Shown piece by piece: positions 1 to 64,000 of a DNA stretch of 64,000 nt (positions are counted from its first letter, which is position 1; each line of letters begins with the position of its first letter). Where the stretch lies: contig JAFYXW010000001.1 in the NCBI GenBank assembly GCA_017557865.1, forward strand, positions 1 through 64,000, read 5' to 3'. The notes under the pieces are model-generated. The model saw only the letters and a list, made by a program, of their open reading frames with translations, was not told the origin of the DNA and made no database searches. The position numbers and the translations under genes are program-made. The DNA is from Candidatus Saccharimonadota bacterium (GTDB taxonomy: Bacteria; Patescibacteriota; Saccharimonadia; Saccharimonadales; Saccharimonadaceae).

Positions 1-135
1 AACTCCGCCTATGCCAAGATCGAAACTATCTTAAAAGACAATGACTCTGCCGTCGAAGCTCTTACCGACCTCAAAAAGACACTTGCTGTCTTTGGCGAAA
101 AAGACATCGTAGATATGTTTTACGGCGAAATCTAA
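1..135 (+). CDS. 3' end of an unidentified gene (44 codons visible)
   Basis: An open frame runs from the window edge to a TAA at 133-135 and gives 44 residues ending in FGEKDIVDMFYGEI. It is a lysine- and acid-rich, probably helical C-terminus. The next gene on the opposite strand begins its stop codon at the very next base, so the two genes converge with no gap. I do not recognise the family from this fragment; the codon use resembles the neighbours. Confidence 0.55.
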   Translation, partial: NSAYAKIETILKDNDSAVEALTDLKKTLAVFGEKDIVDMFYGEI

Positions 136-1113
136 TTAACCACGTGGTGGTTCGCCTTCAGGCTCACCGAGCAATTTTTTGGACTTAATCTCGTAGCGGC
201 GCCCATTCACTGGCGACACATAATAATCTTCGTTCAACAAATTTACAAACATCGTTAAATCTTTGTCATCCATAATAATGATAGAACCGTCGTCGTCTGT
301 CATTAGCTCTAGCTGCATTTCATCGGCATAGTCTAGGAGCTTGTCTTGTGGCATTTCTTCAGAGATATCCATCGCTTGGACTTTCTTTAGGATTGGTTTC
401 TTGTCCTGAAGAAGAGCATCAAGGGTAAGGCCCTCAGCAAAGGATAATTTATATTTTTCGGTAAGTTCTTTGGCCTTAGCCTCGGCAATCACCTGAGATT
501 TGTAATCGTATTGGAAGAGATTTTCGAATTTTGCTTGGTTAAACACTATGATATTGCCATCCACAATCGCAACTTGGTTGTCTTCTGGCATCTTAATCGC
601 AATCTGAGCAGAGAACGGTTCAAAGCTTTCGCCGTTGATTTCCCAAGAAGTAGCTCCTTTAAGCGCGGAAGAAGCCGGAAGAAGCTTTGCGATATAAAAA
701 GTCTTGGTGCCGTCATCGCCACCAGGATAAGTGAACTTTGCGAGAATACCTTTTACTTTCTTAAACTCATATTCATCCTCGGAGAAATAATCGATGTCTT
801 TGTATTCGTTTTCAATTAGATGAATCAAAGTTTCGGCGCGCCCAACCTTGGAAAGGGAAGTACGATAAATGACTTTGTCCTCGCCATCCGCTTTTTCGTA
901 TTCGCGACATTCTAGGCCTTTATCAGCTTCCTCGATAATGTAATGCACGGCTTCCTGCATAAACATCGATTTCACCGCGCCAGTAAGCTTGTCTGAATAC
1001 TTAATTTTGTAAGGTGTATAATTTTTGTTAAATAGAAACAGTTCCGCCGAAACGTTGTTTTTTATTTCATCTACTTCATTCGCCCACAAGAACACATCAA
1101 ATGGTTCATCCAT
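136..1113 (-). CDS. Hypothetical acidic protein, 325 aa
   Basis: I do not recognise this family. The protein begins MDEPFDVFLW and is acidic and apparently soluble, with no signal peptide or membrane segment. It has many Lys/Glu helical stretches and a Pro/Gly-rich end (GEPEGEPPRG). The ATG at 1113 is preceded by GGAG about 8 nt upstream. An extended -10 (TGATATAAT, hexamer at 1140-1145) lies directly after the U-tract of the terminator of the upstream gene at 1183-1464. It therefore appears to be transcribed as its own unit, with a leader of roughly 20 nt. Function unknown. Confidence 0.75.
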   Translation of the reverse strand: MDEPFDVFLWANEVDEIKNNVSAELFLFNKNYTPYKIKYSDKLTGAVKSMFMQEAVHYIIEEADKGLECREYEKADGEDKVIYRTSLSKVGRAETLIHLIENEYKDIDYFSEDEYEFKKVKGILAKFTYPGGDDGTKTFYIAKLLPASSALKGATSWEINGESFEPFSAQIAIKMPEDNQVAIVDGNIIVFNQAKFENLFQYDYKSQVIAEAKAKELTEKYKLSFAEGLTLDALLQDKKPILKKVQAMDISEEMPQDKLLDYADEMQLELMTDDDGSIIIMDDKDLTMFVNLLNEDYYVSPVNGRRYEIKSKKLLGEPEGEPPRG

Positions 1114-1149
1114 AGTATTATCTCCAAGTTATTTCTTCTATTATATCAC

Positions 1150-1173
1150 AAAAAAGCGACCCCTAAGGGTCGC
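1150..1173 (-). terminator. Intrinsic terminator of the 93-aa gene
   Basis: On the minus strand, GCGACCC and GGGTCGC form a 7-bp stem (1156-1162 with 1167-1173) followed by six T residues (1155-1150). The extended -10 of the next gene starts about four bases after the T run, so terminator and promoter are fused. Confidence 0.8.
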
Positions 1174-1182
1174 AGTTTAATC

Positions 1183-1464
1183 TTAGTCAAGTTCTGTTTT
1201 TAATTTCTCGAGACGAGTTTCGATCTCTTCTAATACGGTTTTTGATCTTCCGGAATCATCTTTTAAGAAAAATTCTTTTAAATTAGAGAGATTGTCTCTT
1301 ATAGTCTCCAGATATTTTCTGTCAGAAGACTCCAAGAGGGGTCTTCCTTCATTTGTAGCCTTCTCGAGGACAATGTCAAACTTGCTCCTCCAGCCATAGA
1401 AACGTCCTACGGCAGTTACATAATGCTGATTATTATTGATATCAAAGGTCCTTACATCTGCCAT
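1183..1464 (-). CDS. Small hypothetical protein, 93 aa
   Basis: The family is not recognised. The protein starts MADVRTFDIN and is soluble; its C-terminal half is charged and helical (LEEIETRLEKLKTELD) and may form a coiled coil. The start is well supported: AAGGAGGTAAAGAGTAATG gives a strong Shine-Dalgarno site. Upstream lies TTGATT-N17-TATAAT with an extended TGA, so it has its own promoter, and the terminator at 1150-1173 follows. A complete monocistronic unit makes it likely to be a real gene although nothing indicates function. Confidence 0.75.
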   Translation of the reverse strand: MADVRTFDINNNQHYVTAVGRFYGWRSKFDIVLEKATNEGRPLLESSDRKYLETIRDNLSNLKEFFLKDDSGRSKTVLEEIETRLEKLKTELD

Positions 1465-2023
1465 TACTCTTTACCTCCTTGTTTTTAATAGCATAGATCT
1501 ATCTTATTATTATATCACAAAATGCAAGAAAAATCAAGTTTACCTCTGTACGCCATCTGTCTGTTCGGTTTTTATAAAATAATCTCGACACAAAAACAAG
1601 AGCAAGCTGTTCGGGAAATAACAGGGAAGTTTTCCACATAGTGGGGAAAACGATACTTAAAAAAACTTTAAAAAAGCTCTTGCTTTTTCCAAAAAAATAT
1701 ACTAAACTGAGATTAGCGAACAACAATATAAAAACGCTACACAAAAAAGCACCTTAAAAAAGTTTGAGATCGGCCAACTAGGAGCTATAGCGCGCATTAA
1801 ATTTAGCGAGATGCGTCAAAAAAATCGTGCGCTCTTTCCTCAAAAACACACCTCCCAATAAAACTCTATTCGGTCGAAAGACCAACACACAATAAGTCTC
1901 TCAACGGCTGCGATATATGATTAGCTTCGCGCTGGTAAATCGTGGTGGATAAATTGTGTCATCAAACAAAAAACATACAAAAACAAACCCGCTAAGTTTC
2001 TAGTTGATCGGTCTCAAACGATG
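1465..2023. other. Non-coding stretch upstream of rsmH
   Basis: No convincing gene lies here. The left edge holds the promoter of the 93-aa gene. At 1562-1650 there is an ordered set of short motifs: TGTTCGGTTTTT (1562), GACAC (1587), AAATAACAGGGAA (1616-1628), TTTTCCACA (1630-1638) and TGGGGAAAA (1642-1650). A similar set recurs at 9316-9458 on the other side of the division cluster. A short stem GGTC-GAAA-GACC lies near 1875. The mraZ gene that usually precedes rsmH is not present. Confidence 0.55.
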
Positions 2024-2029
2024 TATAAT
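2024..2029 (+). promoter_or_regulatory. -10 element of rsmH; leaderless start
   Basis: TATAAT lies exactly 6 nt before the ATG at 2036, so transcription should begin at or next to the start codon. The -35 region is weak (TAGTTG at 17 bp or TTGATC at 14 bp). No Shine-Dalgarno site is possible in such a transcript. Confidence 0.7.
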
Positions 2030-2035
2030 AAAGGC

Positions 2036-2911
2036 ATGGAGAAATTACATATCCCTGTATTACTGTCAGAAGTCTTAGCAGGCTTAAACCCAAAACCAAA
2101 CGAATCTTATTTAGATTTAACTGCTGGTTATGGAGGACATGCTAAAGAAATTTTGGATGTAACACAGAATTATAAGGACTCAGTTTTGGTAGATCGCGAT
2201 GATTTCGCCGTTGAACATCTTGAGGAGAAGTTCAAAAAAGAGGGAATCACTATCAAACACACAGATTTTTATAATGCGGTGCTACAGCTTTATCAGTGTG
2301 GAAAGACTTTCGACTTGATACTTGCGGATTTTGGAGTTTCTTCTCCGCAGCTAGACATGGACAGTCGTGGCTTTTCGTTTAAAAACGATGGCCCGCTAGA
2401 TATGCGTATGGACAGGTCTCAAGAACTAACGGCAGCCGACGTCGTTAATAAGTGGAGTGAAAGGGAGCTAGCTCAAATTTTCGTAGACTATGGTGAAGAA
2501 AAGCCTGGTCGCGCCAAAATGCTAGCAGCCGAAATTGTTCATCATCGCCCGATAAAATCCACCAAAGAATTAGCAGATATTATAGTAGGGAAGTCTAAAT
2601 ATAGTAAAGTCCATCCAGCTACCCGTATTTTCCAAGCAATTCGCATCGTTGTAAACGATGAATTAAAAGAAATCGAAAATACATTGCCGCTTCTTCCTAA
2701 AATCCTCAATAAAAACGGCAGGGTAGGGATCATCACTTTTCATAGTCTAGAAGATAGATTAGTCAAAGAATACTTTAAAGAAGCATCAAGCTTTGGTGAA
2801 GAGTCGGAACTAGAAATCGTCAACAAAAAACCAATCACTGCGGAACCTGATGAATTGGTTATCAACCCGCGAGCCAGAAGCGCTAAACTGCGAGTGGCAA
2901 AGCGGAATTGA
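2036..2911 (+). CDS. rsmH: 16S rRNA (cytosine(1402)-N4)-methyltransferase RsmH
   Basis: RsmH uses S-adenosylmethionine to methylate N4 of C1402 in the 16S rRNA decoding centre. The protein (291 aa) opens with MEKLHIPVLLSEVLAGL, the family N-terminus, followed by the SAM-binding loop DLTAGYGGHAKEIL (about residues 28-41). Further on are DFGVSSPQLD, GFSF, GPLDMRMD and the C-terminal ITFHSLEDRLVK, all typical. I place the start at the ATG at 2036 and not at the in-frame ATG at 2021, because the earlier codon overlaps the -10 hexamer and the family begins at MEKLHIP. It heads the division/cell-wall cluster, as in many bacteria, but without mraZ before it. Confidence 0.95.
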   Translation: MEKLHIPVLLSEVLAGLNPKPNESYLDLTAGYGGHAKEILDVTQNYKDSVLVDRDDFAVEHLEEKFKKEGITIKHTDFYNAVLQLYQCGKTFDLILADFGVSSPQLDMDSRGFSFKNDGPLDMRMDRSQELTAADVVNKWSERELAQIFVDYGEEKPGRAKMLAAEIVHHRPIKSTKELADIIVGKSKYSKVHPATRIFQAIRIVVNDELKEIENTLPLLPKILNKNGRVGIITFHSLEDRLVKEYFKEASSFGEESELEIVNKKPITAEPDELVINPRARSAKLRVAKRN

Positions 2912-2946
2912 TAAAAATAAAAAAACAAAACAAAAAGGAGGCAAAT

Positions 2947-3012
2947 ATGCCAAAGCAAATTTTAGTCGCGAACAAATCTCGCGTTCAAACCATCAAAGTC
3001 AACTTCCGCTAA
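2947..3012 (+). CDS. Possible 21-aa leader peptide between rsmH and ftsL
   Basis: A 21-codon frame (MPKQILVANKSRVQTIKVNFR, basic) is preceded by AAGGAGG five bases before its ATG, the strongest Shine-Dalgarno site in this operon. It ends four bases before a region rich in stable stem-loops (3017-3155), which precedes the ftsL-like gene. This layout resembles leader peptides that act through their own translation, but no specific codon run (for example repeated rare codons) is visible. It could also be a free-standing small protein. Coding status is inferred from the ribosome site alone. Confidence 0.45.
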   Translation: MPKQILVANKSRVQTIKVNFR

Positions 3013-3016
3013 TTTT

Positions 3017-3155
3017 CTCTAGGCGGGGGTAAACCCCGCAGACATGGGCATCTATGCCCGCCAAAAACTAGAGTTTTCACAGGAGTGTGAAGTGTATGAC
3101 CTTCCCGGGCAAGCTTTTATAAGTTACTTTTGGCTCTGCTTATAAAAGCCCCCGG
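3017..3155 (+). ncRNA. Candidate structured cis-regulatory RNA before ftsL
   Basis: Several nested stems fit in 139 nt. CTCTAG (3017-3022) pairs with CTAGAG (3068-3073) and encloses GCGGGG/CCCCGC (3023-3028 with 3034-3039) and GGGCA/TGCCC (3046-3050 with 3055-3059), giving a three-way junction. TTCACA/TGTGAA (3076-3081 with 3086-3091) has GGAG in its loop. An 11-bp stem GCTTTTATAAG/CTTATAAAAGC (3113-3123 with 3139-3149) is extended by CCGGG/CCCGG. GGCGGG (3022-3027) can instead pair with CCCGCC (3057-3062), so two folds are mutually exclusive. No U-tract follows, so it is not a plain terminator. I do not recognise a known riboswitch class. Confidence 0.45.
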
Positions 3156-3204
3156 TCTAAGAAAAACAAAAATAAACATAAAAAAGAGTAAGGAATTATT
3201 TTAA

Positions 3205-3549
3205 ATGAGTAATCAAACATACGTAACGCGTCGCGAACCAGTGGCTAGTTTTGCTCGCAATCGCAATACGATTCGTCATGCAAAAAGGAGTCTCGGTTCT
3301 ATTTCGCAAGTCGTTATTATTAGTATGATTACTCTTGTTTGTGGCTTAATTTATGTTGCCGAAGGCGCTAAAGTGACAGGTTTTGACTATGAAATCTCTG
3401 CAGTAGAATCTGAAATTTCCGAAATGACTGCAAAGCGCGATGATCTTGCGGTAGAAAAGGCACGTCTAAATTCCGTTGCTGCTGCCAAAAACAGCACTGT
3501 TGCGGCCGCGATGGAAGACGCGACGGTAACGGGCTATGCCGCGGATTAA
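3205..3549 (+). CDS. FtsL-like bitopic division protein
   Basis: A 114-aa protein with a basic cytoplasmic N-terminus, a single membrane span (about residues 33-52, QVVIISMITLVCGLIYVA) and a short extracellular helical region (EISAVESEISEMTAKRDDL) that should form a coiled coil. Size, topology and position immediately before ftsI match FtsL/DivIC, which bridge FtsQ and the FtsW-FtsI synthase. Sequence conservation in FtsL is poor, so the call rests on topology and context. The start is preceded by AGTAAGGA. Its end overlaps the ftsI start by 14 bp. Confidence 0.7.
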   Translation: MSNQTYVTRREPVASFARNRNTIRHAKRSLGSISQVVIISMITLVCGLIYVAEGAKVTGFDYEISAVESEISEMTAKRDDLAVEKARLNSVAAAKNSTVAAAMEDATVTGYAAD

Positions 3550-5266
3550 TGTCCTAAAAAACGTTGTCTTAGTTGCACTTGCCATTATCATGGTGCGACT
3601 ATTTTTTATTCAAATTGTTGAACATGATGCTTGGGTAGCCAAAGCTAACGAGCAGCATACTTTACTCGAAAACATCGTGGCACGTCGTGGCGAAATCTAC
3701 ATGATGGATGATGGCGAACCAGTACCAGTAGTACTAAATCAGGCAGTTTATTCTGTTATTATTGATCCGGCTGTCACAGACAAAGAGGGAATCAAAGCCA
3801 GCCTAGAAAAAAACGCTAAACAATATGTTACAGCTGACATTGATGAAGTCTTTGCTACAGAGGGGCTTAGATATTATATTATTGCAAGAAACGTACCTCA
3901 TTCAACCGCTACGAAAATTGCCGAAGACGGGGTAGAAGGAGTATGGTTCCAAAAGAGCAACCAGCGTGTTTATCCAGAAGGGGAATTAGCTTCTGGCGTA
4001 CTAGGCTTTGTTAATGCAGACGGCCTTGGTCAATATGGCGTCGAAGGTTCTCTAAACGATCTCTTGGCCGGTAAAGACGGTCTCCTTAAAACTATTTCTG
4101 ACATTAATAACGTGGCGCTTTCTATTGGTAATGACAATGTTAAAATCCCAGCCGAAGATGGTAAAGACGTGGTTCTTTCTATTGACCGAGGACTAGAACG
4201 TGGCATGGAAGAACTAATGGCGGCAAACGTAAACAGCACCGCTGCTACTAATGCGGCCGCCCTCGTAATGGACCCAAACACCGGCGAAGTACTTGCTATG
4301 GCCAATGTGCCTACTTATAATCCTGGTAACTATGGCAACGTCAAAGACGCCTCAGCCTATATTAATTACGTAACCGAAGTTCCATACGAGCCAGCTTCTA
4401 TTTGTAAGAGCTTCGCTTTTTCTGCTGCTATCAATGAAGGCAAAATGAACGCCGACACCACCTATTATAATGAGGGCTACACTGTCGTCGACGGTTGGAG
4501 AATTCAAAACGCCGAACAGCGTGCCATGCTTCTTGGTAATATTACTATGCGAACTGCCTTGGCCTGGTCTTTAAACACTGGTAGTATTCAGGCTTTGCGC
4601 TTACTCGGCGACGATCCAAATAGCATCAATCAAACCGGTCGTGAACGTTTATATGATTATTACTATAATAAATTCCGCTTAGGCCAAGCTACCGGCATCG
4701 AATTGATTGAAGCTGAAGGTTATATCCCGGATCCAAACGAAGGTTATGGCCGAGACTCTACCTATGCCAACATGACCTTTGGTCAGAACCTTGGTATTAC
4801 TATGATCCAAACAGCTACCGCCTGGTCGGCAGTTGTAAACGGTGGCTATTGGCATACTCCTACCGTAGTAAAAGGCACACTTGAAAATGGTGAAATTGTC
4901 CCACTAGAAGGGGAAAAGGTTAGTGAACAGATCTTGAGCGAGTCTACCAGCACAATGATGCGCGAAATGTTGATCAATAACCGTAGCTACAAAATCACTT
5001 ACGGCATTGACAGACCCGGTTACGATATTGGTGGTAAATCTGGTACCGCTCAGACCGTGGTAGACGGCGCCTATGATAACACTATGAGCCAAATGGTAGG
5101 TTCGTATATTGGCTTTATTGCACCAGCAGCACAAAAACCAAAGTATGTTATAATGATAAAAATGTGGGGCGAAGGGCAAGCTCTGAGCGGCGGGGAAGCA
5201 GGTGGACTCTTTGATATATTATCAAATTACGTAATCGATTATTTACAATTAAAACCGAGGTTATAA
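3536..5266 (+). CDS. ftsI: Peptidoglycan D,D-transpeptidase FtsI / class B penicillin-binding protein
   Basis: This 576-aa class B PBP cross-links septal peptidoglycan. It has an N-terminal membrane anchor (about residues 5-24), a pedestal domain and a transpeptidase domain. The active-site SxxK motif is SICK within PASICKSF, the second motif is SLN in AWSLNTGS, and the third is KSG in GGKSGTAQ. These are the three penicillin-binding signatures in order. Its ATG lies inside the end of the ftsL-like gene in another frame, suggesting translational coupling, and mraY follows 1 bp after its stop. It should work with FtsW encoded downstream. Confidence 0.93.
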   Translation: MPRINVLKNVVLVALAIIMVRLFFIQIVEHDAWVAKANEQHTLLENIVARRGEIYMMDDGEPVPVVLNQAVYSVIIDPAVTDKEGIKASLEKNAKQYVTADIDEVFATEGLRYYIIARNVPHSTATKIAEDGVEGVWFQKSNQRVYPEGELASGVLGFVNADGLGQYGVEGSLNDLLAGKDGLLKTISDINNVALSIGNDNVKIPAEDGKDVVLSIDRGLERGMEELMAANVNSTAATNAAALVMDPNTGEVLAMANVPTYNPGNYGNVKDASAYINYVTEVPYEPASICKSFAFSAAINEGKMNADTTYYNEGYTVVDGWRIQNAEQRAMLLGNITMRTALAWSLNTGSIQALRLLGDDPNSINQTGRERLYDYYYNKFRLGQATGIELIEAEGYIPDPNEGYGRDSTYANMTFGQNLGITMIQTATAWSAVVNGGYWHTPTVVKGTLENGEIVPLEGEKVSEQILSESTSTMMREMLINNRSYKITYGIDRPGYDIGGKSGTAQTVVDGAYDNTMSQMVGSYIGFIAPAAQKPKYVIMIKMWGEGQALSGGEAGGLFDILSNYVIDYLQLKPRL

Positions 5267-5267
5267 T

Positions 5268-6293
5268 ATGGGCATTATAAACGAAGAAGTATTTTACGGA
5301 TTATTACTCGCACTAGCCGGGTTTATGTTTTCCATGGTTTTAACGCCAATCTATACTTATTTCGCCTACAAATACAAGTTCTGGAAAAAACAAAAGAAGG
5401 AAACTGTGGACGGCAAAGCCTTGCCAGTAATGACTAAGCTTCATGCACACAAATTTAAACATGTTTTTCCAACTATGGCCGGGCTTATCGGCGTAATTGC
5501 TGTTACCGTCGTAACCTGGATTTTTAATCTAGATCGTGGACAAACTTGGTTGCCACTAGCTGGTTTTCTGGGCGGAGCTGTCGTTGGTGCTATTGACGAC
5601 CTCATCAATATTTTTGGTTCTGGCCGTGGTGCAGCAGGGCTACGTGGCCCAGTGAAATTCTTTTTAATTACACTAGTTGGCGTTATTCTTGGTTGGTTCT
5701 TTGCCGTTAAACTTGGCTGGACTCAAATTTTGGTCCCGTTTGTTGGCGATATTCAAATTGGTATCGTCGGTACCATCTTGGTCTTTGCCTTTGCTGTAGT
5801 TGCTACGTCTAACGCCGTGAATATTACGGATGGCCTAGACGGTCTTTCTGGTGGTCTTGCCATGCTAGCCTATGGCGCCTTTGGTATCATTGCGCTTCTT
5901 CAGGGCAATGTTTTGCTCTTTGGCTTTTGTATGACTGTGGTCGGCTGGCTTCTTAGCTATATTTGGTTTAACGTGCCACCAGCTCGTTTCATGATGGGCG
6001 ATACTGGTTCCTTTGCTCTTGGTGCTGGCCTTGGCGTAGTTGCTATGCTGACGGATTCGTTCCTACTACTTCCAGTAATCGGTTTGATGTTTGTGGTTGA
6101 AACGGGTTCTAGCTTGATTCAGCTTCTTTCCAAAAAATTCTTCCATAAAAAGATCTTTATCTCTGCACCGCTTCACCATCATCTCGAAGCCAAAGGTTGG
6201 GGTGAAGCTAAAATCGTGATGCGTTTCTGGATTTTGGCTGGTGTCTGTGCAATCCTTGGCGTATTCTTAGCTGCGGTGGGGGGTGCGATTTGA
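5268..6293 (+). CDS. mraY: Phospho-N-acetylmuramoyl-pentapeptide transferase MraY
   Basis: MraY transfers phospho-MurNAc-pentapeptide to undecaprenyl phosphate, forming lipid I at the cytoplasmic face. The 341-aa protein has about ten hydrophobic segments and the family signatures: GAIDDLINIFG, the magnesium-binding NITDGLDGLSGG, and the histidine motif PLHHHLEAKGW near residue 303. It starts 1 bp after ftsI and overlaps ftsW by 4 bp (TGA within the ftsW start region), so the genes are a tight operon. It stops with TGA, showing UGA is read as a stop here. Confidence 0.95.
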   Translation: MGIINEEVFYGLLLALAGFMFSMVLTPIYTYFAYKYKFWKKQKKETVDGKALPVMTKLHAHKFKHVFPTMAGLIGVIAVTVVTWIFNLDRGQTWLPLAGFLGGAVVGAIDDLINIFGSGRGAAGLRGPVKFFLITLVGVILGWFFAVKLGWTQILVPFVGDIQIGIVGTILVFAFAVVATSNAVNITDGLDGLSGGLAMLAYGAFGIIALLQGNVLLFGFCMTVVGWLLSYIWFNVPPARFMMGDTGSFALGAGLGVVAMLTDSFLLLPVIGLMFVVETGSSLIQLLSKKFFHKKIFISAPLHHHLEAKGWGEAKIVMRFWILAGVCAILGVFLAAVGGAI

Positions 6294-7513
6294 GGAAACA
6301 TAAATCCGATTTAGTGATTTTGTTTTCTACTCTCGGCTTGATGGCGGCCGGCCTAATTGTGATTTATGCTATTGGCCCAATGCGTGCTAACGTTCTTAAC
6401 TCTACCTATGGCACAGACTACGGTAGCAACGACTTTTTCTTCGGCCAACTTCGTTCGGTAATACTATCCTTGGTGGCATTTTTTGCCGCTTTCAAATTAA
6501 TTCCATACAAATATGTTAAAAGGTTTGCTAAGCCAATTTTAATCGTATCCTTACTACTCTCGGTTTTACTTTGGATTCTCGCCAACACTGGTTCCAGCCT
6601 CGCTAAATGTGAACTTGGGGAATGTCGTTGGTTCAATCTTGGCGGCTTTAGCTTTCAGCCAGCCGAAGCCCTAAAAATCGCCCTTGTAATTTATTTAGCA
6701 GACTTTCTCGCCCGCAAAAAGGAAGAGAACGTCATTGGTAAATGGAAAGAGTTTTGGTTACCGCTTTTGATTGTCTGTGGCATTTCGCTTTTTCTCGTCG
6801 TAATTGCGCAGGGCGACCTTGGCACCGGCGTCGCGATTATTTCAATCATTTTCGGTATGCTTCTAATTGCTGGCGTTCCGGCCAAACAATATCTTTTGAT
6901 GCTAGCCATAGTTTTGGCTGTGGCGGTTGGCTCGGTAGCTACTTCTTCACACCGTATGGAGCGTGTTTACGCCTGGCTAGACACACTTTCTGGCGCCGCT
7001 AGTTCAGATTCTACTTATCATATCGAAAACGCTATGCTTGCAATTGGCACTGGTGGCTTCTTTGGCGTAGGAGTAGGGAACTCTGTCCAAGCCACCGGCT
7101 ATTTGCCAGAATCCATCAACGACTCCGTCTTCGCAATCATGGGTGAAACCTTTGGCTTTCTAGGGCTTTTTGCGATTATTGCGGTTTTTGGAGCCATGCT
7201 TTTACGTATGCTAAAAGTCGCAGACCACACTACTGCACAAGACGAACGCTTGTTGGTGGTCGGCGTATTTGCTTGGACACTTGCTCAAGTAGTAGTTAAT
7301 ATTATGGCTATGACTGGCTTAGTACCAGTTACGGGCATTACACTGCCTTTGCTTTCTTATGGTGGTACTAGTATGATCTTTATTGCTTTTGCTATTGGCT
7401 TAGTTTTGCAACTTTCATGTTATACTAGTAGGGAGGTAAATAAGAATGAAGATATTAGTAGTCGGCGGGGGATCCGGGGGACACATCACTCCAGCCGTCG
7501 CCGTAGTGCGTGA
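6290..7513 (+). CDS. ftsW: SEDS peptidoglycan glycosyltransferase FtsW
   Basis: A 407-aa SEDS-family membrane protein that polymerises lipid II at the septum together with FtsI. Multiple membrane spans are clear. Conserved family segments include the FQPAEALKIALVIYLADF region, AQGDLGTGV (the family Asp lies here), and the C-terminal GLVPVTGITLPLLSYGGTSM. The start is a TTG (6290), taken because it overlaps mraY by 4 bp. Its last 68 bp overlap the start of murG in another frame, so the basic tail (SSRRGIRGTHHSSRRRSA) is encoded by the same DNA as the MurG glycine-rich loop. Confidence 0.93.
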   Translation: MRKHKSDLVILFSTLGLMAAGLIVIYAIGPMRANVLNSTYGTDYGSNDFFFGQLRSVILSLVAFFAAFKLIPYKYVKRFAKPILIVSLLLSVLLWILANTGSSLAKCELGECRWFNLGGFSFQPAEALKIALVIYLADFLARKKEENVIGKWKEFWLPLLIVCGISLFLVVIAQGDLGTGVAIISIIFGMLLIAGVPAKQYLLMLAIVLAVAVGSVATSSHRMERVYAWLDTLSGAASSDSTYHIENAMLAIGTGGFFGVGVGNSVQATGYLPESINDSVFAIMGETFGFLGLFAIIAVFGAMLLRMLKVADHTTAQDERLLVVGVFAWTLAQVVVNIMAMTGLVPVTGITLPLLSYGGTSMIFIAFAIGLVLQLSCYTSREVNKNEDISSRRGIRGTHHSSRRRSA

Positions 7514-8681
7514 AATTTTAGAGAAAAAACCTCGTGCTGAGGTAGAATTTTGGACTGATTTTAAATATTTCCGCAATGTCACCAAGCTCACCACCGAGCT
7601 GGGAGTTTCTTGGGGGGAAGAGCGCGAGAAAAAACGAAAGAAGGGGCCTTATATTCGCGTGCGTCGCATCATGGCTGGCAAATTCCATCGTTATGCCGGC
7701 TGGAAATTTAGCGACTACTTTGTAAATATCGACACTACATTAAAAGATCTTATTTTTGGCAATATCTTTGGCTTCTTTGGTTTTCTCGGGGGCCTTGTTA
7801 CTAGTTTTGTCCGCCTTGCTATTCCAAAATATCGCCCTAAAGTTATCTTTTTAAAGGGCGGTTACGTTTGTTTGCCAGTAGGTATTATTGCTAAACTTTT
7901 CCGTATTCCATACATTATTCATGAATCCGACGTCGTAGCTGGGCTCGCCAATCGTATTTTAATGAAAAAGGCTACTAAGGTAGCATTTGGTATGCCAATT
8001 TCAGAGGGTATGGCTGAAAAACACCCAAATTATGTTTGGACGGGTATTCCAGTTGCTCCGGAGTTTCGTCCAGTTAGCCCAACCAAACAGATGTCACTTA
8101 AAAAAGCCTTTTCTTTTAACGAAGAAAAACCACTTGTTGTAATCACCGGCGGATCTCAGGGCGCCAAAAATCTCAACGAAAGCATACGCTTGATTTTGCC
8201 AGAATTACTAAAAATTGCTTCGGTTGGCCTAGTTGCTGGGCGCAAACATTACGAAGACATGATCGATCTAAAACAGTACGAAAACTGGGATAAAGCCTCT
8301 CTTGAATCCAATTTCCGGATGTGGGAGTTTAACACCACTATGGACGAGCTCATGGGTGCTGCTGATGTCGTAGTTTCACGCGCCGGCGCTACTACTATCG
8401 CCGAAATGGCCGCACTAAAAAAAGCTACGATCTTGGTTCCATTTGAACGTTTGCCGGGTGGCCACCAGGTTAAAAACGCCGAACGTCTTGCCAGTACTGG
8501 TGCCGCCGCTGTTATTAACGATTATGAAATGGTCAAAAACCCATCTGCGCTTCTAGATGAAATCCGCCGCTTGGTCAAAAACCCGCGTCTTCGCGCCGAT
8601 ATGGCAGATAAGCTTAGCGAAGAAGCCCGCTCGGATGCCGCTAAGCGTCTCGCAGATATTATTTTAGAGGTGGCTGGCTAA
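7446..8681 (+). CDS. murG: UDP-GlcNAc:lipid I GlcNAc transferase MurG
   Basis: MurG adds GlcNAc to lipid I to give lipid II on the inner membrane face. The N-terminus MKILVVGGGSGGHITPAVAV carries the glycine-rich loop, and the C-terminal half has ITGGSQGAKNLNES and the acceptor segment VSRAGATTIAEMAAL, followed by LPGGHQVKNAERL. At 411 aa it is longer than the usual roughly 360; a basic and hydrophobic insertion (about residues 60-125, including LIFGNIFGFFGFLGGLV) may strengthen membrane contact. The start is supported by GGGAGG 9 nt upstream, inside ftsW. It overlaps the next gene by 1 bp (TAATG). Confidence 0.93.
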   Translation: MKILVVGGGSGGHITPAVAVVREILEKKPRAEVEFWTDFKYFRNVTKLTTELGVSWGEEREKKRKKGPYIRVRRIMAGKFHRYAGWKFSDYFVNIDTTLKDLIFGNIFGFFGFLGGLVTSFVRLAIPKYRPKVIFLKGGYVCLPVGIIAKLFRIPYIIHESDVVAGLANRILMKKATKVAFGMPISEGMAEKHPNYVWTGIPVAPEFRPVSPTKQMSLKKAFSFNEEKPLVVITGGSQGAKNLNESIRLILPELLKIASVGLVAGRKHYEDMIDLKQYENWDKASLESNFRMWEFNTTMDELMGAADVVVSRAGATTIAEMAALKKATILVPFERLPGGHQVKNAERLASTGAAAVINDYEMVKNPSALLDEIRRLVKNPRLRADMADKLSEEARSDAAKRLADIILEVAG

Positions 8682-9247
8682 TGTCTATTAAATCAGGTCG
8701 TACAATTGGAGAAAAAAGGGAAAAGTTAGAAACCGCTTCAGAGCGTGCGGCCGCTCATCGTAAAAACGAAAAGAAAAAACGTCTCCGTTTAGGAGCCACT
8801 ATTGCTGGATTTGTACTCGCAATCGGTCTAATTATTGCCGGTGTTGTTTTCTTAGTAGTTAATGCTCCTGCCGTTACAGATGAATCGGATCCAAACCAAA
8901 ACTCGATTGTTTATACTCCGACCATCGAAATCGTAGACGAAGCCACCGTAGCAGTTACTGGCGGCAGCGGGGTTACTAGCCGTATGAAAGAATATATTGG
9001 GCAGGCCGAAGCTGACTTCCGTGAATTAAACTATACTCCAGTTAAAGCGGTGATTCCAGCCGGTTCTGTTCGTGAAGTAGACTTTTATTTAGAAGGCCAT
9101 AAAGGCTTTATCAAGCTCATTATAGACCGTCCTACCGGTGTTTCCGTAGAGGACGCCGATCGTATGCTCCGCTATCTGGCAGGACAGGGGATAACAGATT
9201 TCACCTATATTGATGTCCGTATAGAAGGCAAAGCCTACTGGAAATAG
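8681..9247 (+). CDS. FtsQ-like bitopic membrane protein
   Basis: A 188-aa protein with a basic cytoplasmic N-terminus (about 40 residues), one membrane span (about residues 40-63, ATIAGFVLAIGLIIAGVVFLVV) and an extracellular domain of about 120 residues. Position after murG, topology and membership of the division operon suggest an FtsQ/DivIB-type role in linking divisome proteins. I do not see a clear POTRA domain and the protein is shorter than typical FtsQ, so the identity is inferred from context. A terminator follows at 9266-9296. Confidence 0.55.
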   Translation: MSIKSGRTIGEKREKLETASERAAAHRKNEKKKRLRLGATIAGFVLAIGLIIAGVVFLVVNAPAVTDESDPNQNSIVYTPTIEIVDEATVAVTGGSGVTSRMKEYIGQAEADFRELNYTPVKAVIPAGSVREVDFYLEGHKGFIKLIIDRPTGVSVEDADRMLRYLAGQGITDFTYIDVRIEGKAYWK

Positions 9248-9265
9248 GGAATTAGAGAGCAAAAT

Positions 9266-9296
9266 AACAGGGGTGCACCCCTGTTATTTGTTTGTT
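9266..9296 (+). terminator. Terminator of the division cluster
   Basis: AAATAACAGGGG and CCCCTGTTATTT form a 12-bp stem around TGCA, followed by GTTTGTTT. A wider pair, GAATTAGA with TCTAATTC, flanks it. It closes the rsmH-ftsQ transcription unit. Confidence 0.75.
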
Positions 9297-9931
9297 TCTA
9301 ATTCTCTCCCCCGTATGTTCGGTTTTTGTTCTATTTGGATTATAAATATTTGACACGTATTGCAGGAAAATATGTAAAATAACAGGGAAAAATAGCAAAT
9401 AGGGAAATAAAATGGGGAAAAGTCAAATCCAAAAAAACCGGACCCAAATTGTGGAAAACTTATGAATTTATAGGTTCGGATCGATAAATTAGCCAAATAT
9501 ACGCATTCACAAACTGCATCTAACCGCCGGGATGATTTGTCTAGATTTCTTAACGGAAATTTGCGCGTCTCACGCCGGATGGTGGTCTCGCGCGACAAAT
9601 TTCCTAAAATCTAGACAAACCCTCTCGGGCTTAGCTGCAATGTTTGTTAATACGTATATTTAGCTAATAAACCAATACGAAACAAACATTCGACATGCAT
9701 AAATATTCAATTATGTGGGCAATTCCCGCCCACGTGGGAATTATGCTTATGCTTAGACGATTAACTTACCGTCTTTTTCATTTACCTATAATGTCTTAAA
9801 ATCTATATTGTGCGACATTAAAACTATATTGAAAAGTCGATTGATGTTCCACGTCAAAAAGTTTCATTTTTTCATAAATGACCACATCCAAAAAAATTTT
9901 GTTTATATTTCCCTACTTTTTGTGTGCAATT
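9297..9931. other. Non-coding stretch with repeated motifs and a long nested hairpin
   Basis: No supportable gene lies here. 9316-9458 holds TGTTCGGTTTTT, TTGACAC, AAATAACAGGGAA, TGGGGAAAA and TGTGGAAAA, the same short motifs as at 1562-1650 upstream of rsmH. Further right is the nested inverted repeat at 9536-9619 (separate entry), then smaller palindromes around 9716-9735 (GTGGGC/GCCCAC). The convergent neighbours (division cluster and ATPase) both end here. Confidence 0.5.
9536..9619. repeat. 84-bp nested inverted repeat (structured RNA or palindromic element)
   Basis: TTTGTCTAGATTT (9536-9548) pairs perfectly with AAATCTAGACAAA (9607-9619). Inside, GGAAATTTG (9555-9563) pairs with CAAATTTCC (9596-9604), then CGCG with CGCG, and an apical CGCC-GGAT-GGTG stem. 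In total about 30 bp pair within 84 nt. No T run follows on either strand, so it is not a simple terminator. It may be a structured RNA, a protein-binding site or a remnant palindromic element. Confidence 0.6.
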
Positions 9932-12817
9932 CTAATTGTCGTGTTTAATTGCTAAAAAGCCGTCTACTGAGTTATCTACCTCAGCGTACTTATCTGTGCG
10001 TTTAACAGGGGTCATAAGGGAAGCAGGCTTATTGTCAGTCGGGATCGAAACAGGGGTTTTCTCTTGATATTCTACCTCTGGCTTAACAGGGGAGAACGAA
10101 GCCTTCTTTTTTGGCTGGTTTTTCCCTTTCTTGCCACCCTTAGGCACAAAAGTTTTCTTAGGGTTTTTCCCTGGTTCTGGTTTCTTTTGTGATTCCTCGT
10201 TCACGAGTTTAGCTAGATCTTTTAGGCCCATTCTTTCTTTACCTTCAGCGGCATTTGGGCTAAGGTTCTGGCGACGGAACTCAACTTGTGGTGAATATTT
10301 AAAGTTCGGTTTTTGTTCGGTGCGTGGCGGTTGGATATTAAAGACTGGGCCTTCTACTGGTTGTTGTCGACCAGAATTCGACAATTCCCTCTTATATTTC
10401 TCTGATTGTTCAATCGTTTCACGAATCTCTGCTTCAACTGCCGCACGTGGACGAGCATAATGTTCACGAGAATGCTCAATAATAGCCGCTAGATTGTCTT
10501 TTGGCGTGCTTGGAATCGATAGAGTAGTAGCAGAGAAGGCAGGGACCTTTTCACCGTTAATAATCATCGAGATTACGAAATTGCGGTTGTTTAATTGTAC
10601 GAGGTCGGATTCGGTAAAGGTTGGTTCAAATTGCTTTACAAGCATTGGCGCATCGTCAGCGGAAACGCGGAACGAAATTGTCGTACCTACGTTGCCAAAT
10701 ACTGCATCGCGCACCGAATCGGTCATTTGAGCCACATATTGGTTGGCTACGGTAAGGTTTAGGCCGTATTTACGTGCCTCAGAGAGAATCACGGCAAACG
10801 AATCTGTAGCGAAGTTTTGGAACTCGTCTACATAAAGATAGAATGGACGGCGATCTTCTACAAGAGGAATATCAGAACGGCTCATAGCAGCGAGCTGGAC
10901 CTTGGTAACCAAGAACGCACCAAGAATAGCAGCGTTGTCTTCACCAATTAGACCCTTAGAAAGATTTACTGCAAGGATTTTGCCTTCATCCATAATCTTG
11001 CGAATATCAAATGATGACTTTGGCTGCCCAATGATATTACGGATGATTGGGTTTGCCGTAAAGGCACCAACCTTGTTTAAGACCGGGGCGATAGACTCGT
11101 TGACCTGCTTTTCATTCCACTGGCCAAACTCATGTTTCCAGAATTGAAGTACGGTCACATCTTTACAATAGTCCAAAGTTTCTTTTCTAAACTCTTTATC
11201 GGTGAGCATACGTGAAATATCTAGAAGAGTGGTTTCTGGACGGTCCAAGAGTGCTAACAGGGTATAACGAAGGATATGCTCAAGCCTTGGGCCCCAAGAA
11301 TCGCCGAACATACGTTTAAGCACACCAATTACCTCAGAACAAATGTTTGGTTTGCGGGACGGATCGGTAATTTCTAGCGGGTTAAAGGCTACAGGATAAG
11401 CTGTATCGGCAGGGTTGAAGTAAACTACGTCCTTGATACGTGATTCTGGTACAAATTTAAGGTTGTCAATTGCAAAATCGCCATGCGGATCGATGATACA
11501 ATAGCCTTGATTATAGAAAATATCAGAGAGGGCAAGAAGCTCAAGCATGCCGCTTTTCCCTGCTCCGGTCTGACCAATTATATATACATGACGGCTGCGG
11601 TCACGACGAGTTAAGCCAAATTGGTGATTAATACCACGGAAGTTGGTAAGACCAAAGGCGGAGATGTTTTCATCTGTAGCTGGATCGCCAGTTAAAACTG
11701 GAAGTTGGGCTGGTGGTTCGGCAGTTTTACTGTTAGCCCAAACGATATTAGGAGTTTCTACAGAAGTGTGTGGCAAGTGATATACCGATGCCAACTCGGA
11801 AATATTAAGAATAAAGCCACGATCGGTAAATTGACGCATCTTGTAAGCGTCCAAGTCTGCCTTATTAAAGCTGCCACCAGATTGTTTAAAACCATTCAAG
11901 TTGGTAGAGTTGTATTGCTTAAACGTACCAACGAGTGCTTGCATGTTGAGTTTGGCGTCTACATCTTTTTGACCGAGATAAGCCAAGCGAATTTTTACTT
12001 CGTAGCCAAGCTTAGTAGCCTTTTCCTCAGCCTTAGCAATTTGAGTTTTGGCGCGTTCAGATAGTTCTATCTTTTCTTCGGAAGTAGTGCCACCGGCTGG
12101 TGGACGGAAAAGTGCACCAAGTATTTCTACTAGCCAGACCCAATCTATCCCAGTGCCGGAAAATAGTGGTTTTTGACCAGATTTAACTTTTTGAATCCAT
12201 TTATCCGTGGTATTTTTGTGCCAGTCATCGGCAATTGGACGAGTTAAAATCTGTACCCACATTTCTTCGGTGCGATCTGGGTCAAGTTTGGCAAGTGTAC
12301 CGGTGATACCCGCAAGTGGATCCACTTCAAAAGTGTCGAAGGTTTTAATCGGTAAAGCCTCGTTTTCTACTAGAGTTAGTTCGGTGAGGTAGCTGACTGG
12401 ATATTTATTACGACCGTCGGCGTAATCTTCGTTCATTTTATAAATTTGTACGGTAGGATACTGGGAATAAATCTGCCCTTCTACAAAGCTTTGCAAAACT
12501 TTCGGCACCCAAACATAAAAACGAATTTGCCCAGCCGTGGCAACGATTTCAAAAGACAAATGTTCTTGTACGCCACCAGAGTTCTTTAGCTCTTTCCTGT
12601 CGCGAAGAATACCGTGGAGAGAAGCGAATAATTGCTCTGCGGCAAGCTCTTTTTTGTCGTTTTCGCGTGGAATTTCTAGCATCAAAAGCACAGAATCTAC
12701 GTTTAGAACCTTTAGTTTATTGAGTTTTTTGTAGTTTCTGTAGGTTAAAAATGCCAAAATTCCGACCACTGGAATCCAGAATATCGGCATTAAAATAAAG
12801 TGTATGACGCTATCCAT
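9932..12817 (-). CDS. TraD/VirD4-like (HerA/FtsK superfamily) DNA-transfer ATPase
   Basis: A 961-aa membrane ATPase of the type IV coupling family. It has an N-terminal membrane segment (about residues 4-25), a region of about 380 residues before the motor, the Walker A loop IIGQTGAGKSG (about residue 416), IIDPHGDF, and the Walker B FYLYVDEFQNF. The C-terminal 190 residues are low-complexity, basic and proline-rich. Such proteins recruit DNA or protein to a type IV secretion channel or pump DNA, but no other secretion gene is in this window. TAAAAT lies 6 nt before the ATG, predicting a leaderless transcript. It starts 18 bp after the stop of the gene at 12836-13864. Confidence 0.85.
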   Translation of the reverse strand: MDSVIHFILMPIFWIPVVGILAFLTYRNYKKLNKLKVLNVDSVLLMLEIPRENDKKELAAEQLFASLHGILRDRKELKNSGGVQEHLSFEIVATAGQIRFYVWVPKVLQSFVEGQIYSQYPTVQIYKMNEDYADGRNKYPVSYLTELTLVENEALPIKTFDTFEVDPLAGITGTLAKLDPDRTEEMWVQILTRPIADDWHKNTTDKWIQKVKSGQKPLFSGTGIDWVWLVEILGALFRPPAGGTTSEEKIELSERAKTQIAKAEEKATKLGYEVKIRLAYLGQKDVDAKLNMQALVGTFKQYNSTNLNGFKQSGGSFNKADLDAYKMRQFTDRGFILNISELASVYHLPHTSVETPNIVWANSKTAEPPAQLPVLTGDPATDENISAFGLTNFRGINHQFGLTRRDRSRHVYIIGQTGAGKSGMLELLALSDIFYNQGYCIIDPHGDFAIDNLKFVPESRIKDVVYFNPADTAYPVAFNPLEITDPSRKPNICSEVIGVLKRMFGDSWGPRLEHILRYTLLALLDRPETTLLDISRMLTDKEFRKETLDYCKDVTVLQFWKHEFGQWNEKQVNESIAPVLNKVGAFTANPIIRNIIGQPKSSFDIRKIMDEGKILAVNLSKGLIGEDNAAILGAFLVTKVQLAAMSRSDIPLVEDRRPFYLYVDEFQNFATDSFAVILSEARKYGLNLTVANQYVAQMTDSVRDAVFGNVGTTISFRVSADDAPMLVKQFEPTFTESDLVQLNNRNFVISMIINGEKVPAFSATTLSIPSTPKDNLAAIIEHSREHYARPRAAVEAEIRETIEQSEKYKRELSNSGRQQPVEGPVFNIQPPRTEQKPNFKYSPQVEFRRQNLSPNAAEGKERMGLKDLAKLVNEESQKKPEPGKNPKKTFVPKGGKKGKNQPKKKASFSPVKPEVEYQEKTPVSIPTDNKPASLMTPVKRTDKYAEVDNSVDGFLAIKHDN

Positions 12818-12835
12818 AAACCTATTTTATCATAT

Positions 12836-13864
12836 TTAGGCTAAAGTGTAAGAGTTTTTGTCTATCTTCTTAAATAGCTTTTTATTCTGCAAATTCAAGA
12901 GAATAGTAGTTTCTTTAACTTTACGAACTTTTAGTACTTGTTTGACAATCTCTTCACGAGAAAGAGCTTTGTCAGATTTTTCCAAAATAGAAGTGATGAT
13001 ATCAGAGATAGTTCCCTTTTTGTAGCCCCAGGCAGAAAGTGCATAAATACCACGGCCAATCAAAACAAAACGGCTATCTTTAATAAGTTCGTTATGAATT
13101 GCTTGAATAGTAACATTTTTGCGCTTGAAATTAGAAGTCTTGATCTCTTCTGCGATATCAGAAAAATGCATTGGTTCCTTTTTGGTTTCAAGGATTACAA
13201 AAATCTTGTCGCGAATGTTCTTTGGGTTAACTTCTGGCCACTTAGCTAGGCCCCACATGCCGTTAAGAGTAGCAAGGAGCTTAGAAATTGACGCAATTGC
13301 TCGGATATGGTCAGGATGCTCATAATTTAGCTGGCTGTCAAGTTCATCCAAGCTCATTGGCTTTTTGTTCTCGCGAATCAATTTAACGATTTCGTCTGCT
13401 TTAGTGCGGATAGACTTTTCGTCGCCGTATTCAGCAATACCAACTGCAGCATTGTATTTGTCGTTCTCTTCTACTACAGCTAGGCTCTTTGAGAAGGTCG
13501 CGATAAAATAAATGCCGGTCTTTTCTGACGCAGTGGCAGTTTTGCCATAGACTTTGTCGGCAAGATCGGTGATTTTGGCTACACGCCCCATCTCGGTAAG
13601 ATTACGAATTAAGATTTTTTCAGCAGCTGCGAGTTCTGGAATCTTGTTCTCCTCAGCGGATATTTGGAGACGAATTAAAATAGCTTTTTCCAGTTGGCGC
13701 ACACGCTCACGCGTAATAGACAACATTTCGCCAATTTGTTCAAGCGTTTCTTTGTTTCCTTTTAGCCCGAAACGACGTGAAATGATTTCCTTTTCACGTT
13801 CTTGTTCAATGATTTTCAGACTTCCGGAGATTGCATTTTTTAGGATTTCCGCATTTTGGTCCAT
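12836..13864 (-). CDS. Sigma-region-4-like HTH fused to HARE-HTH domain; RNA polymerase-associated regulator
   Basis: A 342-aa protein. The N-terminus (about residues 20-75) reads like sigma-70 region 4: a REKEIISRRFGL helix, then LEQIGEMLSITRERVRQLEKAI, the -35-recognition HTH signature. The middle and C-terminal parts contain winged-helix repeats; RDKIFVILETKKEPMHFSDIAEEI resembles the HARE-HTH domain found in the RNA polymerase delta subunit. There is no region 2, so it cannot be a full sigma factor. I infer a role in modulating transcription initiation. AAGG precedes the ATG, and a TTGACA-N17-TATTAT promoter lies at 13912-13940. Confidence 0.75.
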   Translation of the reverse strand: MDQNAEILKNAISGSLKIIEQEREKEIISRRFGLKGNKETLEQIGEMLSITRERVRQLEKAILIRLQISAEENKIPELAAAEKILIRNLTEMGRVAKITDLADKVYGKTATASEKTGIYFIATFSKSLAVVEENDKYNAAVGIAEYGDEKSIRTKADEIVKLIRENKKPMSLDELDSQLNYEHPDHIRAIASISKLLATLNGMWGLAKWPEVNPKNIRDKIFVILETKKEPMHFSDIAEEIKTSNFKRKNVTIQAIHNELIKDSRFVLIGRGIYALSAWGYKKGTISDIITSILEKSDKALSREEIVKQVLKVRKVKETTILLNLQNKKLFKKIDKNSYTLA

Positions 13865-13911
13865 CAGGTTTTTTCCTTATCCCACATCTGTTAATTTTAT
13901 TAATTTTCTTT

Positions 13912-13940
13912 ATAATATCATAAGTTGCAGACTCTGTCAA
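13912..13940 (-). promoter_or_regulatory. Consensus-like promoter of the sigma4/HARE gene
   Basis: On the minus strand, TTGACA (13935-13940), 17-bp spacer, TATTAT (13912-13917), with an extended TGA before the -10. The untranslated leader is about 40 nt and contains AAGG near the start codon. Confidence 0.75.
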
Positions 13941-13978
13941 CTATGAAAATTATTACTTTCCACTACTATTGTAGCACA

Positions 13979-14011
13979 TTTTTTACAATTTTGAAAAAAA
14001 ATTGTAAAAAA
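13979..14011. repeat. 14-bp perfect inverted repeat between topA and the sigma4/HARE gene
   Basis: TTTTTTACAATTTT (13979-13992) and AAAATTGTAAAAAA (13998-14011) are perfect inverted repeats separated by 5 bp. It lies about 40 bp upstream of the -35 of the following gene, so it could be an operator, or the weak AT-rich end signal of topA transcripts. It lacks the GC-rich stem expected of a normal terminator. Confidence 0.6.
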
Positions 14012-14041
14012 CATAAGCGTCAAAAAATCCCCCCTTGGATT

Positions 14042-16306
14042 TTAAGACTTAGTGCTCTTACGTTTTTTGCGCACACTACGTTTGCTGCGAGCTGTGGTTT
14101 TTGGCTTTTTATCTAGCAATTCTTTAGCCTGCTCCAAAGTTACCTTCTTTGGGTCCATGTCTTTTGGAATCCTGACGTTATTAAAGCGTCCTGGGCCCTT
14201 GGCATATGGCCCATAGGCACCATTTATAATCATAATATCGCCCCAATCCGCTATAATAGAGTCTACCTTAGTCTGGTATAGAGGCAATGCTTCTTCAAAA
14301 GTCACAGTATAAGGATCGAAATCTTTCATCGGAATATTATATTTACCGCCCTTTAGGTATGGCCCAAATGGTCCATTAGCTGCAATTAACTCTGTTCCAT
14401 CCGGTGCTGTGCCTAGTGTGCGTGGCAAAGCTGGCAATGCTAACTGTTTCAAAGCTTGTTCTAAGGTTACGGTCTTTACGGTTTTTCGCTTTGGCAAAGA
14501 TGCAAAACGTGGTTTTTCGTTGGTCTCTTTTTCGTTGTCACCAAGCTGAATAAAGCCGCCATTTTTACCAATTTTGGCATAAATTGCCTTACCGGTCTCT
14601 GGATCATGGCCTAGGAGACGAGCATTATTATAACGCTCTACGCCCTGGGCGGCGAGTACAGTATTACGAAATGGTCCGTAAAAATCTTTCAGCATCTTTA
14701 CACGTTCGAGTTTGGCGTCTGCCACTAAGTCCAGATCTTTCTCAATATTAGCGGTAAATTTATAATCTACGATATTCTTAAAGTTATCGGTCAAAAACCC
14801 GGCCACCAATTCGCCGATTGGCGTAGGAATGAGTTTGCCCTTGTTGGCACCGTATTTTTCTTTAGCGATAGTTCTCTCGACCTTACCGTTTTTAGCTACT
14901 AATTCGACTATCTCACGGTCTTGTCCTTCGGACTCGCCCTTCACTACGTACCCGCGCGTTTGAATCGCGGTCATAATAGAAGCATAAGTAGATGGACGGC
15001 CAATTCCGAGCTCTTCGAGCTTCTTAACCAAAGAACCCTCAGTATAGCGAGCGTTTGGCTTAGCAAAGGTTTGGCGTGCTATAATTTCGGCAACTTCTAC
15101 GGCGCTACCTTTGGTAAGTTTTGGCAGTTCCGTATCTTTACTTTTGCCGTAAACCTTGAGGAAACCATCAAAGATTACCACCTCACCTTTTGCTGAGAAA
15201 TCATGCGACAATTTAATTGTTGTCTTAGCTACATGTGCATTAGCCATCTGAGTGGCCAAAGTTCGCGCCCAAATTAGCTGGTATAGTTTTTTCTCGTGAT
15301 CATTTTTCCCTGCTACGGTGCGATTGATGTCGGTTGGACGGATAGCTTCGTGCGCCTCTTGTGCGCTAGCATCTTTAGTCTTAAATGAACGTACTTTTAG
15401 GTAATTCTTCCCGAAATTGTTTTCAATGTAGCCAGCAATTGCCGCCACGGCTTGTTTAGAAAGATTTAGCGAGTCTGTACGGTGATAAGTAATCAAGCCG
15501 GCTTGGTACAAACCTTGCGCAGCAATCATTGTAGAACGGGCCGAAAGTCCAAGCTTGGCGTTGGCTTCAATCTGGAGTGCAGCCGTTGTGAATGGTACAG
15601 GGTTGGCCTTTTCGCCTTCAGCTTCCTCCACGTCTTCTACTATAAACTTCTCATTAATTAATTTTCCAATCAAAGCCCCAGCATCGCTTTCATTATCTGG
15701 TGCTGTGCCATCATAATTAGCGGTAAAATCATCAAATTTACCAGTAATCTTAAACGACGATTTGCTTTCAAACTTCTCAATTTCGCGTTCGCGCTCTACA
15801 ACTAACCTAAGAGCTGGACTTTGTACACGCCCTGCGCTCATTGCTCCAGGCACTTTTTTGCGTACAATATCCGAGAGATCATAGCCCACCAACATATCTA
15901 GAGTTTGGCGTGCCTGTTGGCTCGATACCATGTCCATATCTACCGTACGTGGGTTTTTGATGGCGTTTTCTAGCGCTGGTTTAGTAATCTCATGAAAAGT
16001 AATACGTGCAGTATCTTTTGGCAAGCCCAAAACTTCGCATAGGTGCCAAGAAATTGACTCTCCCTCACGGTCTTCATCGGTTGCTAGCCAGATTTTATCA
16101 GCAGCTTTGGCTTCCTTTTTAAGTTCAGAAATAATGGTTTTGTGTCCCGGGTCAATTTCGTAGGTCACATCAAAAGTACTCTTATCTACCTTGGTATCCT
16201 TGCGAATATGCCCAACAGAAGCCAGCACTTTAAAATCATTACCGAGGTATTTCTCGATCGTATGTGCCTTGGCTGGGCTCTCTACTATCACTAAATTTTT
16301 TGACAT
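14042..16306 (-). CDS. topA: DNA topoisomerase I (type IA)
   Basis: TopA relaxes negative supercoils by transient cleavage of one strand. The 754-aa protein starts MSKNLVIVESPAKAHTIEKYLG, the Toprim start, with the acidic DEDREGESISWHL motif near residue 85. The catalytic tyrosine is in LITYHRTDSLNLS (family YMRTDS, here YHRTDS). No cysteine zinc fingers are present; instead the C-terminus has repeated GPYLKGGKYN and GAYGPYAKGPGRFN modules and a Lys/Arg-rich tail. I set the start at the ATG at 16306, since the nine earlier codons fall in the promoter. TATTAT lies 8 nt before this ATG. The candidate ncRNA and its terminator lie just upstream. Confidence 0.95.
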   Translation of the reverse strand: MSKNLVIVESPAKAHTIEKYLGNDFKVLASVGHIRKDTKVDKSTFDVTYEIDPGHKTIISELKKEAKAADKIWLATDEDREGESISWHLCEVLGLPKDTARITFHEITKPALENAIKNPRTVDMDMVSSQQARQTLDMLVGYDLSDIVRKKVPGAMSAGRVQSPALRLVVEREREIEKFESKSSFKITGKFDDFTANYDGTAPDNESDAGALIGKLINEKFIVEDVEEAEGEKANPVPFTTAALQIEANAKLGLSARSTMIAAQGLYQAGLITYHRTDSLNLSKQAVAAIAGYIENNFGKNYLKVRSFKTKDASAQEAHEAIRPTDINRTVAGKNDHEKKLYQLIWARTLATQMANAHVAKTTIKLSHDFSAKGEVVIFDGFLKVYGKSKDTELPKLTKGSAVEVAEIIARQTFAKPNARYTEGSLVKKLEELGIGRPSTYASIMTAIQTRGYVVKGESEGQDREIVELVAKNGKVERTIAKEKYGANKGKLIPTPIGELVAGFLTDNFKNIVDYKFTANIEKDLDLVADAKLERVKMLKDFYGPFRNTVLAAQGVERYNNARLLGHDPETGKAIYAKIGKNGGFIQLGDNEKETNEKPRFASLPKRKTVKTVTLEQALKQLALPALPRTLGTAPDGTELIAANGPFGPYLKGGKYNIPMKDFDPYTVTFEEALPLYQTKVDSIIADWGDIMIINGAYGPYAKGPGRFNNVRIPKDMDPKKVTLEQAKELLDKKPKTTARSKRSVRKKRKSTKS

Positions 16307-16353
16307 ATATATTAATAATATCACACCGGTCAAGCATAAGCTTTTATGACAAC

Positions 16354-16397
16354 AAAAAAGAGCTTAGGTAAGGGTGGGCATCACCTAAGCTCTTTTT
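16354..16397 (-). terminator. Strong intrinsic terminator of the ncRNA unit
   Basis: AGAGCTTAGGT (16359-16369) and ACCTAAGCTCT (16383-16393) pair perfectly, extended by AAAA/TTTT, with a T run on both strands. Its useful direction is leftwards, ending the ncRNA just before the topA promoter. Confidence 0.85.
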
Positions 16398-16662
16398 GGC
16401 CCTCTAACGCTTCTCTGTTCTATACCGGGGAGACCCCGGAGCGTAACCCACCTCACACAATTGGGGCCCGCCGGTTAGAGGGATTGCTATGCCTTTGAAA
16501 GAGCCCTTTTCTAAGTGGAGGTAATACTTATAACTTCAAACCATTAAGAAATTTAAAGCTCGAAAAGGTTTCAAAAGCACGCAATTTCTGCTACACTAAA
16601 GATAGTATAGCTGAAAATTTAACTTATTTAGGTGCATAGTGGAGCTTTTTCAAGTTCCAACT
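16354..16662 (-). ncRNA. Candidate structured ncRNA of about 310 nt between dprA and topA
   Basis: A consensus promoter (16669-16697) fires leftwards and a very strong terminator ends the unit, with no gene between them. The transcript can fold extensively: CCCTCTAAC/GTTAGAGGG (16400-16408 with 16474-16482) encloses CCGGGG/CCCCGG (16425-16439), and a 9-bp hairpin lies at 16590-16611. GCTCTTT (near 16510) can pair with AAAGAGC of the terminator, so terminator and alternative fold compete. I looked for hallmarks of RNase P (GAGGAAAGUC, ACAGAA), tmRNA (tRNA-like ends, tag frame) and SRP RNA (GGAA tetraloop motif) and did not find them. One hairpin fits the minus strand better (G-U instead of C-A), another the plus strand, so base-pair evidence for strand is mixed. 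Confidence 0.6.
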
Positions 16663-16668
16663 GTCCTT

Positions 16669-16697
16669 ATTATATCACACAGGAGAAAATATGTCAA
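16669..16697 (-). promoter_or_regulatory. Perfect sigma-70-type promoter, overlapping the dprA start codon
   Basis: On the minus strand: TTGACA (16692-16697), exactly 17 bp, TATAAT (16669-16674), with extended TGA. Both hexamers are full consensus, the only such pair besides 28653-28681 in the window. The -35 lies inside the first codons of dprA on the other strand. It implies an abundant transcript starting near 16662. Confidence 0.85.
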
Positions 16698-17593
16698 CAC
16701 TTTTTAATGATTTTTTGCAAAAAATCAACCATTTATCACCCCTAGAAGCAAAATTTACAGAGGTGTTAGGTACTATTGCGGTTATGCCTAAAATATTGTA
16801 TTTTTATGGAAAAATGCCGGAAAATGTGGTAAAAACTGTTGCAATTGTGGGTTCTCGCCATAACACTAGGTATGGTGAAGAGGTGGCTTACAAAATGGCC
16901 TACGAGCTGGCAAAAAGGGGCGTAATTGTTATTTCTGGGCTAGCCTATGGTATAGATGGCATTGCCCACAGGGGTGCGCTAGATGCCGGTGGTGTAACTT
17001 TGGCGATACTGGGCACGCCGATAGACCGTATTTACCCTAGGAACCACAAAAGTCTTGCCAGGGAGATTGTAGAAAAAGGCGGGGCAGTGATCAGCGAATA
17101 CGCTCCAGGGGCAAAAATCTATCCAAAAACCAGTTTTTTAGAGAGGAATCGGATTATTTCGGGCCTAGCAGATATTGTTGTGGTAGTAGAGGCGGCCGAA
17201 AAATCTGGTTCGCTAAATACTGCCGCGCACGCCTTAGAGCAAGGCAAAGAGGTGTTTGCAGTGCCCGGCAACATTACGAATCCATATTCACAGGGGTGCA
17301 ATAAGCTGATTGCTCAGGGGGCAAACCCCTACACCGGACCAGAAGATCTGCTGCGGGTGCTTTTTCCGGAGGAATTTGCGAAAAAACGCAAAAAAATTGC
17401 ACAACTATTATTATTTGGAGATAACGACACTGAGACTAGAATTCTGCGCTGCCTTGCCGATGGCACCCGTGACGGCACCAAAATTATAGAAGAGCTCGGT
17501 CTGCCACCAGCATTGTTTAATGAAACCATCACGATTTTAGAGATAAAAGGCGCCGTTCGCGCCCTCGGGGCCAATAATTGGGCTCTAGCCTAG
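16691..17593 (+). CDS. dprA: DNA-processing protein DprA
   Basis: DprA binds incoming single-stranded DNA and loads RecA during transformation. The 300-aa protein has the Rossmann-like core with AIVGSRHNTRYG, VISGLAYGIDGIAHRGAL, TLAILGTPIDRIYPRNH, and SGSLNTAAHALEQGKEVFAVPGNI, all typical. A winged-helix tail follows (about residues 245-300). The start is fixed by AGGAG 7 nt before the ATG at 16691. Its end overlaps the end of pth, on the other strand, by 9 bp. With the xth and T4-like ATPase genes it may indicate DNA uptake ability; competence is known in some Saccharibacteria relatives only by gene content. Confidence 0.93.
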   Translation: MSTLFNDFLQKINHLSPLEAKFTEVLGTIAVMPKILYFYGKMPENVVKTVAIVGSRHNTRYGEEVAYKMAYELAKRGVIVISGLAYGIDGIAHRGALDAGGVTLAILGTPIDRIYPRNHKSLAREIVEKGGAVISEYAPGAKIYPKTSFLERNRIISGLADIVVVVEAAEKSGSLNTAAHALEQGKEVFAVPGNITNPYSQGCNKLIAQGANPYTGPEDLLRVLFPEEFAKKRKKIAQLLLFGDNDTETRILRCLADGTRDGTKIIEELGLPPALFNETITILEIKGAVRALGANNWALA

Positions 17594-18107
17594 AAATTCG
17601 TCAATTTGCTCGGCGACCTTGCTAAGCACCTCTGGCAGAAGCTCTTTTTCCTCTGGAGTAAACTTAGATAACACGAAATCCACGTCGCCGATTTTTTTGC
17701 GAAGTTCATCGTTCCCTGTGCCGATACGAAGACGCGAAAAGTCCTCTGTTCCAAGCGTAGAAATGATAGATTTTAACCCGTTATTGCCACCGGCGGAACC
17801 AGAAGCTCGGTTCCTAATTTTGCCAAATTCTAAATTAAAGTCATCGCAAACTACCAAAATATCAGAGGTAGAAATCTTGTAATAATGCATAAATTCCTGC
17901 ACGGCCCGGCCGGATTCATTGTAATAATCCTGTGGTTTCAAGAAAAATATGTCGCCAGCCCGCGCGTAAACTGCACCAAATTTTGGCTTTTCTTCCCAGT
18001 TTAGCCCGCGCTTTTTAAACAAAAAATCTAGCGCCAAAAATCCAGAATTGTGCCTTGTAAAATTGTACTGATTCCCCGGATTTCCCAGGCCGATAACTAG
18101 TTTCATA
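17585..18107 (-). CDS. pth: Peptidyl-tRNA hydrolase
   Basis: Pth frees tRNA from stalled peptidyl-tRNA. It begins MKLVIGLGNPGNQYNFTRHNSGF, containing the conserved Asn and catalytic His (RHN), then DDFNLEFGKIRNRASGSAGGNNGLKSI, the substrate-binding stretch. The length (about 173 aa) is slightly short of the usual 185-195. The start is set at 18107 because the seven upstream codons overlap the promoter; TATAAT ends 6 nt before this ATG, so the mRNA should be leaderless. Its -35 (TTGATA) sits in the loop of the phoH terminator. Confidence 0.94.
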
Positions 18108-18113
18108 AAAATA

Positions 18114-18153
18114 TTATACCATAAAAACACCCCGCTATCAAAGCAGGGTGTTA
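18114..18153 (-). promoter_or_regulatory. Composite element: phoH terminator with pth promoter inside
   Basis: Leftward, the stem ACACCCTGC/GCGGGGTGT (one mismatch) with TTTTT ends phoH. Its loop contains TTGATA (18136-18141), which is 16 bp from TATAAT (18114-18119). So the terminator stem and U-tract form the spacer of the next promoter. Transcription should start at the pth ATG. Confidence 0.7.
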
Positions 18154-18171
18154 ATAAAGAGTAGTGACGGA

Positions 18172-20019
18172 TTAGTAGAGACCTAATTTTTCTTTTACCT
18201 TTGCAAGGTTTTTGAAAACTGAACCCGTAGATTCATTTCTCTGGTTTTCCGTAAGATGGATAAAAGCAGCGTTCTCTTCGTCTTTGAGTAACTGCGTTGC
18301 AAAGTAAAGACCATTTAACATCATTTTCTCCGGGTTATTCTTGGGGATCTGCGAATAGTCCCCGGTGACGATCATTTTGGAACCTTCTCCGCATCTCGTT
18401 AACATCGTTACGGCGTTGTTTAGCGAGCCATCATCGTTTTTGATCTCGACTCTCTGAAATTCATCAAGAAAGACAATGGAACGGTTAAAGCTACGGCCCT
18501 GGATGGTTTCATAGGGAGCAATTGTGAAGTACTTCCTAAAAATAGAATCAACTTCTCTCTCAATAGCATCTTTGTAGGTGCCTTTTTCCTCCCAAGACTG
18601 CGACTGGTCTTTGTACGAGTCTGTGTCCTTTCGCTTTTTGCCACCTTTGCTAGATGGAGCCGTGCTGAACTCGGCTTTATTGCCCTTTTGCAGGTTTTCC
18701 CGCATTTCTTTGTATTTTGGGAAAGACTCAACATAGGAGCGAATAGCATCTTTGCAGCTTGATACCAAAGGATCGAGCTTTTCTTCCAATTTGCCAGGTA
18801 TAGCCCCACAATCCAGTTTTGAACTAAGAGTGGTGATAAATACAATCTGGTCAAATTCATTAGCTCTTACCTTTTTGATAGCGTGGACGAGCGGCGTATA
18901 AGTCTTACCTGTACCACCATCACCAGTCGTGACGACTGTTTTGATTCTCGGGTCATTCAGCGCATCGTAATAGGCTGCCATTCTAGCAGGCTGGTTTTGG
19001 GGCCACTTACCCTTCTTTTGAGGGATAGCTTCGCCTTCTTTTCTCCAGTGCGCGATGGGTTTGAGCGTTCTACTTTTCTTGTCGAATCTGAGGACATTCG
19101 TATAATAACCTTCCGTTAACAGAAAATTCTTTGGGTAGTCCTTTTCGTTCTCCAGTTTCAGAATTACATACTCGTTTGCAAGGAGCGGAAGCTGCTCCGG
19201 CATGTAAGACAAAAACTCTTCTTCCGTGAGCTTTTCTTCCACAAAGCAGTATTTGAACATTTCTGTGGGGACAAACAGTTCACGACAACCCGTAAAAGGC
19301 GGATAATTGTCGAAAGTGCACTTATAAGCGTAAACGCCCATTCTTGAATATGCTTTAACGATTAAACCGTTGTCCTTTGTAAGCAGACAAACATCGCTAT
19401 ACTTGCTTTTTACCGCAGAAAGATCAATCGGTTCTGAGCCATCAACCTTTTTACCCTTGTTAATCAAGTTTACAACGAGTGCCGTCACAGCGACCCAACC
19501 GTCATTATCCTTGATTTCTATTGGCAATGCATCCTGCAAATTCTTGTGGAGAGCCAGAATAGAGATAGTTTGGGTTCCGATGCCGGTTTTTACAGATGAA
19601 GAAAGGTCTAACGAAGACTGCAAGCTACCAACGTACGCAGGCATCAGCTTTGCAAGTCTCTTTAAAACCAAGCTAGCCTCTTTTGCGCGCCAGCCGTGGC
19701 CTTTTTTGATACCCTCAAGTTCATCATGAACTACTGCCGGGATTACCAACTGGGCATTATCCAAATTCGGCTCAAAGTTTAAAGGCTTACGCCAATCCGG
19801 GTCTCCTGGATCGGGAATAATGTCCGGGCAACTAATCAAGATATTCGTGTCCAAAACGAATGTTCTTACCTTGTCGATTTTGCGCAGCTTCTTGGCTTCT
19901 GGTTCTTTAATCTCTTCTTCTACTGTAACATTGTCTTTTTCTAAAGCTTGGAGTTCTTTTTTACTTGTATGACGCTGATCGCGTCTGTCCTGGCGCTTAT
20001 TGCTATATTTGTTAGCCAT
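18172..20019 (-). CDS. PhoH-family ATPase with N-terminal PIN domain
   Basis: A 615-aa PIN-PhoH (PhoH2-type) protein. A basic N-terminus is followed by the PIN domain, which opens TFVLDTNILISCPD (about residue 52) and includes acidic DNDGWVAVTAL. The PhoH helicase-like domain has the Walker A GDGGTGKTYT (about residue 368) and Walker B IVFLDEFQRV, then TGDYSQIP. Family members couple RNA unwinding with PIN-type RNA cleavage. It is longer than common PhoH2 (about 440 aa) owing to a charged insertion around residues 425-475 (GGKKRKDTDSYKDQSQSW). The Shine-Dalgarno site is a perfect AAGGAGGTGATC at 20022-20033. Confidence 0.88.
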   Translation of the reverse strand: MANKYSNKRQDRRDQRHTSKKELQALEKDNVTVEEEIKEPEAKKLRKIDKVRTFVLDTNILISCPDIIPDPGDPDWRKPLNFEPNLDNAQLVIPAVVHDELEGIKKGHGWRAKEASLVLKRLAKLMPAYVGSLQSSLDLSSSVKTGIGTQTISILALHKNLQDALPIEIKDNDGWVAVTALVVNLINKGKKVDGSEPIDLSAVKSKYSDVCLLTKDNGLIVKAYSRMGVYAYKCTFDNYPPFTGCRELFVPTEMFKYCFVEEKLTEEEFLSYMPEQLPLLANEYVILKLENEKDYPKNFLLTEGYYTNVLRFDKKSRTLKPIAHWRKEGEAIPQKKGKWPQNQPARMAAYYDALNDPRIKTVVTTGDGGTGKTYTPLVHAIKKVRANEFDQIVFITTLSSKLDCGAIPGKLEEKLDPLVSSCKDAIRSYVESFPKYKEMRENLQKGNKAEFSTAPSSKGGKKRKDTDSYKDQSQSWEEKGTYKDAIEREVDSIFRKYFTIAPYETIQGRSFNRSIVFLDEFQRVEIKNDDGSLNNAVTMLTRCGEGSKMIVTGDYSQIPKNNPEKMMLNGLYFATQLLKDEENAAFIHLTENQRNESTGSVFKNLAKVKEKLGLY

Positions 20020-20118
20020 CCGATCACCTCCTTATTGTGAAAGTTCTTGGCGCCTAGTCCACCCCGCCACTACATATAAAAATATGGGCTGATGCCCACA
20101 TTTTTATTATACTATATT

Positions 20119-21573
20119 TTATTCAGTTTTGTCTTTTTTATCACTACGATACGAAAACATAATCGGCGTGCCCACAAATGGATACTTTTCGCGGATTTTA
20201 CGCTCGAGATAGCGTTTCCAAGACCAATGAAGTAGCTCTAGATCGTGGCCGTGCACCACAAACCAAGGCGGGCAAGTGTCGGTCTGTACGATGTATTTTG
20301 GCTTTGGGCGAGTGTTTTTAAGCCCAGCTGGAGCATGCGAAATAATTGCTTCATTCAAAATCTTGTTCAAGTCTGAGGTTTTAATTTCTAGGTGGCGGTT
20401 TTTCTCAATTTCGGTAGCCAGCTCAAATAGTTGCGTGACATTGTGTCCGGTTTCGGAGCTGGTGATGAGTACTGGCGCATATGGGAGAAAATCAAAATCT
20501 TTTTCGAGCGCATCAAGAAGAAAATCTGCCGCAGTGCGGTTGCCAACATTTTCTTCGCCAAAGAAATTGGTAGGGTTGGCATCGTCGAGCAAATCTGCCT
20601 TAGTCACAACCACAATAATTCCCTTGCCCGCCTCTACAATTTGGCCAGCGAGCGACTGATCTAGTTTAGAATGCGGCTCGGTAGAATCTACGAGCAGCGC
20701 ACAGACATCGGCCTCTTCGATAGCGGCAAGAGTGCGAATAGCAGAAAACTTTTCGATACCCACCTCGCGTTTACCAGGTTTACGTAGGCCTGCAGTATCG
20801 AGTATTTCAATATCGCGGCCCTTGTAGCGGACATTTACGCGGTTAATATCGCGCGTAGTGCCCTGTCTAGAGCTCACAACAGCTTGCTGTTTCTTTGCGA
20901 GCGAGTTAAATAGACTAGATTTACCTACATTTGGGCGCCCGATCAAAGCAATTTTGAGAGCTGGCATAGATGTCTCTTCGAGGGGATTTCGGAGCGCGGC
21001 AGCGCGAGAGTTAGCGCCATCCGCCCGTGGCGCTCGCCCCTTGGGACGCGAATGGTCGCAGACCAACGGGCCGGATGGACGCGACCCGAGAAGAGATACT
21101 ATGCCTGCTTTCAATTTTTCTATGCCTTGGCCAGTTGTAGCAGAAACATAAAATGCATTTTCTGGCGCGATGCCAAGCGCGCGGAATTCTGTAATTGGTA
21201 AGCTTTCGGCCAAATCACACTTGTTTAGCACGAGATAAACTGGTTTTCCAGAACGAAGTGCATCTTTTGCGATTTTAGCGTCGCGGTGGTCAAAATATTT
21301 ACTCGAATCAAGAGTTACAAGGATAATATCGGCAGATTCAATTGCGTCCTGGATTTGGTCTTGAATCGACGCCTCAAAATCATCATTTGGATCTTTTAGA
21401 CCTGCAGTATCAATCAAAATAAACCGGTCATCAATCCGGGCAATCACGTTGTCGCGCGTAGTACCTTCTTCGCGTGCTACGATTGCAATGTTTTTTCGCG
21501 CCATACGGTTTAAAATGCTAGATTTTCCAGCATTGGTTTGGCCAATTAGCGCCACTACAGGTAACTTTTTCAT
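20119..21573 (-). CDS. der: Ribosome-assembly GTPase Der (EngA) with an unusual linker insertion
   Basis: Der has two tandem GTPase domains and a KH-like C-terminus and acts in 50S assembly. G1 motifs GQTNAGKSS (residue 10 region) and GRPNVGKSS, the DTAGL motifs and NKCD/TKAD are all present. The start is the ATG at 21573 (AAGGA upstream); an in-frame TTG lies 6 bp earlier. Between the G domains lies a stretch of about 39 residues (from SRPSGPLVCD to NPLEETS) encoded by markedly GC-rich, palindrome-containing DNA, unlike the rest of the gene (see separate entry). The reading frame is intact through it. Confidence 0.95.
   Translation of the reverse strand: MKKLPVVALIGQTNAGKSSILNRMARKNIAIVAREEGTTRDNVIARIDDRFILIDTAGLKDPNDDFEASIQDQIQDAIESADIILVTLDSSKYFDHRDAKIAKDALRSGKPVYLVLNKCDLAESLPITEFRALGIAPENAFYVSATTGQGIEKLKAGIVSLLGSRPSGPLVCDHSRPKGRAPRADGANSRAAALRNPLEETSMPALKIALIGRPNVGKSSLFNSLAKKQQAVVSSRQGTTRDINRVNVRYKGRDIEILDTAGLRKPGKREVGIEKFSAIRTLAAIEEADVCALLVDSTEPHSKLDQSLAGQIVEAGKGIIVVVTKADLLDDANPTNFFGEENVGNRTAADFLLDALEKDFDFLPYAPVLITSSETGHNVTQLFELATEIEKNRHLEIKTSDLNKILNEAIISHAPAGLKNTRPKPKYIVQTDTCPPWFVVHGHDLELLHWSWKRYLERKIREKYPFVGTPIMFSYRSDKKDKTE
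20976..21104. repeat. GC-rich palindromic insertion in frame within der
   Basis: This segment is far richer in G+C than its surroundings. It contains AGCGCCA/TGGCGCT (about 21012-21034), GGTC-GCA-GACC near 21053, and outer arms CTCTTC (20973-20978) and GAAGAG (21089-21095) in inverted orientation. It encodes a Pro/Arg/Ala/Gly-rich linker. It resembles palindromic elements inserted in frame in genes of other bacteria, but no second copy is visible in this window. Confidence 0.55.
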
Positions 21574-21592
21574 AATCAATCCTTCACAAAAA

Positions 21593-21669
21593 TGGTGATT
21601 CCTGCGGGAGTCGAACCCGCGATTTTCTGGATGAGAACCAGACGTCCTAGACCACTAGACGAAGGAACC
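21593..21669 (-). tRNA. tRNA-Glu (anticodon CTC)
   Basis: The minus strand reads GGTTCCT...AGGAATC-A-CCA with a 7-bp acceptor stem, one G-U pair, and encoded CCA. The anticodon stem TCTGG/CCAGA closes the loop TTCTCAT, giving anticodon CTC (reads GAG). The T arm GCGGG-TTCGACT-CCCGC is standard. The promoter TTGCGT-N17-TAAAAT overlaps the last codons of the DUF3048 gene upstream. Confidence 0.93.
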
Positions 21670-21696
21670 ACTTCTATTATTTTATCACAAAAATGC

Positions 21697-22944
21697 TTAG
21701 TACGCAACACCGCCATAGTGTGGCACCGCCGATATAAAGGTTTGCCCAGGAGCGAGTTCAATAATGTTCCCACTTTCATTCTTGAACTCAATTTGTGCTT
21801 CTTTTGAGGCTTTATTCCAGGTGCCCTTTATTGCTATGCCATTTTGGAAAATATATGCGTCGCCAGAGCCAATTGTGGTAATCGCCTCGTGATAATTATC
21901 GGATGCGCGGGTTTCGTGTACGATCATCGCAATTACCACCGATGGCGAAATCTGCGAAAGCGTACAAGCATCTTCCGGGTTTCTTTCACCCAAATCTTCT
22001 GTAGGACAGACATAAACACTGTGTGGTTCCCCACTGCCATAGCTACGATTGTAAGTATTTGTGGCTGAATTATAGTCGTATACAACGTTAAAATCACCCC
22101 AACCACCATAAGTAAGCTCAATGTGCCCAACTTGGGCCTTCATTTCTGACAAATTCTTTTCGCTAGCTTTGGTAATGTCTAGTTTTTCGCTTACAGTGGC
22201 GTCCACACGGCTTTTTGCAGATTGTTCTGGTGTCATTCTAGCAAAACCTTTGATATTTGCACTGGTGTAGCCAGTATTGGCGCTGTATTGGCGTAAATAA
22301 TTAGCCGTAGTAAACAAATTATTCCAAAGACGAGATCCGTACGTGCCGCGGTACATATATTGATAATTTTCACTCAAATCGCGATAACCACCAGCAGCCA
22401 CTGCGGCCAAAGCATCTGGCGCGCCACCTGCGTGCACAATAACACAATCAAATGGCGTATCCCATTCTAGATAATAAATTCTTAGTGAACGAAGCGGTCC
22501 AATAATTGCTTGGGTTGGGTTTTGGTAAATCGCTGCAAAACGTGTAATGCCGGCTTCAGCAATAGCTTCAAATACTACGCCAGCATCGGTCAAGCCAGAA
22601 TGTGGCCTAGCGCCATCGGTACCATTTGGCGTTTGTACACAATAAACCGGTGCAGTCTTGGCACCAGCATCTTTTAGCTCTACGCCAGTTAGGCTACTGT
22701 AGATTTTTTCGCCAGATTCAGGCGCGCTAGGAATTGCCGGAAAAGAGAGTGTTGGTAAGGCTTCTTTTGGTAGTAAAAACGGCAACGCAATCATTACACC
22801 GCCGCCAATTATGCCCAAAATTCCTATAATCAAAAACACCAAATCACGTTTAGAAAAAGGAGTTTTTTCTGGTTTTTCTTCCTTTTTTAATTCTTCTTGT
22901 GATAAATTAATCGTGATTTGCTCAGTTTCCACTTTTTTGTCCAA
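21697..22944 (-). CDS. DUF3048 (YerB-like) membrane-anchored extracellular protein
   Basis: A 415-aa protein with a cytoplasmic N-terminus (about 32 residues), one membrane span (about 33-56, LVFLIIGILGIIGGGVMIALPFLL) and a large outside domain. DUF3048 signatures are clear: ARPHSGLTDAGVVFEAIAEAGITRFAAIY and IGPLRSLRIYYLEW. The family is related to YerB of Bacillus; its function is not known to me, though wall association is often suggested. The start is a TTG (22944) since no ATG precedes the membrane span, so the exact start is uncertain. It is followed by tRNA-Glu. Confidence 0.85.
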   Translation of the reverse strand: MDKKVETEQITINLSQEELKKEEKPEKTPFSKRDLVFLIIGILGIIGGGVMIALPFLLPKEALPTLSFPAIPSAPESGEKIYSSLTGVELKDAGAKTAPVYCVQTPNGTDGARPHSGLTDAGVVFEAIAEAGITRFAAIYQNPTQAIIGPLRSLRIYYLEWDTPFDCVIVHAGGAPDALAAVAAGGYRDLSENYQYMYRGTYGSRLWNNLFTTANYLRQYSANTGYTSANIKGFARMTPEQSAKSRVDATVSEKLDITKASEKNLSEMKAQVGHIELTYGGWGDFNVVYDYNSATNTYNRSYGSGEPHSVYVCPTEDLGERNPEDACTLSQISPSVVIAMIVHETRASDNYHEAITTIGSGDAYIFQNGIAIKGTWNKASKEAQIEFKNESGNIIELAPGQTFISAVPHYGGVAY

Positions 22945-22979
22945 ATTAGTTATTCTTATTTTAGCACAAAAAAGTTAAA

Positions 22980-24419
22980 TTAAATACTACGAGCAACAGT
23001 GTTTAGACGCGCTAAGCTTGTCTCACGTCCAAGGACTTCTAGAGTTAGATTTAGCGCTGGGCTAAATGGCGCAAAGCTAACAGCGATTCTAATTAAGCTA
23101 AATAATTCAGCTGGTTTTTTGTCAGTTTCGGCCAGTAATTCATTCAAGGCATTCTGTAAATTGTCTGCAGTCCAGTCGGAGACAGCCGTAAGTTTTGCAA
23201 CGGTGGCCTTTAGTAAACTTTCGAGCTCGGATTCGGACATCTTTTTTAGAAATTTGTTGTTCACCAACATGTCTAAATCTAGCTTTGGTTCTTCAAAGAA
23301 ATACCTAGTCATTTCGCGTAGATCTGCCAAAACTTTTAGACGATCATAAATAATCGCTAGGACTTTTTTGCGGTAATCTTCAGAAGAATTCATAGCTACT
23401 TCTGGCCAAAAACCTTCGGTGCGATCATATAAAGCCGAACAGCCTTGTTCGTCGAAAATCCGGCGAATCCATTGACCATTCATCCAATAAAGCTTGGTTT
23501 CATCATAGCGTGCACCGGAAGTCTGGATTTTGTCCAAACTAAATTTATCGATTAATTCTTCCTTTGTATAAATTTCTTGTTCGGTGCCATCATTCCAACC
23601 GAGGCTAACAAGATAATTTAACATTGCTTCTGGCAAAACGCCATCATCGCGGTATTCAGTTACGGATTTGGCGCCATCACGTTTACCAAGTTTCTTGTTT
23701 CCAGTAGGCGCAAGAATGTGTGGCAAAGATACAAAAACTGGGTGTTCTAGGCCTAGTGCTTCATAAATAGCTAGATAATTTGGCGTGCTAGAAAGATATT
23801 CTACGCCACGCATAATGTGGGTTACACCCATCTCGGCATCATCTACAATGTGAGCGAAGTTATAGGTTGGGTAACCATCTTTTTTGATTAAAATGATGTC
23901 ATCCAAAACTTCTGGACCAGTATGCATGTCGCCCATTACGGCATCGGTCCAGTTATAGTCTTTTGGTTCGGCCTTAAATCTTAGTGGAATGCCTGGTTCC
24001 CATTCTGGAGTTTCGGTTGGACGGAAATTACGATAAAGAAATGGTACTTTTTTCTCAGTGCACTCACGGCGGTATTCGTCGATTTTTTCAGCTGGAGTTG
24101 GGTCGGCATAAGCACGGCCGGACTCTATTAGCTTGCGGGCCCATCTGTGATAAATTTCTAGTCTTTCGCTCTGGAAATATGGGCCATGATCTCCGCCTAC
24201 GATTGGGCCTTCGTCCCAGTCAAGACCAAGCCATTTCAAAGTGTCTTCAATTAAATCGGTTGCGCCCTCTACGTAACGTTCCCTATCCGTGTCTTCGATA
24301 CGCAAAATCATTTTGCCATCATTTTGGCGAGCAAAAAGATATGGATAAATTGCCGAACGAACATTTCCAATATGGATATAGCCGGTTGGGCTCGGCGCAA
24401 AACGAGTAATTACATTCAT
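22980..24419 (-). CDS. gltX: Glutamyl-tRNA synthetase
   Basis: GltX charges tRNA-Glu. The class I signatures are FAPSPTGYIHIGN (HIGH region, residue 7 on) and KLGKRDGAKS (KMSKS equivalent, about residue 245). The 479-aa length is normal. GatCAB is encoded at 40591-44079 and no GlnRS is seen, so this enzyme may be non-discriminating and also charge tRNA-Gln with Glu for later amidation; that is inference. TATAAT ends exactly 6 nt before the ATG, predicting a leaderless mRNA. Confidence 0.95.
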   Translation of the reverse strand: MNVITRFAPSPTGYIHIGNVRSAIYPYLFARQNDGKMILRIEDTDRERYVEGATDLIEDTLKWLGLDWDEGPIVGGDHGPYFQSERLEIYHRWARKLIESGRAYADPTPAEKIDEYRRECTEKKVPFLYRNFRPTETPEWEPGIPLRFKAEPKDYNWTDAVMGDMHTGPEVLDDIILIKKDGYPTYNFAHIVDDAEMGVTHIMRGVEYLSSTPNYLAIYEALGLEHPVFVSLPHILAPTGNKKLGKRDGAKSVTEYRDDGVLPEAMLNYLVSLGWNDGTEQEIYTKEELIDKFSLDKIQTSGARYDETKLYWMNGQWIRRIFDEQGCSALYDRTEGFWPEVAMNSSEDYRKKVLAIIYDRLKVLADLREMTRYFFEEPKLDLDMLVNNKFLKKMSESELESLLKATVAKLTAVSDWTADNLQNALNELLAETDKKPAELFSLIRIAVSFAPFSPALNLTLEVLGRETSLARLNTVARSI

Positions 24420-24437
24420 GAAATTATTATATCACTT

Positions 24438-25274
24438 TTAGAGAGATACAGCAATTGAACGGATTTGTTTTTTTGTGAGTTCACCAGAGTAAGTTTTGAT
24501 CTTGAAGACGATACCACCATTTACCCACGCAGCATCGTTGCCGCTAACGTAAATAGTTAAACCTTGGTCGCGGATGATAATGTAGTTGTCTTCGTAAGCG
24601 TCGCGGACGTAGTTAGACAAAAGTGCATTTGAATCCCAGGTGGAACGCTCTTCTATTAATGAGAAAGTGCCGCCAGTGCTTGAATTTTTGAAATTCAAAA
24701 CAATCCTACCGTCTTCTGATACGATATCCGACAAAGCAAAATCGCGCGGTACGTATGATGGGTAAGAAGCATCGATACCGGTTTGCATTGCTGCAACCTT
24801 CAAAGAAATGTCTGGCATGTTTAGATTTACAAAATAAACAATTGCAAAAACCGCTGCGGCTGCACAACCTAGTGCAAGCAAAATTTTGCCAGCGCCAAAG
24901 TGGAATTTTTCGGAACGTTTGGCCTTTTTATCCTCTACGTTTTCTTCTTTTGCGACACTGGCCAAAGCTTTTTTGATAGCCTGATCCTTTAGTTCTTTGG
25001 CGGATAAAATCTTGGCTGGTTCTGGTTTTTCGACACGTTTTTGCATTCTGGCTTTGACATTTGCCATGTCGATTACCGCCCTATTCGTGGTTGGTCTACT
25101 AGCAACTGATTTCTGAACAACTGGCCTCCCCACGGCTGGCCTCTGAACAACTGGCCTCTGAACATTTACTTTTTGGGCAGTTGGTCTTTGAACGTATTTC
25201 CGATTGAGCGTAGTAGAAGACATCACTCTGCGGTGCGCCACCGTAGCCTTCTGATTATCATCGGATTTCTGCAT
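24438..25274 (-). CDS. Single-span membrane protein with VQRP-rich cytoplasmic tail
   Basis: The protein (278 aa from the ATG at 25274, with GAGG upstream) has a basic, probably disordered N-terminus with repeated QRP/GRP/SRP units (residues about 20-65). A membrane span follows at about 128-147 (ILLALGCAAAAVFAIVYFV). The C-terminal extracellular domain of about 120 residues, with LIEERSTWDSNALL and TIYVSGNDAAWVNGGIVFKI, resembles the DUF4367-like domains of anti-sigma or lipoprotein families, but the match is by eye. It is divergent from the PEGA gene at 25373. Function unknown. Confidence 0.7.
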   Translation of the reverse strand: MQKSDDNQKATVAHRRVMSSTTLNRKYVQRPTAQKVNVQRPVVQRPAVGRPVVQKSVASRPTTNRAVIDMANVKARMQKRVEKPEPAKILSAKELKDQAIKKALASVAKEENVEDKKAKRSEKFHFGAGKILLALGCAAAAVFAIVYFVNLNMPDISLKVAAMQTGIDASYPSYVPRDFALSDIVSEDGRIVLNFKNSSTGGTFSLIEERSTWDSNALLSNYVRDAYEDNYIIIRDQGLTIYVSGNDAAWVNGGIVFKIKTYSGELTKKQIRSIAVSL

Positions 25275-25356
25275 TTTCTCTACCTCGCTTATTCTTAATA
25301 TAATGATACTAGGTATTTTATCAAAACGCAAGAGCTAAAAATTAAAAAAATTATGG

Positions 25357-25362
25357 TATAAT
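25357..25362 (+). promoter_or_regulatory. -10 element of the PEGA protein gene
   Basis: Extended -10 TGGTATAAT, with the hexamer ending 10 nt before the ATG at 25373. The leader is at most about 4 nt, so the transcript is leaderless or nearly so. Confidence 0.65.
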
Positions 25363-25372
25363 ATAACCACAT

Positions 25373-26779
25373 ATGGATTCAGATAAGCGCGCACGCCACG
25401 AAAGCATTCGTGTTATCGTATCAGAATTTTTTATGGTGCTCGCAGTTGTTATTACTGTGATCATCTTGGCTTTTGTCGTGTCTGGATATTGGCTAAACTC
25501 AGATTTTGAAGTAGAGCGCCAAGGTTTACTCCAGATCTCTTCTTTTCCTACTGGCGCCGACGTTGAAATAGACGGCAATTCTTCCTGGATGCAGCGCACC
25601 AATACCAACAAAGTTCTGTCTAGCGGCGAACACACAGTTTCGCTTAGTAAAGAGGGCTACGATTCTTGGTCTCGCATTGTCAAAATTTCTGAAGGCCTAC
25701 TTTATAAGGTAGATTACCCACGTCTATTTTTGAAAGAGCGCAAAAAAGAATCAATTTATGATGCTTCTGGCACCACTTTTGCCACGGTTTCACCGGATCG
25801 TAATTCCCTGCTTTTAATCAATAAAACTACGGACTGGGAACTTCTAAATCTAAACAATGATAATCCAGAAGTCAAAACTATAGACGTCTCGGCTGTATTT
25901 AGCTCAGTTAGCAAAGCCGCTGGGGCTAGAACTGGTCTATTTTCGGGTAATATTATTCGTGCTGAATGGGACGCTAACAACGAGCATGTTCTGTTTGATG
26001 TAGAAGAAAATGGCCGCCACGAATGGGTAATTTTGAATGTTAAAAACCCAGAAAATAGTGTCAACCTTTCCAAGCTCTTTGACTTTAATTTTAGCGAAAT
26101 TAGAATTTTTGATAATTCCGCCAACACCCTACTGGCTTTACTCGACGGCAACCTTCGCAAAATCGACGTTGGTAGCCAACAGCTGTCCGCCATTATTGCA
26201 AAAGACGTGGTTAGTTACGATTTTCTAAACTCGGACATTGCCTTCTCTGCTAAAAACGTCAATGAAGACGAACCAAAATATTATGTTGGTATCACTAATA
26301 TTAACGGCGGAGATGTCGACACGGTTTATAATTCGGATAACTTGCCAAAAGTTTTGTATAGCCAGTTTTACGACAATAAATACGTCACAATTTTAGAAGA
26401 CGCAACCATTGCCGTTTACAAAAAAGATGATTTTTCGGAATTCTTCTCTGGCGAAATTAGCTTCACGCCTAACAAATATAAAGTTGGGCGCTTTGGCGAA
26501 TTTGTAATTATGAGCTCTGGCGAACGCCTAGCCACATTGGACATGGAAGCTCTTGCTATTACCGAATGGCAAACCAGCTCAAATCACTATGGATGGCTAG
26601 ACAGCAGCATGCTTTATGCAGTATCTACTGGTGAACTATCTGTCTACGATTTCGATGGTCAAAACCACCGCAAGCTTTCTTCAAACGTTTCTGAACGCTT
26701 GCCAGTTACCATCACCAACAACAAATGGCTGTATTATTTTAGTGACGACAAACTTACTCGTGAAGTAATTGCTAATTAG
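25373..26779 (+). CDS. Membrane-anchored PEGA-domain protein
   Basis: A 468-aa protein. A short basic N-terminus precedes a membrane span (about residues 15-40, VSEFFMVLAVVITVIILAFVV). A PEGA domain follows (about 52-115: LLQISSFPTGADVEIDG, then GEHTVSLSKEGYDSWSR). The rest is a beta-rich region of about 340 residues, with repeated short strands that could form a propeller. PEGA domains are usually extracellular and wall- or S-layer-associated. Its stop overlaps that of the sortase gene on the other strand by 4 bp. Confidence 0.75.
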   Translation: MDSDKRARHESIRVIVSEFFMVLAVVITVIILAFVVSGYWLNSDFEVERQGLLQISSFPTGADVEIDGNSSWMQRTNTNKVLSSGEHTVSLSKEGYDSWSRIVKISEGLLYKVDYPRLFLKERKKESIYDASGTTFATVSPDRNSLLLINKTTDWELLNLNNDNPEVKTIDVSAVFSSVSKAAGARTGLFSGNIIRAEWDANNEHVLFDVEENGRHEWVILNVKNPENSVNLSKLFDFNFSEIRIFDNSANTLLALLDGNLRKIDVGSQQLSAIIAKDVVSYDFLNSDIAFSAKNVNEDEPKYYVGITNINGGDVDTVYNSDNLPKVLYSQFYDNKYVTILEDATIAVYKKDDFSEFFSGEISFTPNKYKVGRFGEFVIMSSGERLATLDMEALAITEWQTSSNHYGWLDSSMLYAVSTGELSVYDFDGQNHRKLSSNVSERLPVTITNNKWLYYFSDDKLTREVIAN

Positions 26780-27954
26780 TTTCCAGTTAAGAAGTTCCAG
26801 ATTCCTTCAAAGAATCCTGGTTCGTTGCTTGGCATTTCGATGTTCTCGGTGTCGTCCACGCTGATTACGGTCTCCTCCTCGGCGCCTTCATAACTTGGCG
26901 AGATTTGCTCAGAAGTCACAAGTAAGCGATATCTGGAAGTGCCAAGCGGAGTACAAGTTACCAATGTGAGCAAAGGCTTGTTGGTCTCAATTTGTAAAGC
27001 ACTGATGTTGGTAGGTTCAACGACGGATTTTCGAACTACTTTATATGTATAACGTACGGATTTGTAGTTGATGTAAATTAAATCGCCATCTTCTAGACGT
27101 TCTAGGCCCGAAAAGATGTATTTGTATGGATTAGAACTATATACGTCGCCTGCCGAGTGCCCAGTGATCACCACGTTGCCAATTTCGCCTGGGAATGCAC
27201 TAGCCCCATTGATGCGATAATGCGCCACGCCGTTATTCATGGCGCCCATTACCTCGTTTACACTAATACCAAAATGAATTGGCACATCTACATTTAATTT
27301 TGGAATGATTAATCTTGGGTCTGGCGATACAGTTTGTGTAACCGTAGGATCCAAAGCTTCGATTTCAGAAGCCGGTACGTTGCCTGGCGAAACATAGGCC
27401 ATAATCGGCGCGAAAATCAGACGGTTGTATTGCAGGAATAGGATTAGAAGCACCACTGCTACACCTAGGAGAATTGGAATAAACTTGCGCATCCGGCGAG
27501 TTTTTTTAGCGTTTGTAGTCGCTTTGGAGCGAATTTTACGCCTAAGATCGTCTTTGATGCTATCGCCATCGGCAATTGTGAGGCCGGTTTTCCCATCGTT
27601 TTTAGGATTGGAATGTGCCAACGCATGCAAAATTTCTTCTTCCTCGGCTTGCTCGCGAGCCGCCTTTAAACGCTCTTTAGCGATGTAATTTTTGGCAGCA
27701 TTAGAATAATATTCGCTGTAATATTTTTGATAATAGTTTTGCCATTCCGAGTGGTATTTTTTCCAAGATTCTGAATTAATTTTGGTGGTAACCGGTTCAT
27801 CTTTCATGCGGGACTGGTTTTCGGTGACGCTAGCCGTGTGGGCTGCTTTTTTGGCAGACTCAGCATAAGCTGCCAGGACTTTTTTCCTGGCAATTGCGGC
27901 CGCTGCCTGTCTTTGCAGGTCACTTGAAGACTGCCCACCGTTTTCTGGATTCAT
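26776..27954 (-). CDS. Sortase with long cytoplasmic N-terminus
   Basis: Sortases cut LPxTG-like signals and join the protein to an amine on the cell surface. The 392-aa protein has a cytoplasmic N-terminus of about 150 residues rich in Lys/Ala/Glu, a membrane span (about 152-172, FIPILLGVAVVLLILFL) and the catalytic domain. The catalytic His is in VITGHSAGD, Cys in TLVTCTPLGTS and Arg in RYRLLV, in the usual order; TCTPxG is the pattern seen in class C-like and D-like enzymes. TATAAT ends 6 nt before the ATG at 27954; a longer frame upstream overlaps tRNA-Leu and is not used. It is the only sortase seen here, and the PDTG proteins at 53271-60821 are plausible substrates. Confidence 0.88.
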   Translation of the reverse strand: MNPENGGQSSSDLQRQAAAAIARKKVLAAYAESAKKAAHTASVTENQSRMKDEPVTTKINSESWKKYHSEWQNYYQKYYSEYYSNAAKNYIAKERLKAAREQAEEEEILHALAHSNPKNDGKTGLTIADGDSIKDDLRRKIRSKATTNAKKTRRMRKFIPILLGVAVVLLILFLQYNRLIFAPIMAYVSPGNVPASEIEALDPTVTQTVSPDPRLIIPKLNVDVPIHFGISVNEVMGAMNNGVAHYRINGASAFPGEIGNVVITGHSAGDVYSSNPYKYIFSGLERLEDGDLIYINYKSVRYTYKVVRKSVVEPTNISALQIETNKPLLTLVTCTPLGTSRYRLLVTSEQISPSYEGAEEETVISVDDTENIEMPSNEPGFFEGIWNFLTGN

Positions 27955-28001
27955 AATTAAATTATAGCATAAAGCGGTAAAATATGCTAAAATACATCTA
28001 T

Positions 28002-28088
28002 GGGCGAATGGCGGAACTGGTAGACGCGCTAGACTCAAAATCTTGTGGTAGCAATACCGTGAGGGTTCAAGTCCCTCTTCGCCCACCA
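28002..28088 (+). tRNA. tRNA-Leu (anticodon CAA)
   Basis: An 87-nt class II tRNA with acceptor GGGCGAA/TTCGCCC, encoded CCA, and a long variable arm. The anticodon loop CTCAAAA gives CAA (reads UUG). The T arm AGGG-TTCAAGT-CCCT is standard. It is divergent from the sortase gene and closed by a hairpin at 28095-28118. Confidence 0.95.
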
Positions 28089-28094
28089 CTAATA

Positions 28095-28118
28095 GAAAAG
28101 GCCTTTAGGCCTTTATTT
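28095..28118. terminator. Bidirectional terminator between tRNA-Leu and a Nudix gene
   Basis: AAAGGCCT/AGGCCTTT around a short loop is followed by ATTTTT rightwards and by T-rich sequence leftwards. It serves the tRNA and perhaps the converging Nudix gene. Confidence 0.7.
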
Positions 28119-28604
28119 TTGTCTATCCCAACCAGATTCTTGATAAAAAATCCCGTCTTGCCTGAATCTTCTTAGAGCGTTTTCTCTCGAATCTATGATA
28201 TTGTCTGGTAGATCGTTTTCGTTAAACCATTTTAACTCTGCGATTTTTTCCGGTTCGCCTATCTTTATCTCGCCAGAATAATTGTTTACTTTGAAACAGC
28301 CTAAGAATCTTGGTTCCCCATCGTTGCCGAGCTCATGGAGCAGCCCCATAAACTCAACATCTTCTGGTAATATATCGACATTTATTTCTTCTTTGGTTTC
28401 ACGGCAGACCGTCATTATCATAGACTCTCCGCCCTCGACGTGTCCAGAAGCTGAAAAATCCCACATCCCATCAGCAAAACCAGTATTTTGCCTTTTTTGT
28501 AAAAGATATTCTGTGCCGTTTTCGGTTTTTCTGGATAATAGCACAAGTACTGCAGCAATAGTCCTAAAACGTCCAGCTGCACGATTGTTCGTAGAGTTAT
28601 TCAT
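28113..28604 (-). CDS. Nudix hydrolase (first copy)
   Basis: A 163-aa Nudix enzyme that would hydrolyse a nucleoside diphosphate linked to another group. The Nudix box is present as GHVEGGESMIMTVCRETKEEINV (G, E, RE and EE in place). The text FRTIAAVLVLLSRKTENGTEYLLQKR is typical of MutT-like proteins. Substrate cannot be predicted. TATAAT (with TGG) ends exactly 6 nt before the ATG, predicting a leaderless mRNA. Confidence 0.85.
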   Translation of the reverse strand: MNNSTNNRAAGRFRTIAAVLVLLSRKTENGTEYLLQKRQNTGFADGMWDFSASGHVEGGESMIMTVCRETKEEINVDILPEDVEFMGLLHELGNDGEPRFLGCFKVNNYSGEIKIGEPEKIAELKWFNENDLPDNIIDSRENALRRFRQDGIFYQESGWDRQK

Positions 28605-28652
28605 GCTTAGATTATACCACAGCTGCTAGACCATATTTAAGCGTATACATTA

Positions 28653-28681
28653 TTGACAAAACATAAAAAGTATGATATAAT
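28653..28681 (+). promoter_or_regulatory. Consensus promoter of the 226-aa regulator-like gene
   Basis: TTGACA (28653-28658), 17 bp, TATAAT (28676-28681) with an extended TGA. Both hexamers are full consensus. The leader of about 50 nt ends with AAGGAGG before the ATG at 28739. Confidence 0.85.
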
Positions 28682-28738
28682 GGTAGATACAGTATAATTT
28701 AATTATATTGATAGTTTCTTTTACAAGGAGGGCGTAAT

Positions 28739-29419
28739 ATGAAAGCAAAAGATGTAACAGTTGATATGATTGAGCTTAGTGATAAGAGTAAGGAGATATT
28801 AGAATATCTTCCCCTACAGAAAGTCATCAGAATAACCCGTCGTAAGAAAATAAAAACATATCTTGACGCATATAAGCTAGAATCTGCATTTGAGTTTGCA
28901 GTTGACGGAATTAAACGCGACAAAAATATCGATCCCGAAAAACGTCGAAACATACCACATTTTTCGCGAAAGAATTTTTTCATTCTCGGCACAGAGGTGC
29001 GCAATTTTCTAGAATCCTCAGGCCTAATTCGCTATGAATTTTCAAAAAAGTTTGAGGACAGCTCAAAGATATGGGTACTTCGTAAGTGTGTAAAATATGG
29101 GGACGTGGCAGACACAGCGGAAATAAAATACAGCTTCGGCGAGTTGCTCCACGACCTTAATAACGACACTTATGAAACCTTCGATGGCTATGATGACGAC
29201 ACCTTTAAAGCGATTCATAACTTTCTAAAAAAGAATCTGGACAAAGACGAATACAAACTTATCTGCGACAGATTTGGTCTTAATGGACAGTATAAGACGA
29301 GAAAAGAACTTCAGGAAGAACTTGGCTTGAACAACCAGACTACAGTTCGCAATTATGAACTTCGCGCAATCAAAAAACTGAATAAGGACGAATTTCTGTC
29401 TTTAACAAAAATTTCATAA
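28739..29419 (+). CDS. Hypothetical protein with sigma-region-4-like HTH
   Basis: A 226-aa soluble, Lys-rich protein. The last 60 residues read YKLICDRFGLNGQYKTRKEL, then LGLNNQTTVRNYELRAIKKL, which matches the sigma-70 region 4 layout (FGL ... HTH ... helix with RAIKKL). The N-terminal 160 residues are not recognised. Like the protein at 12836-13864 it lacks region 2. It has a full-consensus promoter, a strong ribosome site and its own terminator (29425-29460), so it should be well expressed. A DNA-binding role is inferred only. Confidence 0.65.
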   Translation: MKAKDVTVDMIELSDKSKEILEYLPLQKVIRITRRKKIKTYLDAYKLESAFEFAVDGIKRDKNIDPEKRRNIPHFSRKNFFILGTEVRNFLESSGLIRYEFSKKFEDSSKIWVLRKCVKYGDVADTAEIKYSFGELLHDLNNDTYETFDGYDDDTFKAIHNFLKKNLDKDEYKLICDRFGLNGQYKTRKELQEELGLNNQTTVRNYELRAIKKLNKDEFLSLTKIS

Positions 29420-29424
29420 CCCCT

Positions 29425-29460
29425 AACACACTGTGCATAAAAAAGTACAGTGTGTTTTTT
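29425..29460 (+). terminator. Terminator of the 226-aa gene
   Basis: AACACACTGT (29425-29434) pairs with ACAGTGTGTT (29447-29456), followed by TTTT. It abuts the end of the converging Nudix gene. Confidence 0.85.
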
Positions 29461-29977
29461 ATTGCGAATTTTTTAGTATCTCGAGTACGCGCCGGTCACG
29501 TTCGGCCATTTGTTCAAGAAATTTGTTCTCGTTTTTAAACGCTGCGTTTGCCTTGATCGCCTCATCTACTGGCACAAACTTTAACACAAAATCCAACTTC
29601 TTTTCATCATCGTCTAAATCCTGCTCGTTGATTTTCTCTTCCACCCGGCAAGTATAATAATAGTTTTGCTGGATATGAATATAATCTTCGTTCGGATCGT
29701 CGCCACTTTGGATTTTTGATACTTCGCCAAACTCTTTTGCCGACTCCGGAACAAGTGTCATGCCAGTTTCCTCTTTTATCTCCCGCGCCAAGGTTTGAAG
29801 CTGTGTCTCGTCCCCCTCTACCCCGCCACCCGGGAACTTGTAAAAATGAAGTTTCTGGCTGTAAATCATCGCAACGTTGCCGTCTTCATCCAGGATAATC
29901 CCGCGCACAGACGGACGATAAAATTTTTTGCCATTTGGATTGTAATCTTTTAAATCGATAGTAAAAAGGTGTTTCAT
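29459..29977 (-). CDS. Nudix hydrolase (second copy)
   Basis: A 172-aa Nudix enzyme. The box GGVEGDETQLQTLAREIKEETGM is complete and follows KLHFYKFPGG, as in typical family members. The acidic stretch DLDDDEKKLDFVLKFVP is near the C-terminus. TATAAT ends exactly 6 nt before the ATG (29977), so the mRNA is probably leaderless. It is not closely similar to the copy at 28113-28604 outside the box. Confidence 0.85.
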   Translation of the reverse strand: MKHLFTIDLKDYNPNGKKFYRPSVRGIILDEDGNVAMIYSQKLHFYKFPGGGVEGDETQLQTLAREIKEETGMTLVPESAKEFGEVSKIQSGDDPNEDYIHIQQNYYYTCRVEEKINEQDLDDDEKKLDFVLKFVPVDEAIKANAAFKNENKFLEQMAERDRRVLEILKNSQ

Positions 29978-30008
29978 ACCCTTATTATAACAGCCCTGTC
30001 AACGAAAG

Positions 30009-30842
30009 CTATTTTTCAATTACAATCAGCTTGCTGGCGGCGCCATTTAGCTCGATGATATTTGCAGAGTCTTCGGTGTTTACCGCGTCGATAAAGGTGT
30101 TTTTAAATCCTTTATTGATAGCCTGATACTTGGTGCCGGTCGGAATTTTTACGCGCGCGGTAGAATGAATCGTATTTACTTCTAGGGAACCGTCAAACCT
30201 ATCATATTCTGCTTCGATGTCGCTCTTAGAGGTATTTAGTACAATTTTTCCCTTTGAACCAGAAACATTTAGGTATTTAAGTTTACCATCATATTCTAGC
30301 TTTTGGACATCAAGATCAGAAATATTTAGAGTTTTGAGTTTCCCATTTATTTCGATCTCGTCGATGTACTTTTCTGGCAAGTATAAATTGATGATTACGT
30401 CTTGCCCAGCGCGCTTAGACTTAATATTGATATCGAGTTTGTTGTACAAATCGTCAAATTTTACTTTTACTAGCTCGGACAGATTTTCCTTCTCGGAAGA
30501 AAGTAGCTCTACTTTTACTTTCTCGTCACTAGAAGGCACAATATTTAGTTCGTCTGCTGGCGCGAGCTTAATGTCGAAGTGTTTGCCGTGGTCTATATCT
30601 AACTCTCTTACCGCGCGGAAACGCCTGTCGCTAGACTTTACCTGCTTTTCTTCCTTTATCAGCTCGTCTATCGTAGTATTAAATAGCTTGCTAATTTCTT
30701 TTAGGTTCTCGACGTCCGGGACGCCTTCCCCACTCTCCCATTTGGTAATCGCTTGCCTAGATACGTCCAAAGCTTCGGCGAGCTCCTCTTGGGTGTAATT
30801 ATATTCTTTTCGGAGTGTTTTTAATTTATCGTTAAATTGCAT
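30009..30842 (-). CDS. XRE-family regulator with DUF4097-like beta domain
   Basis: A 277-aa protein. Residues 6-60 form an XRE helix-turn-helix: LRKEYNYTQEELAEALDVSRQAITKWESGEG. After a linker, residues about 90-277 consist of short beta repeats (KYLNVSGSKGKIVLNTSKSDI, then LEVNTIHSTARVKIPTG), like DUF4097 adhesin-like domains. No membrane span is present, so the beta domain would be cytoplasmic, which is unusual. AAAGGAAAA precedes the ATG. Target genes unknown; it may regulate itself. Confidence 0.8.
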   Translation of the reverse strand: MQFNDKLKTLRKEYNYTQEELAEALDVSRQAITKWESGEGVPDVENLKEISKLFNTTIDELIKEEKQVKSSDRRFRAVRELDIDHGKHFDIKLAPADELNIVPSSDEKVKVELLSSEKENLSELVKVKFDDLYNKLDINIKSKRAGQDVIINLYLPEKYIDEIEINGKLKTLNISDLDVQKLEYDGKLKYLNVSGSKGKIVLNTSKSDIEAEYDRFDGSLEVNTIHSTARVKIPTGTKYQAINKGFKNTFIDAVNTEDSANIIELNGAASKLIVIEK

Positions 30843-30953
30843 AATTTTCCTTTCTGCCCTTCATTTTAGTCAGAATGTAAACTTTTACCAGCAAAACTTA
30901 TTTACATTTTACAACTTTTTTTGCTACTTTCCGTAGCAACAGAGGTAGAAAAA

Positions 30954-31916
30954 CTATTTATCCCAATCAAATCCGTTACCATAGTGGCCATATTCGGCAG
31001 TTTTTTCGTAAATTGGGCGCTTCAAATCCAAGAATTTAATAATTCCGCGTGGAGTAAGATCGTAGCCTTCGATCTCTTCTGGCTTGCCGTCTATAATTAC
31101 AGTCTTTTCTAGAGGCTCGGCATAGCCAATTGCATAAGCTAGGCGCACCAAAACTTCGTGTGCTTTGCGCTCTCTTAGATAATCTACAGCTACACGACGG
31201 GCCATGTAGGCAGCAGAGCGGTCCACCTTAGACGGATCCTTGCCAGAATAACAACCACCACCAATAGCCACGCGCGGGCCGTAGTTGTCTACAATCAACT
31301 TGCGGCCAGTAAGCCCAGTGTCGGCATCAAAGCCACCCTGGTTCCAATCACCGGCTGGGTTGATGTGAAGCTCAAGCTTTCCGGTGAGGCCCTCTTTTTC
31401 AATAAATTCACGCACTAGTTTCTCTAGTTCATCATGTGATACGTTTTGAAAACTTGCAACGATTGAATCAATCGAATTGTCTGGTGCAATTGTAATTTGG
31501 GTTTTGCCATCATATGGATGCTTTTCGTAAATATATTGGTTCAAACGGCGGGACAAAACCACCTCGCGTGGCAATAATTCTGGGGTTTCGTCGCAGGCAT
31601 ACCCAATCATAATACCCTGGTCGCCAGCGCCACCAGTGTCTACACCTTGGGCAATTTCAGGTGATTGTTTTACGACTTTGGTATGAACTTCCACGTCGTC
31701 GCCAGCGATGCGATGCACGATCGCCGGGATATCTACGTCGGCAGTAGATGTAATTTCGCCGGTAACAAACACTACGCCGTGCCCGCCACAAGTTTCGGCG
31801 GCAACTCTAGCGTCCGGGTCTTGTTCGAAATATGCGTCTAGAATAGCGTCAGAAATTCTGTCGCAAAGTTTGTCTGGGTGTTTTGGAGAAACGCTCTCCG
31901 CAGTTCTGTAGAACAT
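30954..31916 (-). CDS. metK: S-adenosylmethionine synthetase (compact form)
   Basis: MetK makes S-adenosylmethionine from methionine and ATP, the methyl donor for RsmH and others. Signatures are clear: ESVSPKHPDKLCDRISDAILDAY, GAGDQGIMIGYACDETPE, and GGGCYSGKDPSKVDRSAAY. At 320 aa it is about 60 residues shorter than typical bacterial MetK. The missing part is mainly between GYACDETPE and the GLTGRK motif. AAAGGAAAGACATG supports the start. It is the last gene of a run with the glycosyltransferase and a Ser/His-rich small gene. Confidence 0.92.
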   Translation of the reverse strand: MFYRTAESVSPKHPDKLCDRISDAILDAYFEQDPDARVAAETCGGHGVVFVTGEITSTADVDIPAIVHRIAGDDVEVHTKVVKQSPEIAQGVDTGGAGDQGIMIGYACDETPELLPREVVLSRRLNQYIYEKHPYDGKTQITIAPDNSIDSIVASFQNVSHDELEKLVREFIEKEGLTGKLELHINPAGDWNQGGFDADTGLTGRKLIVDNYGPRVAIGGGCYSGKDPSKVDRSAAYMARRVAVDYLRERKAHEVLVRLAYAIGYAEPLEKTVIIDGKPEEIEGYDLTPRGIIKFLDLKRPIYEKTAEYGHYGNGFDWDK

Positions 31917-31933
31917 GTCTTTCCTTTCTTTTA

Positions 31934-32158
31934 TTAATGTCTAGAGCGATGACTGCTATGATGACTACGACTAATACTGCTTCTATGCAGGCTACTTCTA
32001 TGCATACTACTATGGTTCATGCTGCTAAGGCTAGATTTGTGCATGCTGCTAAGACTGGATCTATGCATACCACTGCTAAAACTGCCAATTCTGTTGCTCA
32101 TGATACCGCCGTTACGATGCAGCCATTTCATTTGTGCGCTTCTGATTTTATTAAACAT
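31934..32158 (-). CDS. 74-aa Ser/His/Arg repeat protein
   Basis: A small protein whose C-terminal 45 residues are nearly all Ser, His, Arg, Met and Leu in an irregular (S/M)HRSSL repeat, for example MHRSSLSSMHKSSLSS. The start is preceded by AAAGGA located in the end of the upstream glycosyltransferase gene, one base before its stop ends; metK follows 17 bp later with its own ribosome site. This tight spacing argues for a real gene. It could bind nucleic acid or metal, but the sequence does not show which. The opposite strand is also open, but lacks a ribosome site. Confidence 0.6.
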   Translation of the reverse strand: MFNKIRSAQMKWLHRNGGIMSNRIGSFSSGMHRSSLSSMHKSSLSSMNHSSMHRSSLHRSSISRSHHSSHRSRH

Positions 32159-32159
32159 T

Positions 32160-33392
32160 TTATCCTTTCTTTAGCTCTTCAAACATTTCTATTAATTTAA
32201 TAATCCGCCGAGAAACCAAAATTTCTTTGCGATTTTTAATCATAATTTCGCTCATTTCGCGGATTCTGCCCGGTTCGTTTGCTAGCTTTTCTAGTGCTGC
32301 CGCCATCGCCGCTGGTGTCTCGTTTTTACTCAGCACAAAGCTACCCTCCGGCACCACTTCGCGCATATCTGGATCGCAGAAAAATACTGGCACGCCGTAA
32401 GCTTCCGCTTCAATCAAGGTCATACCAAAAGTATCAAAATTGTAAGAAACCAAAACGTCTAGATCGGCTTTTTTGATGGCTTCGCATACTTTACCAAAAT
32501 CGGTGTTACCGTGAAAAATCACATTCATTCCGTTGCGACTAGCAAAGCGCCTAGCCTTACCTAGCTCTCCGCCGCCGCCATAAACATCTAAACGGTAATC
32601 GACCGTCAGCTTTTTTAGTGCCTGCAAAAATGGCATAATACGTTTTTCGGCACTGGCCCGGCTGTGCCAAATCATCCGTATTTCTTCGCCAGGTCCAAGG
32701 GTTTTTACCTCTGGTTTATCTGGGAATTTGCTGTCTGGAAAAGCGTTAGGAAATACTTTTACCGGCCTTTTTACCCCGTAATGTAATAGCTTTTTACGGA
32801 AATGCTCGCTCGGCGTTAACACCAAGTCTGCGTAGTTTGCGTGATTCACCATCAAGGTCCACATTTTGGCTTTGGCGGCGGTATTGGCCAAATAATCATC
32901 GCGAGATACTGTGACTTTGTGTGGCATATACCAGGAATGGAACCAGTTCAAAAAGGACGCTACAATTGTGCGTAAACCCAACGGAATAATCATCGATTCG
33001 CCCATGTCTTCGCGGCCATGCATCACCTGTACAGATGGGATTTTGAGCTTTTTTGCGAGCCTTAACCCAGCGATTGAACAACCGCTTTCGTAATGAACAT
33101 AAAAAATATCAAAATCTCGAAGCTCTGGATGCTCTTCTTCTAGCCATTTTTCGATGATGCCTGGCCGTCTAGAAACTGGCGTTAGCCCGCGGAAAAACCA
33201 CTTACAGCTCGGTACCTGATAAATATTCTTCCGCGCCAAAGCGTCTAATTCCCTTTTTGTCTTCAAAAAACCGGTGCTAAATATTTCTACTTCGTGCCCC
33301 AAATTTTCTAGAGCAGCCTTTTGTGCATTGATAGTAGAAACAATGCCGCCGGTAAGGTCCAGATAACAATCTGAGAAAATAGCTATCTTCAT
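32160..33392 (-). CDS. GT4-family glycosyltransferase
   Basis: A 410-aa GT-B enzyme. It starts MKIAIFSDCYLDLTGGIVSTI, the usual glycine-rich N-terminus, has RMIWHSRASAEKRIMPFLQAL at the start of the second lobe, and the nucleotide-sugar motif DTFGMTLIEAEAYGVPVFF (EX7E type). Such enzymes often glycosylate diacylglycerol or other envelope acceptors; the acceptor is unknown here. I place the start at 33392: TATAAA ends 6 nt before it and the earlier codons overlap the promoter. Confidence 0.85.
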   Translation of the reverse strand: MKIAIFSDCYLDLTGGIVSTINAQKAALENLGHEVEIFSTGFLKTKRELDALARKNIYQVPSCKWFFRGLTPVSRRPGIIEKWLEEEHPELRDFDIFYVHYESGCSIAGLRLAKKLKIPSVQVMHGREDMGESMIIPLGLRTIVASFLNWFHSWYMPHKVTVSRDDYLANTAAKAKMWTLMVNHANYADLVLTPSEHFRKKLLHYGVKRPVKVFPNAFPDSKFPDKPEVKTLGPGEEIRMIWHSRASAEKRIMPFLQALKKLTVDYRLDVYGGGGELGKARRFASRNGMNVIFHGNTDFGKVCEAIKKADLDVLVSYNFDTFGMTLIEAEAYGVPVFFCDPDMREVVPEGSFVLSKNETPAAMAAALEKLANEPGRIREMSEIMIKNRKEILVSRRIIKLIEMFEELKKG

Positions 33393-33412
33393 ACTTTCTT
33401 TATAGCACAATT

Positions 33413-33449
33413 TTGAAAAAAAACGAAGCTGGGAGATTACTCCCAGCTT
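33413..33449 (-). terminator. Terminator containing the stop codon of the 175-aa paralog
   Basis: AAGCTGGGAG and CTCCCAGCTT (33426-33435 with 33440-33449) form a 10-bp stem whose 4-nt loop is the gene's TAA stop plus one base. Eight T residues follow. The last codons (Ser-Trp-Glu) are one arm of the stem. Confidence 0.85.
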
Positions 33450-33964
33450 TGTCTATAGGGTGTGATGTTTTGTATATCGTCTTCACTGGTCAGGTGAATG
33501 ATATACATCGTGTTTGTCCATGTAGAAAACAGTGGAACTTTTTTACAATAAAAGATTATTTTGTAGTACCTTGTTTCTATATATGGCTCTTTTGAGTCAT
33601 ATACTACGACGACGTCTTTTTTGGCACACTGCCTGGGATTTTCGTCCCCATTCACAAAGACATAATAGCATTTTTCATCTTCTAGAGCATAGGCAGCATC
33701 GCCGAGAGACAAAAGATGACTTTCTCCTGCGAGTTTTGGCTCGGTTCTTTGCCACCCAGGACCTTCCTTTTGCGATGCCACGTCGACGATTGCGACACAG
33801 ATAATACATAAAAGCAGGATAAATATTATTGCAATTAAGCCTATTTTTGTGTTGATGTACGCGGCCTCGTTTTCGAAGTCGCTCATCATAATGATTCCGG
33901 ATATTAATAGGTAAATAATGGCCACAACTACCAATACAATAAGAAGAATATTTATAATTCCCAT
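33437..33964 (-). CDS. Membrane protein of a four-copy tandem family (copy 4)
   Basis: A 175-aa protein with two hydrophobic segments (about residues 3-27 and 40-62), then a C-terminal domain of about 110 residues. Shared with its three neighbours are the pattern Y-x-L-x-D, an aromatic strand YYFV, a YDS/D strand followed by (Y/F)IET, and a final TMYIIHLTS-like strand with D-x-I ending in SW(D/E). AGGAGGTGG gives a strong ribosome site. The family is not recognised. The fold is probably a small beta domain displayed outside. Confidence 0.7.
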   Translation of the reverse strand: MGIINILLIVLVVVAIIYLLISGIIMMSDFENEAAYINTKIGLIAIIFILLLCIICVAIVDVASQKEGPGWQRTEPKLAGESHLLSLGDAAYALEDEKCYYVFVNGDENPRQCAKKDVVVVYDSKEPYIETRYYKIIFYCKKVPLFSTWTNTMYIIHLTSEDDIQNITPYRQSWE

Positions 33965-33974
33965 AGGCCACCTC

Positions 33975-34517
33975 CTAATCTAACGATGTTACCGTGTTGG
34001 CAACTTTTAGCTCACTTGAACTTTTTAAATGGATAGTATAGCTGGTGCCACCAGCCAGCACAAACAAAGGAAATGCCGGCGCATGTTCGCCACCGATGTA
34101 GTAAACAAAGCGGCATTTGCGTGCCTCGATATAGTATTTGCCTCCCGCGTCATAAACGCACTTGGAGTTACACTTCTCGCAATGATATACCGTGCCGTCG
34201 CTACCCAGAACATAAAAATCATTTTTGCCTTCTATCGCATAAACATCATCGTCTAGCAAGGGTTCAATCACATAGGTTTCAGACTTTTTCGAAGTAATTA
34301 AGTCGAACTTCTCGGGGCTTTCTGTAGCCTTCGTTTGCATTTCTATTGGTACGAGAATCCAACATATGATGACTGCCATAGTAAAAAATAACCACAAAAG
34401 CTCCTCCCCCACCGTGGGCTCGAATCTGCCCCCGTTGACTACTCTTACCACCATCCAGACCATCCAAGCCAAACATAAGATAAACAAAATTAACATACAA
34501 ATACCAAAAATACCCAT
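33975..34517 (-). CDS. Membrane protein of a four-copy tandem family (copy 3)
   Basis: A 180-aa paralog: two hydrophobic segments near the N-terminus, then the shared C-terminal domain with YAIEGKNDFYVLGSDGTVYH, two CxxC-like cysteines (CEKCNSKC), YYIEARKCRF and TSYTIHLKSSSEL. The cysteines are unique to this copy. It ends VTSLD instead of SWD. It is the first gene of its unit, which continues into copy 4 ten bases later, and is driven by the hairpin-embedded promoter at 34577-34605. Confidence 0.7.
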   Translation of the reverse strand: MGIFGICMLILFILCLAWMVWMVVRVVNGGRFEPTVGEELLWLFFTMAVIICWILVPIEMQTKATESPEKFDLITSKKSETYVIEPLLDDDVYAIEGKNDFYVLGSDGTVYHCEKCNSKCVYDAGGKYYIEARKCRFVYYIGGEHAPAFPLFVLAGGTSYTIHLKSSSELKVANTVTSLD

Positions 34518-34576
34518 TCTCTCACCACCTCTCTAGTATTTTTTTAAGTTTTCAAGTTACGACACCCAGTGTTATT

Positions 34577-34608
34577 ATTTTACCATAAAAATCCCCTTTC
34601 GTAAAGGG
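34577..34608 (-). promoter_or_regulatory. Promoter with its -35 in a hairpin loop (copies 3 and 4)
   Basis: TTTACG (34600-34605), 17 bp, TAAAAT (34577-34582) with extended TGG. The -35 covers the loop and one arm of CCCTTT-ACG-AAAGGG (34594-34608), which is followed by GATTTTT, like a small terminator. Confidence 0.65.
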
Positions 34609-34616
34609 CGGCCAGA

Positions 34617-34646
34617 TAAAAAAGGAGCTGGGATTAGTCCCAGCTC
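34617..34646 (-). terminator. Terminator containing the stop codon of copy 2
   Basis: GAGCTGGGA and TCCCAGCTC (34625-34633 with 34638-34646) form a 9-bp stem with the TAA stop in the loop, followed by six T residues. Ser-Trp-Asp codons are one arm. Confidence 0.85.
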
Positions 34647-35164
34647 ACTAAATCGGGTGCGTTCACTTGTTCAATTTGGTCAATGTTTTCCAAGTGTATT
34701 ATGTATTTGGTCCCGAACGCATAAGTTAGTATCGGGTATTTCCTGTCTTTGTCTATAGTTAGATAGACGTTTCTTTTGGCTTTGTATGCTTCCGCATACG
34801 CCTTGTCGGCATCATAATTTATAATTAAATATTCGTCCTTCCACGTCTTGCCGTCGGCATAGAAGTAAAAACAGGAATCATCCTTTAAGACATAGGTGTT
34901 GTTGCCTAGCATAGGGCTAAGCTTTGCTTCCTGTGTCTTTTTTGGTGATGTATCCGCCATCTCCATGCCGCTCCAATATGTAGCTAAGATTAATATTGCG
35001 CCCTGTGCAAGCCAATAAATAATCATACAAATTATTACTGTTGCTATGAATGGCACACTATTTCTTTCGTCTTTTTTTGCCTTACAAGTGCTAATTATGC
35101 TGGCTATCGCCAACGCAATTAAGAGCATAATCATAAAAATTTGAAATAAGCCCATGAGCCCCAC
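34634..35164 (-). CDS. Membrane protein of a four-copy tandem family (copy 2)
   Basis: A 176-aa paralog with two hydrophobic segments (about residues 4-24 and 36-60), then NTYVLKDDSCFYFYADGKTW, INYDADKAYAEAYKAKRNVY and TKYIIHLENIDQIEQVN, matching the family pattern. It ends in VSWD and its stop codon lies in the loop of its own terminator. AAGGAGGTGGGG precedes the ATG. It follows copy 1 by 4 bp. Function unknown; the family is not recognised. Confidence 0.7.
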   Translation of the reverse strand: MGLMGLFQIFMIMLLIALAIASIISTCKAKKDERNSVPFIATVIICMIIYWLAQGAILILATYWSGMEMADTSPKKTQEAKLSPMLGNNTYVLKDDSCFYFYADGKTWKDEYLIINYDADKAYAEAYKAKRNVYLTIDKDRKYPILTYAFGTKYIIHLENIDQIEQVNAPDLVSWD

Positions 35165-35168
35165 CTCC

Positions 35169-35726
35169 TTAGTCCCAAGTCATGTTCACATCTTGTATTT
35201 GGTCTATACTACTTAAATGTATCGAGTAGTACAGCCTACTATTTAATGCTATGAAGGGATACTTCCTGTCTACATCTTTGGAAAAATATGCTACCTCGAG
35301 AGTTTCATATGTCTCTATGAAGTTTTTATCCGTGTCGTAGTTTAGCCCATATGTAGGCGCAGATTTCTTCTTGCCATCTTCGGTCAAAAAGTGTACTGCG
35401 TCGTCTTCATCTCTAAACAGATAAATCCCTTCTGCCACAGGGTTGAGCTCTTGGCTTTCAACCACTCTTGTCGTGATTGTCTCGATTGTAAACTGCTCGG
35501 TTTGTCTATAGACAAATCCCAAGACGATCATCCTAACAACCATTGTGGCGCCCATCATTATTAAACAGATACAAAAACCATAGCCCGCAATCTTTGGTTT
35601 TCTTTCAGCTCGCGGGTCGCCTTCTTTATAGTTCCCAAAAAAGCATGGAATCAGAGCAACTACAAAATATAGTAGCCATATTAAAACTATCCATACTACT
35701 CCCACTATATCCAATATACTGTGCAT
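35169..35726 (-). CDS. Membrane protein of a four-copy tandem family (copy 1)
   Basis: A 185-aa paralog with hydrophobic segments at about residues 6-30 and 50-72, then EGIYLFRDEDDAVHFLTEDG, YDTDKNFIETYETLEVAYFS and YYSIHLSSIDQIQDVNMTWD. It heads the first of two two-gene units. AAGAGGTGAATTT provides the ribosome site. Its promoter is embedded in the tuf terminator, so it is transcribed separately from tuf. The four copies are similar in domain order but well diverged in sequence. Confidence 0.7.
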   Translation of the reverse strand: MHSILDIVGVVWIVLIWLLYFVVALIPCFFGNYKEGDPRAERKPKIAGYGFCICLIMMGATMVVRMIVLGFVYRQTEQFTIETITTRVVESQELNPVAEGIYLFRDEDDAVHFLTEDGKKKSAPTYGLNYDTDKNFIETYETLEVAYFSKDVDRKYPFIALNSRLYYSIHLSSIDQIQDVNMTWD

Positions 35727-35787
35727 AAATTCACCTCTTTCTTCTTGTTCTAGACCAAATTGTCAAAAAAACACACCCTATACCTTA

Positions 35788-35826
35788 ATTATACCACAAA
35801 AAGCTCCTCTCGTCAAGAGAGGAGCT
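35788..35826 (-). promoter_or_regulatory. Composite element: tuf terminator with the next promoter inside
   Basis: AGCTCCTCTC and GAGAGGAGCT (35802-35811 with 35817-35826) with TTTTT terminate tuf. The loop and adjacent base form TTGACG (35811-35816), followed by 17 bp and TATAAT (35788-35793) with TGG. The terminator stem and U-tract are the promoter spacer. Confidence 0.8.
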
Positions 35827-35846
35827 AGATGTATCAGATAATTAGA

Positions 35847-37031
35847 TTATTTGATAACCTTGGTGATAACACCAGAACCAACGGTCTTGCCACCTTCACG
35901 GATAGCGAAGCGGTCGTTGTTGTTCATAGCGACAGGAGCAAGCAACTTTACGTTGAAGGTTACTTGGTCACCTGGCATTACGATTTCCTTGTCAGCTGGA
36001 AGTTCAACTTCACCAGTTACGTCAGTAGTACGGAAGTAGAACTGTGGCTTGTAACCCTTAGAGAATGGAGTGTGGCGGCCACCTTCCTCTTTCTTAAGGA
36101 TGTAAACCTGAGCCTCAAATTCGGTGTGTGGGGTGATAGAACCTGGCTTTGCAATAACTTGGCCACGTTCGATTTGATCACGCTCAATACCACGAAGAAG
36201 GAGACCAGCGTTATCGCCAGCTTGACCTTGATCGAGAGTCTTGTGGAAGGCCTCAATACCAGTTACAACTGATTTTTGAGTGTCTTTTAGACCTACGATT
36301 TCAACTTCGTCGTTTAGTTTTACAACACCTTGTTCGATACGACCAGTAGCTACAGTACCACGGCCTTTGATGGAGAAGACGTCCTCGATTGGCATTAGGA
36401 ATGGCTTATCGAGATCGTGTTCTGGGATATCAAAGTATTCGTCCATAGCGTGAACGAGTTCCATGATAGCATCTTCGTTGGCTGGATCGCCTTCAAGAGC
36501 CTTAGTAGCAGAACCCTTGATGATTGGAGCGTTGTCACCATCGAAACCATATTTGTTAAGAAGGTCACGAACATCCATCTCTACGAGCTCTACGAGTTCT
36601 GGATCAGCGAGGTCCATTTTGTTTAGGAAGACGATGATCTTTGGTACGTTTACCTGGTGAGCCAATAGTACGTGCTCACGAGTTTGTGGCAATGGACCAT
36701 CGTTAGCAGCAACTACGAGGATAGCACCATCAACCTGTGCAGCACCGGTAATCATGTTTTTAATGTAGTCTGCGTGGCCTGGCATATCTACGTGTGCGTA
36801 GTGGCGCTTTTCAGACTCATACTCTTGGTGAGAGGTAGCGATGGTGATACCACGAGCTTTCTCTTCAGGAGCGTTATCGATTTGATCATAAGCGACAGCT
36901 TTGTTTACTTCGCTTGGAAGACGCTTTGCAAGTACGTTGGTAATTGCAGCAGTCAAAGTGGTTTTACCATGGTCAACGTGACCCATAGTACCCACGTTAA
37001 TGTGTGGTTTGGAACGGTCAAAATTTGCCAT
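35847..37031 (-). CDS. tuf: Elongation factor Tu
   Basis: EF-Tu brings aminoacyl-tRNA to the ribosome. The 394-aa protein has the P-loop [10 protein letters not shown] (residue 17 on), [15 protein letters not shown] and domains 2 and 3 with [13 protein letters not shown] and [20 protein letters not shown] precedes the ATG. The promoter TTTACA-N17-TAAAAT starts 12 nt after the terminator of the preceding gene. A stem (TTGGAGC/GCTCCAA region) lies in the 5' leader. tuf and fusA are in separate units, not in a str operon. Confidence 0.98.
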
Positions 37032-37133
37032 TCATTCTCCTTTTATATTTATTACGTTTGGAGCGCTAATAAAAACCAGCTCCAAAGCTCTACATTATTA
37101 TTTTAGACTATTTTTCTCAAATTGTAAAGAGTA

Positions 37134-37162
37134 AAAAACCCAAGTCATTTGACTTGGGTTCT
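37134..37162 (-). terminator. Terminator of the small gene before tuf
   Basis: AACCCAAGTCA/TGACTTGGGTT forms an 11-bp stem with a two-base loop, followed leftwards by TTTT. It separates the 60-aa gene from the tuf promoter. Confidence 0.85.
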
Positions 37163-37168
37163 AGAGGG

Positions 37169-37351
37169 CTAGTAGAAAAACCAGCCGATGTCGTCAAAGA
37201 CATCGCCTAAAAAAAAGAACAATTTTGCCAAAAGGTCGAGCGGCCCGCGAAAGATAAGGCAAAATATTTCCCTGATCGAAGCACGAATCTCTTCTCTTCG
37301 GTCTTCTTCTAAATCTTCAGGTGTATAGATTAAGATAGGTTCTTTATTCAT
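37169..37351 (-). CDS. Small hypothetical protein, 60 aa
   Basis: Begins MNKEPILIYTPEDLEEDRREEI and ends with a hydrophobic, aromatic segment (IFCLIFRGPLDLLAKLFFFL then DDIGWFFY), which may be a membrane-associated helix. I use the ATG at 37351 with GGAGG eight bases upstream; a GTG at 37360 is also in frame. Its start overlaps the end of the 167-aa gene. Family not recognised. Confidence 0.6.
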   Translation of the reverse strand: MNKEPILIYTPEDLEEDRREEIRASIREIFCLIFRGPLDLLAKLFFFLGDVFDDIGWFFY

Positions 37352-37847
37352 CCTGTTCACCTCCTCCTATTCTGAGACTCTCCGCCTCGTACTCTGTAAT
37401 CAGGCCACATTCGGCAAGTTTGCTCATTAAAGCATCCCAGCCACTCATTGCCATTGAGAACTCCAGGATGTCGATAGTTCCACCACTTTGAATTAAGGTG
37501 ACTTCATCGTACAACGCTTCCTCGTTACCAAAGCTTATGAGGTTGTAGCTCTCTGCTTCTTTGATGCGTTTAGCGACTTCTTCCGGTTCAATTTCGATCC
37601 AGTAGTTGTCGTCATCTTCTTCTTCATCGATGACAAAGGGGTAATCAACATTATAGTCGTTATCGTCAATGATAAACGTCATCCAGTTGGTTTCCTTTTG
37701 TTCCAATGTAGCTCCGTTAAGAGCTTCCGGGAGATCGTTTTTTACATCTTCTAGCACTTTGATAAGACCTAAGTTGTCTTTTATCGTGCAAGACAATGTC
37801 ACAACGATATCCCCACCGTATTCAATTGTGTCGTACTTCTTCTCCAT
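37344..37847 (-). CDS. Hypothetical acidic protein, 167 aa
   Basis: A soluble acidic protein (DEEEDDDNYWIEIEPEEV in the middle) with no membrane span. The family is not recognised. AGGAGGGG precedes the ATG at 37847, and the promoter TTGACT-N17-TATAAT lies at 37916-37944, divergent from the promoter of the 92-aa gene. It forms an operon with the 60-aa gene. Confidence 0.7.
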   Translation of the reverse strand: MEKKYDTIEYGGDIVVTLSCTIKDNLGLIKVLEDVKNDLPEALNGATLEQKETNWMTFIIDDNDYNVDYPFVIDEEEDDDNYWIEIEPEEVAKRIKEAESYNLISFGNEEALYDEVTLIQSGGTIDILEFSMAMSGWDALMSKLAECGLITEYEAESLRIGGGEQDE

Positions 37848-37915
37848 ACGCCCCTCCTAAAAAATTAAACTGCAATCGTTAAACAATTGCCCACAAAATT
37901 GTTACGTCACCTTAT

Positions 37916-37981
37916 ATTATACTACATTTCTCTATAAAAGTCAATCTATCTCTAGACAAAACGCTTATTTTGTGGTATAAT
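37916..37981. promoter_or_regulatory. Divergent promoter pair
   Basis: Leftward: TTGACT (37939-37944), 17 bp, TATAAT (37916-37921). Rightward: TAGACA (37953-37958), 17 bp, TATAAT (37976-37981) with extended TGG. The two -35 elements are 8 bp apart. A small inverted repeat ACAAAA/TTTTGT lies in the rightward spacer. Confidence 0.75.
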
Positions 37982-38024
37982 GGAAAGATAACCAAATATT
38001 TTTATAAGAGAGGGGGAAATCTCT

Positions 38025-38303
38025 ATGGTTGTCGTTCTTTTTTACAGCGTGGTTGTCGTAGTATTATATGCTGCTATAATCGGCGGAGTGATATTTATTC
38101 TCAAAGCAAAAGCATTGGGTATCCCGGTTATTATAGCGGTATTGGTAGTCCTTGGCGTAATAGCCTTTGATGTAGGCTCTGCATGCCTCTTTGGCTTTTA
38201 TAAGGGGAAAAAAGACTACGAGGATACCGAGGAAACGGGCGTAGAAGAAAGAATTAAGGCCGATTTGGCCAACGACCCGCTTTGCAACCACAACACAAAA
38301 TAA
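38025..38303 (+). CDS. Small two-span membrane protein, 92 aa
   Basis: Begins MVVVLFYSVVVVVLYAAIIGGVIF and has a second hydrophobic segment (about residues 33-57, IPVIIAVLVVLGVIAFDVGSACLF), then a charged tail (GKKDYEDTEETGVEERIK). AGGGGG precedes the ATG and a consensus-like promoter drives it. A terminator (38306-38334) follows. Function unknown. Confidence 0.65.
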   Translation: MVVVLFYSVVVVVLYAAIIGGVIFILKAKALGIPVIIAVLVVLGVIAFDVGSACLFGFYKGKKDYEDTEETGVEERIKADLANDPLCNHNTK

Positions 38304-38305
38304 CA

Positions 38306-38334
38306 TAAAAAGACCCCCGCTTTGGGGGCCTTTT
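38306..38334. terminator. Bidirectional terminator between the 92-aa gene and fusA
   Basis: AAAAAG-A-CCCCC-GCTTT-GGGGG-CCTTTTT: a GC-rich stem with T runs on both strands, serving two converging genes. Confidence 0.85.
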
Positions 38335-38349
38335 TAATGCTGAGTGAAA

Positions 38350-40449
38350 TTATTTTGAATTTCTCTTTTCGATAATTTCTTGAGCTACGTTTGGTGGTAC
38401 TTCCTCGTAAGCGAATAGCTCCATAGAAGAAGCAGCACGTCCCTGAGTCATACCACGAAGGTCACCAGTGTAACCAAAGAGGTTTGCGAGTGGACAGAAA
38501 GCCTTGATAAGCTTTGCGCCACCGTTAAGATCTTCCATCTCATCGATGCGACCACGGCGAGAGTTGATATCACCAATTACGTCACCCATGAAATCTTCTG
38601 GGGTAGTAATCTCAAGTTTCATTACAGGCTCAAGAAGTACTGGGTTAGCTTTCTTGATACCTTCGCGAGTAGCAAGTGCACCGGCGAGGGTAAAGGCGAG
38701 CTCGGAGGAGTCGACATCGTGGTAGCTACCATCATAGAGGGTAGCCTTGATGTCTACTACTGGGTAACCAGCGATAACGCCGCCAGCCAAGGTGTCTTCC
38801 ACACCTTTTTGTACTGGTTTACGATATTCCTGAGGAACTACACCACCCTTAATCTGATCGATAAATTCGAAGCCTTTCCCTGGTTCATTTGGTTCAAACT
38901 TAATCCAAACGTCACCATATTGACCACGACCACCAGATTGTTTGATGTGCTTACCTTGGGCTTCGGCGGTACCACGAATAGTTTCGCGATATGCTACCTG
39001 TGGAGCACCAGTGTTGGCTTCTACGCCATGCTCACGTTTGAGACGGTCAATGATGATTTCTAGATGCAACTCACCCATACCAGAAATAATGGTTTGACCG
39101 GTTTCTTCGTCGGTATGTACGCGGAAGGTTGGATCTTCCTCAGCCATCTTGGAGAGGCCGATACCCATTTTCTCTTGGTCAGCCTTGGTTTTTGGCTCAA
39201 CAGCAATAGATACTGGAGGATCTGGGAATTCGATAGACTCTAGAAGAATTGGATGGGATGGATTACAAATAGTAGTACCGGTAGTCACATTCTTTAAGCC
39301 TACTACTGCTGCGATATCGCCAGCGCCGATTTCAGAAATATCCTTACGGTCGTTAGCGTGCATACGAACTAGGCGGCCGATACGTTCCTTATCGCCAGTA
39401 GAAGCGTTAAGAACGGTATCACCAGACTTGAGTTTACCGGCATAAACACGGATAAAGATAAGCTTACCTACGAATGGGTCGGTAGCAATCTTAAAGGCAA
39501 GAGCGGTAAGAGGCTCAGAGTTATCAGCCTTGCGGATGATTTGGTCGCCAGTCTTTGGATCGGTACCAACGGTTTGGCCTTGGTCACGATCAAGTGGAGA
39601 TGGAAGATAATCGGTCATGAGGTCGAGAACTTTTTCTACGATCACACCACGGCCATCACCACCAGTTACTAGGAAGAAGTCGCCATCAAGCACGCGCTTT
39701 CTAAGTGCTGCTTTAAGTTCTTCGGTAGTGATAGCTTCTTCACCTTCAGAGAAGTATTTGTCCATAAGAGCTTCATCAGCTTGGACAGCCTCTTCTACGA
39801 GCATGGAACGAGCATTTTTGGCTTTTTCAACCATGTCTGCTGGGATTTCACCTACAGTAAGCTCATGGTCGGCATAATCTTTGTAAGTGTAAGCCTTCAT
39901 ATCAACGAGGTCTACTACACCACAGATGTCTTTTTCAAAGCCAATTGGAAGGTGGATAGCCACAGCGTTCTTAGAAAGACGTTTGTGAATGCTATCTAGA
40001 GATTTGTAGAAATCACCACCAATTTGGTTGATTTTGTTTACGAAACAAATGCGTGGCACACCATATTTGGTAGCTTGGCGCCATACAGTTTCAGACTGAG
40101 CTTCTACACCCATCTTACCATCGAATACCACTACTGCACCGTCGAGTACACGGAGAGAACGCTCCACCTCAGCGGTAAAGTCGATGTGGCCCGGGGTATC
40201 AATAATGTTGATTTGATGACCTTTCCAATAAACGGTAACAGCAGCAGAAGTAATAGTAATACCGCGTTCCTTTTCCTGTTCCATCCAGTCGGTATCAGCA
40301 CCACCGGTGCCGCCCTTAACTAGGTCGATTTTGTGTTTGAGACCAGTACGGTAGAGAATAGCCTCACTGGTAGTAGTCTTGCCTGCATCGATGTGCGCAA
40401 TAATACCAATGTTGCGTAGCTGAGACAGGTCTTTAATTTCGTTAGCCAT
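38350..40449 (-). CDS. fusA: Elongation factor G
   Basis: EF-G drives translocation and, with RRF, recycling. The 699-aa protein begins [26 protein letters not shown] (P-loop near residue 19), with [17 protein letters not shown] and the C-terminal domain IV motif [18 protein letters not shown] precedes the ATG. Upstream is TATGATATAAT and, before it, the gatB terminator, so it has its own promoter. No rpsL/rpsG neighbours are present. Confidence 0.97.
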
Positions 40450-40552
40450 AAGCTCCTTTATTAATATTAATTAAATTCCCTTTTACGAGTTCCACACTCA
40501 AAAATAAGGCATATTTGATATATTATATCATAAAAGTTTAAAATTTTACAAA

Positions 40553-40585
40553 AAAAGCCCCCTGTATAATAGGGGCTTTCGTTTG
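40553..40585 (-). terminator. Terminator of the gat operon
   Basis: AGCCCCT and AGGGGGCT pair across a 7-nt loop, followed by TTTTTTT on the minus strand. The fusA promoter begins at the end of the T run. Confidence 0.8.
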
Positions 40586-40590
40586 CGGCT

Positions 40591-42003
40591 TTAGCCAAGC
40601 TTCTTTTTAAGGATTTCTTGTACGGCGGATGGGTTTGCTTTGCCGTGAGATTCTTTCATCACTTGACCAACCAAGAAACCAATTACCTTCATTTCCCCGT
40701 TCTTGTAATCCTCTTGGGCCTTCTTGGTCTCTGGTTTAGAGAGTACGGTGTCTACAATCGCTTCAAGCGCACCAAGATCGTTCTCTTGGATTAGGCCAAG
40801 CTCTTTGGCGATGTTTTTAGCGCCACGGCCTTTCATTTGTGGATCAAAGAGCCGGAGGAATACTTCCTTAGTAGCAGTAGAGCTAAGCTCTTTTTTGTCG
40901 TTCATTTCGGCAAGCTCGTTTAGCTCGTTTGCGGTTGGAAGATCGTTCAAATATTCTGCAGATTTTTCTTCAGCAAGCAAGACTGATGCAAACAGGTTTG
41001 AGATATTCTTTGCATACTTTTCGTCAATTTCGCCAAGCTTCCCCATAAGGGATGGATAATCGAGCAAAATTTCTAGCGTATCACCAGCAATTACATTGGC
41101 AAATTTTTCGCGATAATCTTTTGGCATCATTGGAAGTTTTGCAGATTCTGCATCGATAAATTCTTGAGTAAGGTTAATTGGTGGAATGTCTGGTTCTGGC
41201 ATATAGCGATAATCCTTTGCTTCTTCCTTTGCACGTTGGCCAGTAGTCTCGCCGGTGGCGTCGTTCCAACCACGAGTTTCCTGAACAACTTTTTCACCAT
41301 TATCTAGCAATTTGCTTTGACGCTTAATTTCGTATTCTACAGCGCGCTCTACGCTTCTAAACGAGTTGAGGTTTTTCACCTCAGTGCGTGTGCCGAGCTT
41401 ATCGGAGCCTTCCGGTGCGACGGAAGTGTTTATGTCAAAACGCATGTTGCCAAAATATAGATCACCGTTGGTTACGCCAGCAAAGCACATCAGGCGCCAA
41501 AGCTCTTTGCAATAATCGTGCGCGTCCTTGGCAGAATGAATATCTGGCATTGAAACGATTTCAATTAATGGTGTGTCAACACGGTTTAAATCTACCAAGC
41601 TATAAGAATCAAAATGTGTAAGTTTAGCAGCATCACCCTCAAGGTGTGCGTGTTCGATACGGACACGGTTACCACTTGGTAAATCGACATAGCCTTCGCC
41701 GATAATTGGGTGATAGAACTGAGTAATTTGATACCCTTTTGGTGAATCTGGATAGAAATAATGCTTGCGGTCAAATCTAGAAGAAGCATTAATCTCACAG
41801 TTCATTGCGCGGCCAGCTAAGATTGCCAAGCGAATTGCCTCGCCGTTTAGCCTTGGCAACATACCAGGGAGAGCATAGTCTACTGGCGATACACAAGAGT
41901 TTGGTTCTTTGCCACGCGCATCATTATCTACTTCAGAAAACAACTTTGTCTTAGTGCAAAGCTGTACATGACATTCGACGCCGATAGTTGGAATATATTT
42001 CAT
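40591..42003 (-). CDS. gatB: Asp/Glu-tRNA amidotransferase subunit B
   Basis: GatB binds the mischarged tRNA and activates it with ATP. The 470-aa protein starts MKYIPTIGVECHVQLCTKTKLF (family E-x-H-x-Q-L), with KHYFYPDSPKGYQITQ, the MPEPDIPP motif, and a C-terminal YqeY-like domain (KKAQEDYKNGEMKVIGFLVGQVMKES). Its start codon overlaps the stop of the HEPN-like gene by one base (TAATG), with AGGAG upstream. Completes the GatCAB complex. Confidence 0.95.
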   Translation of the reverse strand: MKYIPTIGVECHVQLCTKTKLFSEVDNDARGKEPNSCVSPVDYALPGMLPRLNGEAIRLAILAGRAMNCEINASSRFDRKHYFYPDSPKGYQITQFYHPIIGEGYVDLPSGNRVRIEHAHLEGDAAKLTHFDSYSLVDLNRVDTPLIEIVSMPDIHSAKDAHDYCKELWRLMCFAGVTNGDLYFGNMRFDINTSVAPEGSDKLGTRTEVKNLNSFRSVERAVEYEIKRQSKLLDNGEKVVQETRGWNDATGETTGQRAKEEAKDYRYMPEPDIPPINLTQEFIDAESAKLPMMPKDYREKFANVIAGDTLEILLDYPSLMGKLGEIDEKYAKNISNLFASVLLAEEKSAEYLNDLPTANELNELAEMNDKKELSSTATKEVFLRLFDPQMKGRGAKNIAKELGLIQENDLGALEAIVDTVLSKPETKKAQEDYKNGEMKVIGFLVGQVMKESHGKANPSAVQEILKKKLG

Positions 42004-42422
42004 TAGATTGCTCCTAGATCTTTTAGTGCTTGTTTATAAATTCCGATTGCGGTCATTGCTTGTTTGTATCCGATTTCAAGATCGGTTTCATGCGCAATTG
42101 CGTTCCTGAGTTTATGTGCGCGCCATACTGAATTAATGTCTTTAAATCTATCTCCAGATTTTTTTAGTCTGTCGCCCATCGTTTTGCCGGCTACGCCCAT
42201 CTCGTTTAGAGCCTTATCGAGCAGTTTGTCTGCTTCGATGATTGCCAAGCTGTAGCTAGCGACATTGTCTTTTTGCAACTTGTTTTCGATTGCCAAAAAC
42301 CTTGCTTGGTAGGACTCTTTGTCAAAATGATAAACGCGTTTACCAGTGAGCAGAATTGCAACAAAGACAAAAACCGCCACAATTAAAATCGCGATGGTAA
42401 AGATTACTACTCCGCCGTCCAT
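42003..42422 (-). CDS. Membrane-anchored HEPN-like protein inside the gat operon
   Basis: A 139-aa protein with an N-terminal membrane span (about residues 5-27, VIFTIAILIVAVFVFVAILL) and a helical cytoplasmic domain. It contains RNAIAH (residues about 105-110), the Rx4H pattern of HEPN nucleotide/RNA-processing domains, followed by E. The start and end each overlap gatA and gatB by one base (TAATG), so it is translationally coupled to both. It could also be a plain structural helical bundle that merely matches the motif. Its position between gatA and gatB suggests a link to translation. Confidence 0.55.
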   Translation of the reverse strand: MDGGVVIFTIAILIVAVFVFVAILLTGKRVYHFDKESYQARFLAIENKLQKDNVASYSLAIIEADKLLDKALNEMGVAGKTMGDRLKKSGDRFKDINSVWRAHKLRNAIAHETDLEIGYKQAMTAIGIYKQALKDLGAI

Positions 42423-43792
42423 TATGCTAGCTCCTTCGAGAATTCAATTAACGACTTGTCGCTGCGGCGTGGTCCAACTAGTTGTAAGCCGATTGGAAGA
42501 CCAGCTTTGGTCTTTCCTGCCGGAATGGTGAGTCCAGGAACACCAGCTAGGTTCAAAGGTACACTCATTACGTCTTCTAGGTACATAGATACAGGATCGT
42601 CGACTTTTTCGCCAAGCTTAAAGGCTGGGTTTGGTGCTACTGGAGTAAGGATTGCATCGCACTTGGAGAAGGCTTCTAGGTATTCGTTTACAATGAGAGT
42701 GCGGGCTTTTGCGGCCTTAAGGAAGTATGCATCATAAAAGCCAGACGACAGTACAAAGTTGCCAATCATAATACGGCGCTTGTTCTCCGGCATAAAGCCT
42801 TCACTTCTAGTATTTGGATAGAGGGCCTCGAGGTTTGCCGAGTCCTCAGAACGAAAACCATAGCGTACGCCGTCATAACGTGAAAGGTTGGAGGCAATTT
42901 CGGCTGGCACAATAATATAATATGCGGCAAGTGCATACTTTAGGGCTGGCATCTCGAGCTCTACAATCTCGTGGCCACTAGCTTTCAAAGCTTCACATTT
43001 GTCTTTCAAGGCTTGCCTAATCTCTAGATCAACGGAATCGTTATCGAAATCTTTAATAATGCCAATCTTTTTAACCTTCTTTGCTTCGCTTTCATTGTAG
43101 TAATCTGGCAAAGTCGTGAGATCTTTTGGATCCTGGCCAGAAGCAACTTCCATTAGCAAATTCATGTCGTCTGGAGTCTTGGTGAAGAAGCCAACGCAAT
43201 CTGTAGAAGAGGCCATCGCCACAACGCCATAGCGAGAGATAGTGCCATAAGTAGGCTTGAGACCATAAACACCGTTAAAGGATGCCGGCTGGCGAATTGA
43301 GCCACCAGTATCGGTGCCGGTTGCGAACTCCACGATATCCAGTGCTACTGCCACAGCCGAACCACCGGATGAGCCGCCAGACACACGTTCACGATCGTGA
43401 GAATTTAAGGTTGGCCCAAAGTACGAGTTCTCGGTAGAGGAACCGTGTGCAAAGGCGTCCATATTGGTGCGTCCAATCATAATTGCGCCCTCTTTCTCTA
43501 ATTTTTCTATAGCTGTAGCCGTAATTGGTGAAGTAAAGCCCTCCAAAATATGCGCCGAGGCGGTAGTTTCGCCCTCAGGGCTCAGAAAGTTATCTTTCAT
43601 AGCAAAAGGTACGCCAGCAAGTTTTCCTACTTCTTCACCGCGAGCAATTTTGGCATCGATCTCGGCAGCTCTCTTCAAAGCGCCCTCTTCGTTTAAATAA
43701 GTAAAAATATTGTAATCTGCAAAATGTTTAGCTTTGGTAAGAGCATCTTTTACAAGCTGAGTTGCAGTTACGGTTTTGTTTGCAGTTTTCAT
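42422..43792 (-). CDS. gatA: Asp/Glu-tRNA amidotransferase subunit A
   Basis: GatA is the amidase-signature subunit that releases ammonia from glutamine. The 456-aa protein has the catalytic triad Lys in PFAMKDNF, and the serine motif GSSGGSAVAVALDIVEFATGTDTGGSIRQPA. Start and stop each overlap a neighbour by one base (TAATG). Ribosomes should pass directly from gatC to gatA. Confidence 0.96.
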   Translation of the reverse strand: MKTANKTVTATQLVKDALTKAKHFADYNIFTYLNEEGALKRAAEIDAKIARGEEVGKLAGVPFAMKDNFLSPEGETTASAHILEGFTSPITATAIEKLEKEGAIMIGRTNMDAFAHGSSTENSYFGPTLNSHDRERVSGGSSGGSAVAVALDIVEFATGTDTGGSIRQPASFNGVYGLKPTYGTISRYGVVAMASSTDCVGFFTKTPDDMNLLMEVASGQDPKDLTTLPDYYNESEAKKVKKIGIIKDFDNDSVDLEIRQALKDKCEALKASGHEIVELEMPALKYALAAYYIIVPAEIASNLSRYDGVRYGFRSEDSANLEALYPNTRSEGFMPENKRRIMIGNFVLSSGFYDAYFLKAAKARTLIVNEYLEAFSKCDAILTPVAPNPAFKLGEKVDDPVSMYLEDVMSVPLNLAGVPGLTIPAGKTKAGLPIGLQLVGPRRSDKSLIEFSKELA

Positions 43793-44079
43793 TACAATAC
43801 CTTTGGTACCTTTATTTGGTTATCTTTTTCTTCTTTGGTTAAAGCGAGCAATTGTTCTCTGGTGGCGTCTTGTGGCAAAATCTCGTCATTCCGCCAGACG
43901 TTCTCCATTTCAAAAACTTGGTAAGTTGGTTCTACGTCGTCAGTATTTAGTTCGTCTAGTTGTGAAATGTATTTAATAATTCCCTGCAAGTCTCCGCCAA
44001 GTTTTTCGATTTCTTTTTCAGACAACGAAAAATCAGACAAATTAGACAAATGCAAAATGTCCTCGCGTTTTATTTCCAT
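43792..44079 (-). CDS. gatC: Asp/Glu-tRNA amidotransferase subunit C
   Basis: GatC stabilises the GatA-GatB complex. The 95-aa protein begins MEIKREDILHLSNLSDFSLSEKE and contains the family GIIKYISQLDELNTDDVEPTY segment. TATAAT ends 7 nt before the ATG, suggesting a leaderless or nearly leaderless mRNA. It heads the gatC-gatA-HEPN-gatB operon. Confidence 0.93.
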   Translation of the reverse strand: MEIKREDILHLSNLSDFSLSEKEIEKLGGDLQGIIKYISQLDELNTDDVEPTYQVFEMENVWRNDEILPQDATREQLLALTKEEKDNQIKVPKVL

Positions 44080-44096
44080 AACTTAAATTATACCAG

Positions 44097-45737
44097 TTAT
44101 TTGGCGTTTTTAAAGAGTATTTTTTTCACGTAGTTAATAATTGGTTCTGCTTCACTAAGATTTAGGAAGAAACTGGCAATTACATAGGCAGCGAAAGATA
44201 CCGCTGAAATAAGCAAGAATTTTGGAATAGTACTGACGAGAGAATTATCTGTAATCATCAGTGGGAAGAATTTTGTCATCGAAAATGCTACACAGCCTGT
44301 AATCGCGGTCGCCATAACCATGCGTACCATTGCTCTCCAATAACTCTTGTCTAGTAATTTAGAATGTGAGCGCCACTGCAAAATAGCTAGCAGTATAATT
44401 ATTTCTACAATTGCCCCAATCGATTGTGCCAAACCTAAGCCGTCTACGCCCCAACCCAGGAAGAAGAACCAGACTGAGAGTAGAATTGTAAGACCAATAG
44501 CGAAAATGGAGACGATAAATGGAGTCTTGGTGTCTTGGTAGGCATAAAACCCACGCGATGCAATATGAAAAACTGAACGCGCAAAAATCGCAATACATAG
44601 AGCTCCGAGAATTGACGCAATCGTGCCGTTACTATCGTTATTACCAACGTTCGAGATAAAGCTTACTACGTAACCACGTGCGAAAAAGGCAATCACGGAT
44701 ACCGGCAAAGCAATCCATGTAATGGTGCGAAGCGCCTGCCTAAATGTGTTATAAAATTCGTGTTGGTCTCCTTGGCCCAACTCCTCGGTAAGCTTCGGGA
44801 AGAAAGCCGTAGAAATTGCTACGCCGACCAAATTTACAGGCATTTGGTGCAGAGCTGAGGCTTGGTTAAATGATCTTACCGCACCAGCGCCCATTCTAGA
44901 GGATAGGTTGGTGTTAACGATAGAGTTTACGTAATCAATTCCCTGGTCCAGTGAGCGCGGAGGCAAAAGTTTTAGAATGGTGCGGAAGCCCTGGTTCTTC
45001 CAATTAATTTTAAAGTCGTAATCGAAGCCTAGACCAAATAGGCCAATCAAAGACACGATAAGCTGTAAAATCGCGCCTAGAATCACGCCCAGAGCTACAC
45101 CCATGATACCGCCTTCGAAGATTTGTACTCCAAAGAGGTTTATACCGCCCGTAAACCACGTGATACCAATGATGATGCCTATATTATATATAGCAGGTGC
45201 AAACGAATAGAATACGAATCTTCCTACTGCCTGCTGGATAGATGTAATCACGGTGGCAATGCTAAATAGGAATGGGTTAATTGCGATCACGCGGGTCATA
45301 TTAATCGCCAAAATCATACCAGATTCGTCTAGGCCTGGACTTACGATGTAGCGAATCAAAGGATCCGCAAAGATCATAATTAATATACTAGTGATCAAAG
45401 TAAAGATAGCTAGTAGGTTCAAAAGGCTAGAAGATAGTTCCCATGCAGATTTTTTATTGCCGCCAGCCAAACGTTGGTTGAAGACCGGGATAAAAGATAC
45501 GGACAAAGCCCCAGAAGTGAGAATAAAGAACATGAAATCTGGGATCGTGAATGCCGCCGTGTAGGCGTCGATACCAGTAGGATAAGTACCAAGATAATAA
45601 GAGTTTAAAAGCCGGTCGCGGAAGAGCCCGAGCAGGGCTGAAATGAGTGTAGAACTTGCTAAAACGACTGCAGCAGACTTTACAGATAGCTTGATGTTTG
45701 CAAGTTGAACTACCGACTTAAAACGAAATTTTTTCAT
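44097..45737 (-). CDS. murJ: Lipid II flippase MurJ (MviN family)
   Basis: A 546-aa protein with about 14 hydrophobic segments of the MATE-like fold. Family text includes SAAVVLASSTLISALLGLFRDRLL at the N-terminus, GALSVSFIPVFNQ and the ALHQMPVNLVGVAISTAFFPKL region. MurJ moves lipid II outward for PBP1A and FtsW/FtsI. I place the start at 45737 (MKKFRFKS); earlier codons overlap the promoter. TATAAT ends 7 nt before it. The gene is divergent from PBP1A through a shared bidirectional promoter. Confidence 0.9.
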   Translation of the reverse strand: MKKFRFKSVVQLANIKLSVKSAAVVLASSTLISALLGLFRDRLLNSYYLGTYPTGIDAYTAAFTIPDFMFFILTSGALSVSFIPVFNQRLAGGNKKSAWELSSSLLNLLAIFTLITSILIMIFADPLIRYIVSPGLDESGMILAINMTRVIAINPFLFSIATVITSIQQAVGRFVFYSFAPAIYNIGIIIGITWFTGGINLFGVQIFEGGIMGVALGVILGAILQLIVSLIGLFGLGFDYDFKINWKNQGFRTILKLLPPRSLDQGIDYVNSIVNTNLSSRMGAGAVRSFNQASALHQMPVNLVGVAISTAFFPKLTEELGQGDQHEFYNTFRQALRTITWIALPVSVIAFFARGYVVSFISNVGNNDSNGTIASILGALCIAIFARSVFHIASRGFYAYQDTKTPFIVSIFAIGLTILLSVWFFFLGWGVDGLGLAQSIGAIVEIIILLAILQWRSHSKLLDKSYWRAMVRMVMATAITGCVAFSMTKFFPLMITDNSLVSTIPKFLLISAVSFAAYVIASFFLNLSEAEPIINYVKKILFKNAK

Positions 45738-45744
45738 ATTTATT

Positions 45745-45764
45745 ATTATATCACGTGTTATAAT
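45745..45764. promoter_or_regulatory. Bidirectional promoter for murJ and the class A PBP
   Basis: Two extended -10 elements face outward from a central CACGTG: ATTATA (45745-45750, leftward TGATATAAT) and TATAAT (45759-45764, rightward TGTTATAAT). The 20-bp block is a near-perfect palindrome. Both transcripts would begin within a base of their ATG. Confidence 0.75.
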
Positions 45765-45770
45765 ATACAT

Positions 45771-48464
45771 ATGATTAAAAAGAAATCAGAAGTTATTTTG
45801 CCGTCAAAAAAGGCTGACAAAACAAAAAAAGAACAGCCAAAAAAGCCGGTAAAGAAAAAAACTAATCTATACAGTAGCCTTAGCTACAAGCATAAGGCCA
45901 AAAAAGAAGCTGAAGCACGCCGTAAGGCAGAAGATTTGGCTACTCTTCCAAAAGAGCCGGTCAAAAGATTCTTTGCTCGTCTTCATCCAAAACGTGTATT
46001 TAAATGGTGGTTTTCTTGGCGTGGCCAAAAGGCTATCCTCAAATTCTTTGCTGCCTGTATTCTAATCTTTATTATTCTAATCGGCGGGCTTTTCCTTTAC
46101 TACAAGAAAGACCTAGACGAAATTCGCCTAGACGAAATGAACATTGCCGAGACTGTTAATACTTACCTAGATCGTAACGGTGAAGTTTTGTGGAAAGACA
46201 CTGGTAGCGACAACTATCGTCTCGTGATCGACGCCGAAGAAATTCCAGAGAATCTAAAAAATGCTACTATCGCTATCGAGGACCGCAACTTCTATAACCA
46301 TATAGGTGTAGATTTCATTGGTCTTACTCGTGCATTCTTTAGTACTATTACTGGTAAACAAGTTCAGGGTGGCTCTACACTTACTCAACAGTTAATCAAG
46401 CAAGTTTACTTTGCCGACGAAGCTCAAAGTGCAGACCGTGGTGGTATCGCTCGTAAAATCAAAGAGTTGATCTTGGCCGTAGAGCTTGAGCGTATGTACT
46501 CCAAAGAGCAAATTCTTACCATGTATCTAAACCAATCGCCATATGGCGGTCGTCGTAACGGTGTAGAGTCTGCCGCCAAAACTTATTTTGGCAAATCCGC
46601 CAAAGATTTGACGCTCGCCGAATGTGCTTTGCTTGCTGCTATTCCGAACAACCCAGGCCTTTATAACCCATATAACGAATACGGCAACGAAGATTTGCTT
46701 TGGCGTCAACGTTATACTTTGGACGTAATGGCCGAAATGGGCTTTATTACCAAAGAAGAAGCCGAAGAGGCTAAAGCCGTCGCAATCCTAGACACTATCA
46801 AGCCAGAAGCTAGCCAATACGAAGGCATTAAAGCTCCACACTTTGTGCTTGCTGTCAAAGAGCAACTAGAAGAAAAATATGGTATTTCTACCTTGCGTGC
46901 TGGTGGTTGGACTATTAAAACCACACTAGATCTTCGCGCCCAACAAGCTGCCGAAGAAGCAGTTCGCACTGGTTCATCCATGTTCTATATCAATGGCTCG
47001 GACAACATCGCTCTGGCCTCTATCGACGTAGAAACATCGCAAGTTATTGCCATGGTCGGTTCAGTTGACTTCAACAACCCAGTCTACGGCTCCTATAACG
47101 CCGCCAATGCCTTGCTTGAGCCAGGCTCTACTATTAAGCCTGTTCTAGACTACACGCCACTACTTATGCAACGTGAAGGCATTAATTATGGCCCAGGTAC
47201 AATTCTAAGAGATGAGAATATCGACGCTATCTACTGTAACGGGAATGTAGGTGGTTGTAGATTGCGTAACTACACCGGCGCGTTCTATGGTAATATCACT
47301 ATCCGCCAAGCTCTTTCGAACTCTCTTAACATTCCAGCTGTAAAGGCACTATATATAAATGGTATCGACAATTCGCTCAACATCCTTCATGAGCTTGGTG
47401 ATAAATCCTACTGTGAAGAGCCAGGCAACTATGGTTTGTCTATCGCCATCGGCTCAGGTTGTAACGTTAGACTAATCGAACATGCCAACGCCTATGCTTC
47501 CCTTGCTCGTGGCGGCTCTTACAAAGACATTACCTATGTTTTGGAAGTCAAAAATGACGCTGGCGACGTAATTGAAAGCTGGACTGATACTGCTGGTAAA
47601 AGAGTTGTTGACCCACAGGTTGCTTACATGATTTGGGATATCCTGCATGATCCTGTAGCACGTGCCTCCTTGGTGTGGGGTTCTCAGTCCTATGCTTACG
47701 GTTTCGTCATCCCAGGCGTAGAAACCGCATCCAAGACCGGTACTACTACTACATCCAACTCACAAGAAACTAAGGACTCTTTGATGATTAGCTACTCTCC
47801 AGCCATCTCCACAGTGGTCTGGAACGGTAAACACGATGGTTCCGGTCTTTGGAACTCGGATAACTCCATCGTACGCCGCGTTGCCAACGATTACATGTCG
47901 GCTGTTCACTTGAATGTCTATGCCCCAGAAGGCAAATGGACTCCAGGCGCACAAGTTGCTCAACCTGCTGGCATGCAAAGATTAACCGTCAATGGTAAAA
48001 CCGATATCTGGCCAAGCTGGTATAATGCTAGCAAAAACTCTGGCGTCGCTAAAGAAACTATGACGTTCAACCGTTATAACCACTTGCTAGCCAGCTCTTG
48101 TACAAACGAAAACTACAAGATTCAAATTGAGGTTACCAAGATTACCGATCCAATGACCGGCAAAGAAAACGTAGAAGTTCCAGCCCCATATAATAAAGAT
48201 ACTTCAGATACCTGTGATTACACACCACCTTCCGTTTCGTTGTCTGTCAGTGGCAATAATCTCGTTGCCGCCATCACCAAAGGCACGTATGGCATCGCTG
48301 GCTACACACTTTATGTAGATGGCGAAGACAAAGGCAGCGTTTCTGTAGGCGGAAACGGTGTGGTTAGTGGCTACACTTTGGAAGGCACCGAAAAAACCGT
48401 TAAGCTCACTATTTCGGATACAGCCGGATATTATGCTTCAAGCGAAGTTACTTTGAACCCTTAG
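45771..48464 (+). CDS. Class A penicillin-binding protein (PBP1A type)
   Basis: An 897-aa bifunctional enzyme. A Lys-rich cytoplasmic tail (about 95 residues) precedes a membrane span (KFFAACILIFIILIGGLFLYY). The GT51 domain has EDRNFYNHIGVD, GGSTLTQQLIKQ and the RKIKELILAVELE region. The transpeptidase domain has the SxxK motif STIK (LEPGSTIKPVL), SNSLN and SKTGTT. A C-terminal extension of about 100 residues ends in a small beta domain. I start at the ATG at 45771; the 22 codons before it overlap the promoter. It overlaps the end of the PIN-TRAM gene by 17 bp. Confidence 0.93.
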   Translation: MIKKKSEVILPSKKADKTKKEQPKKPVKKKTNLYSSLSYKHKAKKEAEARRKAEDLATLPKEPVKRFFARLHPKRVFKWWFSWRGQKAILKFFAACILIFIILIGGLFLYYKKDLDEIRLDEMNIAETVNTYLDRNGEVLWKDTGSDNYRLVIDAEEIPENLKNATIAIEDRNFYNHIGVDFIGLTRAFFSTITGKQVQGGSTLTQQLIKQVYFADEAQSADRGGIARKIKELILAVELERMYSKEQILTMYLNQSPYGGRRNGVESAAKTYFGKSAKDLTLAECALLAAIPNNPGLYNPYNEYGNEDLLWRQRYTLDVMAEMGFITKEEAEEAKAVAILDTIKPEASQYEGIKAPHFVLAVKEQLEEKYGISTLRAGGWTIKTTLDLRAQQAAEEAVRTGSSMFYINGSDNIALASIDVETSQVIAMVGSVDFNNPVYGSYNAANALLEPGSTIKPVLDYTPLLMQREGINYGPGTILRDENIDAIYCNGNVGGCRLRNYTGAFYGNITIRQALSNSLNIPAVKALYINGIDNSLNILHELGDKSYCEEPGNYGLSIAIGSGCNVRLIEHANAYASLARGGSYKDITYVLEVKNDAGDVIESWTDTAGKRVVDPQVAYMIWDILHDPVARASLVWGSQSYAYGFVIPGVETASKTGTTTTSNSQETKDSLMISYSPAISTVVWNGKHDGSGLWNSDNSIVRRVANDYMSAVHLNVYAPEGKWTPGAQVAQPAGMQRLTVNGKTDIWPSWYNASKNSGVAKETMTFNRYNHLLASSCTNENYKIQIEVTKITDPMTGKENVEVPAPYNKDTSDTCDYTPPSVSLSVSGNNLVAAITKGTYGIAGYTLYVDGEDKGSVSVGGNGVVSGYTLEGTEKTVKLTISDTAGYYASSEVTLNP

Positions 48465-49137
48465 TGATTTTAGCGAAAATCATTCTACCAGCAGAAGTTT
48501 CGTGGAATTTAATAAATTCCACGTTTACTTCTTTGCCGACTTTATTTGCAGCGTTATCTACTACCACCATCATGCCATTAGCTAAATGGCCTACACCTTG
48601 TCCACGACCAGAGCCTTTTTCTGTAATTAATACAGTGGCTTTCTCGCCTGGCAAAAACTCCATCCGAACAGCCAGCGCAAGGTCGTTTACGTTCAAGGTT
48701 TTAATTTTCTCAGCCTCAGCTACTTTGATTAAATTATAATCAAGCGTCAAAATTGCACCTTTAGTTTCTTTGGCATATTTTAATAGCTCTTCATCTACTT
48801 TTTTGTGGCCATCACCGTCATCGACGATTTCGACATTAATATCAATCACGCGCTCTAACTCGGATGCGGCTTCGAGCCCTGCTCGTGCACGGCTGCGTTT
48901 TTCGGCGTCCTTGCCGTCGGCCAGTAGTTGCAGTTCGCGTAGCACGCTTTTTAAAATGATAAAATCACCGTCCATAAAACCGCTACGCGTAATATTGAGG
49001 ATTCTGCCATCGATGAGGGCAGAAGTATCAACATAGATTTTACGACGACTGTTTAAATTTGGTTTGTACTTACGAACTGTAAGTATCGTGGTCTCAGCCA
49101 AAATTACGAGCACCACTATTAAAATAAATAATTCCAT
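48448..49137 (-). CDS. PIN-TRAM domain protein (YacL-like)
   Basis: A 229-aa protein with an N-terminal membrane span (about residues 2-20), a PIN nuclease domain beginning IYVDTSALIDGRIL (about residue 35) with acidic D/E residues through LTLDYNLIKVAE, and a C-terminal TRAM domain (GQGVGHLANGMMVVVDNA). YacL-like proteins are thought to act in RNA or DNA processing at the membrane. It starts 7 bp after the phosphoketolase C-half gene and is probably in that operon. Confidence 0.85.
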   Translation of the reverse strand: MELFILIVVLVILAETTILTVRKYKPNLNSRRKIYVDTSALIDGRILNITRSGFMDGDFIILKSVLRELQLLADGKDAEKRSRARAGLEAASELERVIDINVEIVDDGDGHKKVDEELLKYAKETKGAILTLDYNLIKVAEAEKIKTLNVNDLALAVRMEFLPGEKATVLITEKGSGRGQGVGHLANGMMVVVDNAANKVGKEVNVEFIKFHETSAGRMIFAKITKGSK

Positions 49138-49144
49138 TACAAGG

Positions 49145-50296
49145 CTATTTTATCAAATCTTCGCCAAAATTCACAGCATGAGTATGATTTTCTGCTAGGA
49201 TGCTTTGGTATTTCTGGACTAGATTGTCGCGGTGCATTACATTCGCAACATCCATTGCGATATCATAACGCGAAGCTGCATTCCTTCGTAACATTTCAAA
49301 TGGCGTAGTAGTTGAGCCTTCTTCATTAAACCCATGCACGCGTAGCCTTCTGCGCTCGGTGTAGTTTTCTAGAATATTCTCCAAGGTTTCTGGATAACCG
49401 TGGAAGCTAGCAATGATTGGATGATGCTCGGTAAATAATTTCGCAAATTTTTCCTTTGTAAGCTTGTTGTCGATAGTGCCAATTGCGCGATAAGAAAGTG
49501 CATTGATACTGACAAAACGAAGTTTTACTCCTGGTAAATCTTCGCGGATAATTTTCATGGCCTCCAAAGTCTCGCGCGTAGCAATATCACCAGCTGCCGC
49601 CAGCACAAAATCAGGCTCAGGGTCGGAAACAGGCTCCCAAATCATAGCACCGCCATTATGGTAGTATGAATCTGCCTGCTCCTCGTCCAGATACCTGGCG
49701 CTCGGATTCTTATTAAATGTTGTAAGATTTACAACATCTTTAGAAGATAGCATGTATTTGTAGGCACTTTCTGCTGCTACGTCGTCAACTGGGAAAATAC
49801 AGTTAGCTAGACCAGATGGAACACCAAGTAGAGTAGTAATTAAGGCTGGCGATTGGTGCGTAAAACCATTATGGTCTTGCCGCCAACATGTAGAAGTAGA
49901 AAGCAAATTAACTGCTGGGATAGGATCGCTCCACTCAACTTCTTTCGCTTGTTTAATGAATTTGATTTGTTGTAAGAGCTGAGCCGTAATCACCGAGAAG
50001 AAAGCCTCGTAACTACCCATCATGGCGCGCTCGCCATTCATCAAGTGCCCGGTCATCACCGAAAACAACACGTTTTCGGATAGCATTTCAACAATGCGTC
50101 CATTTGGTGCTTCTGGTAAGTCCCAAGCCTGCTGGTTCAAATTCCCCCACGCGCGTTTCTCGACGTCAAATACTGCATCAAATTTGTTTGATGTGGTTTC
50201 GTCTGGCGAGAAGAAATAAAAATGCGGATCTTCTACTAAAGTTTGTTTTAATAAACTTCCAATTCTTTCGGCTGGGCTATACAAATTATTGTCCAT
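49145..50296 (-). CDS. Phosphoketolase, C-terminal half (Pyr and C domains)
   Basis: Phosphoketolase splits xylulose-5-P or fructose-6-P with phosphate to acetyl-P, using thiamine diphosphate. This 383-aa protein carries the second part: GSYEAFFSVITAQLLQQIKF, STSTCWRQDHNGFTHQSP (family CWRQDHNGFSHQ), and FHGYPETLENILENY. The usual single protein is about 790 aa. Its ATG (50296, GGAG five bases upstream) lies inside the end of the N-half gene (11-bp overlap, +1 frame); an ATG at 50311 (AAGG upstream) is an alternative. Separate ribosome sites suggest a genuine two-gene enzyme. Confidence 0.85.
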   Translation of the reverse strand: MDNNLYSPAERIGSLLKQTLVEDPHFYFFSPDETTSNKFDAVFDVEKRAWGNLNQQAWDLPEAPNGRIVEMLSENVLFSVMTGHLMNGERAMMGSYEAFFSVITAQLLQQIKFIKQAKEVEWSDPIPAVNLLSTSTCWRQDHNGFTHQSPALITTLLGVPSGLANCIFPVDDVAAESAYKYMLSSKDVVNLTTFNKNPSARYLDEEQADSYYHNGGAMIWEPVSDPEPDFVLAAAGDIATRETLEAMKIIREDLPGVKLRFVSINALSYRAIGTIDNKLTKEKFAKLFTEHHPIIASFHGYPETLENILENYTERRRLRVHGFNEEGSTTTPFEMLRRNAASRYDIAMDVANVMHRDNLVQKYQSILAENHTHAVNFGEDLIK

Positions 50297-51197
50297 TGAT
50301 GCTCCAATCATAAGACCTTAACCAGTCTTCCAAAATTTTTAGTTCGTTCTCGTCGGTAGCTGGGTTTTTGAGTGGAATTTGATGTGCTTCGTGATGGCGG
50401 TTTGGCCCAGTTTCACCTTTTTCGGTCTTTAAAATGTAGAACGGGTTTTCTACTTCTTTTTCTAGCGCTGCCTGGAACACTTCTGGATCATCACCATCAA
50501 TCGTTATCGGCGTAAAACCAAACCCACGAACAAGTTCATTTAATTCTCTCTCGGATTTGCGTGCATAAATAGATGGCGCCGAGATTTTGTAGCCGTTAAG
50601 ATGCAAAATCGGGAGCACGCGGCCGTTTTTGTCGCTGTCCATTAGGTTATGCAAGTTCAAAGAATCAATTGCCGTAGCAGTTTCGAGTTCGCCGTCGCCA
50701 ATGAGTACAGCCAAAGTCTTTTCTGGATGGCCTAGCGCTACGCCATAGGCGTTAGCAAGCGCATAGCCTAGTTCTCCACCTTCGGTAATAATGCCTGGCG
50801 TAAATGGACTGGCGTGCGATGGAAAACCATCCGGCCAAGAAAAGTTTTTACAAATGTAAGCCACACCCGCCGCATCGACAGTAGCGTTTTTGTCTACTTT
50901 TTCGAGTTCTCCATCTAAGAACAAGTTTGCTTGCAGCGCCGGAAAACCGTGGCCTGGTCCCAGTACAAAACTAAAATTCTCATCGTCTTTGTAATACTCT
51001 TTGAGGTTAGCATACGCTACATTAATGCCATGGCAAGTTCCCCAGTGTCCAAGTAGACGTGGCTTAATATCTGCCGGTTCCAATGGGCGCTTTAAAAGAA
51101 AATTGTCACGAAGATAAAGTTGGGCCACAGAAAGATAATCGCACGCGCGAATCCGGCGCCGGATGTTTTCAATATCGAGGCTGCCCACTCTTTTCAT
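50286..51197 (-). CDS. Phosphoketolase, N-terminal half (PP domain)
   Basis: A 303-aa protein with the thiamine-diphosphate-binding part: GHWGTCHGINVAYA, LGPGHGFPALQANLF, SHASPFTPGIITEGGELGYALANAYG, IGDGELETATAIDSL and LPILHLNGYKISAPS, then HEAHQIPL. It stops after LEDWLRSYDWSING, where the family protein would enter the linker to the Pyr domain. The halves total about 690 aa, so a linker of roughly 80 to 100 residues is missing. TAAAAT ends 6 nt before its ATG and overlaps the uvrB stop, so it has its own promoter. Active-site histidines appear retained. Confidence 0.87.
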   Translation of the reverse strand: MKRVGSLDIENIRRRIRACDYLSVAQLYLRDNFLLKRPLEPADIKPRLLGHWGTCHGINVAYANLKEYYKDDENFSFVLGPGHGFPALQANLFLDGELEKVDKNATVDAAGVAYICKNFSWPDGFPSHASPFTPGIITEGGELGYALANAYGVALGHPEKTLAVLIGDGELETATAIDSLNLHNLMDSDKNGRVLPILHLNGYKISAPSIYARKSERELNELVRGFGFTPITIDGDDPEVFQAALEKEVENPFYILKTEKGETGPNRHHEAHQIPLKNPATDENELKILEDWLRSYDWSINGQ

Positions 51198-51201
51198 AGT
51201 T

Positions 51202-53172
51202 CTATTTTAGCATAAACTCTTTGATTTTGTTAATCTCATCGCGAAGCAGGGCTGCCTTTTCAAATTCTAAGTTGGCTGCAGCTAGCTGCATTTCGGAAGA
51301 CAATTGCTTAACAAGGTTTGGCAATTCGTCTTTTGGTACGCGCTTAATGTCAAGTTTGTTTTCTACTGCCTTTTCTGGAATAATCGCACGAAGGCCCAAA
51401 GACACTTCTTTTTTGATCGATGTTGGTGTAATGTTGTGTTCGATATTGTATTGCTCTTGAATCTCGCGTCGGCGGTTGGTTTCGGCGATAGCCTGTTCCA
51501 TGCTTTCAGTTATAAAATCTGCGTACATAATTACTTTACCTTCTACGTGACGTGCCGCCCGTCCGATTGTCTGGATCAAAGCCGACGTAGAACGCAGGAA
51601 CCCTTCCTTGTCTGCATCTAAAATCGCAACCAAGGACACTTCTGGCAAATCCAAACCTTCACGAAGCAGGTTAATCCCAACTAGCACATCATACACACCT
51701 TCGCGTAGATCTCGCAAAATATCACCGCGTTCCAACGTGTCGATGTCGGAATGAATGTAAGCAGTTTTTACGCCACGTTCTTTTAAGTGATCAGTTAAAT
51801 CCTCTGCCATGCGTTTAGTGAGCGTAGTGATCAACGTGCGCTGGCCCTTGGCGATGCGCTTATCAATCTCTTCCATAAGATCATCAATCTGGCCTTCGCT
51901 GCCACGCACTTCGATTTCTGGGTCCAAGAGTCCGGTTGGGCGAATCACCTGTTCAGCTGGTTTTGGTGAATTCTCGAGTTCGTATTCGCCTGGCGTTGCC
52001 GACACGTAAATTGCTTGATTTACGCGCGCCTGGAACTCGCCATAAGTTAGTGGGCGGTTGTCTAGGGCGCTTGGCAAGCGAAACCCATAATCTACCAAAG
52101 TAGTTTTGCGGGCGTGATCGCCATTATACATACCACGAACCTGCGGCAAAGTCATGTGGCTTTCGTCCACGATCAAAAGAAAATCATCCGGGAAGAAATC
52201 CAGAAGCGTGCTAGGCGGCTGGCCAGGCTTTCGGCCATCTAGGTGTCTAGAATAGTTTTCGATTCCCTTCACGAAACCAGTTTCTTTGAGCATCTCCAGG
52301 TCATATTTAGTACGCTGAGATAACCTTTCGGCTTCCAGATACTTATCGTGCTCCTTAAAATATGCCAGACGTTCTTCGAACTCAGCCCGAATTGTTTCGA
52401 GTGCTCTTTCGAGTTGATCGGTTGGTGTAGCGTAGTGAGTGTTTGGGAAGATATGGATTTTTTCTGGCTTTTCACGTACGTCAAAAGTCAAAGGATCCAC
52501 GATTTTAATTTCTTCTAGCGTATCAAAACCGAACTCAAATCTATAGGCATATTCACCGTTGGCCGGATATAGGTCTACCGTATCGCCCATCACACGGAAG
52601 TTTCCACGCTCAAACGCAAGGTCGTTGCGATGGTACTGAATGCCAACCAGCTTTCGGATAAAATCTAGCTGGTTCATGCCGTTTTCTTTAGACATTTCAA
52701 ACGACATTTCTAGATAGTGTTCTGGCGAGCCGATGCCGTAAATACATGATACCGACGCCACAATGATAGTATCGCGCCGGGTGAGAAGCGCTTCGGTTGA
52801 CGCGTGGCGCAGCCGGTCGATCTCATCGTTAATGGCCGAATCTTTTTCGATATAAGTATCGGTGGAAGCAATGTAGGCTTCTGGCTGATAGTAATCAAAG
52901 TAAGAAACAAAATAATGTACCTCGTTATCCGGGAAAAACTCCCGCATTTCGGTGTAGAGCTGCGCGGCCAAAGTCTTGTTGTGTGCTAGAATCAGCGTCG
53001 GTTTTTGCACGTTCTGGATAATATTTGCCATCGTAAAAGTCTTACCGGAGCCGGTAACGCCAAGCAAGGTCTGTTCTTTTACGCCCGCCAAAATCCCGTC
53101 CGTCAACTGTTTGATTGCAAACGGTTGGTCGCCAGTTGGCTGATACTTAGAAACTAGTTTAAATTTTGGCAT
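51202..53172 (-). CDS. uvrB: UvrABC system protein B
   Basis: UvrB verifies DNA damage for nucleotide excision repair. The 656-aa protein starts [20 protein letters not shown], with Walker [15 protein letters not shown] (residue 37 region), the beta hairpin [34 protein letters not shown] and a C-terminal UVR motif ([15 protein letters not shown]). Length is normal. TATAAT ends exactly 6 nt before the ATG. Confidence 0.97.
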
Positions 53173-53214
53173 AACTTGATTATATCAAAAATTATTATTT
53201 ATAGCATTACCTGC

Positions 53215-53243
53215 TTGACGTGCTATCTTGCTTATGGTAAATT
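53215..53243 (+). promoter_or_regulatory. Promoter of the first surface-protein paralog
   Basis: TTGACG (53215-53220), 17 bp, TAAATT (53238-53243) with extended TGG. The same geometry, TTGTAT-N17-TAAATT, occurs before the third and fourth paralogs. The leader carries AAAGGTCATACA just before the ATG, conserved in copies 1, 3 and 4. Confidence 0.7.
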
Positions 53244-53270
53244 AAAAGTATATAAAGGTCATACACAAAA

Positions 53271-54950
53271 ATGGAAAGTATTTTTAAACTTATTGTGCAC
53301 GATGCTGATGTTGTGGTGCCAGATACTGGTATTCATACTGCTAGCAACGTGTCTAATGGTGATGCTAATTCAATTGGCATCATTCTTGCTGGGGTTTGCC
53401 TTACAATTGTTGTAGGCATTATTGCCCTTTCAATTATCAAACGTAAAAAAGCATGTGCTGGGCTAGTAGCAGCCGTTTTAATTGCTGGTCTCGCAATTGC
53501 TACTCCGATCATGAGTGCTAACGCTGCAAAAAGGGATATAGATTTCTCTGTCGCAGAAACAGTAACTGCTACGATAGATCGCGAAAAAGGTGAAACTTAT
53601 GTAGTGGTGCCAGTGGACATCACGTTAAACGAAGCAACGGATAATGGCTACGAACTATATATGTATGGCGGAGACCTTACCGACGGTACAAATACTATCA
53701 CGCAAGTATCCGCTGATGGTTCTAAGATTACTGAAGGAACCTGGGGTATTGTAGCCGGCGCAGACTCTACACCAGCTATAGATGACGAAGTGTGGAACCA
53801 AATCGGTACTTCTTCTTCCCCAAAGAAGGTATCCATTGCTGACGGCGAAATCGCTGCCGGTACGACCATTCGTGTTTACTACGGTGTATCCATAGACGAT
53901 AGCACGCCAGCTGGTGATTACACCACCACCATTGGCTTCTTGACAGAAGAAGACCTTGGTATGACCTTGGAAGAATCGTATGAAAATGCCGGAGCAGAAA
54001 AGATTACGGTTGGTTCCAGTTCTTATTACACAATGCAAAGTATGACCCCAGAGATTTGCGAACAAGCAGTTGAAAGCGAACTCCAAGTGGCAGACTCTCG
54101 TGACGAAAAAATCTATTGGATCGCAAAACTTAAAGACGGCAAATGTTGGATGACACAAAACCTAGACCTAGACCTAGTCCACACAGAAAACGATGCAGAC
54201 GCACTATATACTCACGAAAATACAGACCTCGGTTGGGAAGAAGGTTCTACCGCCACTTCTTGGAATCCTTCTTATTCCACTATTCCGGCATCTAGTATAT
54301 CTAGTTCAGGGTCAGTTGTAGATATAGAACAATACTGTTATAACCAAGAATATGATATACATGAAGGTGGGTATTGCTCTCTAGATGTTGGTGATTGGTA
54401 TTGGACGGACGCCTGGTATGAGTCAACTGAAAATAATTATCTAGATACAGCCGATAGTGGCGCAGGCGATAAGTTTAGGCAAACGCCATACCCAGGTAAT
54501 GGTGCCCATGGCCATGTAGGCAACTACTATGGTGGAGATGCCGCGACAGCTGAATCGTGGCAGAGATACTCTGCAGATTCTTCGGATTCTATTTGTCCTG
54601 CAGGATGGAAATTACCAATGATTGATATCTACGAGGGATGGAGGGACCCAGAATATAGCGACTATTATAAACTATTCTCAGAATATACGCACATTGACCC
54701 AGACTGGCTCGAAGGTACTACTGACGTAGAAATTACCTCAGCCCCACTCTACTTTATTCGTGCCGGTATGTATGATCTTACGTACGGCGAACAGTGGTCT
54801 AATAAGCTTGATTGGGCGGGCCATACAGGGTACTATTGGACACAACTCAGCATTCAGGATACTCAGATCAGCTCGGATAGCGTAGTAATATGGGACTATG
54901 GTGGTTACGACTCAAGTGTAGGAATGTCCGTCCGCTGTCTTGCAAGGTAA
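53271..54950 (+). CDS. Surface protein with N-terminal PDTG sorting-like hairpin and FISUMP domain (copy 1)
   Basis: A 559-aa protein. Residues 1-20 end in VVVPDTG (PDTG at 17-20). A membrane span follows (about 36-56), then KRKK (57-60), a second hydrophobic segment (63-81) and ANAA (83-86), a signal-peptidase-like site. So a sorting-signal-like unit is fused in front of a signal-peptide-like unit. An extracellular beta domain (about 90-240, with VVVPVDITLNEAT and VYYGVSIDD) precedes a FISUMP-like domain (MTPEIC, KDGKCWMTQNLDLDL, SICPAGWKLP, SVRCLAR). The family is known in Fibrobacter; the N-terminal hairpin is not one I recognise. Confidence 0.7.
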   Translation: MESIFKLIVHDADVVVPDTGIHTASNVSNGDANSIGIILAGVCLTIVVGIIALSIIKRKKACAGLVAAVLIAGLAIATPIMSANAAKRDIDFSVAETVTATIDREKGETYVVVPVDITLNEATDNGYELYMYGGDLTDGTNTITQVSADGSKITEGTWGIVAGADSTPAIDDEVWNQIGTSSSPKKVSIADGEIAAGTTIRVYYGVSIDDSTPAGDYTTTIGFLTEEDLGMTLEESYENAGAEKITVGSSSYYTMQSMTPEICEQAVESELQVADSRDEKIYWIAKLKDGKCWMTQNLDLDLVHTENDADALYTHENTDLGWEEGSTATSWNPSYSTIPASSISSSGSVVDIEQYCYNQEYDIHEGGYCSLDVGDWYWTDAWYESTENNYLDTADSGAGDKFRQTPYPGNGAHGHVGNYYGGDAATAESWQRYSADSSDSICPAGWKLPMIDIYEGWRDPEYSDYYKLFSEYTHIDPDWLEGTTDVEITSAPLYFIRAGMYDLTYGEQWSNKLDWAGHTGYYWTQLSIQDTQISSDSVVIWDYGGYDSSVGMSVRCLAR

Positions 54951-54962
54951 AGGAGGATAAAA

Positions 54963-57464
54963 ATGGAAAGTTTATTTAAACTAGTCGTACAAGATGGGGG
55001 CATTATAGTACCAGACACTGGTAACTATACTAGTAGCGCTGCAAATGGCGATATAAGCCTAATTGGCGTAATACTCGCCGGAATCTGTGTTGCTGTTGCC
55101 GTAGGCATTATTGCCCTTTCAATTATCAAACGTAAGAAAGCGAGCACAGGTACCGTGCTAGCCGTAATTGCAGGACTTGCGATTATTGCGCCGATCATAA
55201 ACAATGCAGAGTACTTTGCAAACGCTGCCATGAAACAAATGAATATTACGGTATCTGATATAATCACTGTCACAATCGATCGTAGTAAAAACGAAAGCTA
55301 TGTAGTGGTGCCAGTGGACATCACGTTAAACGAAACAACGGATAGCGGCTACGAACTATATATGTACGGTGGTGCCCTTACGGATGGCACCAATAGTATT
55401 GAGCAGGTTTCTGCCGATGGCTCTAAAATCATTGACGGAACCTGGGGTGTCGTAGCAGGCGCAGAATCTGCCCCAGCCATAGATGACGAAACATGGAATC
55501 AAATCGGTACTTCTTCTTCCCCAAAGAAAGTCTCCGCTGCCGATGGCGAAATCGCCGCCGGTACAACTCTACGTGTATACTACGGCGTAGCTATCGATGA
55601 TGACACACCAGTTGGTACCTATACTACAACGGTAGGCTTCCAGCTAAAACATGATGTTGACCTAACTCTAGGCGATGCATTTGAAGAATCTGGAGTAGAA
55701 AAAGTCACCGTTGGCCCAGATTCTTATTACCCAATTCAAGGTATGACTCCAGAAATTTGCAATAACACGGCTGTGATTCCGAGCACAATAGAAGCTGTTG
55801 ATATTCGCGACAACACTATTTACACTATTGGCAAGCTCGCGGATAACCGTTGTTGGATTTTAGGCAACCTAGCTCTAGATCTTACCGCAGAGGGCGCTAG
55901 CACCAACATCACTCCAGAAAATACCAACGCCGATACTACTTCCTTAAATTCCCTCTTTGGCATTGCTAACCGTAACGCTTCCCTCGATCCAGAAGGCAAT
56001 CTCGCCACGGCGGGTATTACCACCTGGACGTCCGGCTCCTCCTATTCGGCTCCTATGGTACTTACCGACTTCAAGAACACAACTAATCCAGACGATAGTA
56101 TAGCGGAATTAAAAGATAGCAAATACGGTGTTATGTATAATTACTGCGCCGCTTCTGCTGGTAGTTATTGTTATAACGGTGATGCTGGGTACGACAGGCC
56201 AAACACGGCTATAGATACCGTATACGATATCTGTCCTTCTGGCTGGCGCATGCCTGCGAGTAGCACTTATCATGCGGACGAGCGTCCAGATGCTGATGAG
56301 TATAAAACGCTTTATGCAGCATATGGCAACGACGCCACTGCTTTTCGTTCGGCTTTGAATTTACCTTTCTCTGGGCTATTTAACTTTACCTACGCTTCGG
56401 CAGGAAGCCAAGGCTCGTATGGAAACTACTGGTCTGCCACACGGTACGGCTATATTAATATGTATCTCATGAATGTCAGTTCTAGTGAAGCTGACCCATA
56501 CCGCAATTTCGATCGTGACATGGGACTTGCAGTTCGTTGCATTGCCCGTGACGGCAACGAGCCGGATTCGACACCAGTCGATCCAGACCCAAACACTACT
56601 ACTTTTGAAGAAGCATATACTGAAGCGAATAAGCCTAAAGACATCCCTTCTGGCAAGTATGCGCTAAGTGACATGTCCACAGCTATTTGTTCCGCAGTTA
56701 CTACCGGCCAGACCGCACGGCTAGTAGATACTCGTGACAATACCGTATATAACGTAGGTAAACTCGCAGACAACCGTTGCTGGTTACTAGACAACTTGGC
56801 TTTGGACCTCGTAGAAGTAAGCTTGGAGTCACTCCAAGGCAAAACCAATGCCTCGGATGAAACGCTTAGCTACCTAAAAGGTAATTCAACCCGCAACCAA
56901 TCTACTGATCCGAATGGCAATTACCCTACAGCTGGGGTGTCATACTGGGGATATGACAATAGTTATACGGCTCCACTAATTTCCGTTAGTGCCGTGGACT
57001 CTGCTTATACAAGTGACCCAATTTATGAGGCAAGCGATTGGAAATATGGTGCATATTATAATTACTGTGCCGCTTCTGCTGGTTCGTATTGTTGTAACTG
57101 GGGTAAAGGAACCGTTGACGCAACTGAAGATATTTGTCCGGCTGGTTGGCGTATGCCTACTGGCGGTGTTGGCGGAGAATTCCAAACTCTAGGGAACGCA
57201 ATTACTAATACCGACGGAACATACTTTGACGATTCCGAACAAGACCATCTATTTAGAAGAGTCACTCATTTGTCGATGGGCGGATGGATTTATAGCGGCA
57301 GCTTTAGCTTCCAAGGTTCCGGCGCTTATGTTTGGTCCTCTTCATATCAAAGTGGCGAAAACTCAATGATGAACATTCTATTCGTTGACGGTAGTTATGG
57401 AGTTGGATTAACAAATAGAAACAACGTAGCCTTTGGTAGCGCAGTTCGTTGTATCGCCAAATAG
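54963..57464 (+). CDS. Surface protein with N-terminal PDTG hairpin and two FISUMP domains (copy 2)
   Basis: The longest copy, 833 aa. It has the same N-terminal layout: IIVPDTG (17-20), membrane span, KRKK, second hydrophobic segment, FANAA. After the beta domain come two FISUMP modules, the first from MTPEIC near residue 258, the second from MSTAIC near residue 570; each has NRCW, ICPSGWRMP or ICPAGWRMP, and RCIA. A Pro/Asp linker (VDPDPNTTT) joins them. AAGGAGG precedes the ATG and there is only 12 bp from copy 1, so the two form an operon. The second module probably arose by duplication. Confidence 0.75.
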   Translation: MESLFKLVVQDGGIIVPDTGNYTSSAANGDISLIGVILAGICVAVAVGIIALSIIKRKKASTGTVLAVIAGLAIIAPIINNAEYFANAAMKQMNITVSDIITVTIDRSKNESYVVVPVDITLNETTDSGYELYMYGGALTDGTNSIEQVSADGSKIIDGTWGVVAGAESAPAIDDETWNQIGTSSSPKKVSAADGEIAAGTTLRVYYGVAIDDDTPVGTYTTTVGFQLKHDVDLTLGDAFEESGVEKVTVGPDSYYPIQGMTPEICNNTAVIPSTIEAVDIRDNTIYTIGKLADNRCWILGNLALDLTAEGASTNITPENTNADTTSLNSLFGIANRNASLDPEGNLATAGITTWTSGSSYSAPMVLTDFKNTTNPDDSIAELKDSKYGVMYNYCAASAGSYCYNGDAGYDRPNTAIDTVYDICPSGWRMPASSTYHADERPDADEYKTLYAAYGNDATAFRSALNLPFSGLFNFTYASAGSQGSYGNYWSATRYGYINMYLMNVSSSEADPYRNFDRDMGLAVRCIARDGNEPDSTPVDPDPNTTTFEEAYTEANKPKDIPSGKYALSDMSTAICSAVTTGQTARLVDTRDNTVYNVGKLADNRCWLLDNLALDLVEVSLESLQGKTNASDETLSYLKGNSTRNQSTDPNGNYPTAGVSYWGYDNSYTAPLISVSAVDSAYTSDPIYEASDWKYGAYYNYCAASAGSYCCNWGKGTVDATEDICPAGWRMPTGGVGGEFQTLGNAITNTDGTYFDDSEQDHLFRRVTHLSMGGWIYSGSFSFQGSGAYVWSSSYQSGENSMMNILFVDGSYGVGLTNRNNVAFGSAVRCIAK

Positions 57465-57553
57465 TTTTATAACCTTGTATTTCGATACAGCTTATGCTAA
57501 ATTTAAAACAGAAAAGGTCATACATAAAAAATGGAAAGTCTATTTAAACTAAT
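57447..57553 (+). repeat. 107-bp direct repeat, first copy
   Basis: An uninterrupted 107-bp identity with 59157-59263 (offset 1710). It covers the end of one paralog, the promoter, leader and the first codons of the next. The first mismatch is at 57554. This suggests recent duplication or gene conversion. Confidence 0.9.
57475..57503 (+). promoter_or_regulatory. Promoter of the third paralog
   Basis: TTGTAT (57475-57480), 17 bp, TAAATT (57498-57503) with extended TGC. It lies within the 107-bp direct repeat; the same promoter recurs at 59185-59213. Confidence 0.65.
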
Positions 57554-59174
57554 CGTGCAAGATGCCGATATTGTAGTACCAGACACCGGTGCTCAAACTG
57601 CCAGCAATATATCTAACGGTGTTGCTGATTTTATTGGCATCATTCTTGCAGGAGTCTGCCTCACAATTATTCTAGGCATTATTTCACTAGCAGTCATTAA
57701 ACGTAAAAAAGCACGCGCTGGGCTAGTAGCAGCTATAATTGCAGGGCTTGCGGTTACTGCTCCGATTATAAATAATGCAGGGTATTTTGCAGACGCTGCC
57801 ATGAAAAAAATGAATATTACAGTGTCTGATACAATTACTACCACCATCAATCGCGAAAAAGGCGAAACCTTTGCGGTAGTGCCAGTAGACATTACGTTAA
57901 ACGAAGCTACAGACAATGGTTATGAACTATATATGTATGGCGGTGAGCTTACGGACGGCACTAACACTATCTCATTAGTATCCGCTGACGGTTCCAAAAT
58001 TACTGACGGGACCTGGGGTGTCGTAGCAGGCGCAGAATCTGCCCCAGCCATAGATGACGAAGCATGGAACCAAATTGGTACTTCTTCTTCCCCGAAGAAA
58101 GTATCTACAGTGGAAGGCGAAATTACTGCCGGCTCCACTGTCCGTGTTTATTATGGTGTAGCTATCGATGATAACACTCCAGCCGGGACTTATACTACTA
58201 CTATCGGTTTCCAACTAAAGCACGATGCTGATATGACTTTAGGTGAAGCTTTTGAAGATGCTGAGATTGAACAAGTTCCAGTTGGCCCAACTCCATACTA
58301 TCCAATCCAAGCTATGACCACCGAAATCTGTAATAACGCAACTATCCCAAGCACACTAGAAGTAGTTGATGTTCGCGACAATACTATTTATACTATAGGC
58401 AAGCTTGCTGATGACCGTTGCTGGCTCCTAGACAACATGAGACTAGATTTGGTAACGGCTAGCGTCGAATCGCTCCAAGGAAATACCAACGCGCCAGACG
58501 AAGCTCTGTCTTATCTAAAGGGCGTGGCATCTCGCAACCCAGATGAAGAACCAGAGGGTAACTACGCAATCAAGCCGGTTCAATATGGTATCGCTGACCA
58601 CTATGAATGGACTTACGACTTCTCACTTTCTGTTCCAAAAATCTGGGTAGAAAACAAAGATGATATGAACTCAAACGATGTTATTGAGGATCTTAGAACA
58701 ACCAGATATGGTATTCTCTATAACTTCTGTGCTGCCTCTGCAGGTAGCTACTGCTATGGTGATGGCCAGAGGGGTGGCCCGGGCTACGACTATCCAGTTG
58801 ATGGGCAAAATAAGCCAAATACTGCTATAGATGCTCCATATGATATCTGCCCTACCGGTTGGCGCCTACCAACAGGCCTGGTTTATGATGCTACGGACAT
58901 GCCAGACGGTGGCGAATGGCAAAATCTGCACGCTGCATATAACAACAATGGTATAGCAACCCGTACAGCTGCAAATTTGTCGCTAGCTAGCTACTTTGAC
59001 TTCTCTGGTAGCGTTCACCCAGAAAACCAAGGCTCCATCGGTGATTACTGGTCCTCAACGTTTACTGGCCCAAGATATATGGCTATGACTTATGTATTCG
59101 ACGATTATCTATATTTCGGCGGTGACGGTTACCGTCTCTTCGCCGGGATGTCGGTCCGTTGTATCGCCAAATAG
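57531..59174 (+). CDS. Surface protein with N-terminal PDTG hairpin and FISUMP domain (copy 3)
   Basis: A 547-aa paralog with the same order: IVVPDTG (17-20), membrane span, KRKK, second hydrophobic segment ending near FADAA, beta domain, then FISUMP (MTTEIC, DDRCWLLDNMRLDL, ICPTGWRLP, SVRCIAK). AAAAGGTCATACATAAAAA precedes the ATG. Close to copy 4 in its first codons because of the 107-bp repeat. Wall or surface attachment is inferred, not shown. Confidence 0.75.
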   Translation: MESLFKLIVQDADIVVPDTGAQTASNISNGVADFIGIILAGVCLTIILGIISLAVIKRKKARAGLVAAIIAGLAVTAPIINNAGYFADAAMKKMNITVSDTITTTINREKGETFAVVPVDITLNEATDNGYELYMYGGELTDGTNTISLVSADGSKITDGTWGVVAGAESAPAIDDEAWNQIGTSSSPKKVSTVEGEITAGSTVRVYYGVAIDDNTPAGTYTTTIGFQLKHDADMTLGEAFEDAEIEQVPVGPTPYYPIQAMTTEICNNATIPSTLEVVDVRDNTIYTIGKLADDRCWLLDNMRLDLVTASVESLQGNTNAPDEALSYLKGVASRNPDEEPEGNYAIKPVQYGIADHYEWTYDFSLSVPKIWVENKDDMNSNDVIEDLRTTRYGILYNFCAASAGSYCYGDGQRGGPGYDYPVDGQNKPNTAIDAPYDICPTGWRLPTGLVYDATDMPDGGEWQNLHAAYNNNGIATRTAANLSLASYFDFSGSVHPENQGSIGDYWSSTFTGPRYMAMTYVFDDYLYFGGDGYRLFAGMSVRCIAK

Positions 59175-59263
59175 TTTTATAACCTTGTATTTCGATACAG
59201 CTTATGCTAAATTTAAAACAGAAAAGGTCATACATAAAAAATGGAAAGTCTATTTAAACTAAT
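59157..59263 (+). repeat. 107-bp direct repeat, second copy
   Basis: Identical to 57447-57553. It carries the stop of copy 3, a promoter (59185-59213), the leader and the first codons of copy 4. Confidence 0.9.
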
Positions 59264-60821
59264 TGTGCAAGATGCCGATATTGTAGTGCCAGATACTGGT
59301 ACCTATACCACTGGTGGCGCTGCAAATGGCGATGCAAACCTAATTAGTATTATTCTAGCTAGCGTTTGTTTAACTATTATTGCTGGTATCATTGCACTAA
59401 GAATTATCAAAAGAAGAAAGAAAAGCAAAGAGGCCTGCGCCGGTATCGTAGCAGCTATAATTGCAGGGCTTCTAGTTACTGCTCCAGCCATTAATACCAA
59501 TGCACTCAACAAAGAACTAGACATCACTGTAGCAGAAACGATTACTGCAACGATAGATCGTGGAAAAGGTGAAACCTACGTAGTAGTTCCGGTAGACATT
59601 ACTCTAAACGAAGCTACTCCAAATGGTTTTAACCTATATATGTATGGCGGTGAGCTTACGGACGGCACTAACACTATCTCATTAGTCTCTGCTGATGGTT
59701 CTAAAATTACTGAAGGAACTTGGGGCGTTGTAATCGACGCAGATTCCGAACCAGCCATAGACGATGAGGTATGGGGACAAATTGGCACCGCTTCTTCTCC
59801 GAAGATGGTTCTCTCTGGTACAGACGAAGTTCCTGCCGGCGCTACTGGCCGCATCTACTATGGCGTGGCGATAGACGATGACATTCCAGCTGGAACTTAT
59901 ACTACAACTATTGGTTTTTCAGTAGAAAACTATCTTGGTATGACCTTGGAAGAATCATATGAGAATTCCGGGGCGGAAAAGATTACAGTTGGTTCCAACT
60001 CTTATTACACAATGCAAGGCATGACCACCGAGATCTGTGAAAATACAACCATAGTCCCAGACACCCTTCAAGTTGTGGATACTCGTGATAACACTATTTA
60101 TACAATTGGCAAACTCGCAGATAATCGTTGTTGGCTTCTCGATAACCTTGCGCTAGACCTTCTGGACCCTACTGTCCAATCTAATATATCCCCTTCTAAC
60201 ACTAATGCGGACGCAGATTCTCTCACCTCGCTATTTTCTGGTAATCGTGCCAATGGTAATAAGTATGCTACTGCTGGTATTGCTACCTGGACATCTGGTT
60301 ATTCCTATTCTGTTCCAATGATATATACCGCATCGAAGGATGTTACAAATCCATCAGATAGCATAGAAGAAGTACGAAATAGTAAATTTGGCATATATTA
60401 TAATTACTGTGCTGCATCTGCCGGCAATTACTGTTATGGTAATGATACAAGCTACGGTATCGGTTATGACAAGCCGAATACTGCTATTGATACCGAGTAT
60501 GATATCTGTCCATCTGGCTGGCGTATGCCTACAAGTTATACCTACGACGCTACGACCCGCCCAGACGGAGGCGAATACGGCGCCATTATCACAGCATATA
60601 ATGATGATGTCACTAATGTCCGTTCTGCTCTGCTTTTGCCTTCCTCTGGATACTTTAGTTTTGATAATGGATCTTTGTACGACTGGAATGGCTACTTCTG
60701 GGCCTCTACGATGTACGATGTTGCCAGCACGTTCCATTTGTATTTCAGCTCTAGCAGCGTTGATTCGATGTATATACAAAATCGTTACGCTGGCCACTCT
60801 GTACGCTGTATCGCTAAATAA
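59241..60821 (+). CDS. Surface protein with N-terminal PDTG hairpin and FISUMP domain (copy 4)
   Basis: A 526-aa paralog. PDTG at 17-20 is followed by a membrane span, a longer basic loop (KRRKKSKEACAG), a second hydrophobic segment and an Asn/Ala-rich site (TNALNKE). The beta domain then leads to a FISUMP domain with MTTEIC, NRCWLLDNLALDL, ICPSGWRMP and SVRCIAK. It is closest to copy 3 upstream and to copy 1 in part of its beta domain. It has its own promoter within the repeat. Confidence 0.75.
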   Translation: MESLFKLIVQDADIVVPDTGTYTTGGAANGDANLISIILASVCLTIIAGIIALRIIKRRKKSKEACAGIVAAIIAGLLVTAPAINTNALNKELDITVAETITATIDRGKGETYVVVPVDITLNEATPNGFNLYMYGGELTDGTNTISLVSADGSKITEGTWGVVIDADSEPAIDDEVWGQIGTASSPKMVLSGTDEVPAGATGRIYYGVAIDDDIPAGTYTTTIGFSVENYLGMTLEESYENSGAEKITVGSNSYYTMQGMTTEICENTTIVPDTLQVVDTRDNTIYTIGKLADNRCWLLDNLALDLLDPTVQSNISPSNTNADADSLTSLFSGNRANGNKYATAGIATWTSGYSYSVPMIYTASKDVTNPSDSIEEVRNSKFGIYYNYCAASAGNYCYGNDTSYGIGYDKPNTAIDTEYDICPSGWRMPTSYTYDATTRPDGGEYGAIITAYNDDVTNVRSALLLPSSGYFSFDNGSLYDWNGYFWASTMYDVASTFHLYFSSSSVDSMYIQNRYAGHSVRCIAK

Positions 60822-60832
60822 TTCCAAAAGGC

Positions 60833-60861
60833 TTGACTTCTTATTACGTTTATGCTATAAT
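60833..60861 (+). promoter_or_regulatory. Promoter of the 30-aa membrane peptide gene
   Basis: TTGACT (60833-60838), 17 bp, TATAAT (60856-60861) with extended TGC. Leader of about 30 nt with AAAAAGG before the ATG. Confidence 0.8.
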
Positions 60862-60897
60862 GGAAGTATATACCATTAAAAACAAAAAGGTAAGAGT

Positions 60898-60990
60898 ATG
60901 GAAAAAGCCCAAATCAAACAATTAGGCGAGCTCGCCGCTCTTCTTAGCGCGGTGCTCATTATTCCATTTATTCTGATGTGTATTCAATAG
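60898..60990 (+). CDS. 30-aa membrane peptide
   Basis: A short frame, MEKAQIKQLGELAALLSAVL followed by IIPFILMCIQ: a charged N-terminus and a single membrane span. It has a strong promoter at 60833-60861 and AAGG before the ATG, so it is probably expressed. Not long enough for homology recognition. It lies between the surface-protein cluster and the CDP-alcohol transferase gene. Confidence 0.6.
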   Translation: MEKAQIKQLGELAALLSAVLIIPFILMCIQ

Positions 60991-61002
60991 CCATTATCGT
61001 GT

Positions 61003-61008
61003 TATAAT
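61003..61008 (+). promoter_or_regulatory. -10 element of the CDP-alcohol transferase gene
   Basis: TATAAT ends exactly 6 nt before the ATG at 61015, so the transcript should start at the start codon. No ribosome site is present. Confidence 0.7.
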
Positions 61009-61014
61009 GAAACT

Positions 61015-61665
61015 ATGAGATACTTAGCAGATATACTTACATTTTCACGGTTCATTTTATCAATTGCGCTTATCGTGTGGTCGTTTCTTCGCGGCTCGGC
61101 AGATGGCGCTTTTATTATTTTTCTTACCGCTCAAATCACCGATATTTTTGACGGTACTTGCGCTCGTAAGTGGCCATTTCCAAAAGATAAGACTCCAAAA
61201 TATCGCAAATATGCTGCACAATTCGATATGGTCTCGGATGTCCTCCTAGCTGGCGCACAAGTCTTGTTCTGTCTTTTAAACGTCAACTGGATTGCTGCAC
61301 TTGTCGTTATTATTTTCTATGTGCTAATCTGCCCAGTAGTGGAGCTTATCGTTTATGGCAAGTTCTTTGGCCACCCAGACAACTGTACCGCTCATAGTCT
61401 TGCTAAAATTAATTTCCCTCTCGCCAAAGTTATTATTATGGTTCGTCGCTACACTTATACAATTTGTCTTGGTGTAATTAATGCTTTCCTGCTCTTCGCT
61501 ACTAGCTGGGCCCTCCCAGTAAAAATCGGCCTCTTTATCTTTGGCTGTTCTATCTTCGTATTTTGCTATTTCTTCCTAGCAGCTCGTCGCGAGCACATCT
61601 CTCGCGATGCCGTCGAGATCGAAAAAGACCTTGCTAAAAAAGCGAAGTCACAGAAGAAGAAATAA
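61015..61665 (+). CDS. CDP-alcohol phosphatidyltransferase-like protein
   Basis: A 216-aa membrane protein with about five spans. The family motif reads DIFDGTCAR, then a longer gap of about 15 residues and AAQFDMVSD. The canonical form has 8-9 residues and a Gly (Gly-x3-Asp-x3-Asp); here Gly is replaced by Ala and the gap is longer. It may join CDP-diacylglycerol to an alcohol in phospholipid synthesis, but the altered motif makes the activity uncertain. It overlaps the end of the opposite gene by 32 bp. Confidence 0.75.
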   Translation: MRYLADILTFSRFILSIALIVWSFLRGSADGAFIIFLTAQITDIFDGTCARKWPFPKDKTPKYRKYAAQFDMVSDVLLAGAQVLFCLLNVNWIAALVVIIFYVLICPVVELIVYGKFFGHPDNCTAHSLAKINFPLAKVIIMVRRYTYTICLGVINAFLLFATSWALPVKIGLFIFGCSIFVFCYFFLAARREHISRDAVEIEKDLAKKAKSQKKK

Positions 61666-62407
61666 AATTATTCGGATTATATAAATTCATTGCCACGATT
61701 TTGGCGGCTAGTTCTCCGTTCCAAATCGAGAGTGGTGAGTAACCAGATTTTTCTAGCGGTACCGCCGTCACGTTCCCGCTTGCTGCAAACAAAATTTGTT
61801 CATTTGCTAAAGTCACAATTGAAACAGGATAACTCAAAGTGAATTTATGTAATACTTCCGCCACTTGCATCACTGATTGTGACAACAAGAGCATCTTTGG
61901 ATAATATACCGCGCGGAGCAGTTTAATTAGCTGCGGCATACTGGCCATCAGAATTAAATTCTCATTCATTAGTATGCGTTCCGGCGAATTTTCAGCTACT
62001 AAATCTACAGCGTCGCGAGTAATCAAAGTCATTTTTTCGGCAGATTTAAGGGCGCGAGCTACAGCCAGCCCGGTAATCGAATTCTTGGAAATGTCGCCAA
62101 TGACTAAATTAAAATCTGCATCATTAAGGGCGTCGCTTAATCCTTCGCCGCTGAAAGAACCAGCGTCGGTTGATGGTAAGAAAACAAAATTAGGCAGTGG
62201 TGGCAGCTGGTTTTTTAGAGCGTCCGGTAAAATTACATTTATAGTCTCTACTGGATATTTTTCCCCCATGAACTCAGCTGTTTTTACGGGCACACGAAAA
62301 TTTTGCCCATTCCCACCGATGATATTTACTGCGCCCTGTTTCCGTTCCGGAATATTCCAAGTAAGGTCTTCGCTTGGTCTCGCGGTGATTTTATTAAAAT
62401 AATCCAT
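61634..62407 (-). CDS. Carbohydrate-kinase-fold protein (possible NAD(P)HX dehydratase relative)
   Basis: A 257-aa protein starting MDYFNKITARPSEDLTWNIP. Its GNGQNFRVP, LPSTDAGSFSGEGLSDAL, LVIGDISKNSITGLAVARAL and LITRDAV segments recall the ribokinase-like fold of the YjeF C-terminal (ADP/ATP-dependent NAD(P)HX dehydratase) group. The match is by eye and the catalytic GxGD-type motif is not clear. Its start overlaps the stop of xth by one base (TAATG), so it is in that operon. Confidence 0.45.
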   Translation of the reverse strand: MDYFNKITARPSEDLTWNIPERKQGAVNIIGGNGQNFRVPVKTAEFMGEKYPVETINVILPDALKNQLPPLPNFVFLPSTDAGSFSGEGLSDALNDADFNLVIGDISKNSITGLAVARALKSAEKMTLITRDAVDLVAENSPERILMNENLILMASMPQLIKLLRAVYYPKMLLLSQSVMQVAEVLHKFTLSYPVSIVTLANEQILFAASGNVTAVPLEKSGYSPLSIWNGELAAKIVAMNLYNPNNFISSSVTSLF

Positions 62408-63210
62408 TAAAACTCCAAATCTATACTAATTGGACAATGGTCTGAACCTTCGATCTCTTCATGAATCTCGGCAGACTTTAAATGTGGTAAAAGCGACTTT
62501 GAAATAAAGAAATAATCAATGCGCCAGCCGATGTTGCGAACCCTGGCCATATTGCGCCAAGTCCACCAAGTGTAGCGTCCGGTTTCGTCTGGATGAAGTG
62601 CGCGGAAAGTATCCACAAAACCAGCATTAATAATATTGTCGATACCTTGTCTCTCTTCTTTGGTGTAGCCAGCGTTTTCTTCGTTGTCTTTTGGTCTAGC
62701 CAAATCAATTTCAGTGTGTGCTGCATTGAAATCACCACATACTACCACCGGCTTGTTCTTTTCCAAATCCTTGATGTATTTTAGAAATGCTGGATCCCAG
62801 AGTTTTTCGCGTAGCTTCAAGCGCGTTAGCTCATGTTTACTGTTTGGTGTGTATACGGTTACTAGATAATACTCCGGAAATTCCGCTGTGAGCACGCGGC
62901 CCTCAGTTAGAGCGCTGCCGTGCTGGTCTTCTTCCCAGTTGTAGCCAATGTTAATGCTATCGTCAAAACCATAAGAAACGGAAAGTGGCTTGATTTTGGT
63001 AAAAATCGCCGTACCGGAATAGCCAGGCCTCACAGCCGAGTTCCATAGCTCTTCATATTCTGGTAAATCAATTTCAGCTTGGCCTTGCTTGGCCTTGGTT
63101 TCTTGGATACAAACAATGTCTGGTTTTTCTGCGCTGATAAAACTCTGTAAAGCACCTTTATTAATTACGGCGCGGAGCCCATTTACGTTCCAAGAATAAA
63201 TTTTAGGCAT
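62407..63210 (-). CDS. xth: Exodeoxyribonuclease III
   Basis: A 267-aa AP endonuclease/3'-exonuclease of the EEP family. Motifs are MPKIYSWNVNGLRA, VCIQETKAKQG, CGDFNAAHTEIDL, WRIDYFFIS and GSDHCPISIDL at the C-terminus. I take the ATG at 63210, preceded by GAGG; the five codons before it are inside smpB. The start overlaps the end of smpB by 8 bp. Works in base excision repair. Confidence 0.93.
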   Translation of the reverse strand: MPKIYSWNVNGLRAVINKGALQSFISAEKPDIVCIQETKAKQGQAEIDLPEYEELWNSAVRPGYSGTAIFTKIKPLSVSYGFDDSINIGYNWEEDQHGSALTEGRVLTAEFPEYYLVTVYTPNSKHELTRLKLREKLWDPAFLKYIKDLEKNKPVVVCGDFNAAHTEIDLARPKDNEENAGYTKEERQGIDNIINAGFVDTFRALHPDETGRYTWWTWRNMARVRNIGWRIDYFFISKSLLPHLKSAEIHEEIEGSDHCPISIDLEF

Positions 63211-63619
63211 AACGTCCTCTTTCAAAATCGCGCTTTTTGATGGTTTCGCGCTTGTCGTATTTCTTTTTACCTTTACCTACAGCAATCACCAGTTTGATAT
63301 GCCTGTCGCCGCCAAGTAGTCTTACCGGCACAATAGTAGAGCCAGCTACCTTTTCGCGCATAAGAGCTGCAATTTGTTTTTTGGTTGCGAGGAGCTTAAT
63401 ATTTCTCGCCGTGTCTGCACCGAGCGTTAAATTATTTAGCCACAATTCTCCCCCTCGGATTGTTACAAAAGACCCCTTTAGTTGCACGTGATGGTCGCGA
63501 ATTGAGCGAACTTCATCACCAGACAAACTCATCCCAGCAACAAGCTCGTCGCCGAGCTGATAATCATAATGCGCTCTGCGGTTTACTGTCACCATATCTG
63601 GGGCTTTTTGCTTTTTCAT
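63203..63619 (-). CDS. smpB: SsrA-binding protein SmpB
   Basis: SmpB binds tmRNA for rescue of stalled ribosomes. The 138-aa protein has RRAHYDYQLGDELVAGMSLSGDEVRSIR, the core KGSFVTIRGGELWLNNL, and the C-terminal KKKYDKRETIKKRDFERGRYA tail. TATAAT ends exactly 6 nt before the ATG (63619) and follows the dnaE stop directly. The tmRNA gene itself is not in this window. Confidence 0.93.
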   Translation of the reverse strand: MKKQKAPDMVTVNRRAHYDYQLGDELVAGMSLSGDEVRSIRDHHVQLKGSFVTIRGGELWLNNLTLGADTARNIKLLATKKQIAALMREKVAGSTIVPVRLLGGDRHIKLVIAVGKGKKKYDKRETIKKRDFERGRYA

Positions 63620-63634
63620 ACCCCTATTATACCA

Positions 63635-64000
63635 CTAATTTACCTTAACTTTGTCTTCGCCCAGCAAATCACGAAGTTTGGCTAGGAGCTCGTCGCTCGC
63701 ATCAACTTTAAATGGCATTCTTAGTGGTTTTTTCTCGGTGCCATCCTTTATAACCAGAACGACTTCCTGCACGCCAATATGAATGTCCGCTAGGCGCCGA
63801 ATTGCTGTCAGCATTTCGGTGTCATTCGGGTTTTCAATCAAAAGATACAGTCTTTCCTTTCTAGGATCTTTTGGTGGTTCCTTGATGCTGCCGAGTGGGG
63901 CTTCTAGTTTTGTTCCGGTAGATTGATAATTCTCTAGTACTTCATCCGAGATTAACTCAACGCTTTCGGCCAGCAGTTTAACATCGGAAGTGATATTCCC
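63635..64000 (-). CDS. dnaE: DNA polymerase III alpha subunit, 3' end (partial)
   Basis: The frame is open from the window edge and ends at a TAG at 63635-63637. The visible 121 residues include LYLLIENPNDTEMLTAIRRL and then IHIGVQEVVLVIKDG, which resemble the C-terminal end of bacterial DnaE, following its OB-fold (residues GNITSDVKLLAESVELISDE). The identification is by pattern in a short C-terminal fragment. The start is outside the window. Confidence 0.6.
   Translation of the reverse strand, partial: GNITSDVKLLAESVELISDEVLENYQSTGTKLEAPLGSIKEPPKDPRKERLYLLIENPNDTEMLTAIRRLADIHIGVQEVVLVIKDGTEKKPLRMPFKVDASDELLAKLRDLLGEDKVKVN

Follow-up and report, generated by a model that had tools for sequence, protein, structure and literature searches.

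A sorting-signal-like unit near the N-terminus of Saccharibacteria surface proteins and its possible role in anchoring by the front end

Introduction

The sorting signal of sortase substrates is thought to lie at the C-terminus, which is where annotation searches for it, and a sortase can attach a chain by its C-terminal end only. In the C-terminal signals described by the LPXTG_anchor (TIGR01167) and Gram_pos_anchor (PF00746) models, a PxTG motif is followed by a hydrophobic span and a basic cluster. Here we analyze a 64,000-nucleotide stretch of Saccharibacteria DNA (the window), in which four tandem genes encode surface proteins with these elements in the same order. In contrast to the C-terminal signals, the unit lies near the N-terminus with no signal peptide preceding it, and is followed by a second membrane span and a large ectodomain.

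Three other described systems bear on these proteins. Their C-terminal domain is related to that of the FISUMP surface proteins (Fib_succ_major, PF09603), with matches that range from clear to weak among the copies; the domain itself is ordinary, and only its attachment is unusual. The beta domain that follows the spans, D1, is a divergent relative of the beta domain found in the pilin of the CPR Pam pilus (NF058581) and in stand-alone D1 proteins of other Saccharibacteria; unlike in those proteins, D1 here comes after a membrane hairpin and is itself followed by FISUMP or repeat domains at the C-terminus. Finally, in chaperone-usher and other donor-strand pilins (FimF, FimG, PapG, EcpA) a beta domain likewise depends for its completion on a strand from a distant part of the chain, as is predicted here, whereas in the window proteins two membrane spans and a sortase motif separate strand and domain, and there is no significant fold or sequence match to these pilins.

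Results

Four tandem proteins share an N-terminal head

A sequence-only reading of the window had described four tandem proteins with a nearly invariant head, a PDTG motif and two spans, and both the positions and the layout are as it gave them (Table 1). The aligned heads read M-E-S-[LI]-F-K-L-[IV]-V-x-D-x-x-[IV]-[IV]-V-P-D-T-G, followed by the first span, KRKK or KRRKK, the second span and an Ala-rich site; copies 3 and 4 share the start MESLFKLIVQDADIVVPDTG. Against the Fib_succ_major cut-off of 33.9 bits, copy 2 scores above (46.9), copy 3 just under (32.4) and copy 4 lower (16.8), and copy 1 has a weak NCBIfam match only. The 694-kb genome of the window also encodes a fifth copy (contig C23; 59% identity over 232 amino acids) and a sixth protein of the same plan with a different peptide, MSSRIMVNVAGPDSIIVPDTG (contig C16).

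Within codons 1–20, copies 3 and 4 show 4 synonymous and 0 non-synonymous differences, and copies 3 and 5 show 12 and 3, respectively. Because these differences are mostly synonymous, we conclude that the head is translated and under selection. We considered a mis-called start codon as the origin of the head; purifying selection on codons 1–20, together with conservation in other species, rules this out.

Table 1. Features of the window discussed in the text, with the basis of each assignment
Feature	Coordinates	Strand	Basis
Sortase (the genome has three); candidate enzyme, with a putative link to the head proteins	26776..27954	-	Pfam
Copy 1: strand-PDTG-hairpin-D1-FISUMP surface protein, 559 aa	53271..54950	+	ORF, head alignment, weak FISUMP match
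Copy 1 N-terminal peptide (strand + VPDTG)	53271..53330; PDTG codons 53319-53330	+	Head alignment, motif pattern
Copy 1 first span (residues 35-56) + KRKK	53373..53450	+	Head alignment, charge analysis
Copy 1 second span with signal-peptidase-like ANA site	53451..53525	+	Head alignment, charge analysis
Copy 1 D1 beta domain	53535..53939	+	
Copy 2: 833 aa, second FISUMP-like unit	54963..57464	+	ORF, head alignment, Pfam Fib_succ_major
Copy 2 N-terminal peptide	54963..55022; PDTG codons 55011-55022	+	Head alignment, motif pattern
Copy 2 first span + KRKK	55062..55139	+	Head alignment, charge analysis
Copy 2 second span with Ala-rich site	55140..55232	+	Head alignment, charge analysis
Copy 2 D1 beta domain	55239..55643	+	
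Copy 3: 547 aa	57531..59174	+	ORF, head alignment, Pfam
Copy 3 N-terminal peptide	57531..57590; PDTG codons 57579-57590	+	Head alignment, motif pattern
Copy 3 first span + KRKK	57633..57710	+	Head alignment, charge analysis
Copy 3 second span with Ala-rich site	57711..57800	+	Head alignment, charge analysis
Copy 3 D1 beta domain	57810..58214	+	
Copy 4: 526 aa; residues 1-229 modelled	59241..60821	+	ORF, head alignment, AlphaFold2
Copy 4 N-terminal peptide	59241..59300; PDTG codons 59289-59300	+	AlphaFold2 (residues 2-10 strand), motif pattern
Copy 4 first span + KRRKKSK	59343..59429	+	AlphaFold2 helix residues 32-58, charge analysis
Copy 4 second span with Ala-rich site	59430..59504	+	AlphaFold2 helix residues 66-79, charge analysis
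Copy 4 D1 beta domain	59523..59915	+	Including AlphaFold2 model, strands from residue 100 on

Membrane topology

The charges flanking the two spans are asymmetric, with a mean net charge of -3.9 before span 1 and +6.2 between the spans (n=50), and the N-terminal side is less positive than the inter-span loop in every one of the 50 proteins. By the positive-inside rule, this places both protein ends outside, in agreement with the earlier suggestion of an external N-terminus: an N-out, C-out arrangement is favored in 50 of 50 cases. Since no signal peptide precedes the motif, export would rely on N-out insertion. An Ala-containing site follows the second span in all heads; in several copies it lies about 11–12 residues beyond the hydrophobic core, which is long for signal peptidase I, and cleavage by signal peptidase is therefore likely, not certain.

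The N-terminal peptide is predicted to be a strand of D1

All 44 distinct N-terminal peptides carry hydrophobic residues at positions i, i+2 and i+4 near their start, a pattern that shuffled peptides reproduce in a mean of 5.4 and a maximum of 13 cases. We modelled two heads with AlphaFold2. In the model of copy 4 (229 residues, 43 sequences), residues 1–10 have a pLDDT of 96 and residues 2–10 form a strand as judged by DSSP; in that of a relative of about 25% identity (268 residues, 36 sequences), the first ten residues have a pLDDT of 94 and residues 2–11 form a strand. The linker and the loops around the hairpin fall below a pLDDT of 50 in both models. As all remaining strands of both models are part of D1, the hydrogen-bond partners of the N-terminal strand must be in D1, docking being read here from the pLDDT and DSSP summaries of two models whose alignments comprise about 40 sequences, with many paralogs from two species among them. 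The prediction is thus of a D1 that is split in the chain: one strand comes first, then the sorting unit and the second span, and then the rest of the domain. Splicing the N-terminal peptide in front of D1 and scoring it with a stand-alone D1 profile gave a mean gain of -0.27 bits, the same as for shuffled peptides, so the idea that the peptide is the ancestral first strand of D1 finds no support in the sequence.

The predicted docking changes how the fate of the peptide should be viewed. The sequence-only reading had proposed that a 19-residue peptide, cut by a sortase, would be ligated to an acceptor, and that the large domain would be released or anchored separately. This expectation needs revision, because with the peptide as a predicted strand of D1, cleavage would tie D1 to the acceptor of the peptide, not separate them. 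For the same reason we regard it as very improbable that the sortase frees a peptide of 19–48 residues as a polymer unit or tag that is joined to lysines of other peptides or proteins, with the large domain going its own way. The window peptides are short and have one lysine (K6), as such a unit would; 10 of the 44 distinct peptides lack lysine altogether, which also disfavors a peptide lysine as a pilin-type nucleophile.

In the cell, docking of the peptide and D1 could also occur in trans. The N-terminal strand would then fill D1 of the next molecule and build a thread or pilus by donor-strand exchange, with a sortase fixing the basal strand to the envelope. Consistent with this, the Pam pilin model matches D1 weakly (best window score 24.6 bits, cut-off 55), the Foldseek lists for D1 include the donor-strand pilin domains FimF, FimG, PapG and EcpA, and many D1 relatives outside the genus are stand-alone secreted proteins of about 200 amino acids, which have a conventional signal peptide but lack a PxTG head, some of them encoded in tandem arrays followed by a membrane-anchored protein. 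Against it, all pilin matches are below significance, PamT (NF058579) has no match in the window's own genome, and a large C-terminal domain with a two-span tether is awkward for the main subunit of a pilus. On balance, we consider donor-strand exchange improbable, and, with a score under the cut-off and PamT not found, we do not assign these proteins to the Pam pilus. Neither sequence search nor Foldseek at E<=0.001 returned a solved relative of D1.

PxTG is conserved within a variable linker

To follow the motif across the family, we used 51 proteins with a complete N-terminus, picked by D1, not by the motif, and drawn from about a dozen genomes including that of the window; many members are paralogs from two species. 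The D1 relatives come from metagenome-assembled genomes of uncultured Saccharibacteria, the source of which, where stated, is the gut of buffalo, yak, goat or sheep. PxTG precedes the first span in 48 of the 51, and the remaining three carry one-letter variants at the same position (PDAG in L159, AANTG in L163 and PDSG in L164). Many heads (L046, L052, L091, L092, L131 and L137) contain an additional, degenerate copy of PDT or PDTG ahead of the intact motif, e.g. VVPDTDADTNAPDTG.

Across 26 aligned, divergent heads, nothing before D1 is invariant except M1 and the residues P, T and G of the motif, and the linker around the motif is free in length and sequence. When the 44 distinct peptides are shuffled, PxTG arises in about 1 of 44; the motif is not there by chance. 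PDTG is thus conserved well above its flanks in divergent homologs, an outcome that the sequence-only reading had named as support for its idea.

The unit resembles the C-terminal sorting signals of the genus

Ordinary C-terminal sorting signals occur in the same genus. By pattern and profile searches that covered P[DN]TG only, the window's own genome has six N-terminal and two C-terminal units, all with PDTG; in the two C-terminal units, found by pattern, APDTG is followed by a span and a basic tail. One of the ordinary C-terminal APDTG proteins of this genome (L227:1921-3801, near 86 kb of contig C1) adjoins a membrane-anchored protein that resembles the one found after stand-alone D1 genes elsewhere (L241 and L242), and one of these two has a weak match of the WxLIP type.

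Across species, N- and C-terminal units have the same preferences, with V or A in front of P, D or N as x, frequently F at +2, and either S or T at +3 (32 of 38 N-terminal and 18 of 22 C-terminal units), giving the common extended motif [VA]P[DN]TG-x-F-[ST]; this agreement is inflated, as most of the C-terminal units were gathered by means of a profile that had been made from N-terminal and internal ones. Both pattern-found C-terminal units have F at +2 but lack S or T at +3. Beyond the motif, a hydrophobic span follows in 50 of 50 proteins and the subsequent loop is net positive in 48 of 50. The curated LPXTG_anchor model recognizes the N-terminal unit of one relative (18.0, cut-off 15.9), and curated LPXTG models match just 5 of 43 heads at E<=1. 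The motif ends at residue 19–48 of proteins that are mostly 500–1200 residues long. The likeness to a C-terminal sorting signal that had been noted from the layout extends to the motif and its flank, which agree with those of the C-terminal signals of the genus.

The head profile finds significant matches in the same genus only, where the unit occurs at C-terminal, internal and N-terminal positions; among 295 genomes of the order, there is no strong match outside the genus. When the N-terminal 232 residues of the five copies were used in a single scan, the named genome collection yielded no close relatives, and the more distant relatives were collected with a profile. In the internal versions (L039, L040, L055, L074, L076 and L125, from genomes G157, G187, G175, G314, G292 and G290), a signal peptide and a first ectodomain are followed by PNTG or PDTG, a span, a basic cluster, a second span and a second ectodomain.

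These data bear on the strongest rival of the anchor that we propose below, namely an uncut hairpin with both ends outside, in which D1 is completed by the strand, and PxTG is a remnant from an event that fused a C-terminally sorted protein with a secreted protein and has been retained for the sake of membrane-proximal structure. The internal versions of the unit are the intermediates that such a fusion would be expected to leave, and strand docking alone, with no cut, would preserve the topology. An uncut hairpin does not readily explain why P, T and G are invariant when the surrounding linker is free, nor why the motif flank matches that of C-terminal signals, since a structural relic is not expected to track sortase specificity. 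We therefore judge the uncut hairpin rather unlikely.

Sortases and copy number

The protein earlier taken for a sortase in the window is a genuine one: it scores 82 bits against a cut-off of 26.6 and contains TLVTC and a downstream Arg. Two further sortases of the same genome are located on contig C20 (L228:1264-1959 and L229:1382-1888), and one of them adjoins secY and ribosomal protein genes. As sortases are nearly universal in the genus (172 of 174 genomes), their co-occurrence with heads is uninformative. In the two genomes with no sortase match, G296 and G303, the best head-profile matches are weak (E about 0.01).

Two genomes, G191 and G316, encode about 20 or more N-terminal-unit proteins each (e.g. 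L043-L052, L091-L097 and L128), and several of the genes are found at contig ends; copy number and position suggest a large, recombining paralog family.

Discussion

Based on these observations, we tentatively favor a two-cut, strand-locked N-terminal anchor, to which we give a little under an even chance. A complete sorting unit and a signal-peptide-like span would sit inside D1, right after its N-terminal strand. The strand and PxTG would be outside, the basic cluster in the cytoplasm, and the second span would bring the chain back out of the cell, to be followed there by the remainder of D1 and then the FISUMP or another C-terminal domain; the N-terminal strand is predicted by AlphaFold2 to fold back into D1. 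A sortase, possibly that of the window or one of the other two, would cut PxT|G and join Thr to an envelope amine, and signal peptidase may cleave behind the second span. D1 would stay bound to its own strand, and the protein would be held at its front with the C-terminal domain pointing outward, the reverse of the orientation of ordinary sortase-anchored proteins.

The anatomy of the head is well supported, and both cuts are putative. The full sequence of events, in which a sorting signal has been inserted in a folded domain, the hairpin is cut on one side by sortase and on the other by signal peptidase, and the pieces stay together as one beta domain that anchors the protein by its front end, is a possibility that we hold with less confidence than even odds would imply.

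A search of published papers, few of them from subscription journals, for sorting signals at N-terminal or internal positions and for sortases combined with strand complementation found nothing of this kind, in line with the sequence-only reading, which knew of no N-terminal sorting signal of this kind. The head architecture suggests that a protein can be attached to the cell through its front, not its tail, in a manner that is undescribed in the papers searched. If the proposed anchor is correct, the existence of a large family with a front-end signal would mean that annotation overlooks sortase substrates, and the family would provide a natural model of a cleaved protein whose two pieces are kept together by a single strand. 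It would also explain how Saccharibacteria could display C-terminal domains outward. Saccharibacteria are tiny and parasitic, and with about 20 or more copies in some species, the family likely matters for how these parasites meet other cells.
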